From a virus, in IMG/VR virus record IMGVR_UViG_3300021247_000202, positions 1 to 39,633 of that record: a stretch of 39,633 bases of DNA, one strand, 5' to 3'. Shown in pieces: positions 1 through 39,633 of this stretch. The notes beneath the pieces are model-generated. The model was given only the letters and a program-made list of their open reading frames with translations, was not told the DNA's origin and did not search any database. The translations under genes and the position numbers were made by a program. Position 1 is the stretch's first letter. The number at the start of each line of letters is the position of its first letter.

Positions 1-2
1 CA

Positions 3-179
3 GATCATGGTCGTGATCGTGGCTTATTAATTAAGATGCGTTGCATGGAAACTGAATATCATTTACTTGATGATGTTTCTAGATCAGCTGATGCCATAGC
101 TAAAGACAAAGCATATGATGAATTAGGAGAGGTCGTATTACATAATTCTATGTGTGTAGGTGGAAACTGCGAAACTTAA
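3..179 (+). CDS. C-terminal part of an unknown protein (cut by window start)
   Basis: An open frame enters at the window edge (reading frame 3) and stops with TAA at 177-179, giving the last 58 residues of a protein. The tail ends with CVGGNCET, a pair of cysteines that could bind metal or form a disulphide. The next gene follows one base after the stop, so the two are probably co-translated. I do not recognise the family; too little is present to assign a role. Confidence 0.6.
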   Translation, partial: DHGRDRGLLIKMRCMETEYHLLDDVSRSADAIAKDKAYDELGEVVLHNSMCVGGNCET

Positions 180-180
180 T

Positions 181-450
181 ATGTCACGTAAAAATCATTG
201 GAGAAGAGAGCATCATAACAATGATCTAAATTGGCATGAATGCAAAGCTGAGTTATTAAAGCATTACCCAGAAAATGAAGTATCCAATAGCGGAAGTGGA
301 TTTATTGTAAATGAAACCTATGTAGTTAGTCCCCATAAAAAGTGGAGACGTGTAGGAAAAGATAAATGGTACTTTTATAAAAACATAGATGATTTAGTTA
401 CAAGGTATTTTAAAAGAGAGAATAATAATGAAGATAACCAACGAGTTTAA
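181..450 (+). CDS. Small basic protein of unknown function
   Basis: This 89-residue protein is rich in Lys, Arg, His and Trp (for example NHWRREHHNN and HKKWRRVGKDKWYFYK). I chose ATG at 181, one base after the upstream stop; an in-frame GTG at 160 would add seven residues but neither start has a clear ribosome binding site. Its end overlaps the following exonuclease gene by 23 bases, which suggests translational coupling. The basic, aromatic composition would suit nucleic-acid binding, but that is only inference. Confidence 0.65.
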   Translation: MSRKNHWRREHHNNDLNWHECKAELLKHYPENEVSNSGSGFIVNETYVVSPHKKWRRVGKDKWYFYKNIDDLVTRYFKRENNNEDNQRV

Positions 451-1303
451 TTTACCTAAACCTTTTGAGAACATAGCTAAGAACCCTAGCTACTCTAAAG
501 GTAAGGCTCATATATCAGCAACAAGTCTTCTTAATAGTCCTAAGATTGTCACGCTATTAAAAAAGTATGATGATGAATTGACACAAGATGTATCAGATAT
601 GATTTGGTCTATCTTTGGATCAGCCGTTCATAACGTGCTTGAAAAAGGTGCTGACGAACATAACTTGGTTGAACAAAGATTCTTTGCTGAAATAGATGGA
701 TGGCATGTATCAGGTGCGATTGATCTTCAAGTGGTTGATCCTGATGGTATTCATATCAAAGATTACAAGACAACTTCTGTATGGGCGGTCATGAATGATA
801 AGCCTGAATGGGAGCAACAACTTAACATCTATGCATGGTTAGTCCAAAAGAATAAGCAAGTGCCTATCAAGTCATTACAGATTGTAGGTATTCTTAAAGA
901 TTGGTCTAAGCGTGAAGCTGAACGTAAGCCTGAGTATCCACAACGTAACGTAGCTATTGTAGATATTCCACTATGGACGTTTGAAGAGCAAGAGAACTTT
1001 GTGCGTGGTCGTATAGCTAAACATAGTGCTGCTGAGTTTGCTTTAGAAACAGGTGCTGAGATGCCTGAATGCACGCCTCAAGAGATGTGGGAAAAGCCAC
1101 CTGTATGGGCAGTCATAAAGGTTGGTAATACAAGAGCTAAATCACTCCATGAAACAGCTGAACTAGCTAATGCTGCATTACAAGAATTAGGTAAAGGTTA
1201 TGAGATTCAAGTGCGTAAGGGTGATCGCACTCGTTGTAAAGATTATTGCTTGGTCAATAGATGGTGTAAACAATATAAAGAATATATGGAGGCTCAAGCA
1301 TGA
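428..1303 (+). CDS. PD-(D/E)XK exonuclease, Cas4/RecB-like, with cysteine cluster
   Basis: This 291-residue protein probably degrades DNA ends and works with the ERF protein two genes downstream as an exonuclease/annealase pair. Visible motifs are a histidine in GSAVH (about residue 68), Asp in SGAIDL (about 99), the catalytic pair IKDYK (about 112-114) and the QLNIYAWL motif (about 131-138), in the order of the PD-(D/E)XK RecB/Cas4/AddB nuclease group. Near the C-terminus three cysteines spaced C-x3-C-x5-C (about 270-280), plus one near 214, could hold an iron-sulphur cluster as in Cas4 and AddB. Family is inferred from motifs; substrate polarity is unknown. Confidence 0.8.
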   Translation: MKITNEFNLPKPFENIAKNPSYSKGKAHISATSLLNSPKIVTLLKKYDDELTQDVSDMIWSIFGSAVHNVLEKGADEHNLVEQRFFAEIDGWHVSGAIDLQVVDPDGIHIKDYKTTSVWAVMNDKPEWEQQLNIYAWLVQKNKQVPIKSLQIVGILKDWSKREAERKPEYPQRNVAIVDIPLWTFEEQENFVRGRIAKHSAAEFALETGAEMPECTPQEMWEKPPVWAVIKVGNTRAKSLHETAELANAALQELGKGYEIQVRKGDRTRCKDYCLVNRWCKQYKEYMEAQA

Positions 1304-1542
1304 GTAGAGAACAATCAGACGGATCTACAGCAAGCTACTATGAACTTCCAGACGGTGCAACTGAACTACAAGATTTAATCAGTTCAAAGAATATGAACGC
1401 ACAGATTGGTGAAATTTTTCGTGAGTGCTATCGTTACAATCAAGCAGCACATTGCGATGAAGAAAGGGGCATAAAAAAGATTTTGTTTTATGCTAAAGCA
1501 GAACTAGAAAGAATTAACAATCTAAAGAAAGGTAAATTATGA
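1300..1542 (+). CDS. DUF3310-like small protein
   Basis: An 80-residue protein with the pattern YYELPDGATELQDLI, KNMNAQIGEIFRECYRY and IKKILFYAKAELERI. This matches the layout of the DUF3310 family common in phages, whose best-known member is the T7 gp1.7 protein linked to nucleotide metabolism. The helical C-terminus ending in a KA-x-YL-like segment is the part most like the family. It overlaps the exonuclease by ATGA and the ERF gene by four bases, so it belongs to the recombination operon. Assignment is moderate. Confidence 0.6.
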   Translation: MSREQSDGSTASYYELPDGATELQDLISSKNMNAQIGEIFRECYRYNQAAHCDEERGIKKILFYAKAELERINNLKKGKL

Positions 1543-2231
1543 ATGTGTATAAAAAACTACAGACTGCTAGGTTAAAGCTTCAAGCAACTAGTTTAAAAAA
1601 GTCTGGCAAGAATAAGTTTGCTGGGTTTGAATACTTTGAACTCGCAGACTTCCTACCTACAATTCAAAAGATATTTGATGAAGTAGGTTTATGTGGCACT
1701 GTATCTTTTGGTGCAGATTTAGCAACTCTAACAATAGTTGATGTAGATAATGTGGATGGTACAGGTACAACTAACTATGTAACATTTACTTCGCCTATGT
1801 CAACAGCTGAATTGAAAGGTTGCCACGCAATTCAGAACTTAGGGGCAGTGCAGACATATTTGAGAAGGTATCTTTGGGTGGCAGCGATGGAGATAGTTGA
1901 ACACGACTCTCTTGATGCAGTTACTGGATCTGACTCAAAAAAAGCTGAACCTACAGTAGAAAGTCCACGCATTGTAGGTAAAGTAGGTGAGTGGCAAATA
2001 GATGCTCCAGCTGATCCAATTGGTCAAGATGTAAAAGGATGGCTAGAGTTAATCAGAGACGCTACATATATGTTCTTAGATATGTGTAACAAACCTGAAG
2101 ATGTGTTAATGATCTTTAAGAAGAACAAAGTATTATTTGACACAGTTAAATTAACTGACCCATCATTCTTTGCAGATATGATGACGAAGTTTACAGAAGT
2201 AAAAACAAAACTAGAAAAGGAAGCAGTATGA
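1539..2231 (+). CDS. erf: ERF-family single-strand annealing protein
   Basis: A 230-residue recombination protein. The N-terminal 125 residues follow the ERF family: YKKLQTARLKLQ, then KFAGFEYFELADFLPTIQKI, then the hallmark GAVQTYLRRYLWVAAMEI near residues 102-120. ERF proteins bind single-stranded DNA and anneal complementary strands, typically in phage genome circularisation and repair. The partner exonuclease lies two genes upstream, the usual arrangement. The C-terminal part (about 130-230) is helical and acidic and not recognised; in related phages this part often binds SSB. Confidence 0.85.
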   Translation: MNVYKKLQTARLKLQATSLKKSGKNKFAGFEYFELADFLPTIQKIFDEVGLCGTVSFGADLATLTIVDVDNVDGTGTTNYVTFTSPMSTAELKGCHAIQNLGAVQTYLRRYLWVAAMEIVEHDSLDAVTGSDSKKAEPTVESPRIVGKVGEWQIDAPADPIGQDVKGWLELIRDATYMFLDMCNKPEDVLMIFKKNKVLFDTVKLTDPSFFADMMTKFTEVKTKLEKEAV

Positions 2232-2392
2232 ATATAAAACTTGAATTAACTCAAGAAGAAACAGGATTCTTAATGGGTGTTCTAGCAGAACTACCTACTA
2301 AGACAGGCGCATGGACTTTAATTCAAAAAATTAAAGAACAAGCAGAATCACAAGTAACACCAACAACTAAAGAGGAGACCTTAAATGGCTGA
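2228..2392 (+). CDS. Small acidic protein, unknown
   Basis: A 54-residue frame starting with ATG inside the stop of the ERF gene (ATGA overlap) and ending eight bases into the next gene. It begins MNIKLELTQEETGFLMGVLAEL and looks like a short helical protein (LTQEETGFLMGVLAELPT). The tight overlaps at both ends support real translation. I do not recognise it. Confidence 0.6.
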   Translation: MNIKLELTQEETGFLMGVLAELPTKTGAWTLIQKIKEQAESQVTPTTKEETLNG

Positions 2393-2651
2393 GCAAAGAG
2401 CAAATAGCGGTTCGCTAGGAAAGAACAGATACAAAGACAATGAAAAGAAACCTGATCTTACAGGCAACATTCATGTAGATCGTAATCTATTGATTGATCT
2501 ATTAACTAAACATAAAGATAAGCCTCTTATTCAATTAAGATTATCTGCATGGAATAAACAAAACAACGAAACTGGTGAAGGCTTTTTAGGTATTGCAGTA
2601 TCAGAACCTTTACCACCAAAGCAAGAAGCTGGTAAGAATCCTTGGGAGTAA
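2385..2651 (+). CDS. Conserved phage small protein, SSB-like pattern
   Basis: An 88-residue protein preceded by a good ribosome binding site (GAGGAGA). The layout GSLGKNRYKDNEKKPDLTGNI followed by a beta-rich part (LIQLRLSAWNKQN, GEGFLGIAVSEP) resembles small proteins that occur beside recombination genes in many aquatic phages and that look like a reduced OB-fold. Single-strand binding is therefore possible, given the neighbouring exonuclease and annealase, but no diagnostic motif proves it. Confidence 0.6.
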   Translation: MAEQRANSGSLGKNRYKDNEKKPDLTGNIHVDRNLLIDLLTKHKDKPLIQLRLSAWNKQNNETGEGFLGIAVSEPLPPKQEAGKNPWE

Positions 2652-2653
2652 CC

Positions 2654-3076
2654 ATGGAAACTATTCAGTTTGAAGGTGTTAAGGTTGCCCTTAAACAAGA
2701 TAAAACTGGCTATGTATTAACATTGTCTATGCATCCTGACGATATCCCTGAAACATTACTCAGGGATTTTGTCGGTGCTAGATACCAAGTTGTTATGGTT
2801 CGATTAGATAACCATGAAGCTCCGATTGATCGTCAAGAAGAGTTTGCATCTGATCGTGCCCTAAGAATAGCTGGTATGTTATGCCGTGATCCAAAGTTTT
2901 GGGAATTCCTTTATTCAAGAAGTGATATCTCAACCAAAGATTATGAATCAGCTACACAATGGTTAAGGTTTTATCTAGACCTAGAATCAAGAGCACAACT
3001 TAAAACTAACATAGAAGCTCAAAATAAACTTGATGCTTTATACAGGGAATATACTGCATGGAAACCAATAAGCTAA
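2654..3076 (+). CDS. Hypothetical protein in recombination operon
   Basis: A 140-residue protein; ATG at 2654 is preceded by GGGAG and is preferred to the TTG at 2642. It has a beta-rich first half (VKVALKQDKTGYVLTLSMHPDD) and a helical second half with DRQEEFASDRALRIAGMLCRD and FWEFLY. Similar arrangements occur in uncharacterised proteins beside ERF genes; I do not know a function. Position suggests a role in DNA recombination or repair. Confidence 0.6.
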   Translation: METIQFEGVKVALKQDKTGYVLTLSMHPDDIPETLLRDFVGARYQVVMVRLDNHEAPIDRQEEFASDRALRIAGMLCRDPKFWEFLYSRSDISTKDYESATQWLRFYLDLESRAQLKTNIEAQNKLDALYREYTAWKPIS

Positions 3077-3342
3077 TACCATACTCAGTCTATTTGCCAG
3101 CTGATTTACATAAGAAATTAAAGTCTTTAGCAAAAGATCGTAAGGCATCTGAACTAATTCGGAATGCTATTCAGATGATTATTGAAGGTAATGCTGCATA
3201 TAACAGCGGATATAACAAGGCGCTTAAAGATACTATTAAAGTCATTAATACTAATGAAAGTGCGGTAAGCATATCCGTTTATGGCATTCTTATTGCTGAC
3301 AATTTAATTTCCGATATTAAAACATTGGAGGTAGGCAAATGA
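3058..3342 (+). CDS. Ribbon-helix-helix-like DNA-binding protein
   Basis: A 94-residue protein. Residues 8-45 (IPYSVYLPADLHKKLKSLAK, then SELIRNAIQMII) have the strand-helix-helix pattern of CopG/Arc-type ribbon-helix-helix regulators: a short alternating strand, a first amphipathic helix, then a second helix starting at SELIR. The C-terminal half has no known motif and may mediate oligomerisation. It overlaps the upstream gene by 19 bases. Target DNA is unknown. Confidence 0.6.
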   Translation: METNKLIPYSVYLPADLHKKLKSLAKDRKASELIRNAIQMIIEGNAAYNSGYNKALKDTIKVINTNESAVSISVYGILIADNLISDIKTLEVGK

Positions 3343-3524
3343 CCGAGAATGAAAAAGAATACATGGAAGGATTGTATACGGGTATGGCTATGATGGGGTT
3401 TCTTATACGAGGAACTCCACTACATAGTATTCCAGAAGAATCCAAAGCCATGGCTAAACGTATGATGGAAGAAGAAGTGACTGCTGGACTCCCTCCTATT
3501 AAAAGAAGGAAGAAAAGTGGATAG
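3339..3524 (+). CDS. Small protein, unknown
   Basis: A 61-residue protein with a strong ribosome binding site (GGAGG) and ATGA overlap with the upstream gene. It is methionine-rich in the middle (YTGMAMMGFLI) and basic at the end (IKRRKKSG). Function unknown. Confidence 0.6.
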   Translation: MTENEKEYMEGLYTGMAMMGFLIRGTPLHSIPEESKAMAKRMMEEEVTAGLPPIKRRKKSG

Positions 3525-3675
3525 AAGGTATTGTTCATCATGCTTAAAGTTTAAAAACCAAGATACAGGCAAGGTAGTGCATACTGCAAATAAACTCATT
3601 AAACGCTTTAAATGTAAAGAATGTTTAGATAAGATGGTTAAACCAAAGGAAGCCTATGTTCCAAGAACTAATTAA
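3517..3675 (+). CDS. Four-cysteine small zinc-ribbon-like protein
   Basis: A 52-residue frame starting with GTG at 3517 inside the end of the previous gene and running into the next. It has two CxxC pairs, YCSSC near the N-terminus and FKCKEC about 27 residues later, the spacing of a small zinc ribbon, in a Lys-rich background. The paired cysteines support it as real coding sequence despite the GTG start. It may bind nucleic acid or protein; role unknown. Confidence 0.55.
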   Translation: MDRRYCSSCLKFKNQDTGKVVHTANKLIKRFKCKECLDKMVKPKEAYVPRTN

Positions 3676-3859
3676 GATTGCTGAAGAAGTTTATACTTTA
3701 GATAAAGCCCTAGGCATACGCATGGGTAAATGCTTAGAGTCTTTAGGTAAGAAAATTACAGAACATAATATAGAAACAAGAGCTACTAATGATAAGATCA
3801 AGAAGCTCGAAAGTAAAATTAAAGCATTAGAATCTAATATGCGTAGGAGAATGCACTAA
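3656..3859 (+). CDS. Small coiled-coil protein
   Basis: A 67-residue protein whose C-terminal half (ATNDKIKKLESKIKALES) is a heptad-patterned coiled coil, probably a dimeriser. It overlaps the zinc-ribbon gene by 20 bases and the next gene by one base (TAATG). Function unknown. Confidence 0.6.
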   Translation: MFQELIKIAEEVYTLDKALGIRMGKCLESLGKKITEHNIETRATNDKIKKLESKIKALESNMRRRMH

Positions 3860-4050
3860 TGGAAAACTATAAACAATGGATGGAACAGAAACTTACATCT
3901 GAAGATATGGATAAACTACCTAAAGTTAAAAAACCACTATCCAAAGAAAAGATTATTGCTATTCTTAAAGAAAATGACTGGAATGTAGATGAGCCAGATG
4001 ACCTTATTCAACTTGCCAGAGCCATAGAAGAAGCGCATGGCATTGTATAG
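3859..4050 (+). CDS. Small protein, unknown
   Basis: A 63-residue, charged protein with two predicted helices (KEKIIAILKENDW and DLIQLARAIEEAHGIV). The ATG shares a base with the upstream stop. The C-terminal helix resembles those in small DNA-binding or adaptor proteins, but there is no diagnostic motif. Confidence 0.55.
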   Translation: MENYKQWMEQKLTSEDMDKLPKVKKPLSKEKIIAILKENDWNVDEPDDLIQLARAIEEAHGIV

Positions 4051-4330
4051 AAATAAGAAGTTATTAGAAGTTGTAAGAGAATCTCCCTGTCAGGTTTGTG
4101 GGATTGAAGATGGCACGGTTGTGGCCGCTCATTCCAATCAGTCCAGGGACGGAAAATCAATATCTTTGAAATCTCATGATTACAGAATTGCCGCAATGTG
4201 CTATAAATGTCATTCTAATCTTGATCAAGGAAGCAAGTTGACAAGAGAAGAAAGAGTTGAAATGTGGGAAGATGCCCATAGAAAAACAATAGGCTGGTTA
4301 TTTGAAAAAGAACACTTGGAGGTCAAATGA
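4037..4330 (+). CDS. HNH-type phage nuclease-like protein (DUF1364-like)
   Basis: A 97-residue protein with a zinc-binding CxxC (SPCQVCG, residues 18-21), a central AAHSNQSRDGK motif, DYRIAAMCYKCH (second CxxC plus His) and an N/D-rich end. This order (CxxC, A-H-S-N, then CxxCH) is that of the DUF1364/HNH group of small phage nucleases. Such enzymes cut DNA in recombination or host take-over. It overlaps the previous gene by 14 bases. Nuclease activity is inferred. Confidence 0.7.
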   Translation: MALYRNKKLLEVVRESPCQVCGIEDGTVVAAHSNQSRDGKSISLKSHDYRIAAMCYKCHSNLDQGSKLTREERVEMWEDAHRKTIGWLFEKEHLEVK

Positions 4331-4455
4331 AATATCTTGTAGGAGCTTTAGGTATTCTTCTGATACCATTAGCTGTTGTGTTTGTAGCGTTTAGAGCTTC
4401 ATGTTCTTTTGTCAATACATGGGCTGTTAAAGGATTGGAGGATTATGATGATTAA
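4327..4455 (+). CDS. Single-span membrane microprotein
   Basis: A 42-residue protein starting in the ATGA overlap with the HNH-like gene. Residues 4-22 (LVGALGILLIPLAVVFVAF) form one clear membrane helix, followed by a short polar tail ending EDYDD. The size and topology fit a phage membrane microprotein; the role is unknown. Confidence 0.6.
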   Translation: MKYLVGALGILLIPLAVVFVAFRASCSFVNTWAVKGLEDYDD

Positions 4456-4693
4456 AAAAGAACCTGATGCATATAGGGTTAGAGAGTTAGACTCTAATGG
4501 TGAGACCGTATGGTCATCACTAATGCCTAATAGACCAAGAGAGGTATCTTGGTTTAAAGACCTGCCATCTAAAAAACATACAATTGTTATTGAAGAGTTG
4601 TATGTAGATGAATCAAAAACAGAAACATTTAATGGTGTGAAGTCTTATAAAGAATCCACCCAGCGTCTTATAGAAGCTAATCAAGGCTTATAA
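4448..4693 (+). CDS. Hypothetical small protein
   Basis: An 81-residue protein. The start is placed at the second of two tandem ATG codons because GGAGG at 4437-4441 then sits six bases upstream. The mostly beta-rich sequence contains RVRELDSNGETVW and KKHTIVIEELYVDES. No family recognised. It ends exactly one base before the metalloprotease gene. Confidence 0.55.
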   Translation: MIKKEPDAYRVRELDSNGETVWSSLMPNRPREVSWFKDLPSKKHTIVIEELYVDESKTETFNGVKSYKESTQRLIEANQGL

Positions 4694-5041
4694 ATGACAA
4701 CCCGTCTTATCAACGATTATACAATTAGAGTCACGTATGATATGTTGAGAAAGATGCCTCCGTTCAATGACTGGAATCTTCCAGCCCCTCACAAAATCAT
4801 ATTTGAAAGCAATACCGATCCAACCATTTGCGGTGAGTTTGATGTAGAACCCATGGTGATGCGGATCAGCACCCACCATCAAGAAACCTATGTCAACATG
4901 ATGAGAACTGTTGCACATGAGATGGTTCATCTAAAGCTTTACTTAGATGGTAAAACACACTATGATAAGCACGATAAGACATTTAGGAAATTGATGTATC
5001 AATTCAATGCTTTATACGGCTTTGACAGAAAAGAATTATAA
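4694..5041 (+). CDS. SprT-like zinc metalloprotease
   Basis: A 115-residue protein with the zinc-metalloprotease motif HEMVH (His75, Glu76, His79) in AHEMVHLKLYLDG, followed by a candidate third zinc ligand in KHDKTFRKLM (His93). This matches SprT/Spartan-type domains, which in cells cut proteins crosslinked to DNA; phage versions are common but poorly studied. The zinc-ribbon tail of full-length SprT is absent. It sits among DNA metabolism genes, directly before a phosphoesterase. Confidence 0.75.
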   Translation: MTTRLINDYTIRVTYDMLRKMPPFNDWNLPAPHKIIFESNTDPTICGEFDVEPMVMRISTHHQETYVNMMRTVAHEMVHLKLYLDGKTHYDKHDKTFRKLMYQFNALYGFDRKEL

Positions 5042-5059
5042 ACTAACGAAAGGGAAATC

Positions 5060-5764
5060 ATGAAATATAAATCAGTATTAGTTATCTCGGATCTGCATAT
5101 ACCTTATCACCACCCACAAGCATTTGCTTTTCTCAAAGCCCTTAAAACAAAATACAAGCCAGATCATGTAGTCAATATAGGCGATGAACTAGATATGCAT
5201 GCGATGTCTATGCACGACTCTGACCCAGACCTTTATTCAGCTGGCCATGAGCTTGCAGCCTCCATATCTTATATTCAAAAGCTTGAAAAGATATTCCCAA
5301 AGATGACTATCGTTCACTCAAACCATTCATCTATGTTGTTTAGACGTGCACTTAAACATGGTGTGCCTAAAGGTTACCTTAAACACTACAATGATTATCT
5401 TGGCGTAGGTAATGGTTGGCAGTGGGTAGACGATCATACAATTACATTATCAGATGGTTCACGTTGTTTCTTTACTCACGGACTATCCGCTGATGTGCTT
5501 AAAGTAGCCATGCAATACGGGATGAACACAGTGCAAGGCCACTACCATACCAAGTTTAGTATCGGATACTATTCTAATCCAGATGCTTTAGTTTGGGGAA
5601 TGCAGGTAGGCTGTCTCATCAATCAAAAGTCAATGGCATTCCAATATGCTAAGAACTTTAAAACAAGATTCATTGTAGGTTGCGGTATGATTATTAATGG
5701 TCAACCAAAGCTTATGCCAATGGTATTAACCGAAAACGGTCAATGGACTGGTAAACTTGTATAG
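5060..5764 (+). CDS. Calcineurin-like metallophosphoesterase
   Basis: A 234-residue enzyme with the metallophosphoesterase motif series: SDLH (Asp11, His13), GDELD (residues 41-45), a modified third motif SNHSS (Asn88, His89), THG (about 139) and GHYH (about 160). These residues hold two metal ions and hydrolyse phosphoesters. The third motif is SNH in place of the usual GNH. Substrate is unknown; phage members may act on nucleotides or nucleic acids. A clear ribosome binding site (AAAGGGAAATC) precedes the ATG. Confidence 0.8.
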   Translation: MKYKSVLVISDLHIPYHHPQAFAFLKALKTKYKPDHVVNIGDELDMHAMSMHDSDPDLYSAGHELAASISYIQKLEKIFPKMTIVHSNHSSMLFRRALKHGVPKGYLKHYNDYLGVGNGWQWVDDHTITLSDGSRCFFTHGLSADVLKVAMQYGMNTVQGHYHTKFSIGYYSNPDALVWGMQVGCLINQKSMAFQYAKNFKTRFIVGCGMIINGQPKLMPMVLTENGQWTGKLV

Positions 5765-5772
5765 GAGATATT

Positions 5773-5946
5773 ATGCATTACATAATGATAGTCATCATGT
5801 TTGGCAATATGTCAGTTGAAACATACAGTGTAGATTTTGATTCTCAGCTCTCTTGTGAAAATGCCAAGACTGCTATAATAGAAAAGTATGATAATTTTAG
5901 TAAACGGCCAGGGGTGACCCCAGTCATTTTGTGTGTAAGGAAATAA
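5773..5946 (+). CDS. Small protein with two cysteines
   Basis: A 57-residue protein preceded by AGGAGATATT. The N-terminus is hydrophobic (HYIMIVIMFG) and two cysteines lie far apart (LSCENAK and ILCVRK), a layout seen in small exported phage proteins with one disulphide. The hydrophobic part is short for a membrane helix. Function unknown. Confidence 0.55.
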   Translation: MHYIMIVIMFGNMSVETYSVDFDSQLSCENAKTAIIEKYDNFSKRPGVTPVILCVRK

Positions 5947-5948
5947 GT

Positions 5949-6143
5949 ATGGCAAGTGAAGCAGGAAAAGGCAGTAAACAAAGACCGACCAATAAAGAAG
6001 CCTATGACGAGGCGTATGATCGCATATGGGGCAAAAAGAAAAACAAGTCCTATAAAGACACAGGCAATTACGATACAGATGCAGACATCATCAATGATGT
6101 TAGATACGATATAAACATTCCATCAGACCACTATGAAGAGTGA
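5949..6143 (+). CDS. Conserved phage protein of the GSKQRPTN type
   Basis: A 64-residue protein; ATG at 5949 follows AAGGAAATAAGT and is preferred to an upstream GTG. The motif KGSKQRPTNKEAYDEAYDRI is widely seen in uncharacterised phage proteins, so it is a conserved family, but no function is known. The rest is acidic and probably disordered. Confidence 0.65.
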   Translation: MASEAGKGSKQRPTNKEAYDEAYDRIWGKKKNKSYKDTGNYDTDADIINDVRYDINIPSDHYEE

Positions 6144-6294
6144 TGTTGCTAGTCCTTGCATTAAGATATGCAAGCTAGAAAATAATCATTGCGTAGGTTG
6201 TGGTAGATCTAAGCATGAGATTGCTCATTGGAATGAATACAGCAATGAAAAGAAGTTTCAGATAGTTAGACAACTAAAGAAGAAAAGAAAATGA
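6133..6294 (+). CDS. DUF1289-like cysteine protein
   Basis: A 53-residue protein that begins SPCIKICKL and continues HCVGCGRSKHEIAHW. The four-cysteine pattern C-x3-C-x6-C-x2-C followed by E-x2-x-W is that of DUF1289, a small bacterial family thought to bind Fe-S or zinc. The C-terminus is very basic (KKKRK). Start and end overlap the neighbouring genes. Probably acquired from a bacterial host; role unknown. Confidence 0.7.
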   Translation: MKSDVASPCIKICKLENNHCVGCGRSKHEIAHWNEYSNEKKFQIVRQLKKKRK

Positions 6295-6398
6295 ATAAGC
6301 TAGACCCTATCGTGCATGCTATTATCATCATGGCTATGATGTATGGCATCTACGGAGCAATCAAGCTATATCTTATGGCTTATAAATTCTTTATATAA
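6291..6398 (+). CDS. Membrane microprotein
   Basis: A 35-residue frame starting inside the DUF1289-like stop (ATGA). It is nearly all hydrophobic (HAIIIMAMMYGIYGAI), suggesting one membrane helix. It ends one base before the stop of the convergent oxygenase gene. Small size lowers confidence. Confidence 0.45.
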   Translation: MNKLDPIVHAIIIMAMMYGIYGAIKLYLMAYKFFI

Positions 6399-7013
6399 TT
6401 ACCAAAACATTGTCAATACGCCATCTATGCGTATTAAATGACCTTGCATTGTGATCCTATATTCATTAGGCACATATTCCCTCAAGCTTGCAATCCTATG
6501 TAACACCGTTCCATCATGACCTATGAATTCTTTTTCTTTATAGGGTAAATACTTCTGCATACCATCTTCAATATAATCCATACCAGCCCCACCTGTCGGC
6601 AGTTTAATTGCTATTGTAAAAGTGTATGGGTCTATAGGGTCTAATCCAAGTGTAATGTGCGGGTAGTCTTGATGCCATAGGCCTGCATGGGTTAGCAGGA
6701 ACGGACTAGATCTAAATATATGGAAGGAAGGAACAGCCAGTCTTTCACTTAGTGCTACTGGTTCATTAAACTGATTAGATAAGTGATCAAGAATGATACC
6801 ATATAGAATATCAAACTCTTTTAATAGGATTGGGTTAAGTGTTTTGATTTCGTCTTGGTAAGCTTCAGTCCTACCATCTAAGTAGGCGCATCTTCCAAGT
6901 GTGTAGAAGGGGAATTCGTCTGATCTGGATATCCAATGGTGCTGTAGTCTAAAAACTTTATCAGCTATCTCATCAGTATTAATATCAAGTGTATGAAATA
7001 TAAAAGGGGACAT
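6399..7013 (-). CDS. 2-oxoglutarate/Fe(II) oxygenase-like protein
   Basis: A 204-residue protein. The C-terminal half shows a full set of non-haem iron oxygenase residues in the right order: HxD at WHQDYP (His114, Asp116), a distal histidine in TVLHRI (His172) and an arginine 14 residues later in EYRITMQGH (Arg186) that would bind 2-oxoglutarate. Such enzymes hydroxylate or demethylate proteins, nucleic acids or small molecules; the substrate here is unknown. It lies 44 bases downstream of pqqA on the same strand, with AATAGGGGGCTT as ribosome binding site, so the two are probably co-transcribed. A different cupin-type oxygenase is possible. Confidence 0.6.
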   Translation of the reverse strand: MSPFIFHTLDINTDEIADKVFRLQHHWISRSDEFPFYTLGRCAYLDGRTEAYQDEIKTLNPILLKEFDILYGIILDHLSNQFNEPVALSERLAVPSFHIFRSSPFLLTHAGLWHQDYPHITLGLDPIDPYTFTIAIKLPTGGAGMDYIEDGMQKYLPYKEKEFIGHDGTVLHRIASLREYVPNEYRITMQGHLIRIDGVLTMFW

Positions 7014-7057
7014 AAGCCCCCTATTATACTACTAATAACAATCTGTTACGATGATCA

Positions 7058-7129
7058 TTACTTGTTCATTACGTACATAGTTACTTCAAAGCCAAATCTC
7101 ATTTCTGTTGCAGCTGGTTTAGTCCACAT
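7058..7129 (-). CDS. pqqA: PqqA, precursor peptide of the cofactor PQQ
   Basis: A 23-residue peptide that starts MWTKPA, has the core RFGFEVTMY and ends VMNK. This is the PqqA pattern: the Glu and Tyr separated by three residues (Glu15 and Tyr19) are the two residues that the radical-SAM enzyme PqqE joins to begin making pyrroloquinoline quinone, and the MWTKPA start matches many bacterial PqqA peptides. Length is the usual 22-24 residues. A strong ribosome binding site (AAAGGAGAACGTT) precedes the ATG. No pqqB, C, D or E is in the window, so the host's enzymes would have to process it. The gene was easy to miss because of its length. Confidence 0.88.
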   Translation of the reverse strand: MWTKPAATEMRFGFEVTMYVMNK

Positions 7130-7457
7130 AACGTTCTCCTTTGTAGATCAATTGTTCTAGAATTTGCTACACAAAGCACCTTGTCTTGCATTTATAACAA
7201 GAAACTTACTTTGTTATGCATATAATGCGCCTTTTGCTATACAAAATCCTCCATAAAATCATGAGTTTTGCCTGCAAAGTATACTTTACATCTAGTTCAA
7301 GGCAAAAATGCCTGTTTTACTAATTAAATCATATACTTAATCTTACAAATTAGTCTTTTTATTTGTAATTAAACGCAAAAAAGTAATATATTGACAAATC
7401 TCTATATAACAAAACCACAATATATAGTGTTTTTTATATAACTTTTTACTATATGTA
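7130..7457. other. Non-coding stretch upstream of pqqA
   Basis: No credible gene is visible. The stretch is very AT-rich and should contain the minus-strand promoter of pqqA, although I see no convincing consensus -35/-10 pair. It holds two copies of a 13-base word (listed separately), a short GC hairpin (AAGGC-AAAAAT-GCCTG) near 7305 and a lone TTGACA at 7391-7396 without a well-spaced -10 box. Confidence 0.5.
7163..7245. repeat. Two copies of TTTGCTAYACAAA
   Basis: TTTGCTACACAAA at 7163-7175 and TTTGCTATACAAA at 7233-7245 are identical except for one base and start 70 bases apart. Each is a loose palindrome (TTTG...CAAA). Their place just upstream of pqqA suggests operator or promoter sites, but two copies of an AT-rich 13-mer is weak evidence. 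Confidence 0.35.
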
Positions 7458-7486
7458 TTGACAAAGGTATACACATTCTATAATAT
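7458..7486 (+). promoter_or_regulatory. Sigma70-type promoter
   Basis: A perfect -35 box TTGACA (7458-7463) is followed by TATAATAT (7479-7486). The -10 can be read as TATAAT with 15-base spacing or as TAATAT with the standard 17-base spacing. It is the best promoter match seen in the window. Transcription would start near 7492 and reach a terminator within about 110 bases. Confidence 0.65.
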
Positions 7487-7491
7487 AACGA

Positions 7492-7604
7492 TTGTGAGTC
7501 CCTTTCCTCACGTGTCTTCCCTTTATCTTTCTTCTCTCGATAAAGTCGGGCTCTACCCTCGGAGCCCTTTAAAACCTCTAGACTGATCATCTAGGGGTTT
7601 TTTC
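7492..7604 (+). ncRNA. Probable small structured RNA with four stem-loops
   Basis: Between the promoter and the intrinsic terminator lies about 110 bases without a good start codon. It folds by eye into four consecutive stem-loops: GTGAG 7494-7498 with CTCAC 7507-7511; CTTTATC 7521-7527 with GATAAAG 7539-7545; GGGCTC 7548-7553 with GAGCCC 7562-7567; and the terminator stem. The pyrimidine-rich single-stranded part (TTCCC, TTTCTTCTCTC) could pair with purine-rich ribosome binding sites. I do not recognise an RNA family. A role as a phage regulatory RNA is inference. Confidence 0.55.
7571..7603 (+). terminator. Intrinsic terminator
   Basis: Stem CCTCTAGA 7575-7582 pairs with TCTAGGGG 7590-7597 (one G-T pair) around a seven-base loop, followed by TTTTTT. 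Upstream AAAA can extend the stem into the T tract. It ends the small RNA. Confidence 0.8.
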
Positions 7605-7627
7605 TTTTATACCTCTTGATTTTTTAA

Positions 7628-7870
7628 TTCAATAGGTGTAAATTTATAAATGAGAGAAAAAAGAATTGGGGAGATTTTGATGTATTTCTACGTCATTATC
7701 TTTCATTCCTTTTTCGCCTCCGTACTCCAAACGTTATCAATGAACCTACATGGGTTGCGTGGAATAATACATAGGCTCAGTACACACCCGCTGGCACGCC
7801 TCGTGAACTTAAATGGGTATCACACAAGTTATGTTGCCATGGGGTGACTTGCCAACAGCATAACGATTGA
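7628..7870 (+). pseudogene. Amber-interrupted frame, possible decayed gene
   Basis: In one frame the sequence reads NWGDFDVFLRHY, then TPNVINEPTWVAWNNT, a TAG at 7772-7774, then AQYTPAGTPRELKWVSHK and CCHGVTCQQHND before TGA at 7868. The residue mix on both sides of the TAG looks like protein, with a possible CC-x4-C/His metal site. There is no good ATG in frame; an ATG at 7680 with GGGGAG upstream opens a different frame. It may be a broken gene, a sequencing error, or chance. Confidence 0.25.
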
Positions 7871-7983
7871 ACATTAACTCTGTGTAGGATTGGTATTGAG
7901 TGTGCTTCTAGTGCTCAATGTGGATCAAAGGTGGTTCTTCTCACCCTTGGCGGAGCTATTGTCTAAAACAATGAAAGGATCAT
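7871..7983 (+). other. Leader region with hairpins
   Basis: No gene is supported here. Two hairpins are visible: ATTGAG with CTCAAT in the stretch near 7896-7920, and CAAAGGTG with CACCCTTG near 7926-7950 (one mismatch). They would sit in the 5' leader of the gene at 7984 if transcription starts upstream. The gene's ribosome binding site is AAAGGATCAT. Confidence 0.35.
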
Positions 7984-8157
7984 ATGAGCTTTGAGAAAAG
8001 AAAACAAGACGGATTTTTAACTAAGAAGCTTGCAGAAGAATTAAAGTTGTATCATACTACTCCTGAGGAACTAGATTATGTGAGAAAGGTTGCAATCGAA
8101 TATCTACTCTCAGACTCTTGGAAGAACTACAAAACATATAAGGGAATCCCGCAATGA
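7984..8157 (+). CDS. Small basic helical protein
   Basis: A 57-residue protein (MSFEKRKQDG..., LTKKLAEELKLY, PEELDYVRKVAIEYLL) opening the second plus-strand operon, with AAAGGA upstream. Mostly helical and charged. It overlaps the next gene by four bases (ATGA). No family recognised; position at the operon head would suit an early regulator. Confidence 0.55.
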   Translation: MSFEKRKQDGFLTKKLAEELKLYHTTPEELDYVRKVAIEYLLSDSWKNYKTYKGIPQ

Positions 8158-8327
8158 ACTTTACTCATGCAGTTGTAGATGATGGTGATATCATCAGGAA
8201 GTATCGTTGGTCTAAACGTGAGGCCAAATGGTATAGAGATACTCACCCAGATATTCAGGTTTTAGAACTTCCCAAAGAAGAAGTCAAACCATTTAACTTT
8301 AATGATTACGAGGAGGCACCATACTAA
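8154..8327 (+). CDS. Small protein, unknown
   Basis: A 57-residue protein. The middle (IRKYRWSKREAKWYRDTHPD) is basic and aromatic, the end acidic (NFNDYEEAPY). Four-base overlap upstream and one-base overlap downstream argue for real coding. Function unknown. Confidence 0.55.
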   Translation: MNFTHAVVDDGDIIRKYRWSKREAKWYRDTHPDIQVLELPKEEVKPFNFNDYEEAPY

Positions 8328-8509
8328 TGGAAATCAAACAACACAGCACAGGAAATAATGATTCAGTAGAAGATGTTCTTATTGCCATAAGAAACATTAA
8401 AACAACTGATGGAAAGTATTTAGATTCAGATACACAATGGAAAGCAGTTAAGTCTGCATGGCGTGGTGCAAAATATATATTTGGATATTGTGATTCTATT
8501 GGAGAATAA
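8327..8509 (+). CDS. Small protein, unknown
   Basis: A 60-residue protein with GGAGG a few bases before its TAATG start junction. It contains DVLIAIRNIKTTDGKYLDS and a Trp-rich helix (QWKAVKSAWRGAKYIFGY). No known family. Confidence 0.55.
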   Translation: MEIKQHSTGNNDSVEDVLIAIRNIKTTDGKYLDSDTQWKAVKSAWRGAKYIFGYCDSIGE

Positions 8510-8511
8510 TT

Positions 8512-8679
8512 ATGAACGAGGTTTATCACAAAAAATATTTAACCACAGAACAAGTAATAGCAATAAAGAAAGCATTGAAGACTCAACCAATCTACAAAGT
8601 AGCTAAAGACTTTAACATTAACAAACACAATATCAGAAACATTTATCTTGGTATTTCATATAGAACGGTAGGTGAATGA
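8512..8679 (+). CDS. Small helix-turn-helix protein
   Basis: A 55-residue protein whose central segment (TEQVIAIKKALKTQPIYKVA, then FNINKHNIRNIYLGISYRTV) reads as a helix-turn-helix of the resolvase or homeodomain-like type, ending with the I-x-x-G-x-x-Y/W pattern common in phage HTH domains. GGAGAATAATT precedes the ATG. Likely binds DNA; target unknown. Confidence 0.6.
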   Translation: MNEVYHKKYLTTEQVIAIKKALKTQPIYKVAKDFNINKHNIRNIYLGISYRTVGE

Positions 8680-8834
8680 TGGCAGACAAAAAAACAATCA
8701 TAGTTGAAAATGTTTTAGTAAAGGGTTATATTAAACACGCTAATGGTAAAAAGACTATGTTTGAATTTAACAGACAAGACTTTACTCCATTAGCATTCGA
8801 GAAAATATTTGAGGAAGTAGGTAAGAAGTTTTAA
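8679..8834 (+). CDS. Small protein, unknown
   Basis: A 51-residue protein, beta-rich first half (KKTIIVENVLVKGYI) and a helical end (PLAFEKIFEEVGKKF). It shares single bases with both neighbours' stop and start codons (TGATG and TAATG), typical of coupled translation. No family recognised. Confidence 0.5.
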   Translation: MADKKTIIVENVLVKGYIKHANGKKTMFEFNRQDFTPLAFEKIFEEVGKKF

Positions 8835-9061
8835 TGTATACAAAATTAGATGACATGAAGATGGCACAAAAGATTCTTAACTATATTGAAAAGAACCCAA
8901 GCGCCACTCGTATGAACATTACAAAAGATTGCTTTACAAATATGCGTAGGTTGAGACAATTAGAAGCAGAAGGATATATCAATATCCCAGCACCTATGCC
9001 ACGAGAGATCAGGAATAGGGAATACTATGCGAACAAAGCCGTTCAATCAGAAAGTCCATGA
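8834..9061 (+). CDS. Winged-helix-like small protein
   Basis: A 75-residue protein. MAQKILNYIEKNPSATRMNI followed by CFTNMRRLRQLEAEGYI has the spacing of a small winged helix (helix, turn, recognition helix, then a wing starting GYI). Probably a DNA-binding regulator. It overlaps the following gene by 35 bases in another frame. Confidence 0.5.
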   Translation: MYTKLDDMKMAQKILNYIEKNPSATRMNITKDCFTNMRRLRQLEAEGYINIPAPMPREIRNREYYANKAVQSESP

Positions 9062-9449
9062 TGCCTGTGATCCTCCCGCAAGAGAGGCCGTAAGTAAATA
9101 TATCAAAGCCACATGGGGAATGAATGCGTGGCACAATCCTGATCATTATGCAGTTGATCTCATCATAGAAAAAGATAAAGAACTTATCGGATACGCAGAG
9201 ATTGAGATGCGTGATTGGGATCATTGTCCGTTCAGAACTATTCATATACCCAAGCGAAAAGATAAACTATTCAACAACAACAAGAGAACTATTTATTTCG
9301 TTGTGTCAAGAGGTATGACTAAGGCTTGGTATATAGATGTACAAGTGATTAAAGATTCAGCAGTCGCTGAGATACCTAACAAAGCAGTAAGTCAAGGGGA
9401 ATATTTTTATGATGTTCCTACATACCTATTCACTGAAGTAAATTTGTAG
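9027..9449 (+). CDS. Possible PD-(D/E)XK nuclease-like protein
   Basis: A 140-residue protein. The segment HYAVDLIIEKDKELIGYAEI followed by EMRDWDH places an acidic residue (VDL) about 14 residues before an E-x-E pair (YAEIEMR), and then strands with KRKDKLF and TIYFVVSRG, as in minimal restriction-endonuclease-like folds. The lysine of the motif would be replaced. The assignment rests on pattern only; another alpha/beta fold is possible. Confidence 0.4.
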   Translation: MRTKPFNQKVHDACDPPAREAVSKYIKATWGMNAWHNPDHYAVDLIIEKDKELIGYAEIEMRDWDHCPFRTIHIPKRKDKLFNNNKRTIYFVVSRGMTKAWYIDVQVIKDSAVAEIPNKAVSQGEYFYDVPTYLFTEVNL

Positions 9450-9462
9450 CATAGAATTATAA

Positions 9463-9762
9463 ATGAGAGACAACAAACCACAATACACAGATTTAGAACA
9501 TAGGATATTAGAACTATCTGATGTGATAGATATGTTGAATGATGAGAACACTCAATTAAAAGATATTATTGCCTCTCAACAATGGAATGCAACCGAATTT
9601 GAAAAGGACTACATACTGCACGAGATTACTGAACTTAGAAAACAAGTATTAGTTTTAGAAAAGAGTGAACAAAGTGCCATAGCAAGTAGAGATATGTTTC
9701 AAGATAGGAATGCAGAGTTATTAAGACAACTTGCGTATTATAAGAAGCTTCACAAAGCTTAG
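9463..9762 (+). CDS. Coiled-coil protein
   Basis: A 99-residue protein, nearly all helix with heptad patterning (HRILELSDVIDMLNDENTQL and LHEITELRKQVLVLEKSE). Likely a dimeric coiled coil. The ribosome binding site is weak. Sits directly upstream of the helicase gene; role unknown. Confidence 0.6.
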   Translation: MRDNKPQYTDLEHRILELSDVIDMLNDENTQLKDIIASQQWNATEFEKDYILHEITELRKQVLVLEKSEQSAIASRDMFQDRNAELLRQLAYYKKLHKA

Positions 9763-9800
9763 CCCACCCCAGAGGGAATCTGGAAGTTAAAAGGATAATT

Positions 9801-11288
9801 ATGTTAGAACTAAGAGAACACCAAAAAGGTGTCATTGATGCATTGCGTAAAGGATTTAAAGAGGGTCATAGAGCTCAACTACTATATGCACCCACAGGAT
9901 TTGGTAAGACAGAGGTAGCTATCTATTTAATGGAAGCTACAAGAAAAAAAGATAACCGATCAGCAATGATCTTAGATCGTATCGTTTTAGTAGATCAAAC
10001 ATCACAACGATTAGAGAAGTATAATATCTTTCATGGCGTTCATCAAGCTGACCATTGGAAATATAATACATCAGAGCTCATTCAGATATGCTCTTCTCAA
10101 ACATTAGAGCGCAGACAAGACTTTCCTAAAATGGACGTTTTGATTATTGATGAATGTCATATTGCTCGTAAACAAATTACTGAACTGATTCATAGAAACC
10201 CAAAGCTCAAAGTGATAGGCTTAACTGCGACTCCATTCACCAAAGGCTTAGGTAATATTTATACTAATGTTGTATGCGGATCAACCACACAATCATTAGT
10301 CATTAATAAATGGTTAGCCCCTCTCAAAGTCTATATTGCTAAAGAGATAGATATGAAAGGTGCTAAAAAGATTGCGGGCGAATGGTCTCCTGATGTCGTC
10401 ACAGAACGAGGCATGAGAATCACAGGGGATATCGTTCAAGAATGGATTAAAAAGACCCATGAGGTATTCGGCAGACCACGCAAGACCATAGTCTTCTGCG
10501 CTGGTGTAGCACATGGTCAAGACTTGGTTAAGCAGTTTGCCGAGAAAGGATACAACTTTGTATCTATATCGTATAAAGAAACAAGTGAATTCAAGAAGGA
10601 GGTGATCGAGAATTTTAGCAAGCCCGATACAGACATTCATGGATTGATAGCTACGGATATTCTTACTCGTGGCTTTGATGTCCCTGATGTAATGATCGGA
10701 GTATCCGCTAGGCCATTCAGTAAATCCCTATCCTCACATATTCAGCAGATGGGTAGGGTGATGCGCCCCTCAGCAGATAAAGAGTTCGCTCTCTGGTTAG
10801 ATCATTCAGGGAATTATCTACGCTTCCGCAACGATTGGGAAGATGTCTACCAAGAGGGCGTGCAAGACTTAGATGAAAGTAGAGTAGAACACGCACATAA
10901 AGAACCAACAGAAAAAGAAAAGAAAGAGGCTAAGTGTCCGTCATGTTCAGCATTATGGGAACATGGATCAGAAGAATGTTATGCTTGTGGTTATGTTAGA
11001 AAGAAAAAACAATTTAGTGCATTAGCGGGTGAGATGCACGAACTTGGTATGAATGGTCGTGATGATGTCAAACACAGACAACAATTCTTCTCTGAGTTAT
11101 TGTATGTAGCTAAGAACAAAAACTATAGTCCTAATTGGGCAAGCCATAAGTATCGTGAAAAGTATGGTGTATGGCCTAGAGATTTAATCTATCGAACTGA
11201 AACCCCAACGATTGCTACTATGAATTGGATTAAGCATAGAATGATTGCTTATAGTAAAGCCAATAAAAAAGATAGGAAGGTAGCATGA
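9801..11288 (+). CDS. Superfamily II DNA helicase with zinc ribbon
   Basis: A 495-residue ATP-dependent helicase. Motifs in order: Q-like start LREHQKGVIDAL, Walker A PTGFGKT (31-37), DECH box (117-120), TATPF (142-146), and motif VI QQMGRVMRP (about 314-322). A C-terminal four-cysteine zinc ribbon (CPSC...CYACGY, about 378-398) is added, then a basic tail with CWPRDL-like W-P-R-x-L pattern. It overlaps the primase gene by ATGA, so the two form the replication core and probably unwind DNA at the fork or during recombination. Confidence 0.88.
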   Translation: MLELREHQKGVIDALRKGFKEGHRAQLLYAPTGFGKTEVAIYLMEATRKKDNRSAMILDRIVLVDQTSQRLEKYNIFHGVHQADHWKYNTSELIQICSSQTLERRQDFPKMDVLIIDECHIARKQITELIHRNPKLKVIGLTATPFTKGLGNIYTNVVCGSTTQSLVINKWLAPLKVYIAKEIDMKGAKKIAGEWSPDVVTERGMRITGDIVQEWIKKTHEVFGRPRKTIVFCAGVAHGQDLVKQFAEKGYNFVSISYKETSEFKKEVIENFSKPDTDIHGLIATDILTRGFDVPDVMIGVSARPFSKSLSSHIQQMGRVMRPSADKEFALWLDHSGNYLRFRNDWEDVYQEGVQDLDESRVEHAHKEPTEKEKKEAKCPSCSALWEHGSEECYACGYVRKKKQFSALAGEMHELGMNGRDDVKHRQQFFSELLYVAKNKNYSPNWASHKYREKYGVWPRDLIYRTETPTIATMNWIKHRMIAYSKANKKDRKVA

Positions 11289-12118
11289 GATTCGAAGACT
11301 TCGCAAGGATACATGGCCTCATCATAGATCATGTTATACCACATAAACAGATGAGAACTTCCACAGAAGACCACCCAAGAAAAAAGAATGGTTCTTATAA
11401 ATTCTTAGGTGATGTTGGATTTGTGATGAATTGGGCTACTATGACAGAGCCAGCAGTTTGGTTTCCTGATGATAAAACCGCCTCAAGCTCAGTAATAGCA
11501 AAGCCTTTGATAGATCACACTAAGGAACGGGAACGCCTAGCTAAGAAAGCGATTGATAAAGCGGGTTGGATATTGCACCAATGTAAAGAAGAAACCCACC
11601 CATACCTAGCCTCCAAAGGATTTCCTAATGAAGTAGGTAATGTATGGACTAAAGATAATGAGCGCATATTAGTTATACCCATGCGGATCGACAAAAGACT
11701 TGTGGGTTGTCAGCTCATCAACGACAAGGGGGTCAAGAAGTTCTTGTATGGACAGACGACTAAGGGGGCAACCTTCACCATGAACGCAAAGGGCTTCCCC
11801 ATCTTCTGTGAGGGGTATGCGACTGCCCTCAGCGTCAGAGAGGCCATGATCGCCAACAACATCAAGTATTCTATCTATGTTTGCTTTAGTGCAAATAACA
11901 TGAAGTTTGTAGCAGGGAAGTTTCCCTACGGGCTCGTCATTGCCGATAATGATAATTCCCATGTTGGTGAGATTACCGCTAGGAAAACAGGCAAGCCTTA
12001 TTGGATTTCGCCCGCAGTCTCCGAAGATTTCAATGATTTTCATAAACGAGTAGGCACATTTAAGGCCTCTCAATCCCTCAAGAAAAAATTAATAGAGATA
12101 GGTAGTCTAGTGTTCTAA
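11285..12118 (+). CDS. Toprim-domain primase-like protein
   Basis: A 277-residue protein. The C-terminal two-thirds carry a Toprim fold: FPIFCEGYATALSVREA (catalytic Glu near 170) and GLVIADNDNS (Asp-x-Asp near 219-221). The N-terminal 60 residues (DHVIPHKQMRTSTEDHP...) resemble the start of small phage primases but no complete zinc-binding motif is visible. It probably makes RNA primers, working with the helicase whose gene it overlaps. No DNA polymerase gene follows. Confidence 0.75.
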   Translation: MRFEDFARIHGLIIDHVIPHKQMRTSTEDHPRKKNGSYKFLGDVGFVMNWATMTEPAVWFPDDKTASSSVIAKPLIDHTKERERLAKKAIDKAGWILHQCKEETHPYLASKGFPNEVGNVWTKDNERILVIPMRIDKRLVGCQLINDKGVKKFLYGQTTKGATFTMNAKGFPIFCEGYATALSVREAMIANNIKYSIYVCFSANNMKFVAGKFPYGLVIADNDNSHVGEITARKTGKPYWISPAVSEDFNDFHKRVGTFKASQSLKKKLIEIGSLVF

Positions 12119-12127
12119 ACTACCTAT
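12098..12127. terminator. Hairpin between convergent genes
   Basis: ATAGGTAGT (12098-12106) and ACTACCTAT (12119-12127) form a perfect nine-base stem around a 12-base loop that includes the primase stop codon. It lies between the convergent primase and lysin genes. There is no clear T tract, so it may act as a terminator or only protect the transcript end. Confidence 0.45.
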
Positions 12128-12133
12128 TATAGA

Positions 12134-12514
12134 TCAATAAAAATATAGATTATTGACTTGTGCTAATAAAGGTTTGTTGAATACATTCTTGCTTGGGTGT
12201 ATTCTTGCATCATGGAAGAATTTAGAATGCCCAACAGGATTGTATGTATATCCCTTTTGTTTTGTTAGAAATTTAACCGCTTGTAGCTTATAAGTTAGTA
12301 ATTGAATATGGCTTGGTTCTTTTGCCTTACCTTGTTGTAGCAAGGTTATATATTCAAATTGCTTAGGCTCGTAAACTACATCACAGACTCGGCTAATCGT
12401 TTTGGCTCTGTTCATAACAACATTATAAACCGCCTGTTGATTAGCAAAATCACCACCCGCTTCACCAAATAATACTAGGGCTAAGCAAGTTGTTGCTAGT
12501 TCTAGTTCTACCAT
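12134..12514 (-). CDS. SleB/CwlJ-type cell wall hydrolase (lysin)
   Basis: A 126-residue enzyme of the SleB (Hydrolase_2) family, which cuts peptidoglycan. LALVLFGEAGGD contains the catalytic Glu (Glu18), followed by AVYNVVMNRAK and VCDVVYEPKQFEYI, the usual family order. No signal peptide is visible; release to the wall would need a holin, and a holin-like gene is at 29256. Unusually for a lysin it is isolated on the minus strand, after the primase, away from the tail genes. The ribosome binding site is AGAGGACTATTT. Confidence 0.85.
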   Translation of the reverse strand: MVELELATTCLALVLFGEAGGDFANQQAVYNVVMNRAKTISRVCDVVYEPKQFEYITLLQQGKAKEPSHIQLLTYKLQAVKFLTKQKGYTYNPVGHSKFFHDARIHPSKNVFNKPLLAQVNNLYFY

Positions 12515-12573
12515 AAATAGTCCTCTTTGTTATTATGGAACGCACAGAGTATCAGTATTATCAAGGCTTTCAA

Positions 12574-12599
12574 AGCATACATGGTCATAAATGTATGCT
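12574..12599. repeat. Perfect inverted repeat upstream of the lysin
   Basis: AGCATACAT (12574-12582) and ATGTATGCT (12591-12599) are exact reverse complements around an eight-base centre. It lies between the terminator of the small-protein operon and the lysin start, so it could be an operator for late expression of the lysin or a processing hairpin. Confidence 0.45.
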
Positions 12600-12601
12600 A
12601 A

Positions 12602-12622
12602 AATAAGCCTTACGGGCTATTC
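12602..12622 (-). terminator. Terminator of the minus-strand small-gene operon
   Basis: In minus-strand sense AATAGCC pairs with GGCTTATT (one bulge) around CGTAA and is followed by TTTAG. The stem overlaps the stop codon of the last gene of the operon. Confidence 0.5.
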
Positions 12623-12844
12623 CTTTACCTCTTCAATCCTAAACTCATCTGTTTCATACATACTATCTATTTCCTTGCGTTTAAATGCCTTGTGTTCTTG
12701 ATCTAAAAAGTAATCTAACGCTTTTTGTGCGTCTTCATAAGTATCATAAACATCTGCGACTTCATTACCATCATCATCATAAGTAGTCCATGTATTAATC
12801 CAACCATCACATAATGTATAGTGTTGCACCTCGTATCTAGTCAT
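12617..12844 (-). CDS. Small acidic protein, paralogue family member
   Basis: A 75-residue protein with RYEVQHYTLCDGWINTWTTY, then YDTYEDAQKALDYFLDQ and a C-terminal DEFRIEEVKE. The layout (N-terminal strand, a helix beginning with a D/E-E-A pattern, a final strand) is that of small phage and plasmid proteins and is shared loosely with the array at 13709-14405. A strong ribosome binding site (AAGGAGGGGATTAAAA) precedes the ATG. Function unknown. Confidence 0.6.
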   Translation of the reverse strand: MTRYEVQHYTLCDGWINTWTTYDDDGNEVADVYDTYEDAQKALDYFLDQEHKAFKRKEIDSMYETDEFRIEEVKE

Positions 12845-12846
12845 TT

Positions 12847-13143
12847 TTAATCCCCTCCTTTGTAAAATTTATCAAAGTCTTCCCCGTAAAAAGCTCTAGG
12901 GCAACCTTTTGTTATTCGCCACCAACTATCCTCATCATAACCACTACTTGAAAATTCAAAATCAATGTTTATCCAAGTATATAAGTCTTCTCTTCCGTCT
13001 TCTTCTTCACAGGCTTGGGTTTCCCAATCACCCACCTCTGCCTTATCAAGCGTAAAGTCATCTTCACCAAACAACTCTATACCAACATAACTTGCTATAA
13101 AGTCTTTAAACTCATCTACATCTTCTTCTTTTAAGTATGTCAT
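12847..13143 (-). CDS. Highly acidic small protein
   Basis: A 98-residue protein with about one third Asp and Glu (KEEDVDEFKDF, ETQACEEEDGREDLY, SGYDEDSWW). Its strong negative charge and beta-rich content resemble DNA-mimic proteins that block restriction or recombination enzymes, but no such family is recognisable. GGAGGGTAT precedes the ATG. Confidence 0.6.
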   Translation of the reverse strand: MTYLKEEDVDEFKDFIASYVGIELFGEDDFTLDKAEVGDWETQACEEEDGREDLYTWINIDFEFSSSGYDEDSWWRITKGCPRAFYGEDFDKFYKGGD

Positions 13144-13151
13144 ATACCCTC

Positions 13152-13343
13152 CTATTGTGAATTATTCATAGCCTCTTTATTCAAGGCCATAGTTTCAATA
13201 CAATTATTAAAGCGGTGCATAGCTACATCTCTGATTGCTATCATAAGTTCAAGGTATTCATTACCCTCAACACCCTCAATCTCATCAGCATCTTGCATAG
13301 CATTCATTACATTCGTATATATTTGAAAAGCCCTTTTGTTCAT
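13152..13343 (-). CDS. Small helical protein
   Basis: A 63-residue protein, MNKRAFQIYTNVMNAM..., mostly helical. ATG at 13343 is chosen because GGAGG lies seven bases upstream; an in-frame TTG further upstream exists. That upstream extension is in the frame that the preceding gene would enter if its G tract changed length by +1 or -2 (see the G tract entry). Function unknown. Confidence 0.55.
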   Translation of the reverse strand: MNKRAFQIYTNVMNAMQDADEIEGVEGNEYLELMIAIRDVAMHRFNNCIETMALNKEAMNNSQ

Positions 13344-13525
13344 GATAAATCCTCCTCTGTTATCCAACCAACCCCCCCCCCCCCCCCCCCCCCCACCCCA
13401 CGGTAATAATTAGACATACCTTTGATAGCCCATTCACATAGGCTAGTTCTGCCCATGTCATATACTTCTTGTTCTATTGCAAACATGATCTCATCTATAT
13501 CGCTATCTGAAAGTTCTTTATTCAT
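13340..13525 (-). CDS. Small acidic protein with poly-glycine from a G tract
   Basis: A 61-residue protein starting MNKELSDSDIDEIMFAIEQE. Near its C-terminus a run of 23 G on this strand encodes RGVGGGGGGGVGW, then ITEEDLS and stop. ATG at 13525 is placed five bases from the GAGGAGGA ribosome binding site. The glycine run is unlike anything else in the operon. Its coding frame depends on the exact length of the G run, so the C-terminus as given is provisional. Confidence 0.5.
   Translation of the reverse strand: MNKELSDSDIDEIMFAIEQEVYDMGRTSLCEWAIKGMSNYYRGVGGGGGGGVGWITEEDLS
13372..13394. repeat. 23-base homopolymer C tract (G on coding strand)
   Basis: An uninterrupted run of 23 C lies inside a minus-strand gene, with a further CCCC after a single A. 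This is extreme for an AT-rich genome. It is expected to slip during replication and is also a known weak point of sequencing and assembly. Its length sets the reading frame downstream. Confidence 0.9.
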
Positions 13526-13706
13526 CATCTTCCTCCTCGAATATATCTGAATATAAACCATCAATATCATCATCAGTCATTTTTATGTATCCTTCATGAC
13601 CATTCTTCAATACATAAGCCACGAATTGTTCTAACCCTCTATGATCTTCAAAAATGTTATCCATATCACGATTAATTAAATCGTTTATTTTTTGTTCTCT
13701 TGTCAT
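13518..13706 (-). CDS. Small acidic protein, unknown
   Basis: A 62-residue protein: helical start (REQKINDLINRDMDNIFEDH) and a very acidic end (SDIFEEEDDE). Its last bases overlap the next gene by eight. No family recognised. Confidence 0.55.
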   Translation of the reverse strand: MTREQKINDLINRDMDNIFEDHRGLEQFVAYVLKNGHEGYIKMTDDDIDGLYSDIFEEEDDE

Positions 13707-13708
13707 AA

Positions 13709-13870
13709 CTATTCCTCCACATCATCTATTGTAAAATTATCGCTATCGCAAGGCTCTAAATTACCAAACCTCAAGTCATTAAACTTCTCAATAGCTTCCT
13801 CTTTTGTTTCTGCTTCAATATCTTCTTTATAAAACACTTGTTCGCTTGCTCTTATTCTAAATATTGGCAT
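13709..13870 (-). CDS. Paralogous small protein, FRIRASEQVFY type
   Basis: A 53-residue protein with AAGGAGG upstream; ATG at 13870 is preferred over an earlier in-frame one. MPIFRIRASEQVFYKEDIEA is followed by a TKEEAIEKF helix and a final NFTIDDVEE strand. The same order is found in the next three upstream genes, so they are probably duplicates. Similar small proteins occur in many phages; role unknown. Confidence 0.6.
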   Translation of the reverse strand: MPIFRIRASEQVFYKEDIEAETKEEAIEKFNDLRFGNLEPCDSDNFTIDDVEE

Positions 13871-14027
13871 TTTTAACCTCCTTAACCAAAATCTCATCTA
13901 AATATTCAGCATTAATAGGATCAATGCTTCCCTCGCCATCATAAAGCCTAGCAATAGCACTATCCTCTGTATCAGCATCAATCATGTAATATTGATATAA
14001 TGTTTCTCTCAACATAAATTTAGGCAT
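13857..14027 (-). CDS. Paralogous small protein
   Basis: A 56-residue protein (MPKFMLRETLYQYYMIDADT, then EDSAIARLYDGEG). It has the family order of a short strand, an acidic turn D-A-D-T-E-D and a helix. Overlaps the paralogues on both sides by 8 to 14 bases. Function unknown. Confidence 0.55.
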   Translation of the reverse strand: MPKFMLRETLYQYYMIDADTEDSAIARLYDGEGSIDPINAEYLDEILVKEVKNANI

Positions 14028-14241
14028 TTTTGATTTCCTCTATCTCTCTTTTATCTTCATAATAATCCACTACTTCAAAACCCCAATTACTTGGTAAAGT
14101 TTCTACATATTGAGCATGGTTAAAAAAATCAACCTCTTCAAATAGATTATCTACTGCTTCTTTACTTTCTGCTTCTATTTGATAAACAACATTGACTATT
14201 TCTTCACGCTTTTCAGGCACTATTACTCTAAATGTTTTCAT
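14020..14241 (-). CDS. Paralogous small protein
   Basis: A 73-residue protein, MKTFRVIVPEKREEIVNVVY with QIEAESKEAVDNLFEEVDFF and a final GFEVVDYYED strand. It is the clearest longer member of the array. ATGA overlap with the upstream paralogue; GGAGAGAG is the ribosome binding site. Confidence 0.6.
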   Translation of the reverse strand: MKTFRVIVPEKREEIVNVVYQIEAESKEAVDNLFEEVDFFNHAQYVETLPSNWGFEVVDYYEDKREIEEIKNA

Positions 14242-14405
14242 TGTTGGCTCTCTCCTATAAATGTTATATCTGCATCTCTAATATCGCTAGGCTCTAAATC
14301 TGAGTATATTTCCCAAAAATTATCACAAGCCTCATCACGATCTTCGGCCTCAACCATTGTTTTATAAACATGAATTTCCCTTGCTTCTACATAAAACTTT
14401 TTCAT
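14238..14405 (-). CDS. Paralogous small protein
   Basis: A 55-residue protein, MKKFYVEAREIHVYKTMVEA then EDRDEACDNFWEIYSD and DADITFIGES. It shares the strand, EAE-x-x-x-EA helix and D-I-x-F strand plan with the next genes. AAAGGGTTAATT precedes the ATG. Confidence 0.6.
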   Translation of the reverse strand: MKKFYVEAREIHVYKTMVEAEDRDEACDNFWEIYSDLEPSDIRDADITFIGESQQ

Positions 14406-14425
14406 AATTAACCCTTTATAGTTAA

Positions 14426-14467
14426 GATTATCGAATGATAATCAGATAGCACACATAAGGCGCTATC
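14426..14467. repeat. Two adjacent hairpins between small genes
   Basis: GATTATC (14426-14432) with GATAATC (14437-14443), and GATAGC (14445-14450) with GCTATC (14462-14467). They fill the gap between two minus-strand genes and may attenuate or process the polycistronic RNA. Confidence 0.5.
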
Positions 14468-14476
14468 GGGTATCAC

Positions 14477-14743
14477 TCAAATAGTAGGTATAACACTCAT
14501 CTTTTCATCAGAGGTATATAATGCGCCACCATTATTGCCTTCATCATCACTCTGCGGGATTATCCATGAGCCATCAGTAAAGTCTATAATAACAGGCTTT
14601 TTATACCACATAAAATCCTCCATCTCTTTATCCGTCATATATCTAACTGATTTAATCGTTTTACCTATTAAAAAATCTGCAACCTTTTTATTCCACTTTT
14701 CAGCTATACCTAATTCGTATTCTTTTCTCTCTTGCGGTGTCAT
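14477..14743 (-). CDS. Conserved phage protein, unknown
   Basis: An 88-residue protein with IGKTIKSVRYMTDKEMEDFM, WYKKPVIIDFTDGSWIIPQ and SDDEGNNGGALYTS. This beta-rich pattern is found in uncharacterised proteins of many phages. ATGA overlap with the upstream gene. Function unknown. Confidence 0.65.
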   Translation of the reverse strand: MTPQERKEYELGIAEKWNKKVADFLIGKTIKSVRYMTDKEMEDFMWYKKPVIIDFTDGSWIIPQSDDEGNNGGALYTSDEKMSVIPTI

Positions 14744-14910
14744 ACTGCCTCCTTTAAACGCTTTGACATATTCACAATAGCGACTTCTTCATTACCCTCA
14801 TCAAGTAAATCCATAGCCATTTTTAATGCTTTCTCTTGTGTTAAGTAATAAGCATTAATTTCCATTCCCTGTAATTCTTCTTCACAATAAACACTATATC
14901 TATCGCTCAT
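14740..14910 (-). CDS. Small acidic protein
   Basis: A 56-residue protein: RYSVYCEEELQGMEINAYYL then QEKALKMAMDLLDEGNEEVA. The strand-helix plan with a Q/E-K/E-A helix is again like the paralogous array. ATGA-type overlaps at both ends. Function unknown. Confidence 0.55.
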   Translation of the reverse strand: MSDRYSVYCEEELQGMEINAYYLTQEKALKMAMDLLDEGNEEVAIVNMSKRLKEAV

Positions 14911-15062
14911 AATGCCCCCTCTACTTGTTTAACATCTGAATTTTGCTTGCGCCAAGCCTTAACCATAGAATACCGCATGGCCTCTCTTAAAGTTCGTGGC
15001 GTAGCCCATTGGTAATAATTGTATCTAAAGAATTGCTTAGCCTTTTCTTGATCTGTTTTCAT
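14907..15062 (-). CDS. Small basic protein
   Basis: A 51-residue protein with many basic and aromatic residues (KQFFRYNYYQWATPRTLREA, MVKAWRKQ). It is basic, unlike most of its acidic neighbours. AAGGGGGAAGT precedes the ATG. Function unknown. Confidence 0.55.
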   Translation of the reverse strand: MKTDQEKAKQFFRYNYYQWATPRTLREAMRYSMVKAWRKQNSDVKQVEGAL

Positions 15063-15071
15063 ACTTCCCCC

Positions 15072-15518
15072 TTACCATGATGATTGATAATAAAAATCCC
15101 ATTGTTCTAAATCTTGACTCAATAAATTCTCTAACACGGGTATTGTGTCTTTAATATCCTGATAATACCATTCTTGATAATCCGTATCACCAAAGAAAAA
15201 TCCCTCTGATGTTGGCAATATATTGTCTGCCAATGAATGATCTTGATCTACCCGCTTTAATGTATCTAATAGTTCCTGTAATTGATTTCTTGATACATAG
15301 TATTCCTTGCAATTATCCTCGCCATCTTGAACATTTTCCACGAACCAATGATGAATAGCATTAGCCTTGCGCCAATACATAGCCTCTCTTGATATCTCTT
15401 TAGTTCGTCCTAATCCATTCAATCCTATTTCTGCGTCAATCCTATCTGCTAAAGCCTTGTCATGCTCATTAAAGCTAAATAAATAACGCTTAGCTGATAA
15501 ATACATATCTAAACCCAT
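15072..15518 (-). CDS. Conserved phage protein of the MGLDMYL type
   Basis: A 148-residue protein starting MGLDMYLSAKRYLF and containing YWRKANAIHHWFVENVQDGE, then GFFFGDTDYQEWYYQDI. This is a widespread phage family with no established function. AAAGGGGAATATC is the ribosome binding site. Confidence 0.7.
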   Translation of the reverse strand: MGLDMYLSAKRYLFSFNEHDKALADRIDAEIGLNGLGRTKEISREAMYWRKANAIHHWFVENVQDGEDNCKEYYVSRNQLQELLDTLKRVDQDHSLADNILPTSEGFFFGDTDYQEWYYQDIKDTIPVLENLLSQDLEQWDFYYQSSW

Positions 15519-15586
15519 GATATTCCCCTTTCAAAGTTTATAAACCGCCTCATGCGGAGTAATTGTGTAGAGTTTTCTATTGCCCG

Positions 15587-15763
15587 TTATGCCTCAGGGT
15601 GCTTGTGTTCCCATACCTTTTTGCTTAATGATATAAGAGTTGAAGCCTCATGAGGATATAAGCCATGATGTTCTGCAAATTTATCAATAGTCAAATAATC
15701 ATTCCTATAATCTAAATATGCGTCAATCAAGGTATCTCTTAGTTCCTTGTTCCATTTAATCAT
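15587..15763 (-). CDS. Small helix-turn-helix-like protein
   Basis: A 58-residue protein. LTIDKFAEHHGLYPHEASTL followed by ISLSKKVWE reads as helix, turn (HHGLYP) and second helix, suggesting DNA binding. The start has GAAAGGAACAAT upstream. Weak assignment. Confidence 0.5.
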   Translation of the reverse strand: MIKWNKELRDTLIDAYLDYRNDYLTIDKFAEHHGLYPHEASTLISLSKKVWEHKHPEA

Positions 15764-15795
15764 ATTGTTCCTTTCATATGGCCAAAAATAGCCCC

Positions 15796-15821
15796 TTAAA
15801 GCCCCTTTAAAGAGGCTTTAA
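15796..15821. repeat. Intergenic hairpin
   Basis: TTAAAGCC (15796-15803) and GGCTTTAA (15814-15821) form a perfect eight-base stem with a ten-base loop. It lies just after the stop of the minus-strand gene at 15831 and may be a weak terminator or RNA-stabilising hairpin. Confidence 0.5.
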
Positions 15822-15830
15822 AAGATATTT

Positions 15831-16349
15831 CTAGTGATAGGTATCAATCATGCCCTTAGCTTCGTTAATAACCTCTTCTGTATCGCCTAAATAGCCAAAT
15901 TGAGAGTCTATAACCTCGCCTGATTGATCTATAATCCTAGCGCCATAAGTATCACCCCTTAAATAATAGTCATAAATCTTAACCTCATGCTCTAAAAGTT
16001 CATAAGGTTTCGTGATACCATTCTTTTCTGCATTTTCTTTAGTGATATAAATAAATCCGATCTGCCCGCTATCGAAGCGACATGAAAAAGGGCTTGTGGA
16101 TATGGTGATATTGCCATGTTCATACATATAAATAGGCAAATAGTAGATGTTTTCTTGATTGGCCTCAATCCAATCCATGAGTTCCTGAGGCTCTAAAAAG
16201 TTATGTTCATCACCTAATTCATAGCGCTTATGAAAGCAAGCCATGAAGCCTAAATTATCCCATGTTTTTCTAGGGTCATCAGGAAAGGTGTCATAACATA
16301 ATTGTATTTCATAATCTTTATATTCTATTGTTTCGATAATGTCATTCAT
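15831..16349 (-). CDS. Conserved phage/plasmid protein, unknown
   Basis: A 172-residue protein: IEYKDYEIQLCYDTFPDDPR, WDNLGFMACFHKRYELGDEH, YLPIYMYEHGNITISTSPFS, then GQIGFIYITKENAEK and YYLRGDTYGARI. This combination is frequent in uncharacterised phage and plasmid genes. The largest protein of the minus operon. Overlaps its upstream neighbour by eight bases. Confidence 0.7.
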   Translation of the reverse strand: MNDIIETIEYKDYEIQLCYDTFPDDPRKTWDNLGFMACFHKRYELGDEHNFLEPQELMDWIEANQENIYYLPIYMYEHGNITISTSPFSCRFDSGQIGFIYITKENAEKNGITKPYELLEHEVKIYDYYLRGDTYGARIIDQSGEVIDSQFGYLGDTEEVINEAKGMIDTYH

Positions 16350-16662
16350 TTATTGCCCCTTTCATAATTTCAAGTTCATCAATAATACTCTGATACATTC
16401 CCGTCATGTAATTACTGCCTAAGTCTTTTAAATCCGCCTCAAGCGCCTTAATATGATCTGATACAGGGATAAATTCAACATTCCATATATCAGAGATCAT
16501 ATCTAAAGAAAAAGCCTCATGCGGTATCGGTTCATCACCGCCTATATCTTCATCATCACTCATTCTTTTAAAATGCTCAATAATTTCTGTTTCTGTTGGC
16601 GGGTTATCGTATGACCAAGCGCCAAAATTCCCGCATTCATTATCATGTATGACATAACGCAT
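16342..16662 (-). CDS. Hypothetical acidic protein
   Basis: A 106-residue protein: MRYVIHDNECGNFGAWSYDN, an acidic middle (SDDEDIGGDEP) and a helical end (KALEADLKDL, IIDELEIMKG). AAAGGGGGATTAAATT precedes the ATG. No family recognised. Confidence 0.6.
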   Translation of the reverse strand: MRYVIHDNECGNFGAWSYDNPPTETEIIEHFKRMSDDEDIGGDEPIPHEAFSLDMISDIWNVEFIPVSDHIKALEADLKDLGSNYMTGMYQSIIDELEIMKGAINE

Positions 16663-16665
16663 AAT

Positions 16666-16827
16666 TTAATCCCCCTTTGATGATTTTAAGATGTCTTTAA
16701 TTAATTCCGCCTCATGCTCTGTAATGCTAAGCCAATTTGTATGCGCCCCTTCGGCCTGAATTTTCAGGCTTAAAGTTTCGCCTTTGCTTTCAAAAATCTT
16801 ATTGAATTGATCGTCAATATAATCCAT
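16666..16827 (-). CDS. Small protein, unknown
   Basis: A 53-residue protein, MDYIDDQFNKIFESKGETLS then ITEHEAELIKDILKSSKGD. AAAGGGGTTAAAA upstream. The C-terminal helix is amphipathic. Function unknown. Confidence 0.55.
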   Translation of the reverse strand: MDYIDDQFNKIFESKGETLSLKIQAEGAHTNWLSITEHEAELIKDILKSSKGD

Positions 16828-16864
16828 TTTTAACCCCTTTCAGTTATGGCCTAATTTAAGCCCC

Positions 16865-16889
16865 TAAGCGCCCTAAGATAAGGCGCTTA
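16865..16889. repeat. Intergenic hairpin
   Basis: TAAGCGCC (16865-16872) and GGCGCTTA (16882-16889) form a perfect eight-base, GC-rich stem with a nine-base loop directly after the stop of the minus-strand gene at 16899. No T tract follows. Confidence 0.5.
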
Positions 16890-16898
16890 AAGATTAAA

Positions 16899-17351
16899 CT
16901 AAGCGGTTATAGGCTTGTTCCATTCTTTCATTCTTTCCTCATTCTCTAAATAATGCTCATAGTCAATAAGTAAAATATAATCTAAATCAGCTAGCGCCTG
17001 AATATCGAAGCCCGCCCAAGCCTCAAGAATGCGGTCTTGATAATTATCTACTAAGGCTTGCGCCTGAATACATGATTTTTTAATTCGTAGAATATCGGCT
17101 ATTTTATAGCGGTTAGGTTTCATTAAAGCCTCTGCAATATGCTTAACAGAAAACAATCTAGCACAATCGGCCATTGGTGTTTCGTATTCTCTAACCTCAC
17201 CCCCGAAGGCCTTGCGGTGTTGCTTTTCGTCTTTTAAATTCATGTTGAAAAGTTCGTCCCGATAAGCCGTCCAGCTAATGTTGTTTAATGTAGATAATTT
17301 ATAATAAGCCTCGTTTACTAGCTTAATAGTGTCTTTTTGGTGTTTATTCAT
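16899..17351 (-). CDS. Hypothetical helical protein
   Basis: A 150-residue, mostly helical protein (MNKHQKDTIKLVNEAYYKL..., RLFSVKHIAEALMKP, IDYEHYLENEERMKEW). ATG at 17351 is chosen because AAAAAGGGGCTTCAAA precedes it and because it forms an ATGA overlap with the upstream stop. Function unknown. Confidence 0.6.
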   Translation of the reverse strand: MNKHQKDTIKLVNEAYYKLSTLNNISWTAYRDELFNMNLKDEKQHRKAFGGEVREYETPMADCARLFSVKHIAEALMKPNRYKIADILRIKKSCIQAQALVDNYQDRILEAWAGFDIQALADLDYILLIDYEHYLENEERMKEWNKPITA

Positions 17352-17527
17352 TTTGAAGCCCCTTTTTGTTGTTTTTTCATTTTTAATACAACCTCGCAAG
17401 CCTGAAGTCTTAGATTGTCATCATCAGAATTGAGGAAGCCCCCTAAAACATTTAAGGCTTTTCTCATGTTCCTAAGTTCCCATTCAGGCCTAGCGGATAG
17501 ATTTACAATGTATTCTTGAAGCGTCAT
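17348..17527 (-). CDS. Small helical protein
   Basis: A 59-residue protein: TLQEYIVNLSARPEWELRNM, then RLQACEVVLKMKKQQKG. GAGAGGGCTATAAA precedes the ATG. Overlaps both neighbours by four bases. Function unknown. Confidence 0.55.
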   Translation of the reverse strand: MTLQEYIVNLSARPEWELRNMRKALNVLGGFLNSDDDNLRLQACEVVLKMKKQQKGASK

Positions 17528-17607
17528 TTTATAGCCCTCTCTTTTTTTAAAGTTAGTTCATAGATTAAAATCTGATAATAGCCCCTTAAATAAGCATTAT
17601 TATTCAT
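17524..17607 (-). CDS. Very short frame, 27 residues
   Basis: A 27-residue frame (MNNNAYLRGYYQILIYELTL...) that overlaps both neighbours by four bases in the same ATGA style as the rest of the operon. The continuous overlap pattern is the main support; length alone would not justify it. Confidence 0.4.
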   Translation of the reverse strand: MNNNAYLRGYYQILIYELTLKKERAIK

Positions 17608-17795
17608 TTTGAGGCCTCAACGATCAAAGAAGCAAGCCTAGAAGCGAACCATTCATTAAGAAGCGCTAAAGCGTCTTTTTCAGGGATATTAAATTCTGAT
17701 ACGATCATTTCAGAGGATACAACAAGCCCATTATCATGCGCCTTGTCTATCGTTCTAAAAATCCAATCTTTTTTAAATAGCGTCTGTTCGTTCAT
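17604..17795 (-). CDS. Small helical protein, possible winged helix
   Basis: A 63-residue protein: TLFKKDWIFRTIDKAHDNGL, SSEMIVSEFNIPEKDALALL, NEWFASRLASL. The helix-helix-turn-helix pattern with IPEKDALALLNEW resembles a small winged helix without a visible wing. CAGGGGGCAATC precedes the ATG. Confidence 0.5.
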   Translation of the reverse strand: MNEQTLFKKDWIFRTIDKAHDNGLVVSSEMIVSEFNIPEKDALALLNEWFASRLASLIVEASK

Positions 17796-17938
17796 GATTG
17801 CCCCCTGATCGCTAAAAAAGCATAAGCCCCCGCCAAGCTAAGACATAATAGCGAAGCTAAAAAGCCTATAAACTCTAAACAATAGAGGCTTAAAAGCATT
17901 AGAAGTGTAGATTGTAAAGCCCTGATTAATTCATACAT
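17792..17938 (-). CDS. Membrane microprotein
   Basis: A 48-residue protein, hydrophobic from residue 8 to about 43 (STLLMLLSLYCLEFIGFLAS, LLCLSLAGAYAFLAI), enough for two short membrane helices with little loop. AAAAAAGGGGCTTAATT precedes the ATG. Could be holin-like or act in host membrane take-over; no evidence for either. Confidence 0.55.
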   Translation of the reverse strand: MYELIRALQSTLLMLLSLYCLEFIGFLASLLCLSLAGAYAFLAIRGQS

Positions 17939-17940
17939 AA

Positions 17941-18114
17941 TTAAGCCCCTTTTTTAAGTAAAGATATACTGATTAAAGCGTTATGGTTAAAAGCCCTAGC
18001 GTCTTTGTAAATAGTATCAAATAACCTATTAATAGCGGAAATTTCATTCTTAGCTAAAACATAAGCCTTATATTGTTTATTGCCTCTTATATATAGCGCC
18101 TTGTAAGTATTCAT
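17941..18114 (-). CDS. Small basic protein
   Basis: A 57-residue protein: MNTYKALYIRGNKQYKAYVL then AKNEISAINRLFDTIYKDAR. Basic; strand followed by helix. TTAGGGGCTTCT precedes the ATG. Function unknown. Confidence 0.55.
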   Translation of the reverse strand: MNTYKALYIRGNKQYKAYVLAKNEISAINRLFDTIYKDARAFNHNALISISLLKKGA

Positions 18115-18122
18115 AGAAGCCC

Positions 18123-18317
18123 CTAATAATTGTCATTAATATAGTTAAATAGTGAAGCCTTGATAGCCTCAATATCTACATTTTCAAAGTCTTTATTGAT
18201 TAGATCAGTTAAAAGGCTTGTGTAATTGCTATCATCTAATAACAGATTGCTATCTACTAAGGCCTCATTGACGACCATGCTATGAATTGCATTAGCTAAA
18301 GAATAATTGATATTCAT
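18123..18317 (-). CDS. Small acidic protein
   Basis: A 64-residue protein: MNINYSLANAIHSMVVNEAL, DSNLLLDDSNYTSLLTDLIN, IKASLFNYINDNY. Acidic and helical. ATG at 18317 follows TGGGGGGCTTTAAA. It overlaps the first gene of the operon by four bases. Confidence 0.55.
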   Translation of the reverse strand: MNINYSLANAIHSMVVNEALVDSNLLLDDSNYTSLLTDLINKDFENVDIEAIKASLFNYINDNY

Positions 18318-18577
18318 TTTAAAGCCCCCCATTTTTTAATAAATTGTTTTAATACTCTAACCTCTTTTAGTGCGTCTTTTCTATCGTCTTTTATATCTGA
18401 ATTTAACCAATCGTTATTTACATGGCCGTTTTCATAAAAACAGGACAATACATAACGGGCTTCTGATAACACTTCTTGAAGCGTATAGTCTTTTATATCT
18501 TTGTTATCGTCTGTTGATATATTGTCAAGTGATATTGATAGCTCATTACTCTTTAATGCGTCTTTTAAAAAACTCAT
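18314..18577 (-). CDS. First gene of the minus-strand operon, unknown
   Basis: An 87-residue protein (MSFLKDALKSNELSISLDNI, then EVLSEARYVLSCFYENGHVN). ATG at 18577 follows AAAGGGGCTAT and is preferred to an upstream in-frame ATG at 18652 that lacks such a site. Acidic and helical; function unknown. Confidence 0.55.
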   Translation of the reverse strand: MSFLKDALKSNELSISLDNISTDDNKDIKDYTLQEVLSEARYVLSCFYENGHVNNDWLNSDIKDDRKDALKEVRVLKQFIKKWGALK

Positions 18578-18908
18578 ATAGCCCCTTTCATTGATAATTA
18601 AGGCCTCTCTAAGCCTTAAAGATATTAGATCAAAGATTATTAAATAATGCAAGTTATTTCATCAATTATTTTTAATGACTAAAAGCCCCCTAAAAATAGC
18701 ATGGATAGCGAAGCGGAAAAGCCCGTTATAGTCTTATAGCGTATAGGGTGAAGATATAGGAAAGTATCATAATTGGTTAATAGGTTAGTATCACCTAACA
18801 AGAGATCGTGGCTCAAAATTGATTTATAGAAGCCTAAAGAATAGCAACATATAACAAAATGATATATAATGACACTTTTACATACATTCCTATTATATAC
18901 CCATAATT
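18578..18908. other. Divergent intergenic region
   Basis: This 331-base gap separates the minus-strand small-gene operon from the plus-strand packaging and structure operon, so promoters for both should be here. On the minus strand TTGATG (18660-18665) and TAATAA (18637-18642) are spaced 17 bases; this is a weak match. On the plus strand TATATAAT lies near 18860 without a clear -35 box. No gene or strong repeat is seen. Confidence 0.45.
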
Positions 18909-19784
18909 ATGAAGCTAACCCGTAAACAGATCAAAGAAGGCCTTGAGGCTATGCCAATCGACACCTTGCTATTGGGTGAGCCTAAGACATTGACAAAGAA
19001 GCAAAAAGACTTTGCCCAAGCGGTAGCATTAGGAAAGCCAAAGGCGCAAGCATATAGAGAAGCCTATAATACCAAAGCAAGTCCCAATGTTCAGGCGGTA
19101 GAAGGTCATAGATTATCAAATAACCCTAACATCTCACTAATGATAGAGGCCATGAAGATAGGAATAGAGGCTCAAAAATATCTTTTACCCTCTCATTTAA
19201 GGGCGCTTACTATACAAAAACTTACAGAGAAGGCCATTGACCCTGATGTTAATCACGCTCAACAAATTAAAGCGCTTGAATTATTAGGCAAGATAACAGA
19301 AGTCGCCCTATTCTCTGAGCGTAAAGAGGTTATTACAACAGACACAAGCGCTAAAGCTAAAGACAGGCTTATTGATACGCTAGCTAAGGCCATTAGATCA
19401 TCTAATCATATAAGCATGGATAAGAAGCAAGAAGCGGAAAGCTTGCTCAATGAGATAACAGGCGGAAGCCTAACCAATCCCAACCCTGAAACTTTAGAAG
19501 CCGAAGCATATCTTCCAAATGAAAGCCAAGCGGAAGAAAATCAGGAAGAGGAAACCCCACCCGACCCGCACCCCCAAAATGCTGTTGAAATTGAGGATGC
19601 CCTAAGCCATACTATTCCAGACAAACAATCATCAACTTTTACCGAAACACCCCCCTTATCTTCTTCAAACGCAGATGGGGAGGGGGTAGATAATTTTTGG
19701 AAAGAGCTTGAAGCGCCTTATACAGGAAACACCCCCCTTGTTAATTCTGGGTCCCATACACCTGACGGAGGGGTATCTGAATGA
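18909..19784 (+). CDS. terS: Terminase small subunit
   Basis: A 291-residue protein. The segment LTKKQKDFAQAVALGKPKAQ, AYREAYNTKA, then VEGHRLSNNPNISLMIEAM is the typical DNA-binding start of the Terminase_2-type small subunit, which recognises the packaging site and hands DNA to the large subunit. From about residue 190 the sequence becomes a Pro/Glu/Ser/Thr-rich acidic, probably disordered tail, making it longer than usual. No strong ribosome binding site is visible. The large subunit lies four genes downstream. Confidence 0.8.
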   Translation: MKLTRKQIKEGLEAMPIDTLLLGEPKTLTKKQKDFAQAVALGKPKAQAYREAYNTKASPNVQAVEGHRLSNNPNISLMIEAMKIGIEAQKYLLPSHLRALTIQKLTEKAIDPDVNHAQQIKALELLGKITEVALFSERKEVITTDTSAKAKDRLIDTLAKAIRSSNHISMDKKQEAESLLNEITGGSLTNPNPETLEAEAYLPNESQAEENQEEETPPDPHPQNAVEIEDALSHTIPDKQSSTFTETPPLSSSNADGEGVDNFWKELEAPYTGNTPLVNSGSHTPDGGVSE

Positions 19785-19921
19785 AATATGAGCGTATAGA
19801 GGTAGATTGGATATACACCCACCTGATGTGGTCTTATTGGTTCTCTATATACCTTATAGTGAGTTTAGTAGGTGTTTACATCATATGGACTGACCTAAAG
19901 GGTTTAAGGGGGCGGAAATGA
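19781..19921 (+). CDS. Membrane microprotein
   Basis: A 46-residue protein with GGAGGGGTATCTGA upstream and ATGA overlaps at both ends. SYWFSIYLIVSLVGVYIIW forms one membrane helix, followed by a basic end (LRGRK). Lies between the terminase subunits; function unknown. Confidence 0.55.
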   Translation: MKYERIEVDWIYTHLMWSYWFSIYLIVSLVGVYIIWTDLKGLRGRK

Positions 19922-20250
19922 GCAGAATAGATGTAGTAGGACAGAATGGTAATGATGGGCTACATTATGAAGAAAAAGACATTGATAAGAAATGGGATCA
20001 AATGAAACCCGTTGGACTAGAGTATGAATACGAACTAGACAAGTCCACAGGTGAGGTGGTTAAGAAGTATGTAAACATTTTACATAATAATGGATTTAAA
20101 CAAAACAAACTAGACTACAGCCCAGAGTTTAAGTTTTGGTATGAACGAGTCTTCTGTCAAAGCCCCCGTATGTGTCACTTAGAATATGATGATGAAAAGA
20201 TGTGGGAAGCTTGGAAGGCAGCTAAAGGAGATAAAAATGTGGAATTATAG
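19918..20250 (+). CDS. Hypothetical protein between terminase genes
   Basis: A 110-residue protein with AAGGGGGCGGAA upstream. It is charged (DIDKKWDQMKPVGLEYEYEL, EYDDEKMWEAWKAAKGD) with several Trp and Tyr. No family recognised. Confidence 0.6.
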   Translation: MSRIDVVGQNGNDGLHYEEKDIDKKWDQMKPVGLEYEYELDKSTGEVVKKYVNILHNNGFKQNKLDYSPEFKFWYERVFCQSPRMCHLEYDDEKMWEAWKAAKGDKNVEL

Positions 20251-20461
20251 AATTATGATAAGAACCTGCCCAGAAACAGGCAGTGAGTATTATTCGTTAA
20301 ATGAAGTCTTTTATGAGAAAGACGGAAGTCATATGGCATATTCTGACCATGATGATGTTGTGGGTGGCAGCCCTGAAGAAATCATAGGTGTGTTAGAGAT
20401 GATGCTAGAAGATGCTAAGAAGGATCAACCTATTTTGACAGAGGCTGACTTTAAAGTATGA
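20237..20461 (+). CDS. Small protein, unknown
   Basis: A 74-residue protein; ATG at 20237 follows AAAGGAGATAAAA. MWNYRIMIRTCPETGSEYYS then YEKDGSHMAYSDHDDVVGGS and a helix EEIIGVLEMMLEDAKK. This plan (strands then D-x-x-x-G-x-x-E-E helix) is common in small phage proteins of unknown function. Confidence 0.6.
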   Translation: MWNYRIMIRTCPETGSEYYSLNEVFYEKDGSHMAYSDHDDVVGGSPEEIIGVLEMMLEDAKKDQPILTEADFKV

Positions 20462-20682
20462 CCCCAGCACAAAAAGAAATCTTTCTGATAGTAGATGAGT
20501 TCTGGAAGACCTACGGCTTTGGTCCGACTATTGACGATATTATGCGTCTAACGGGCGAAAGAGGTAGGGGGAATGTAGCCCGTAAGATGTCTATCTTAAT
20601 CGAGATAGGGGTATGCAAAGGGGTGAAGGGTAGGGCTAGATCAATCCGACCTGCAGGATTAAGGGTGCGTAATCTTGAGTGA
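20458..20682 (+). CDS. LexA N-terminal-like winged-helix protein
   Basis: A 74-residue protein: TPAQKEIFLIVDEFWKTYGF, GPTIDDIMRLTGERGRGNVA, KMSILIEIGVCKGV, then RARSIRP. This is the layout of the LexA DNA-binding domain (helix, GxxPT-like turn, recognition helix, wing with R-A-R-x-I) without the protease domain. Likely a DNA-binding regulator, possibly of the structural operon. It lies just before the large terminase and overlaps it by eight bases. Confidence 0.7.
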   Translation: MTPAQKEIFLIVDEFWKTYGFGPTIDDIMRLTGERGRGNVARKMSILIEIGVCKGVKGRARSIRPAGLRVRNLE

Positions 20683-22168
20683 TAAAGTCGTAGAACTCAT
20701 GAATCTACTATCTCCTGAAGAACAGCAGATGGTATTAGAACAAGTCAGAGAGTATGACAATGCTCTTCTACGTGAAGAAGGCCAAGAAGACTTTATGAAG
20801 TTTGTAACTACGATGTGGCCTGGATTTATCCATGGTAGACATCATGTCTTGATGGCTAGGAAGTTTGAACAGATCGCTAATGGTGAGATCAAACGATTAA
20901 TCATCAATATGCCTCCTAGACACACAAAGTCTGAGTTTGCATCGTTTATGCTACCCGCTTGGTTCTTAGGAAGGTTTCCAGGCAAAAAGATTATCCAATG
21001 TTCTAATACAGCTGAACTTGCAGTTGGGTTTGGACGAAAGGTGCGAAATCTGGTAGACTCTGAAGTATATGCCAAAATATTCCCAAACGTGGCCCTTCGC
21101 TCTGACTCTAAAGCTGCTGGCCGTTGGTCTACTAATGCCAATGGTGAGTATTTTGCTATTGGTGTTGGTGGTACTGTCACTGGTAAAGGAGCTGATCTTC
21201 TCATCATTGACGATCCTCACTCGGAGCAAGAAGCAGCGTTAGCCGCAGGCGACCCTACCGTATACGATAAAGTCTTTGAGTGGTATACCTCTGGTCCACG
21301 TCAACGTTTACAACCAGGCGGTTCTATTGTGGTCGTTATGACCCGTTGGGCTAAACGAGATCTGACTGGAAGAATTCTACAATCCATGACAGACCGTGAT
21401 GGTGATGAATGGGAGATTATTGAACTCCCAGCGATTTTACCTTCAGAGAAACCTTTATGGCCTGAGTTCTGGTCATACGATGAATTAAGCAAATTAAGAA
21501 TAGAGTTGCCGTTAAGTAAATGGCAAGCTCAGTATCAACAAGACCCCACTTCTGAAGAAGGTGCGCTAGTTAAGCGTGAATGGTGGCAAGAATGGGAACA
21601 TGAAAACCCACCTTACTGCCAGTTTATTATTCAGTCATGGGATACCGCATTTACTAAGAATGAGCGTTCTGACTATTCAGCATGCACAACATGGGGAGTA
21701 TTTTATAAAGACGAGAATGAAAATGACCCTCATATTATTCTTCTTGATGCTTTTAAAGAGCGGATGGAATTCCCAGAACTTAAAGCAAGAGCTTTGGAAT
21801 ACTACCAAGAATGGCAACCAGATGCCTTTATTATCGAAGCAAAGGCCTCTGGAGCCCCGTTAGTCTTTGAATTAAGAAGGATGGGAATACCCGTTCAAGA
21901 GTTTACACCGACCCGTGGAAACGATAAAATAAGCAGATTAAACTCTGTAACAGATTTATTCGCATCTGGCAAGGTGTGGGCTCCAAGAAAACGTTGGGCC
22001 GAAGAAGTCATAGAAGAGATGGCAGCTTTTCCAAATTCAGACCACGATGACTTAGTGGACTCTTCAACCCAAGCTCTTATTCGGTTTAGAAAGGGAGGAT
22101 TCGTTAATCTTCCTACAGACGAACCTGACGAACCAAGAGAATTTAGACGCAAAGTAGCATATTACTAA
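20675..22168 (+). CDS. terL: Terminase large subunit
   Basis: A 497-residue packaging motor. The ATPase part has Walker A MPPRHTKS (79-86), Walker B LLIIDD (175-180) and a coupling motif near VVVMTRW. The nuclease part has QSWDTAF (about residue 326), FIIEAKASG and SDHDDLVDS, the acidic residues that bind metal. The start given is TTG at 20675 (MSDKVVEL), preceded by AAGGGTG; ATG at 20699 is an alternative. It drives DNA into the capsid through the portal encoded next. Confidence 0.93.
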   Translation: MSDKVVELMNLLSPEEQQMVLEQVREYDNALLREEGQEDFMKFVTTMWPGFIHGRHHVLMARKFEQIANGEIKRLIINMPPRHTKSEFASFMLPAWFLGRFPGKKIIQCSNTAELAVGFGRKVRNLVDSEVYAKIFPNVALRSDSKAAGRWSTNANGEYFAIGVGGTVTGKGADLLIIDDPHSEQEAALAAGDPTVYDKVFEWYTSGPRQRLQPGGSIVVVMTRWAKRDLTGRILQSMTDRDGDEWEIIELPAILPSEKPLWPEFWSYDELSKLRIELPLSKWQAQYQQDPTSEEGALVKREWWQEWEHENPPYCQFIIQSWDTAFTKNERSDYSACTTWGVFYKDENENDPHIILLDAFKERMEFPELKARALEYYQEWQPDAFIIEAKASGAPLVFELRRMGIPVQEFTPTRGNDKISRLNSVTDLFASGKVWAPRKRWAEEVIEEMAAFPNSDHDDLVDSSTQALIRFRKGGFVNLPTDEPDEPREFRRKVAYY

Positions 22169-22177
22169 GGAAAAATT

Positions 22178-24670
22178 ATGGCAATCGACAAAGCATTATA
22201 TGAAGCACCACAAGGTCTAGCATCTATTGATCAAGCTCCCCCAGTAGAAATTGAAATTGAAGATCCAGAATCTGTAAAGATTAGCATGGATGGATTAGAG
22301 ATTGATATTGAAAAAGCAGAAGACAATGAAGAGTTTAATAAAAACTTAGCAGAAGAATTAACTGAAGGCGAATTAACACTTTTAGCTGGCGATTTAATCG
22401 GTGATTTTGATGGAGACGTAGCTTCTCGTAAAGACTGGATTCAAACTTATGTCGATGGTTTAGAATTACTTGGTCTGAAAATTGAAGAGCGTTCAGAACC
22501 ATGGGACGGAGCCTGTGGAGTATATCACCCCATCTTAGCTGAAGCCGTAACTAAATTCCAATCAGAAACAATCATGGATACTTTCCCAGCATCTGGTCCT
22601 GTGAAGGGCGAGATTATTGGTAAAGAAACGCAAGAGAAAAAAGATGCGATGGAACGTGTTGTAGATGACATGAACTATGAGCTCACAGAAAAAATGACCG
22701 AGTATCGCTCAGAACATGAACGCATGTTATGGGGCACAGCATTATCTGGTAACGGATTTAAAAAGGTTTATGTAGATCCAGGTCTTGATCGTCAAGTATC
22801 TATCTATGTACCTTCAGAAGATTTAGTTGTACCTTATGGTGCTTCTAATTTAGAAACTGCAGAACGTGTATCTCACGTCATGCGTAAAACAGAAAATGAA
22901 TTATTAAGATTACAACTTGATGGATTTTATCGTGATGTTGAATTAGGCGCACCACAAAATACATTAGATGAAGTTGAGAAGAAGATTGCAGAGAAGTTAG
23001 GCTTCCGTGCAACAACAGATTCAAGATATAAATTGATTGAAATGCAAGTTGATTTAGACTTGCCTGGTTTTGAACATACAGATGACAAAGGTAATAAGAC
23101 TGGTCTTAAACTTCCTTACATTGTAACGATTGAATACGGCAGCATGACAGTCTTAGCAGTAAGACGTAACTGGGAACCAGATGACGAGACATATCAAAAA
23201 CGTCAGCACTTTGTTCACTATCCATACATTCCAGGTTTCGGATTCTATGCTTTTGGTTTAATTCACTTGATCGGAGGTTTTGCTAAATCTGGTACATCTA
23301 TATTACGTCAATTAGTAGACGCTGGATCATTAGCTAACCTTCCAGGTGGATTCAAAACTCGTGGCCTACGTGTAAAAGGTGATGATACACCAATTGCTCC
23401 AGGCGAATTTAGAGATGTAGACGTACCTTCTGGCACGATGAAAGACAACATCATGCCTTTACCTTACAAAGAACCATCACAAACACTCATTCAACTACTC
23501 AATCAGATCATTGAAGAAGGTAGAAGATTTGCAGCTGCAGGTGATTTGAAGGTTTCTGACATGTCTGCTAACTCACCAGTAGGCACAACGCTTGCAATTT
23601 TAGAAAGAACACTTAAAGTGATGAGTGCAATTCAAGCTCGTATGCACTTTTCAATGAAAAATGAGTTCAAATTACTCAAAAAGATCATTGCAAGCTACGC
23701 TCCAGCGGATTATTCATACGAACCATCTACAGGAACACGTAAAGCTCGTAGAGATGACTACGAAATGGTCAATATTATCCCTGTTTCTGACCCAAATGCA
23801 GCCACCATGTCACAAAAAGTGGTGCAATACCAAGCAGTTTTACAACTTTCACAAACAGCACCTCAACTTTACAACTTGCCATACCTACATCGTCAGATGT
23901 TAGACGTGTTAGGCATCAAAAATGCTGAAAAATTGGTACCGTTACCTGAAGATGAGAAGCCATTAGACCCAGTGACTGAGAATATGAACGCTTTAAAGAA
24001 CAAACCTATGAAAGCTTTCATGTATCAAGACCATCAAGCTCATATTGCAATCCATTTAGCTATGTTAAATGATCCAAAGATCAGAGAAACGATTGGTCAA
24101 AACCCACAAGCGCCTATGATTGCACAAGCATTACAGGCTCATATCACAGAGCACATTGGTATGGAGTATAAACGTCAAATGGAACTCACTATGGGCATCA
24201 ATATCCCATATAACGACCTTGATGACAGTGATGATGCAACTAAATTATCACCAGAACAAGAAATGCAAATTGCTCGTATGGCAGTTCCAGCAGCACAACA
24301 ACTTCTCAATCAAAATCAAACTGAAGTTGCAGCACGTAATGCTCAACAAGCAGCTCAAGATCCTGTGATTCAAATGCAAATGAAAGAACTTCAACTTAAA
24401 GCACAAGAAGTAGAAATTAAGATGAAGAAAATGCAGATCGAAGCAGCAGCTAAAGCTGATCAAATTCGTGTTGAAGAAGCTCGTATTGCAGCGCAAAAAG
24501 AAATTGCTGGTATGCAAGTCACAGCAAAAGCTCAGGCTGAAAAAGCTAACATCGCTTCTAAAGAAAAGATGGAAGGCTTTAGATTAGGTTCTGAGATTGG
24601 TAAATCAAAAGCCCAAATGGCTATGCAACAACAACAAAAACAACAACCTTCAAACAAGGAAACTAAATGA
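22178..24670 (+). CDS. Portal protein, large podovirus-type
   Basis: An 830-residue protein following the large terminase, the usual place for the portal. The N-terminus is acidic; the core has WDGACGVYHPILAEAVTKFQ, YIPGFGFYAFGLIHLIG and SVGTTLAILERTLKV-like sequences that are typical of large portals. The last 130 residues are a Gln/Ala/Lys-rich coiled coil (QMQMKELQLKAQEVEIKMKK). Twelve copies would form the DNA entry ring and tail attachment site. Large size suggests a barrel-extended portal. Confidence 0.85.
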   Translation: MAIDKALYEAPQGLASIDQAPPVEIEIEDPESVKISMDGLEIDIEKAEDNEEFNKNLAEELTEGELTLLAGDLIGDFDGDVASRKDWIQTYVDGLELLGLKIEERSEPWDGACGVYHPILAEAVTKFQSETIMDTFPASGPVKGEIIGKETQEKKDAMERVVDDMNYELTEKMTEYRSEHERMLWGTALSGNGFKKVYVDPGLDRQVSIYVPSEDLVVPYGASNLETAERVSHVMRKTENELLRLQLDGFYRDVELGAPQNTLDEVEKKIAEKLGFRATTDSRYKLIEMQVDLDLPGFEHTDDKGNKTGLKLPYIVTIEYGSMTVLAVRRNWEPDDETYQKRQHFVHYPYIPGFGFYAFGLIHLIGGFAKSGTSILRQLVDAGSLANLPGGFKTRGLRVKGDDTPIAPGEFRDVDVPSGTMKDNIMPLPYKEPSQTLIQLLNQIIEEGRRFAAAGDLKVSDMSANSPVGTTLAILERTLKVMSAIQARMHFSMKNEFKLLKKIIASYAPADYSYEPSTGTRKARRDDYEMVNIIPVSDPNAATMSQKVVQYQAVLQLSQTAPQLYNLPYLHRQMLDVLGIKNAEKLVPLPEDEKPLDPVTENMNALKNKPMKAFMYQDHQAHIAIHLAMLNDPKIRETIGQNPQAPMIAQALQAHITEHIGMEYKRQMELTMGINIPYNDLDDSDDATKLSPEQEMQIARMAVPAAQQLLNQNQTEVAARNAQQAAQDPVIQMQMKELQLKAQEVEIKMKKMQIEAAAKADQIRVEEARIAAQKEIAGMQVTAKAQAEKANIASKEKMEGFRLGSEIGKSKAQMAMQQQQKQQPSNKETK

Positions 24671-24855
24671 ATGAATACGAAGTTATATTAAGAGAAATAG
24701 ATATACAAGTAAGAAATTTAGAAGAACATTTAGGTGCTGGCATGGCCAAAGACTATGCTGAATACCAAAATATATGTGGAAAGATATCAGGTCTACTTTC
24801 TACACGAAGATACATACAAGACCTTCAAAAAAATATGGAGAACTCAGATGAGTGA
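24667..24855 (+). CDS. Small helical protein
   Basis: A 62-residue protein: EYEVILREIDIQVRNLEEHL and YQNICGKISGLLSTRRYIQD, two amphipathic helices, a plan seen in small genes next to portals. ATGA overlap with the portal and eight-base overlap with the GroES-like gene. Function unknown. Confidence 0.6.
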   Translation: MNEYEVILREIDIQVRNLEEHLGAGMAKDYAEYQNICGKISGLLSTRRYIQDLQKNMENSDE

Positions 24856-25258
24856 AATACTAATCGGATCAAACCCCGATGATGTAAATGCAACAACATC
24901 TCTGCCCCAAACTGCAGAGGACAAAGCAAAGCAACTCCCAGAAGTTTCAGGTTATAGAATTTTATGTGCTATACCAGAAGCTGATGACAAGTTTGATAGT
25001 GGACTCGTAAAGTCTGCTGAAACAATGAGAAATGAAGAAGTTTTATCTACAGTATTTTTTGTAGTTAAGATGGGTCCAGATTGTTACAACGACAAGACAA
25101 GATTTCCGTCAGGTCCTTGGTGCAAAGTTGGAGATTTCATTTTAGCCCGCCCTAATTCAGGCACACGCTTGAAGATTCATAATAGGGAATTCCGAATAAT
25201 CAATGATGATAGTGTCGAAGGTGTCGTTCAAGACCCTCGTGGCATTAGTCGTGTTTAA
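24848..25258 (+). CDS. GroES-like (Cpn10-fold) protein
   Basis: A 136-residue protein; ATG at 24848 follows GGAGAACTCAG. From residue 33, GYRILCAIPEADDKFDSGLV, VVKMGPDCYND, WCKVGDFILARPNSGTRLKI and REFRIINDDSVEGVV follow the order of the GroES fold (a lid-like beta barrel, G-P pair, K-V-G-D turn). Phage GroES-like proteins help the host chaperonin fold capsid proteins; its place before the scaffold and capsid genes supports that. Other roles are possible. Confidence 0.7.
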   Translation: MSEILIGSNPDDVNATTSLPQTAEDKAKQLPEVSGYRILCAIPEADDKFDSGLVKSAETMRNEEVLSTVFFVVKMGPDCYNDKTRFPSGPWCKVGDFILARPNSGTRLKIHNREFRIINDDSVEGVVQDPRGISRV

Positions 25259-25269
25259 GGAGAATATAA

Positions 25270-26238
25270 ATGGCTGATGATGATTTTAAATTTCCAGATG
25301 AAATGGAAAATGAAGTCCCAGAAGTAAAAGCTGAGACTGAAGAAAAACCAGGTATTGAAATTGAGATTGTAGATGATCGTCCAGAGGAAGATCAAAAGAA
25401 TGCTCAACCTTTACCTGAATCAATTGTAAAAGAAATTGATGAAGATGACTTAGAGAAGTATAACGCTGAGGCTAAACAACGTCTTTTACAAATGAAAAAA
25501 CTCATTAATGATGAGCGTAGAGCAAAAGAACAAGCATTACGTGAGCAGCAAGAAGCAATTCGTGTGGCACAATCATTAGTTGAAGAAACCAAAAAACTTA
25601 AAGGCCGTCTAACAGAAGGCGAAAAAGTATACGTTTCTAACGCTAAAGAAGGTGCAGAACGACAATTAGAACTAGCTAGAATCGCTTATAAAGAAGCATA
25701 TGATTCTGGTGACTCTGAAAAAGTCGTAGAAGCACAAGAAAAACTCACAGAAGCTAAGTTCAAACTTCATGAGGTTCAGTCTTATAGACCTCAATATGAA
25801 GAAAGTGCTTTACAAGAAGCTGAAAATGAGGTAAAAATACCAGAACAGTCACAACAACCTCAACGTTTGGATGCAAAAACCCAAGCCTGGTTGGACAAAA
25901 ACAGCTGGTATGGTGTTGATGACGATATGAGTTTCCTTGCTATGGGTATTCATAGAAAACTAGAACGCAACGGAGTCACTACTGGCTCTGATGAATACTG
26001 GAACGCTATAGATACCGAAATGCGAAAACGATTCCCAGAGAAATTTGCTGGCGAAAATACCCCAGAGACCAAAGACTCTGTTAAAAAACCATCAACGGTA
26101 GTAGCGCCTGCTACACGTTCTACATCCCCCAAAAAGATTAGACTGACGCAGACACAATTAGCTTTGGCTAAAAAGTTCAAACTTTCTCCAGAGCAATATG
26201 CGCTGGAATTAACTAAATTGGAGTCCCAAAATGGCTGA
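25270..26238 (+). CDS. Scaffold-like protein
   Basis: A 322-residue, highly charged protein lying between portal and capsid genes. The first 60 residues are acidic, then a long coiled coil (RLLQMKKLINDERRAKEQAL to about residue 180), and a C-terminal basic end (SPKKIRLTQTQLALAKKFKL). This arrangement, helical with a basic C-terminal capsid-binding end, is that of head scaffolds. GGAGAATATAA is upstream. Confidence 0.75.
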   Translation: MADDDFKFPDEMENEVPEVKAETEEKPGIEIEIVDDRPEEDQKNAQPLPESIVKEIDEDDLEKYNAEAKQRLLQMKKLINDERRAKEQALREQQEAIRVAQSLVEETKKLKGRLTEGEKVYVSNAKEGAERQLELARIAYKEAYDSGDSEKVVEAQEKLTEAKFKLHEVQSYRPQYEESALQEAENEVKIPEQSQQPQRLDAKTQAWLDKNSWYGVDDDMSFLAMGIHRKLERNGVTTGSDEYWNAIDTEMRKRFPEKFAGENTPETKDSVKKPSTVVAPATRSTSPKKIRLTQTQLALAKKFKLSPEQYALELTKLESQNG

Positions 26239-26677
26239 AAATAGAATTCCCCGTGAAGTAGATACCCGTCAACAGGAAGAACGCCCTAAACAGTGGCAAG
26301 CACCTGAATTGTTACCAGAACCTGATAAGCAACCTGGTTTTGCGTACAGATGGATTAGAGTTTCAATGCTGAACTCAGCAGACCCACGCAATCTCAGTAC
26401 TAAACTTAGAGAAGGCTGGGAACCTGTAAGAGCAGAAGAGCAACCTAAATTTCAACTGTTAGTCGATCCCGAAAGTCGTTATAAAGACAACATCGAGATT
26501 GGCGGATTATTACTTTGTAAGACACCTATTGAATTAGTCGAACAAAGAACAGAGTACTATGAGAAGCAAACGCAATCTCAAACAGACGCTGTAGACAATA
26601 ATCTTATGCGTCAAAACGATCCTAGAATGCCTCTCTTTAATGAGAGAAAATCTTCGACAAGTTTTGGCAAAGGTTAA
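26231..26677 (+). CDS. Head-associated hypothetical protein
   Basis: A 148-residue protein: RQQEERPKQWQAPELLPEPD, FAYRWIRVSMLNSADPRNLS, REGWEPVRAEEQPKFQLL, then EIGGLLLCKTPIELVEQRTE. Similar proteins are found between scaffold and capsid genes in uncultured podovirus-like phages, so a head role is likely. Start GGAGTCCCAAA. Function unknown. Confidence 0.6.
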   Translation: MAENRIPREVDTRQQEERPKQWQAPELLPEPDKQPGFAYRWIRVSMLNSADPRNLSTKLREGWEPVRAEEQPKFQLLVDPESRYKDNIEIGGLLLCKTPIELVEQRTEYYEKQTQSQTDAVDNNLMRQNDPRMPLFNERKSSTSFGKG

Positions 26678-26702
26678 TTTTTTTTAATTCAAGGAGATTT
26701 TT

Positions 26703-27326
26703 ATGGCTTATCCAACCATTTCAGCTCCGTACGGATTTGAAGCAGTTAACCGTTTTGATGGTATTCCTTATGCTGGTGCAACATTACAGTATAAGATTAG
26801 TGGTTCTTACAACACACCCATCTACAACGGTTCATCTGTTAAACTCGTAGCGGGCGGTACTATTGAATTATCTGGTGCAACAACTACTGGTACTATTATC
26901 GGTGTTGCTACTGGTTTCCAATATACAAACTCATCAGGTCAAACAGTTCAAGCTCAATACTATCCAGGTACTAGCGTAACTAACGCTATTGCTTATGTAG
27001 TTGTTGATCCTACAGCTGAATTTAAAGTAGCATTAACAGCATCAGGTGCTCCAACAGTAGTGGTAGGCGCTAACGCAACTATCGTTGGTGCTAACGTTGC
27101 TGAAATCCAAAACGGTACAGGTTCTACAACAACAGGCAATTCACAAGCTTCAGTTGTTATTCCTGGAACTGGTACTGGTTCAGCTACAACATTACCATGG
27201 AGAGTTGTTTCAGTCGTTCCAGATACAGCATATGTATCAGGTGGCGTAACACTTTACCCAGAAGTAATTGTAAAAGTTAACAATCCACAATTGACTGCCC
27301 TCACAGGCACCAATTACACAGCTTAA
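26703..27326 (+). CDS. Head decoration-like protein
   Basis: A 207-residue, Gly/Thr/Val-rich, beta-type protein: PTISAPYGFEAVNRFDGIPY, AGATLQYKISGSYNTPIYNG, then WRVVSVVPDTAYVSGGVTLY. Proteins starting like this are usual just before the major capsid protein and are thought to decorate it. AAGGAGATTTTT upstream. The function is inferred from position and composition. Confidence 0.65.
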   Translation: MAYPTISAPYGFEAVNRFDGIPYAGATLQYKISGSYNTPIYNGSSVKLVAGGTIELSGATTTGTIIGVATGFQYTNSSGQTVQAQYYPGTSVTNAIAYVVVDPTAEFKVALTASGAPTVVVGANATIVGANVAEIQNGTGSTTTGNSQASVVIPGTGTGSATTLPWRVVSVVPDTAYVSGGVTLYPEVIVKVNNPQLTALTGTNYTA

Positions 27327-27341
27327 TAAGGAGAAAAAAAC

Positions 27342-28250
27342 ATGGCTATTTCACGTGCACAGCTCCTAAAAGAGCTATTACCAGGTCTTAACGCACTATT
27401 CGGTTTAGAATATGCAAGATATGGCGAAGAACACAAAGAAATCTACGAAACAGAGACTTCAGAGCGTTCATTCGAAGAAGAAACAAAACTATCAGGCTTC
27501 TCAGCAGCACCAGTTAAAAACGAAGGCACTGCCATCGCTTATGACAATGCTCAAGAAGCATGGACAGCTCGATACAATCATGAAACTATCGCTCTTGGCT
27601 TCAGCTTAACTGAAGAAGCTATTGAAGATAACTTATATGATTCTTTATCAGCTCGTTACACAAAAGCTTTAGCAAGAGCTATGGCTTACACAAAACAAGT
27701 TAAGGCTGCTGCAGTTATTAATAACGGCTTCAGTGCTTCATACGCTGGTGGTGACGGCAAAGCTTTATTTGCTACTGACCATCCACTTGTTTCAGGCGGT
27801 ACAAATAGTAACACTCCATCAACAGCAGCTGACTTGAACGAAACTTCATTGGAAAATGCAGTTATTCAAATCGCAGCTTGGACTGATGAGCGTGGTCTAT
27901 TAATTGCAGCTAAACCTAAAAAACTTATCGTTCCACCAGCATTGCAATTCGTTGCAACTCGCTTGTTAGAAACTGAGTTACGTGTTGGTACAGCTGACAA
28001 TGATATCAATGCTATTAAGAACAATGGTTCTATCCCAGAAGGTTATACAATTAACCACTTCTTGACAGACACAAACGGTTGGTATTTAACAACTGATGTT
28101 CCTAATGGTATGAAACACTTTGTTCGTACTCCATTAAGCAACTCAATGGACGGTGACTTCGATACAGGTAACGTACGTTATAAATCACGTGAACGTTACT
28201 CTTTCGGTTGGTCAGATCCGTTAGGTATGTTTGGTTCACCAGGTGCTTAA
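27342..28250 (+). CDS. Major capsid protein
   Basis: A 302-residue protein with a very good ribosome binding site (AAGGAGAAAAAAAC). It has RAQLLKELLPGLNALFGLEY, an alpha-helix ITLG-like region FSLTEEAIEDNLYDSLSARY, and SFGWSDPLGMFGSPGA at the end. Length, position after the scaffold and decoration genes, and use of common Ala/Gly codons fit an HK97-fold capsid protein. It is followed by a strong terminator, which would isolate a high-expression transcript. Confidence 0.85.
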   Translation: MAISRAQLLKELLPGLNALFGLEYARYGEEHKEIYETETSERSFEEETKLSGFSAAPVKNEGTAIAYDNAQEAWTARYNHETIALGFSLTEEAIEDNLYDSLSARYTKALARAMAYTKQVKAAAVINNGFSASYAGGDGKALFATDHPLVSGGTNSNTPSTAADLNETSLENAVIQIAAWTDERGLLIAAKPKKLIVPPALQFVATRLLETELRVGTADNDINAIKNNGSIPEGYTINHFLTDTNGWYLTTDVPNGMKHFVRTPLSNSMDGDFDTGNVRYKSRERYSFGWSDPLGMFGSPGA

Positions 28251-28270
28251 TTAAGCATTTGATGGTAGAA

Positions 28271-28296
28271 AAGGTCTTCTTCGGAAGGCCTTTTTT
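28271..28296 (+). terminator. Intrinsic terminator after the capsid gene
   Basis: AAGGTCTTC (28271-28279) pairs with GAAGGCCTT (28284-28292) around a UUCG tetraloop, with one G-T pair, and is followed by a T tract. A textbook terminator. Confidence 0.9.
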
Positions 28297-28348
28297 ATTT
28301 GCTAAAATACTAGCGTTTACGGGCAAAAGTATTGTAAAATAAACATAT

Positions 28349-28404
28349 CCAGGCACATCCTGGTTTATTAGACTGTCCTGGCAGACGCATAAAAGACTAA
28401 TAAG
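28349..28404 (+). promoter_or_regulatory. Structured RNA leader downstream of the capsid terminator
   Basis: CCAGG 28349-28353 pairs with CCTGG 28359-28363; TTATTAG 28365-28371 pairs with CTAATAA 28397-28403, enclosing CTG 28373-28375 with CAG 28382-28384. The element sits in the untranslated leader between the capsid terminator and the next virion gene. It may regulate late expression or mark a processing site. No known riboswitch is recognised. Confidence 0.45.
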
Positions 28405-28429
28405 CCTAACTTTTTATGAAGGAAAAATC

Positions 28430-28909
28430 ATGTCAAGAACTACATTTTCAGGTCCAGTGAAATCAGGTACTAATAGATATTCACCAACTAAAAACGTTGG
28501 AACAACAGTATTAACACAAGCTACAGCATTTGCATTTACAGCTGCTGGCACAACAACAAACACATTCTATATTCCAGCTGCTAGTAAAATCTTAAGCATT
28601 ACTTTTGATACTACATCAGCATTCACAGGTGGTACAGGTGCTGTAACAGTTGGTAACGTTGCTTCAGGTACACAATATGCTTCATCAACAACAGTAACAT
28701 CTGGTGGTCGTGCAACTCCAACATTTACAGCTGCACAATTAACATCAATGTTATCAACTCCAATTGATGTAGCAGCAGCTAACAGCCAACAAGCTTCTTC
28801 AGCTATTGCAGTAACAGCAGTTGCAGGCGCAGGTGTAACAGCTGGCTCATTAGTGGTTACAATCACTTACATTCAATCTGATGACAGATCATCATACGAT
28901 ACACAATAA
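28430..28909 (+). CDS. Virion-associated beta protein
   Basis: A 159-residue, Thr/Ala/Ser-rich beta protein: RTTFSGPVKSGTNRYSPTKN, then FAFTAAGTTTNTFYIPAASK. The Phe-Ser-Gly-Pro-Val start is seen in uncharacterised structural proteins after capsid genes. AAGGAAAAATC upstream. Probably a head or neck component. Confidence 0.6.
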   Translation: MSRTTFSGPVKSGTNRYSPTKNVGTTVLTQATAFAFTAAGTTTNTFYIPAASKILSITFDTTSAFTGGTGAVTVGNVASGTQYASSTTVTSGGRATPTFTAAQLTSMLSTPIDVAAANSQQASSAIAVTAVAGAGVTAGSLVVTITYIQSDDRSSYDTQ

Positions 28910-28916
28910 TTAATCT

Positions 28917-28937
28917 AAGGGGAGTTCTCTCCCCTTT
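28917..28937 (+). terminator. Intrinsic terminator-like hairpin
   Basis: AAGGGGAG (28917-28924) pairs with CTCCCCTT (28929-28936) around TTCT. The following T tract is short (TGTTTAT), so termination may be partial. Confidence 0.65.
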
Positions 28938-28961
28938 GTTTATAACTTAAGGAGATTAATT

Positions 28962-29252
28962 ATGGCAATGCAATATGATGTAAAATCTACGGCTATAGCA
29001 GCTGCTCAGACTAATTCTGCTGTATTTGCTGGCCCTGCTCGTATTAAAGGTATGGTTATTGGTGTACCTACAGCTGGCGGCACTTTAACTTTAAGAGATG
29101 GTTCTGGCGGTTCTGTAGCATTTTCAGTTGTAATTCCCGCAAACGCAGGTGGAGTATCCAATATCGTTATTCCTGGTGAAGGAATTAGATGCGATAACGG
29201 CATTTATGCAACAACACCAGCTAGCATGACAGTAACAGTATTTTACGGATAA
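28962..29252 (+). CDS. Small virion beta protein
   Basis: A 96-residue protein: QTNSAVFAGPARIKGMVIGV, LTLRDGSGGSVAFSVVIPAN, VIPGEGIRCDNGIYATTPAS. The all-beta pattern is common in phage structural proteins of unknown role. GGAGATTAATT upstream. Confidence 0.6.
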   Translation: MAMQYDVKSTAIAAAQTNSAVFAGPARIKGMVIGVPTAGGTLTLRDGSGGSVAFSVVIPANAGGVSNIVIPGEGIRCDNGIYATTPASMTVTVFYG

Positions 29253-29255
29253 TAT

Positions 29256-29477
29256 ATGAGCGCAGAACGTGAAGTTATAGAACACGGTGTAGAAATTAAA
29301 CACATACAATCAGACGTGGATAGTATTATGGAAGATATGGAGCAATTAAAAAAACGTCTAGAAGGTATTGAGAAAACATTAGAAGAAATTAAAGGTGGTT
29401 GGAAAGTTTTTATTGCTCTTGCCACTATTATTTCAGGTATTATAAGCTGGATGGTAACGCACTGGTTAGGTAAATAA
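29256..29477 (+). CDS. Holin-like/XhlA-like membrane protein
   Basis: A 73-residue protein. A coiled coil (EIKHIQSDVDSIMEDMEQLK, LEGIEKTLEEIKGG) is followed by a membrane helix (FIALATIISGIISWMVTHW) at the C-terminus. This is the XhlA/haemolysin-like plan. Together with the SleB-type lysin it could act in lysis, or it may be a spacer between membrane and cell wall. Overlaps the next gene by one base. Confidence 0.6.
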   Translation: MSAEREVIEHGVEIKHIQSDVDSIMEDMEQLKKRLEGIEKTLEEIKGGWKVFIALATIISGIISWMVTHWLGK

Positions 29478-29863
29478 TGCCAAGCAAATCTAAAGCTCAA
29501 CACAAACTTATGACAGCAGTAGCTCATAATAAAAAATTTGCTAAAAAAGTTGGCATTCCTCAATCTGTAGGTAAAGATTTTATGGAAGCTGACAAAGGCA
29601 AGAAGTTTAAAAAGGGTGGTGTTTCATTGGCTGTAGGACGTGGTGAAAAGTTACCAGTATCTAAAGGTGCTGGCTTAACAGCTAAAGGTCGTGCTAAATA
29701 TAATGCTGCTACAGGATCTAATTTAAAAGCTCCACAACCACAAGGTGGACCTCGTAAAAGATCTTTTTGTGCTCGTATGTCTGGTATGCCAGGTCCTATG
29801 AAAGATGAAAAAGGTCGTCCTACTCGTAAAGCAGCTTCTCTTAAACGATGGAAATGTAACTAA
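29477..29863 (+). CDS. Basic virion protein, DUF3008/DUF6321-like
   Basis: A 128-residue, strongly basic protein: MPSKSKAQHKLMTAVAHNKK, FMEADKGKKF, then LTAKGRAKYNAATGSNLKAP, SFCARMSG and RKAASLKRWKC. The two parts match, by eye, two small basic families that are frequent in marine and freshwater phages. Likely binds DNA or sits inside the head. Starts one base before the upstream stop. Confidence 0.65.
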   Translation: MPSKSKAQHKLMTAVAHNKKFAKKVGIPQSVGKDFMEADKGKKFKKGGVSLAVGRGEKLPVSKGAGLTAKGRAKYNAATGSNLKAPQPQGGPRKRSFCARMSGMPGPMKDEKGRPTRKAASLKRWKCN

Positions 29864-29872
29864 GGAACTAAT

Positions 29873-30406
29873 ATGAAAAAGAAATCAACTAATCCAAGAA
29901 TGGCTATGATGATGGGTCGTGCAATGAAAAGACCCGCATTAGCCGTTAACCCAGCTAGACCAGCTATGAATCCTATGGCTGCTATGGCTGCTCCAACAAT
30001 TCCAACAATGAAAAAAGGTGGCAAACTTAAACCTATAGACAAAAGCAATAATCCTGGATTATCAAAATTACCAACGGAGGTTAGAAATAAAATGGGCTAC
30101 ATGAAAAAAGGCGGTTATGCAACAAAGTCAGATGCAAAAATGATTGCTAAAAAAGAAGTAAAAGGTCACGAATCATCTATGCATAAAATGAAAAAAGGTG
30201 GTATCACAGAAAAAGGTACTGGTGAAAAATACGCATCTAAAGCTGCTATGATGAAACATGAAAAGAAAGAATCTAAAGCAGAAGAAATGAAAGAGCATAA
30301 AATGAAAAGTGGCGGTTCATGCTACGCTTCTGGTGGTAAAGCTTCTCAATTAGCAAAAGCTAATGGCATTGCTGTTAAAGGTAAATCTAAAGGTAGGATT
30401 ATTTAA
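29873..30406 (+). CDS. Low-complexity basic protein
   Basis: A 177-residue Met/Lys/Ala/Gly-rich protein with repeated KKGG units (MKKGGKLKP, YMKKGGYAT, MKKGGITEK) and a C-terminal ANGIAVKGKSKGR motif shared with later small proteins. It is probably disordered and DNA-binding. AAGGAACTAAT upstream. Confidence 0.6.
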   Translation: MKKKSTNPRMAMMMGRAMKRPALAVNPARPAMNPMAAMAAPTIPTMKKGGKLKPIDKSNNPGLSKLPTEVRNKMGYMKKGGYATKSDAKMIAKKEVKGHESSMHKMKKGGITEKGTGEKYASKAAMMKHEKKESKAEEMKEHKMKSGGSCYASGGKASQLAKANGIAVKGKSKGRII

Positions 30407-30408
30407 TC

Positions 30409-30660
30409 ATGGCTGATAAAGATAAAGCGCCAACACAAGCTGATTATGATAAAGCTTGGACAGAAGTAAAAGAAGGCAAACAACCCGTTCCAAGTTTTGA
30501 TGATATGGGCCCAATGAAAGATCCTAAAAAGGGTGCTGCAGAAGGCGCAACTAAAGGTGGAATGGCTCCAGCTATAAAGAAAATGGCTAAGGGCGGCTCT
30601 GCTTCATCTCGTGCTGATGGTATTGCTATTCGTGGTAAAACTAGAGGAAAAATCTGCTAA
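30409..30660 (+). CDS. Small basic protein with ADGIA motif
   Basis: An 83-residue protein. The first half is acidic; the C-terminus is basic with MAKGGSASSRADGIAIRGKT. It shares this end with the genes at 29873 and 32364. Function unknown. Confidence 0.6.
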   Translation: MADKDKAPTQADYDKAWTEVKEGKQPVPSFDDMGPMKDPKKGAAEGATKGGMAPAIKKMAKGGSASSRADGIAIRGKTRGKIC

Positions 30661-30908
30661 TGAGAACTTCTCGTGGTATGGGTGATATTGCACCATCTAA
30701 AATGCCTAAGGGTAAAAAGAAAGCTCGTAGAGACGATACTGACTTTACTCAATACGCTAAAGGTGGCAAGGTAGGTCTATACGCTAACATTCACGCTAAG
30801 AGAGCACGTATTGCTGCTGGTTCTGGTGAGAAGATGCGTAAGGTTGGAGCCAAAGGTGCACCTACTGCAAAACAATTTAAACAAGCTGCTAAGACAGCTA
30901 AGAAATAA
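30660..30908 (+). CDS. Small basic protein
   Basis: An 82-residue, Lys/Ala-rich protein (MPKGKKKARRDDTDFTQYAK, IHAKRARIAAGSGEKMRKVG). Starts on the TAATG junction. Likely DNA-binding and disordered. Confidence 0.6.
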   Translation: MRTSRGMGDIAPSKMPKGKKKARRDDTDFTQYAKGGKVGLYANIHAKRARIAAGSGEKMRKVGAKGAPTAKQFKQAAKTAKK

Positions 30909-30914
30909 CAACGA

Positions 30915-30959
30915 TTGCAAAATCACGCAAAATTAGTTAATGATTTGCGTTAATTGCAA
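30915..30959 (+). repeat. Long imperfect hairpin
   Basis: TTGCAA (30915-30920) pairs with TTGCAA (30954-30959), and ACGCAAA (30925-30931) with TTTGCGT (30944-30950), around a 12-base loop. It fills the gap before the adaptor gene and could be a terminator without T tract, a processing site or a promoter-blocking structure. Confidence 0.55.
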
Positions 30960-30970
30960 AAAGGTAACTT

Positions 30971-31918
30971 ATGGCATCAACTACAGGAACCACACTATTT
31001 AACCTAAACATGAATGACCTCATTGAAGAGGCATTTGAGCGTTGTGGTTTAGAGTTAAGAACTGGTTATGATTTTAGAACCGCTAGACGAAGCCTCAATC
31101 TATTAACGATTGAATGGGCTAATCGTGGTATTAACCTTTGGACGATTGAAGAAGGTCAAATACCTATGGTTACAGGTCAGATTACTTATGCTCTTCCAGT
31201 AGACACTATTGATCTATTAAGTATGGTAACTAGAACTGGTAATGGTGGTCCTAATCAACAAGATATTAATATCAATCGTATCTCAGAAGATACTTATTCA
31301 ACTATTCCTAACAAGTTAGCTACAGGTCGTCCTATCCAAGTATGGATTAATAGACAAACTGGTATGTCTAACTTAACTACTGTATATCTAGCAGCATCTA
31401 TTAGTGCTACAGACACAACGATTACATTAAGTGATGTATCTAGTATTGCATCAGCTGGATTTATTCAAATTGAAAATGAAATTATCTACTATCCAAATGT
31501 AGATAGCACTACTAATCAATTATTAAATTGTTCTCGTGGTCAAAATAACACAACTGCAGTATTTCATATAGCTACTACAAGCCCACGTAATTATATTACA
31601 GTGCTTAACTTACCAACCATTAATGTATGGCCTACACCTAACTCTCCTGGTGATCAATATACATTTGTATACTGGAGAATGCGTAGAGTGCAAGATGCTG
31701 GCACGGGTACAAGCATTAATGATATTCCATTTAGATTCTTACCTTGTATGGTCGCTGGATTAGCTTATTATTTAGCTGTTAAGTCCCCTGCAGTAGATCC
31801 TAATAGAGTAGCATTCTTACAATCAGATTATGAAAAACAATGGGATCTAGCATCTCAAGAGGACAGAGAAAAGGCACCGATTAGATTTGTGCCTAGAAAT
31901 ATGTCTTATATAAGGTAA
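30971..31918 (+). CDS. Head-tail adaptor-like protein with inserted domain
   Basis: A 315-residue protein. The start (FNLNMNDLIEEAFERCGLEL, TARRSLNLLTIEWANRGINL) resembles adaptor/stabilisation proteins of short-tailed phages (gp4-like). Between about 120 and 190, IQVWINRQTGM is followed by a beta segment (TDTTITLSDVSSI, GFIQIENEIIYYPN) that looks like an inserted beta domain. The C-terminal part (FRFLPCMVAGLAYYLAVKSP, FLQSDYEKQWDLASQEDREK) resumes the helical adaptor. It likely joins portal and tail. Confidence 0.65.
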   Translation: MASTTGTTLFNLNMNDLIEEAFERCGLELRTGYDFRTARRSLNLLTIEWANRGINLWTIEEGQIPMVTGQITYALPVDTIDLLSMVTRTGNGGPNQQDININRISEDTYSTIPNKLATGRPIQVWINRQTGMSNLTTVYLAASISATDTTITLSDVSSIASAGFIQIENEIIYYPNVDSTTNQLLNCSRGQNNTTAVFHIATTSPRNYITVLNLPTINVWPTPNSPGDQYTFVYWRMRRVQDAGTGTSINDIPFRFLPCMVAGLAYYLAVKSPAVDPNRVAFLQSDYEKQWDLASQEDREKAPIRFVPRNMSYIR

Positions 31919-31920
31919 TC

Positions 31921-32349
31921 ATGGCTACCAAGTATTCAAGTGGTAAACACTCAATTGCCGAATGTGACCGTTGTGGTCAAAGATATAAGCTCAAAGAATT
32001 AAGAAAGCTTATACTTAAAACCAAACAAATTAGTGTTAAGGTTTGCCCAGAATGCTGGGAACCAGATCAACCACAGTTATTATTAGGTATGTATCCTGTG
32101 AATGATCCACAAGCGGTACGTGAACCAAGACCAGATGTATCTTATCAAGTATCTGGTAATACAGGTTTACAAACTGGACAAAATAATTCTTACAATATTC
32201 AAGATAATGGTTATCCACAAGATGGTAGCCGTCAGATTGAATGGGGTTGGAATCCAGTAGGTGGGGCAAGTTACTTTGATACTTTATTAACGCCTAACCA
32301 CCTTATAAGTAATGTTATAATAGGCGATGTAACAATTGTCACAACTTAA
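31921..32349 (+). CDS. Zinc-ribbon virion protein
   Basis: A 142-residue protein. An N-terminal zinc ribbon (CDRCGQRYKLKELRK and CPECWEPDQPQLL; four cysteines) is followed by a low-complexity Gln/Asn-rich middle and a beta end. Similar zinc-ribbon proteins lie between adaptor genes in related phages. Function unknown. Confidence 0.6.
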   Translation: MATKYSSGKHSIAECDRCGQRYKLKELRKLILKTKQISVKVCPECWEPDQPQLLLGMYPVNDPQAVREPRPDVSYQVSGNTGLQTGQNNSYNIQDNGYPQDGSRQIEWGWNPVGGASYFDTLLTPNHLISNVIIGDVTIVTT

Positions 32350-32363
32350 TTAGGAGAAATAAA

Positions 32364-32558
32364 ATGGCATACAAATCAGCAGCTGATGGTATTACCAAAA
32401 AAGGTAAAACTAAAGGCAAAAATCTAGGTGATTCAGGACCTACTGTTGCAATTCAATCTGGCAAAGGTTCTAAGGGTGCTTCTACAGTAACTTCATTATC
32501 TATGAAGAAACTTGGACGCAATTTAGCAAGAGCAATGAATCAAAAAAAAGGTAAATAA
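32364..32558 (+). CDS. Small basic protein with ADGI motif
   Basis: A 64-residue basic protein: YKSAADGITKKGKTKGKNLG, then a Ser/Gly/Lys-rich end. The start resembles the C-terminal motif of the genes at 29873 and 30409. GGAGAAATAAA upstream. Likely DNA-binding. Confidence 0.6.
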   Translation: MAYKSAADGITKKGKTKGKNLGDSGPTVAIQSGKGSKGASTVTSLSMKKLGRNLARAMNQKKGK

Positions 32559-32560
32559 TC

Positions 32561-32893
32561 ATGACTAAAGAACGCAAAGTTCCAGTGTCACCAGCAGAAG
32601 CTTATCCTTTAGGTCACGCTAAAGAGAATAAAGACGCTAGTGCATATACTGGATTTAAATATCCATCTGGTGGTGGTAATGACATTGGTGTTTATAAACA
32701 ACCTATGCCTAACCCAAATGGTACAGAGCATGAATCTGTAGCTATAGCTGGAAACGGAATATCAAAAATGAATATGTCTGTTGGCGGTATAAGCAAAGGT
32801 AATTATGCAGAAGTTAACCCATATGGTGTTAAAGAAATGCGTGGTTATGGTGCAGCTACTAAAGGTCGTAAGATTAGCGGCAAACAAGGCTAA
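32561..32893 (+). CDS. Hypothetical basic protein
   Basis: A 110-residue protein: RKVPVSPAEAYPLGHAKENK, YTGFKYPSGGGNDIGVYKQP, YGAATKGRKISGKQG. Gly/Asn/Lys-rich, probably disordered; ends in a basic motif like its neighbours. Likely virion-associated. Confidence 0.55.
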   Translation: MTKERKVPVSPAEAYPLGHAKENKDASAYTGFKYPSGGGNDIGVYKQPMPNPNGTEHESVAIAGNGISKMNMSVGGISKGNYAEVNPYGVKEMRGYGAATKGRKISGKQG

Positions 32894-32895
32894 TA

Positions 32896-33816
32896 ATGAA
32901 CTACGTTCAACTGTATCAATCAATACAAGATTATGCTGAAACTACTGAACAACTGTTCGTAGCTAATATACCTCGTTTTGTTCAAGAAGCTGAAGAGCGT
33001 ATTTATAACTCAGTTCAGATACCAGCGTTACGTAAAAACGTCACTGGTACTTTGACATCTGGAAATAAATACTTATCACTTCCAAACGATTGGTTATCTA
33101 CATATTCTTTTGCTATTATTAAGGCAGATGGAACGTATGAATATTTGTTGAACAAAGATGTCAACTATATCCGTCAAGCATTTCCAAGCCCTGCTGATAC
33201 AGGAACGCCAACGCATTATGCATTATTTGGATCTCAGTATAGTGCTATTAATGAATTATCATTAATTTTAGGCCCTACACCTGATGCTAGTTATAACGCT
33301 GAATTGCATTATTTTTACTACCCACCTACCATTGTTCAAGGTCAAATCACATTAATAGCCATAACTACAGTAGGTTCATTATATGTTCCTGGCGTATATG
33401 AAAATGTATCATTAACTGGAGGATCTGGATCTGGAGCTACGGCTACTATTGTAGTAAACTCTTCTGGTGCAGTAAGCTCAGTGACTTTAAATGAAGGCGG
33501 TCAGTTCTATGTAGTAGGCAACATATTAAGTGCCGCTACAGCAAGTCTAGGTGGTGCTGGTTCTGGTTTTACTGCTACTGTAAATGCGGTATCTAACTCT
33601 ACAGGAACTAGCTGGTTAGGCGATAATTACGATCCAGTATTATTCTATGGTTCTATGCGTGAAGCTATGATCTTCCAAAAACAAGAACCAGATGTTATTA
33701 AAAATTATGAAGAAAAGTATCAAGAAGCTATGCAACAGCTTAAACGTCTTGGTGACGGCCTTGAAAGAGGTGATGCATACCGTGATGGCCAGACTAAACT
33801 TAGGGTTAATTCATGA
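32896..33816 (+). CDS. Tail adaptor-like protein with inserted beta domain
   Basis: A 306-residue protein. The N-terminus (NYVQLYQSIQDYAETTEQLF, PRFVQEAEERIYNSVQIPAL) and C-terminus (FYGSMREAMIFQKQEPDVIK) match a family of phage tail adaptors. Between about residues 155 and 235 is an inserted Gly/Ser-rich beta domain (VSLTGGSGSGATATIVVNSS, SVTLNEGGQFYVVGNILSAA). Its insertion into an adaptor suggests a surface decoration. Ends with a four-base overlap with the next gene. Confidence 0.65.
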   Translation: MNYVQLYQSIQDYAETTEQLFVANIPRFVQEAEERIYNSVQIPALRKNVTGTLTSGNKYLSLPNDWLSTYSFAIIKADGTYEYLLNKDVNYIRQAFPSPADTGTPTHYALFGSQYSAINELSLILGPTPDASYNAELHYFYYPPTIVQGQITLIAITTVGSLYVPGVYENVSLTGGSGSGATATIVVNSSGAVSSVTLNEGGQFYVVGNILSAATASLGGAGSGFTATVNAVSNSTGTSWLGDNYDPVLFYGSMREAMIFQKQEPDVIKNYEEKYQEAMQQLKRLGDGLERGDAYRDGQTKLRVNS

Positions 33817-34238
33817 TAGTTCAAACCGCTTGTACAGTCTTTAAATCTAATATGCTTAAAGGGTTAGAAAACTTTAATACAGGTACGCCATATACGTACA
33901 AAATAGCCCTCTATAACGCATTAGCAGACTTAGATGATACTACCACAGCCTACACCACAACAAATGAGGTTACGGGCTCAGGATACACGGCTGGAGGCAT
34001 TGCTTTGACCCCAACCACAATACTTTCAGATACAGAAAATAATACAGCATATGTATCTTTCTCCAATGTCACTTGGAGCCCAGCAAATTTTACTTGCAGG
34101 GGTGCTTTAGTTTATAATAGCACTACAAATGCAGCAGTTTTTGTATTAAATTTTGGCTCTGATAAAACAGCAACATCTAGTTTCACAGTGCAATTTCCAA
34201 CGGCAAATTCAACAAGTGCCATTTTAAGAATAAGTTAA
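33813..34238 (+). CDS. Virion protein, unknown
   Basis: A 141-residue beta-rich protein: FKSNMLKGLENFNTGTPYTY, YKIALYNALADLDDTTTAYT, AYVSFSNVTWSPANFTCRGA. This pattern is found in uncharacterised phage structural proteins (possibly fibre-attachment). Function unknown. Confidence 0.6.
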   Translation: MIVQTACTVFKSNMLKGLENFNTGTPYTYKIALYNALADLDDTTTAYTTTNEVTGSGYTAGGIALTPTTILSDTENNTAYVSFSNVTWSPANFTCRGALVYNSTTNAAVFVLNFGSDKTATSSFTVQFPTANSTSAILRIS

Positions 34239-34247
34239 GGAGTTATT

Positions 34248-34859
34248 ATGATTCAAAAAGAACAAGGTGGATTTGGTGATCAAGCAACCATCACGCTAAA
34301 TGCTGGTGCCGTAGCCAATGAAACATTAGGTATTGAAGGCCACTATCACGTTGAATGCCGTGACCAAGATGGTAATTTAAAATGGGAAGAATCATTCCCT
34401 AATCTAGTAAATGCAGTTGGTAAACAACTTATGTTAGATACCTTATTAAAAGGATCTACATATTCTGTAACTGGCCCATTTTTAGGTCTTATTTCAGGTG
34501 CATCACCAACATTTGGTACTGGTTCAGACACAATGTTATCACACGCTGGATGGACAGAATTTACTAACTACACAGTAGGTGGTTCAGCAGTACGTGGTAC
34601 AGCAGTGTTTGCTTCATCAACATCAACTGGATCAACACCATCAAACGTAACTACATCAGCAGCAGCATCAATTACATACACTATCACAGGTGGTGGTGGC
34701 ACAGTAGGTGGTTGCTTCTTAGTATTAGGTTCTGGTGCTGTAAACACACAAAATAATACTGGTGGTACATTGTATTCTGCAGGTGCTTTCTCTACTGCTA
34801 AAGTTACAACAGCTGGCGATACAGTAAGCGTTACATACTCAACAACTGCAACAAGCTAA
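34248..34859 (+). CDS. Virion protein, unknown
   Basis: A 203-residue beta-rich protein: IEGHYHVECRDQDGNLKWEE, SFPNLVNAVGKQLMLDTLLK and a Gly/Ser/Thr end. The LVNAVGKQLMLDTLL segment is common in a family of virion proteins located before the fibre genes. GGAGTTATT upstream. Confidence 0.6.
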   Translation: MIQKEQGGFGDQATITLNAGAVANETLGIEGHYHVECRDQDGNLKWEESFPNLVNAVGKQLMLDTLLKGSTYSVTGPFLGLISGASPTFGTGSDTMLSHAGWTEFTNYTVGGSAVRGTAVFASSTSTGSTPSNVTTSAAASITYTITGGGGTVGGCFLVLGSGAVNTQNNTGGTLYSAGAFSTAKVTTAGDTVSVTYSTTATS

Positions 34860-34868
34860 GGAGCTTAA

Positions 34869-37385
34869 ATGGCTCTTGTAGTCAAGGATCGGGTACAAGA
34901 AACTACCACCACGAGTGGTACGGGTACGCTTACTCTTTTAGGAGCGGTGCCTGGCTTCCAAAGCTTTTCCTCATCTATTGGTAATGGCAATACTACTTTC
35001 TATACTATCTACGATAACGTAGCTCAAGTATGGGAAGTGGGTGTTGGTACCGTAGGTGCGGGTACTTTAGCTCGTACTACAGTTTTATCTAACTCATCTG
35101 GCACTACATCTCCTATTACATTGGCTGGTAATACAGCTTCTGTATTTGTTACATACCCAGCAGAAAAATCTATTAATTACGATGCTAATGATGTAGCTAC
35201 AATTGGCGATGTTTTAAGTTATTCAGATACAGGTATTGTTGGATCTTTTGCTTCTACAGTAGCTGGCTATAATCAAGTTGTTGTTCAAAATAAAAGCTCT
35301 GCTACTAATGCATCATCTAACTTTAATGTATCTAATGATGCTGGCACTGCAGGTTCTAATTATGCTGAATTAGGTATTAACTCTTCTACCTTTACAGGTA
35401 CTGGCTCATTTAATATTGCTGGTGCTTCATATTTAGCGTCAGCATCTACAGATTTAACTATTGGTACATATGGTGCATATAATGTTCACTTTGTAACTAA
35501 TAGTAGCACTACTGATGCTATGACCATCTTTAATTCAGGTGGTGTTTCATTAGGTGGATATGCTGATCCTGGTATTGGTACTTTATATGCTAACAACGTT
35601 TATTTGGGTTTTACTACAATTACTGCGGCAGCAGGCACTACAGTACTAACAAACGCTTCTTCTGCGTGGCAACAAGTTGTAGGCACAACAACTCAAACTA
35701 TTCGTCTTCCTAATGCTACAACGCTTTATAAAGGTTTAGCATTTACAATATCTAATAATTCAACAGGTGCAGTTACTATTACAGATAATGCATCTACAAC
35801 GCTTGATACAACTGTTACTGGTGGTTCTTCTGTTTTAGTATTAACTGATAATAGTACTTCTGCAGGCACATGGAGAGCTTATAGTTATTTACCATCTAGT
35901 TATGATTTTAGTACAGCTACTGCTGACTTTGGCGGAGCTACAATCACTAATGCTACATGGAATGGTAATACGATTGGTACAGCATACGGTGGTACAGGAT
36001 TAACTACATTTGCTGGTGCAAATAACGCTATTTATTCTACATCAAGTTCAGCTCTAGCAGCAGGTACTCTACCCGTTGCAGCAGGCGGTACAGGAGCTAC
36101 TACTTTAACAGGTTATGTTTATGGTAATGGTACAGGTGCATTCACTGCATCTACCACTATTCCATTCTCATCTGTAACTGGCACAGTACCTACTACTCAA
36201 GGCGGTACAGCATTAACATCATACACAACAGGTGATGTAATATATGCAAGTGCTACAAATACATTAGCTAAACTAGGGATTGGTTCTACAGGACAAGTTC
36301 TTACAGTATCAGGTGGTATTCCAGCATGGTCTACTCCGTCATCTAGTGTATCAACATTCCAAACATCATTAAGTGGATTAACACCTTCAACTGCTACAAG
36401 CGGTGCAGTAACATTAGCAGGTACATTAGGACCTACATCAGGTGGTACAGGATTAACTACTTATACTCAAGGTGATCTTGTATATGCATCTGGTACAAAC
36501 ACATTAGGTAAATTAGCAGACGTAGCTACAGGTAATGCTTTAATTTCAGGTGGTGTGAGTGCAGATCCTTCATGGGGTAAGATTGGCTTAACAACTCATG
36601 TATCAGGAACACTTCCAGTTGCTAATGGCGGTACAAACATTACAACCTATACTACTGGTGATATTCTTTATGCCTCAGCTACAAATACATTATCTAAATT
36701 ACCTGCAGGAACTAACGGACAAATACTTACCTTAGCTTCAGGCGTTCCATCTTGGGCAGCAAGCACATCTTCTGGTGCTTCATTTGTAGTCACAGACTTT
36801 ACAGCGACTGCTGGCCAAACAACCTTCACAGTCACATACACTGTAGGTTTAGTAGAAGTTTATAGAAACGGTGTTAAATTAGCTATTGCTGATTACACAG
36901 CATCTAATGGTACTACGATTGTTTTAGCTACTGGTGCTAATGCAGGCGATGTGATTGAAGTGGTAGCATTTGGTGCAGCTAATACAGCAGCTGCTATATC
37001 ATATGATACATTTAGTGGTACAGGCTCACAAACAGCATTTATTATGTCTGTTACTCCAGCTAACTCACAATCAGTTGTTGTAGCTATATCTGGTGTGGTT
37101 CAAGACCCAGGTAATTATACAGTCTCAGGTGTTACATTAACATTCTCAACAGCACCTCCATTAGGCACTAACAATATCTCATGCCGTTACTTAGGTCTTC
37201 CCACCACTACGACAGGAACTGGGGCTGTAATTAACGCAACTAATGGTATAATTATTAATAGTCAAACTATTACAGCTTCATATACAATTCCTGTAGGCAG
37301 TAATGCGATGAGTACTGGGCCAGTAACTGCAGCAAGTGGTGTAACCGTTACTGTCTCAGCAGGCAGTAGATATATAGTTATTTAA
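34869..37385 (+). CDS. Tail fibre protein
   Basis: An 838-residue protein. The N-terminal attachment part is VKDRVQETTTTSGTGTLTLL with SFSSSIGNGNTTFYTIYDNV. The middle carries repeats of the plan GGTGLTTYTTGDILYASATN (see repeat). Two beta-sandwich repeats near the C-terminus (VEVYRNGVKLAIADYTASNG and VVVAISGVVQDPGNYTVSGV) resemble those in phage fibres. It likely binds the host surface, and the repeats form the trimeric shaft. GGAGCTTAA upstream. Confidence 0.75.
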   Translation: MALVVKDRVQETTTTSGTGTLTLLGAVPGFQSFSSSIGNGNTTFYTIYDNVAQVWEVGVGTVGAGTLARTTVLSNSSGTTSPITLAGNTASVFVTYPAEKSINYDANDVATIGDVLSYSDTGIVGSFASTVAGYNQVVVQNKSSATNASSNFNVSNDAGTAGSNYAELGINSSTFTGTGSFNIAGASYLASASTDLTIGTYGAYNVHFVTNSSTTDAMTIFNSGGVSLGGYADPGIGTLYANNVYLGFTTITAAAGTTVLTNASSAWQQVVGTTTQTIRLPNATTLYKGLAFTISNNSTGAVTITDNASTTLDTTVTGGSSVLVLTDNSTSAGTWRAYSYLPSSYDFSTATADFGGATITNATWNGNTIGTAYGGTGLTTFAGANNAIYSTSSSALAAGTLPVAAGGTGATTLTGYVYGNGTGAFTASTTIPFSSVTGTVPTTQGGTALTSYTTGDVIYASATNTLAKLGIGSTGQVLTVSGGIPAWSTPSSSVSTFQTSLSGLTPSTATSGAVTLAGTLGPTSGGTGLTTYTQGDLVYASGTNTLGKLADVATGNALISGGVSADPSWGKIGLTTHVSGTLPVANGGTNITTYTTGDILYASATNTLSKLPAGTNGQILTLASGVPSWAASTSSGASFVVTDFTATAGQTTFTVTYTVGLVEVYRNGVKLAIADYTASNGTTIVLATGANAGDVIEVVAFGAANTAAAISYDTFSGTGSQTAFIMSVTPANSQSVVVAISGVVQDPGNYTVSGVTLTFSTAPPLGTNNISCRYLGLPTTTTGTGAVINATNGIIINSQTITASYTIPVGSNAMSTGPVTAASGVTVTVSAGSRYIVI
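35985..36770 (+). repeat. Shaft repeats of the tail fibre
   Basis: At least four units with the plan G-G-T-x-L-T-T-Y-T-T-G-D-x-x-Y-A-S-A-T-N-T-L-x-K-L occur at irregular spacing, for example near 36190, 36430 and 36620, with shorter GGTGA units between them. They are protein-level repeats with diverged DNA, typical of beta-structured fibre shafts. Confidence 0.6.
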
Positions 37386-37394
37386 GGATAAAAA

Positions 37395-38324
37395 TTGGCA
37401 TCTCAAATAAATGCAAGTAATTCTGGTTTTGGTGGCATAGTCTCTACAGGCGACTCTAGTGGCGTATTGCAACTTCAAACAGCTAACACTACAGCAGTTA
37501 CTATAGATACATCACAGAATGTAAATATAGGACAAACTAGTACCCCTGCTGGATGGGGAGTTCAAGCTAAAGTTTCAGTAAAACAATCTTCAGCATCTGG
37601 AGGAGCAGGATTTCTTTCTTTTTCATCTTCAAATGAAAATGCTATTTTTCTTGGATATGACTCAACTAATTCATTAGGAAGAATAGGTGTTAGTTATGGT
37701 TCTACAGGTTCTTTTACTCCCCTAGCATTTGAAACAGGTGGCTCAGAACGTATGCGTATAGACTCTAGTGGTAATGTGTTGGTGGGTACTACAACTCCTT
37801 TAGCTGGTGGTTCAACATTTGCTACAACTGCAAATGCTCGTTTTGCAATACAAAATACTAATGCTTCACCTTTAGGCTTATATGTTAATTATTCAACAGC
37901 ACCTAATGGAACTGGTAATGAATACATATATTGTTCTGATACATCTATTCGTATGACTGTTCGTTCTAATGGTGGTATAGCTAACTTTTCTGCAAACAAT
38001 GTTAATTTATCAGATGAAAGAGAAAAGAAAAATATTGAAATAGCTGGTAATTATCTTGATAAAATTTGTGCTATTCCTGTAAAAACATTTTTATATAATG
38101 ACCAAACAGATACAGACCTTAATTTAGGCGTAATTGCACAAGATGTTCAAGCAGTAGCTCCAGAATTAGTTTCAGAGTCAAATTGGGGAACAGAAGAAGA
38201 GCCTAAAGAAAGACTTTCTATCTACCAAACAGACCTACAATATGCTCTTATGAAATGTATCCAAGAACAACAAACCATCATCAACGACCTAAAAGCAAGA
38301 ATAGAAACATTGGAGTCTAAATAA
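37395..38324 (+). CDS. Tail fibre with peptidase S74 chaperone domain
   Basis: A 309-residue protein starting with TTG at 37395 after AAGGATAAAAA. The first 200 residues are Ser/Thr/Gly-rich beta repeats, including ERMRIDSSGNVLVGTTTP. The last 110 form a peptidase S74 intramolecular chaperone: NLSDEREKKNIEIAG carries the Ser and Lys of the self-cleavage dyad, followed by LGVIAQDVQAVAPELV and a C-terminal coiled coil. Such domains help trimeric fibres fold and are then cut off. It likely acts as the terminal receptor-binding fibre. Confidence 0.85.
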   Translation: MASQINASNSGFGGIVSTGDSSGVLQLQTANTTAVTIDTSQNVNIGQTSTPAGWGVQAKVSVKQSSASGGAGFLSFSSSNENAIFLGYDSTNSLGRIGVSYGSTGSFTPLAFETGGSERMRIDSSGNVLVGTTTPLAGGSTFATTANARFAIQNTNASPLGLYVNYSTAPNGTGNEYIYCSDTSIRMTVRSNGGIANFSANNVNLSDEREKKNIEIAGNYLDKICAIPVKTFLYNDQTDTDLNLGVIAQDVQAVAPELVSESNWGTEEEPKERLSIYQTDLQYALMKCIQEQQTIINDLKARIETLESK

Positions 38325-38325
38325 C

Positions 38326-38916
38326 ATGGCAAGCATAGTATATTGGATTCATTTAGAAGAACATACTGATATGTTTACTCAAGGATATATTGGCGTATCC
38401 AAAGACCATAAAAAAAGATGGTACGACCATAAAAATAGACCTTCTAATGCACATTTAAAAAACGCCATACAAAAATATGGATGGGATAAGCTAATTAAAA
38501 CTATTCTTTTGGTTGCTGATGAAGCTTATTGTTTATTAATGGAAACTAAACTTAGATCAGAAGATAAAACTGGTTGGAATGTAGTTAAAGGCGGTGGTAT
38601 GCCACCTAGTTCTTTAGGTAAAACATTTACTGTGTCAGAAGAAACTCGTAAAAAAATTAGCCTTGCAAACAAAGGTCATAGACATACGCCTGAGATTGAA
38701 GCCTTAGTCACTAAAAATTTATTGATTCATGGATTAAAAACAAGATTTACTAAAGGTTTTACACCATGGAATAAAGGTTTAGAAATGGGTAAAGAAGCAT
38801 TAAAACATTTGCATATTAAACTAACTTGCCCACATTGTAATAAAATAGGCAATTTAGGTGGAATGAAGAGATGGCATATGGATAACTGTAGATTAAAAGG
38901 AATAGATAATGGCTAA
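38326..38916 (+). CDS. GIY-YIG homing endonuclease with NUMOD3
   Basis: A 196-residue protein. The N-terminus has a degenerate GIY-YIG domain (VYWIHLEE..., GYIGVSKDHKKRWYDHKNRP with Arg31, and a later Glu in METKL). LGKTFTVSEETRKKISLANK (about 97-116) is the NUMOD3 DNA-binding motif, and CPHC with a C-terminal Cys suggests a small zinc knuckle. It lies between tail genes with no intron visible, so it is a free-standing homing endonuclease, a mobile gene. Confidence 0.8.
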   Translation: MASIVYWIHLEEHTDMFTQGYIGVSKDHKKRWYDHKNRPSNAHLKNAIQKYGWDKLIKTILLVADEAYCLLMETKLRSEDKTGWNVVKGGGMPPSSLGKTFTVSEETRKKISLANKGHRHTPEIEALVTKNLLIHGLKTRFTKGFTPWNKGLEMGKEALKHLHIKLTCPHCNKIGNLGGMKRWHMDNCRLKGIDNG

Positions 38917-39633
38917 TTTAACCATTGCTGGTGATGTGAGCGGAACCGTAACCTTAGCTGCACCTAGTGTAGCAGGTACGACTACGCTTACACTTCCTAC
39001 AGCTAACGGTACAATAATTACAACAGCAACAGGACAAACACTTGCTTCGCCAACTATAACAGGTCAATTAAATTTACCTGCCTGGACAACAGCGACTCGC
39101 CCATCAAGCCCTACAACAGGAACGACAGGATATAATACAACAACAGCACAAATAGAAGTTTATAACGCTACATATACCAATTGGTCAAATGCTGGATCAT
39201 CAGGTATAACATACTCTGCATCATACTTAATTGTAGCAGGTGGAGGTGGTGGCGGTGCTCAGGTAGGTGGCGGTGGCGGTGCTGGTGGACTATTATCTGG
39301 CACATCAAACTTATCTGTAGGCACAACATATTCAGTAACTGTTGGTGCAGGTGGCTCTGCAGGTGTTACTGGGTCATCAAAAGGTGGAAGTGGTACAAAT
39401 TCTACATTTAATTCACTCTCTGCAATTGGTGGAGGTGGCGGAGGTAGCTACGCAGGAAGCATTTATAATGGTGTAAGTGGTGGCTCAGGAGGTGGAGGCG
39501 GAGCTGATAATACCCCAGTAGGTGTTGGTGGATCTGGAACAGCTGGACAGGGTAATGCAGGTGGTAATGGCTATAATACTAGTGGATTGTGGGCAGGTGG
39601 CGGTGGGGGCGGTGCTGCAGCTGCTGGGGCTAA
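38909..39633 (+). CDS. Glycine-rich tail adhesin, N-terminal part (cut by window end)
   Basis: A frame of 241 codons runs off the window end. It starts MANLTIAGDVSGTVTLAAPS, continues with a Thr-rich part, then from about residue 110 has glycine-rich stretches (VAGGGGGGAQVGGGGGAG). Glycine-rich domains of this kind occur in phage adhesins and form polyglycine-helix sandwiches that bind host surface receptors. It overlaps the homing endonuclease by eight bases. Confidence 0.7.
   Translation, partial: MANLTIAGDVSGTVTLAAPSVAGTTTLTLPTANGTIITTATGQTLASPTITGQLNLPAWTTATRPSSPTTGTTGYNTTTAQIEVYNATYTNWSNAGSSGITYSASYLIVAGGGGGGAQVGGGGGAGGLLSGTSNLSVGTTYSVTVGAGGSAGVTGSSKGGSGTNSTFNSLSAIGGGGGGSYAGSIYNGVSGGSGGGGGADNTPVGVGGSGTAGQGNAGGNGYNTSGLWAGGGGGGAAAAGA

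Follow-up and report, generated by a model that had tools for sequence, protein, structure and literature searches.

A 23-codon gene for PqqA, the precursor peptide of pyrroloquinoline quinone (PQQ), is predicted in a virus record of 39,633 nucleotides (hereafter the window), the genome of a tailed phage that most likely infects a methylotroph of the Methylophilaceae. Such a phage would supply its host with a consumed substrate and not with enzymes, keeping host PQQ synthesis and methanol oxidation running in infection, a reading to which we give a probability of roughly 0.77. It is built on the identity and conservation of the peptide, on its spread among otherwise different methylophages and on the lack of partner genes in the viral records searched.

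The pqqA gene and its phage

Profile and homology searches confirmed that positions 7058-7129 encode a predicted peptide of the PqqA family (MWTKPAATEMRFGFEVTMYVMNK), the gene being a conserved viral one and not a chance frame. The peptide scored 42.4 bits against Pfam PF08042 (E 6.4e-11; cut-off 21.1) and 40.4 bits against the NCBIfam equivalog TIGR02107 (cut-off 20). In six frames of the whole record pqqA was the single match to PF08042, and none was obtained in 14 control genomes. The frame reads on the minus strand from an ATG at 7129 to a TAA ending at 7058; with its 23 codons, ATG and AAAGGAG ribosome binding site, it has the form of the short free-standing genes of about 23-29 codons that characterize the family. 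It shares with them the W-T-K-P leader, the R-F-G-F-E-V-T-M-Y core and the pair Glu15 and Tyr19 in E-x3-Y spacing, equivalent to Glu16/Tyr20 of the M. extorquens reference PqqA (PMC10906245), but differs in forming a unit of one gene, carried by a phage and separate from pqqBCDE. The peptide is identical to PqqA of Methylophilus and Methylotenera. Since its 21-residue core (WTKPAATEMRFGFEVTMYVMN) is written in 25 different DNA versions among other viral contigs, the frame lies far beyond chance. The original prediction had placed the gene at these coordinates without stating the strand and had pointed to the strong ribosome binding site, the length and the Glu-Tyr spacing; it was right on all of these, both curated profile cut-offs being exceeded and the frame, Glu and Tyr being kept in related phages. 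The features considered here are the following.

6399 to 7013, minus strand: gene for a 204-residue probable 2OG-Fe(II) oxygenase (HxD...H...R; phrog_24927), 3' of pqqA
7003 to 7022, minus strand: intrinsic-terminator-like hairpin 3' of pqqA, overlapping the start codon of the gene that follows on this strand (terminator scan)
7058 to 7129, minus strand: pqqA, 23-residue PQQ precursor peptide (PF08042, TIGR02107, viral homologues)
7136 to 7142, minus strand: Shine-Dalgarno sequence AAAGGAG, 6 nt before the pqqA ATG, an SD-like motif common to viral pqqA
7191 to 7199, minus strand: candidate extended -10 element (TG-T-TATAAA), 61 nt before the pqqA ATG, weak and seen by eye
20675 to 22168, plus strand: terminase large subunit, marking the record as a tailed phage (phrog_38, E 3e-112)
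27342 to 28250, plus strand: Mu gpT-like major capsid protein (comparison with capsid relatives)
28251 to 28346, plus strand: capsid-side cargo slot, without pqqA in the window (comparison with relatives)

Viral genes lie on both sides of pqqA, as expected of an auxiliary metabolic gene (AMG) inside a viral genome. Besides the terminase and the capsid protein, the record encodes an exonuclease, an Erf annealing protein, a SprT-like protein, a metallophosphoesterase, a helicase, a primase and a cell-wall hydrolase; no tRNA was found in it. A frame resembling a GIY-YIG endonuclease was noticed by eye behind tail-fibre-like genes (38326-38916, plus strand). The metallophosphoesterase gene (5060-5764, plus strand) also occurs about 0.4-2.3 kb from pqqA in MEP301/L242, L116, L023, L068, L060, L052 and L078, which are otherwise different methylophages. 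Spacers and tRNA played no part in assigning the host, which was deduced from related phages and from the similarity of the peptide; the methylotroph host suggested by the original prediction is borne out by this similarity and by the pqqA-bearing phages of Methylophilales/-aceae. In the likely host family, pqqA was present in all 120 genomes sampled, with 1-12 copies each, and at one host locus (L130) homologues of pqqB/C adjoin it.

An exact TATAAT is over-represented 30-59 nt upstream of phage pqqA: it occurs there in 32 of 118 genes, compared with 12 of 400 phage genes of other kinds and 1 of 123 pqqA copies of hosts. Transcription from a promoter of its own is thus probable for many a phage copy. 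A simple promoter scan around the window pqqA gave no excess over the shuffled expectation. On the 3' side, terminator-like sites are enriched in the pqqA region (6 found versus 0.5 expected), and a tail TAATGRTYATMGTAACAGAYTGYTATTAG with a GC hairpin and a T-run follows both the window pqqA and the capsid-side pqqA of L018, L102 and L110. No known RNA families were found near pqqA. A hairpin upstream of phage pqqA was considered as a distinctive element and rejected as weak, its mean z of -0.96 exceeding in strength that of other phage genes (-0.42) but not that of host pqqA (-1.21), and the window giving +0.6.

Distribution of pqqA among viruses

Two patterns were used on IMG/VR. The first, degenerate one (W-x-K-P...[FL]-E-[VI]-T-x-Y) occurred in at least 120 stretches, and all 120 matches listed were complete PqqA genes of 23-25 residues. 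The second, with residues 2-9 left free, also occurred in at least 120 stretches and, among the matches listed, 113 new loci read as full-length PqqA. Complete pqqA genes are present in at least about 230 IMG/VR viral contigs. As the patterns fixed several residues (Glu15 and Tyr19 were required in the first), conservation at these sites is partly by construction. Arg11 and Gly13, neither of which is set by the pattern, are nevertheless constant in the 120 listed copies of the first pattern. Each of these also starts with ATG behind an SD-like motif and has its stop codon exactly four residues beyond Tyr19. Over the pattern-free codons of viral pqqA, dN/dS was about 0.14, an approximate value with synonymous sites near saturation. 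Viral pqqA is thus, as judged from its codons, under strong purifying selection and is present in unrelated phage lineages. A Lys4 to Thr leader, seen in P19250A, L339 and others, was rejected as a phage-specific trait, as 109 of 187 Methylophilaceae genomes also carry WT[T/S]P.

Among 50,697 phage records (INPHARED), pqqA was found in 9 records of cultured Methylophilales/-aceae phages, 1 uncultured Manatee Spring phage and 2 'Acinetobacter phage' entries, and the more distant enterobacterial-type peptide retrieved the same twelve records as query. The cultured phages are Venkman, P19250A, MEP301, MEP401/402 and Melnitz (nine GenBank records), a count that leaves out MEP431-434, HIM624-A, MG-MTP1 and RSA-MFP1, other Methylophilales/-aceae phages named in NCBI taxonomy. 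Each has one pqqA with a peptide 77-96% identical to that of the window, but their genomes and gene locations are unrelated to it. In the cultured phages inspected, pqqA is unannotated or overlain by an annotated ORF on the wrong strand, and the papers on cultured methylophages PMC9004378, PMC10580990 and PMC8024684 say nothing of a phage pqqA; the gene went unnoticed because standard gene callers miss 23-codon genes.

The two entries named 'Acinetobacter phage MD-2021a' (CAKLQF020000010.1 and CAKLQH020000055.1) both match pqqA, and the one inspected looks like a mislabelled bacterial chromosome because it contains pqqBCDE behind pqqA as well as ppk. An exact Pseudomonas/Acinetobacter-type pattern (DLRIGFEVT[ML]Y), which does match the Acinetobacter gene itself, had zero matches in IMG/VR. 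An enterobacterial-type pqqA (MWKKPAFIDMRLGLEVTLYISNR or close) was observed at the edge of lambda-like prophage records (L407, L403, L363, L352, L395, L420 and L432), with a TATAAT box, a terminator and a neighbour encoding a signal-peptide protein that, by eye, may be a TonB-type receptor. This gene is either prophage cargo or flanking host DNA next to the attachment site; PqqB was not found in the five records of the group that were searched.

In the capsid lineage of the window, pqqA has a preferred site. All 10 pqqA-bearing contigs with an 84-90% identical capsid protein carry it 141-166 nt behind the capsid gene on the same strand, with a terminator-like hairpin 3' of it in the relatives inspected. 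The window pqqA has moved from this slot and lies at 7.1 kb on the opposite strand. Eight phages with a 41-71% identical capsid (SAR11, cyanobacteria, Roseobacter, Alcaligenes, Caulobacter, lake or sea water) had no match to the pqqA profile, which matches all 50 pqqA viral records elsewhere. When 80 IMG/VR loci were picked by the window capsid protein alone, pqqA stood behind the capsid gene in 2 of the 68 with enough sequence and, in the same lineage picked without regard to pqqA, it occurred anywhere in only 1 of 38 longer records. Given these low counts, pqqA is not needed by this phage type as such; by these comparisons, it appears to track the host and not the phage type.

Two further observations concern the region 3' of the capsid gene. 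Elsewhere in the lineage (L258-L337), the slot holds variable, unrelated small ORFs, some of them HNH- or GIY-YIG-like by eye. Downstream of the window capsid gene and ahead of the gene that follows it, positions 28347-28430 (plus strand) can fold into a double pseudoknot of three interleaved helices, with the last strand abutting the Shine-Dalgarno sequence. This element fits 30 of 30 capsid-lineage relatives selected by eye, whereas 2.3% of shuffled sequences fit it; the three helices are represented by 11, 25 and 13 different sequences. In Rfam it gave weak generic hits but none reaching the gathering cut-off, and it may be related to RF03012 (Mu-gpT-DE), by name a Mu gpT downstream element.

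A broader reading, to which we give somewhat less than an even chance, is that pqqA is near-universal yet overlooked in methylotroph phages and was gained repeatedly by unrelated lineages. It would often stand alone and, in one capsid lineage, right behind the major capsid gene, as a consumed precursor limiting the PQQ supply during infection, with a related self-contained unit at the enterobacterial prophage edge.

Proposed role of the peptide and rival readings

Exactly one pqqA copy was present in each of 50 viral records checked. In these, neither PqqE over cut-off (0/50, with weak radical-SAM-like matches in three) nor a PQQ alcohol dehydrogenase (0/50) was found; PqqB was absent from 19 further viral records and tblastn detected no PqqB-E in the collected viral pqqA loci. 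In the window itself, inspection of the listed frames by eye revealed neither PqqB-E nor a PQQ alcohol dehydrogenase, the profile searches having covered related records; the earlier claim that no other pqq gene accompanies the phage pqqA agrees with both. Since one PqqA peptide is spent per PQQ and PqqBCDE are catalysts, the substrate is all that a phage has to provide. Published expression and copy-number data fit a demand for peptide rather than enzyme. Indeed, Methylosinus trichosporium transcripts amount to 11,857-13,927 for pqqA versus 161-372 for pqqB/CD/E, about 30-80 fold (PMC3615186), five copies of pqqA are present in a PQQ producer grown on methanol (PMC9851590), and xoxF is the most abundant transcript of OM43 (PMC5120137).

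Upon infection, the phage would make extra PqqA from a working pqqA, and host PqqD and PqqE would join Glu15 to Tyr19 of the phage peptide. Host peptidases, PqqB and PqqC would then complete PQQ, to be loaded into the host methanol dehydrogenase. The phage peptide would in this way stand in for that of the host while host transcripts are falling, and sustained methanol oxidation would provide energy and carbon for phage replication. Expression of the gene, acceptance of the peptide by PqqD/PqqE, higher PQQ and an effect on fitness are all inferred here, as is the rise in methanol oxidation put forward in the original prediction.

The extra copy might be redundant because host genomes already hold several, and a true pqqA could thus be a small, cheap gene of marginal or occasional benefit, the more so as existing PQQ may last one infection cycle. 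This is unlikely, as a gene retained by unrelated phage lineages and strongly constrained by purifying selection has probably been beneficial repeatedly. The same selection speaks against a brake, in which excess phage peptide would tie up PqqD/PqqE, or reduce host PQQ synthesis by some other route, and so redirect host metabolism. A very short, abundant protein could titrate a chaperone, and excess substrate can have side effects. In a decoy, however, Glu15 or Tyr19 could be lost without penalty, whereas the phage peptides keep both of these cross-linking residues, and the remainder of the core, exactly as in hosts, in which the phage leaders WTKP, WTTP and WTSP occur too. We regard such a brake as improbable.

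A phage enzyme might also convert the peptide to a compound other than PQQ, the obvious candidate being the 2OG-Fe(II) oxygenase, the gene of which begins 45 nt downstream of pqqA on the same strand. The encoded protein has uncharacterized relatives in Prochlorococcus phages (about 28%) and shares H114, D116, H172 and R186 with that of L005; its AlphaFold model (pLDDT 50) was too poor to use. However, the gene is not conserved beside pqqA, being found at one other viral locus, 5 kb from its pqqA, a terminator-like hairpin lies between the two genes, and the closest capsid relatives hold pqqA alone behind the capsid gene. Peptide and oxygenase as a new modified-peptide system were rejected on the lack of conserved neighbourhood, and a different product is very unlikely. 

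Most improbable of all is that the segment is a piece of host pqqA, present as an integration site or through contamination. The attP of a phage can consist of a short host gene end, and this segment is indeed short and encodes a peptide identical to a host one. On the contrary, compared with the nearest sampled host copies, each flank has about 32/45 mismatches, i.e. a random level, versus 7.5/63 inside the gene, where the differences are mostly synonymous, and BLAST similarity to host contigs covers little beyond the gene and its ribosome binding site (window 7057 to about 7142). No tyrosine integrase (PF00589) was found in the window or the isolate phages, and viral contigs carry pqqA at several genome positions. 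With flanks unrelated to host DNA and no such integrase, pqqA is not an attachment site.

Earlier reports and significance

The supply of a consumed substrate has a parallel in cyanophage psbA, a phage AMG. In both cases a host-derived gene would replace a fast-consumed host product in infection, but the window gene provides a consumed substrate peptide and not an enzyme or reaction-centre protein. The original prediction had cautioned that pqqA might have been reported in phages before, and rightly so. The gene was described in 2020 in the Lake Baikal methylophage population VP_266 and read as an AMG for methanol oxidation (PMC7678222), and it was listed among genes of reservoir viruses in 2026 (PMC13188868). 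The window shares with VP_266 a phage-borne pqqA interpreted as an AMG, but VP_266 is T4-like and a methanol dehydrogenase was also reported in that phage, whereas the window belongs to a different lineage in which no such gene was seen. As far as searched, four points are new, no description having been found in the open-licence PMC literature: the wide occurrence among methylophages, cultured as well as uncultured, the missing annotation, the substrate-only pattern, and the slot next to the capsid gene.

Cultured phage-host pairs exist, which makes the idea directly testable. If pqqA works as proposed, phages would influence marine and freshwater methanol oxidation via a consumed peptide rather than an enzyme.
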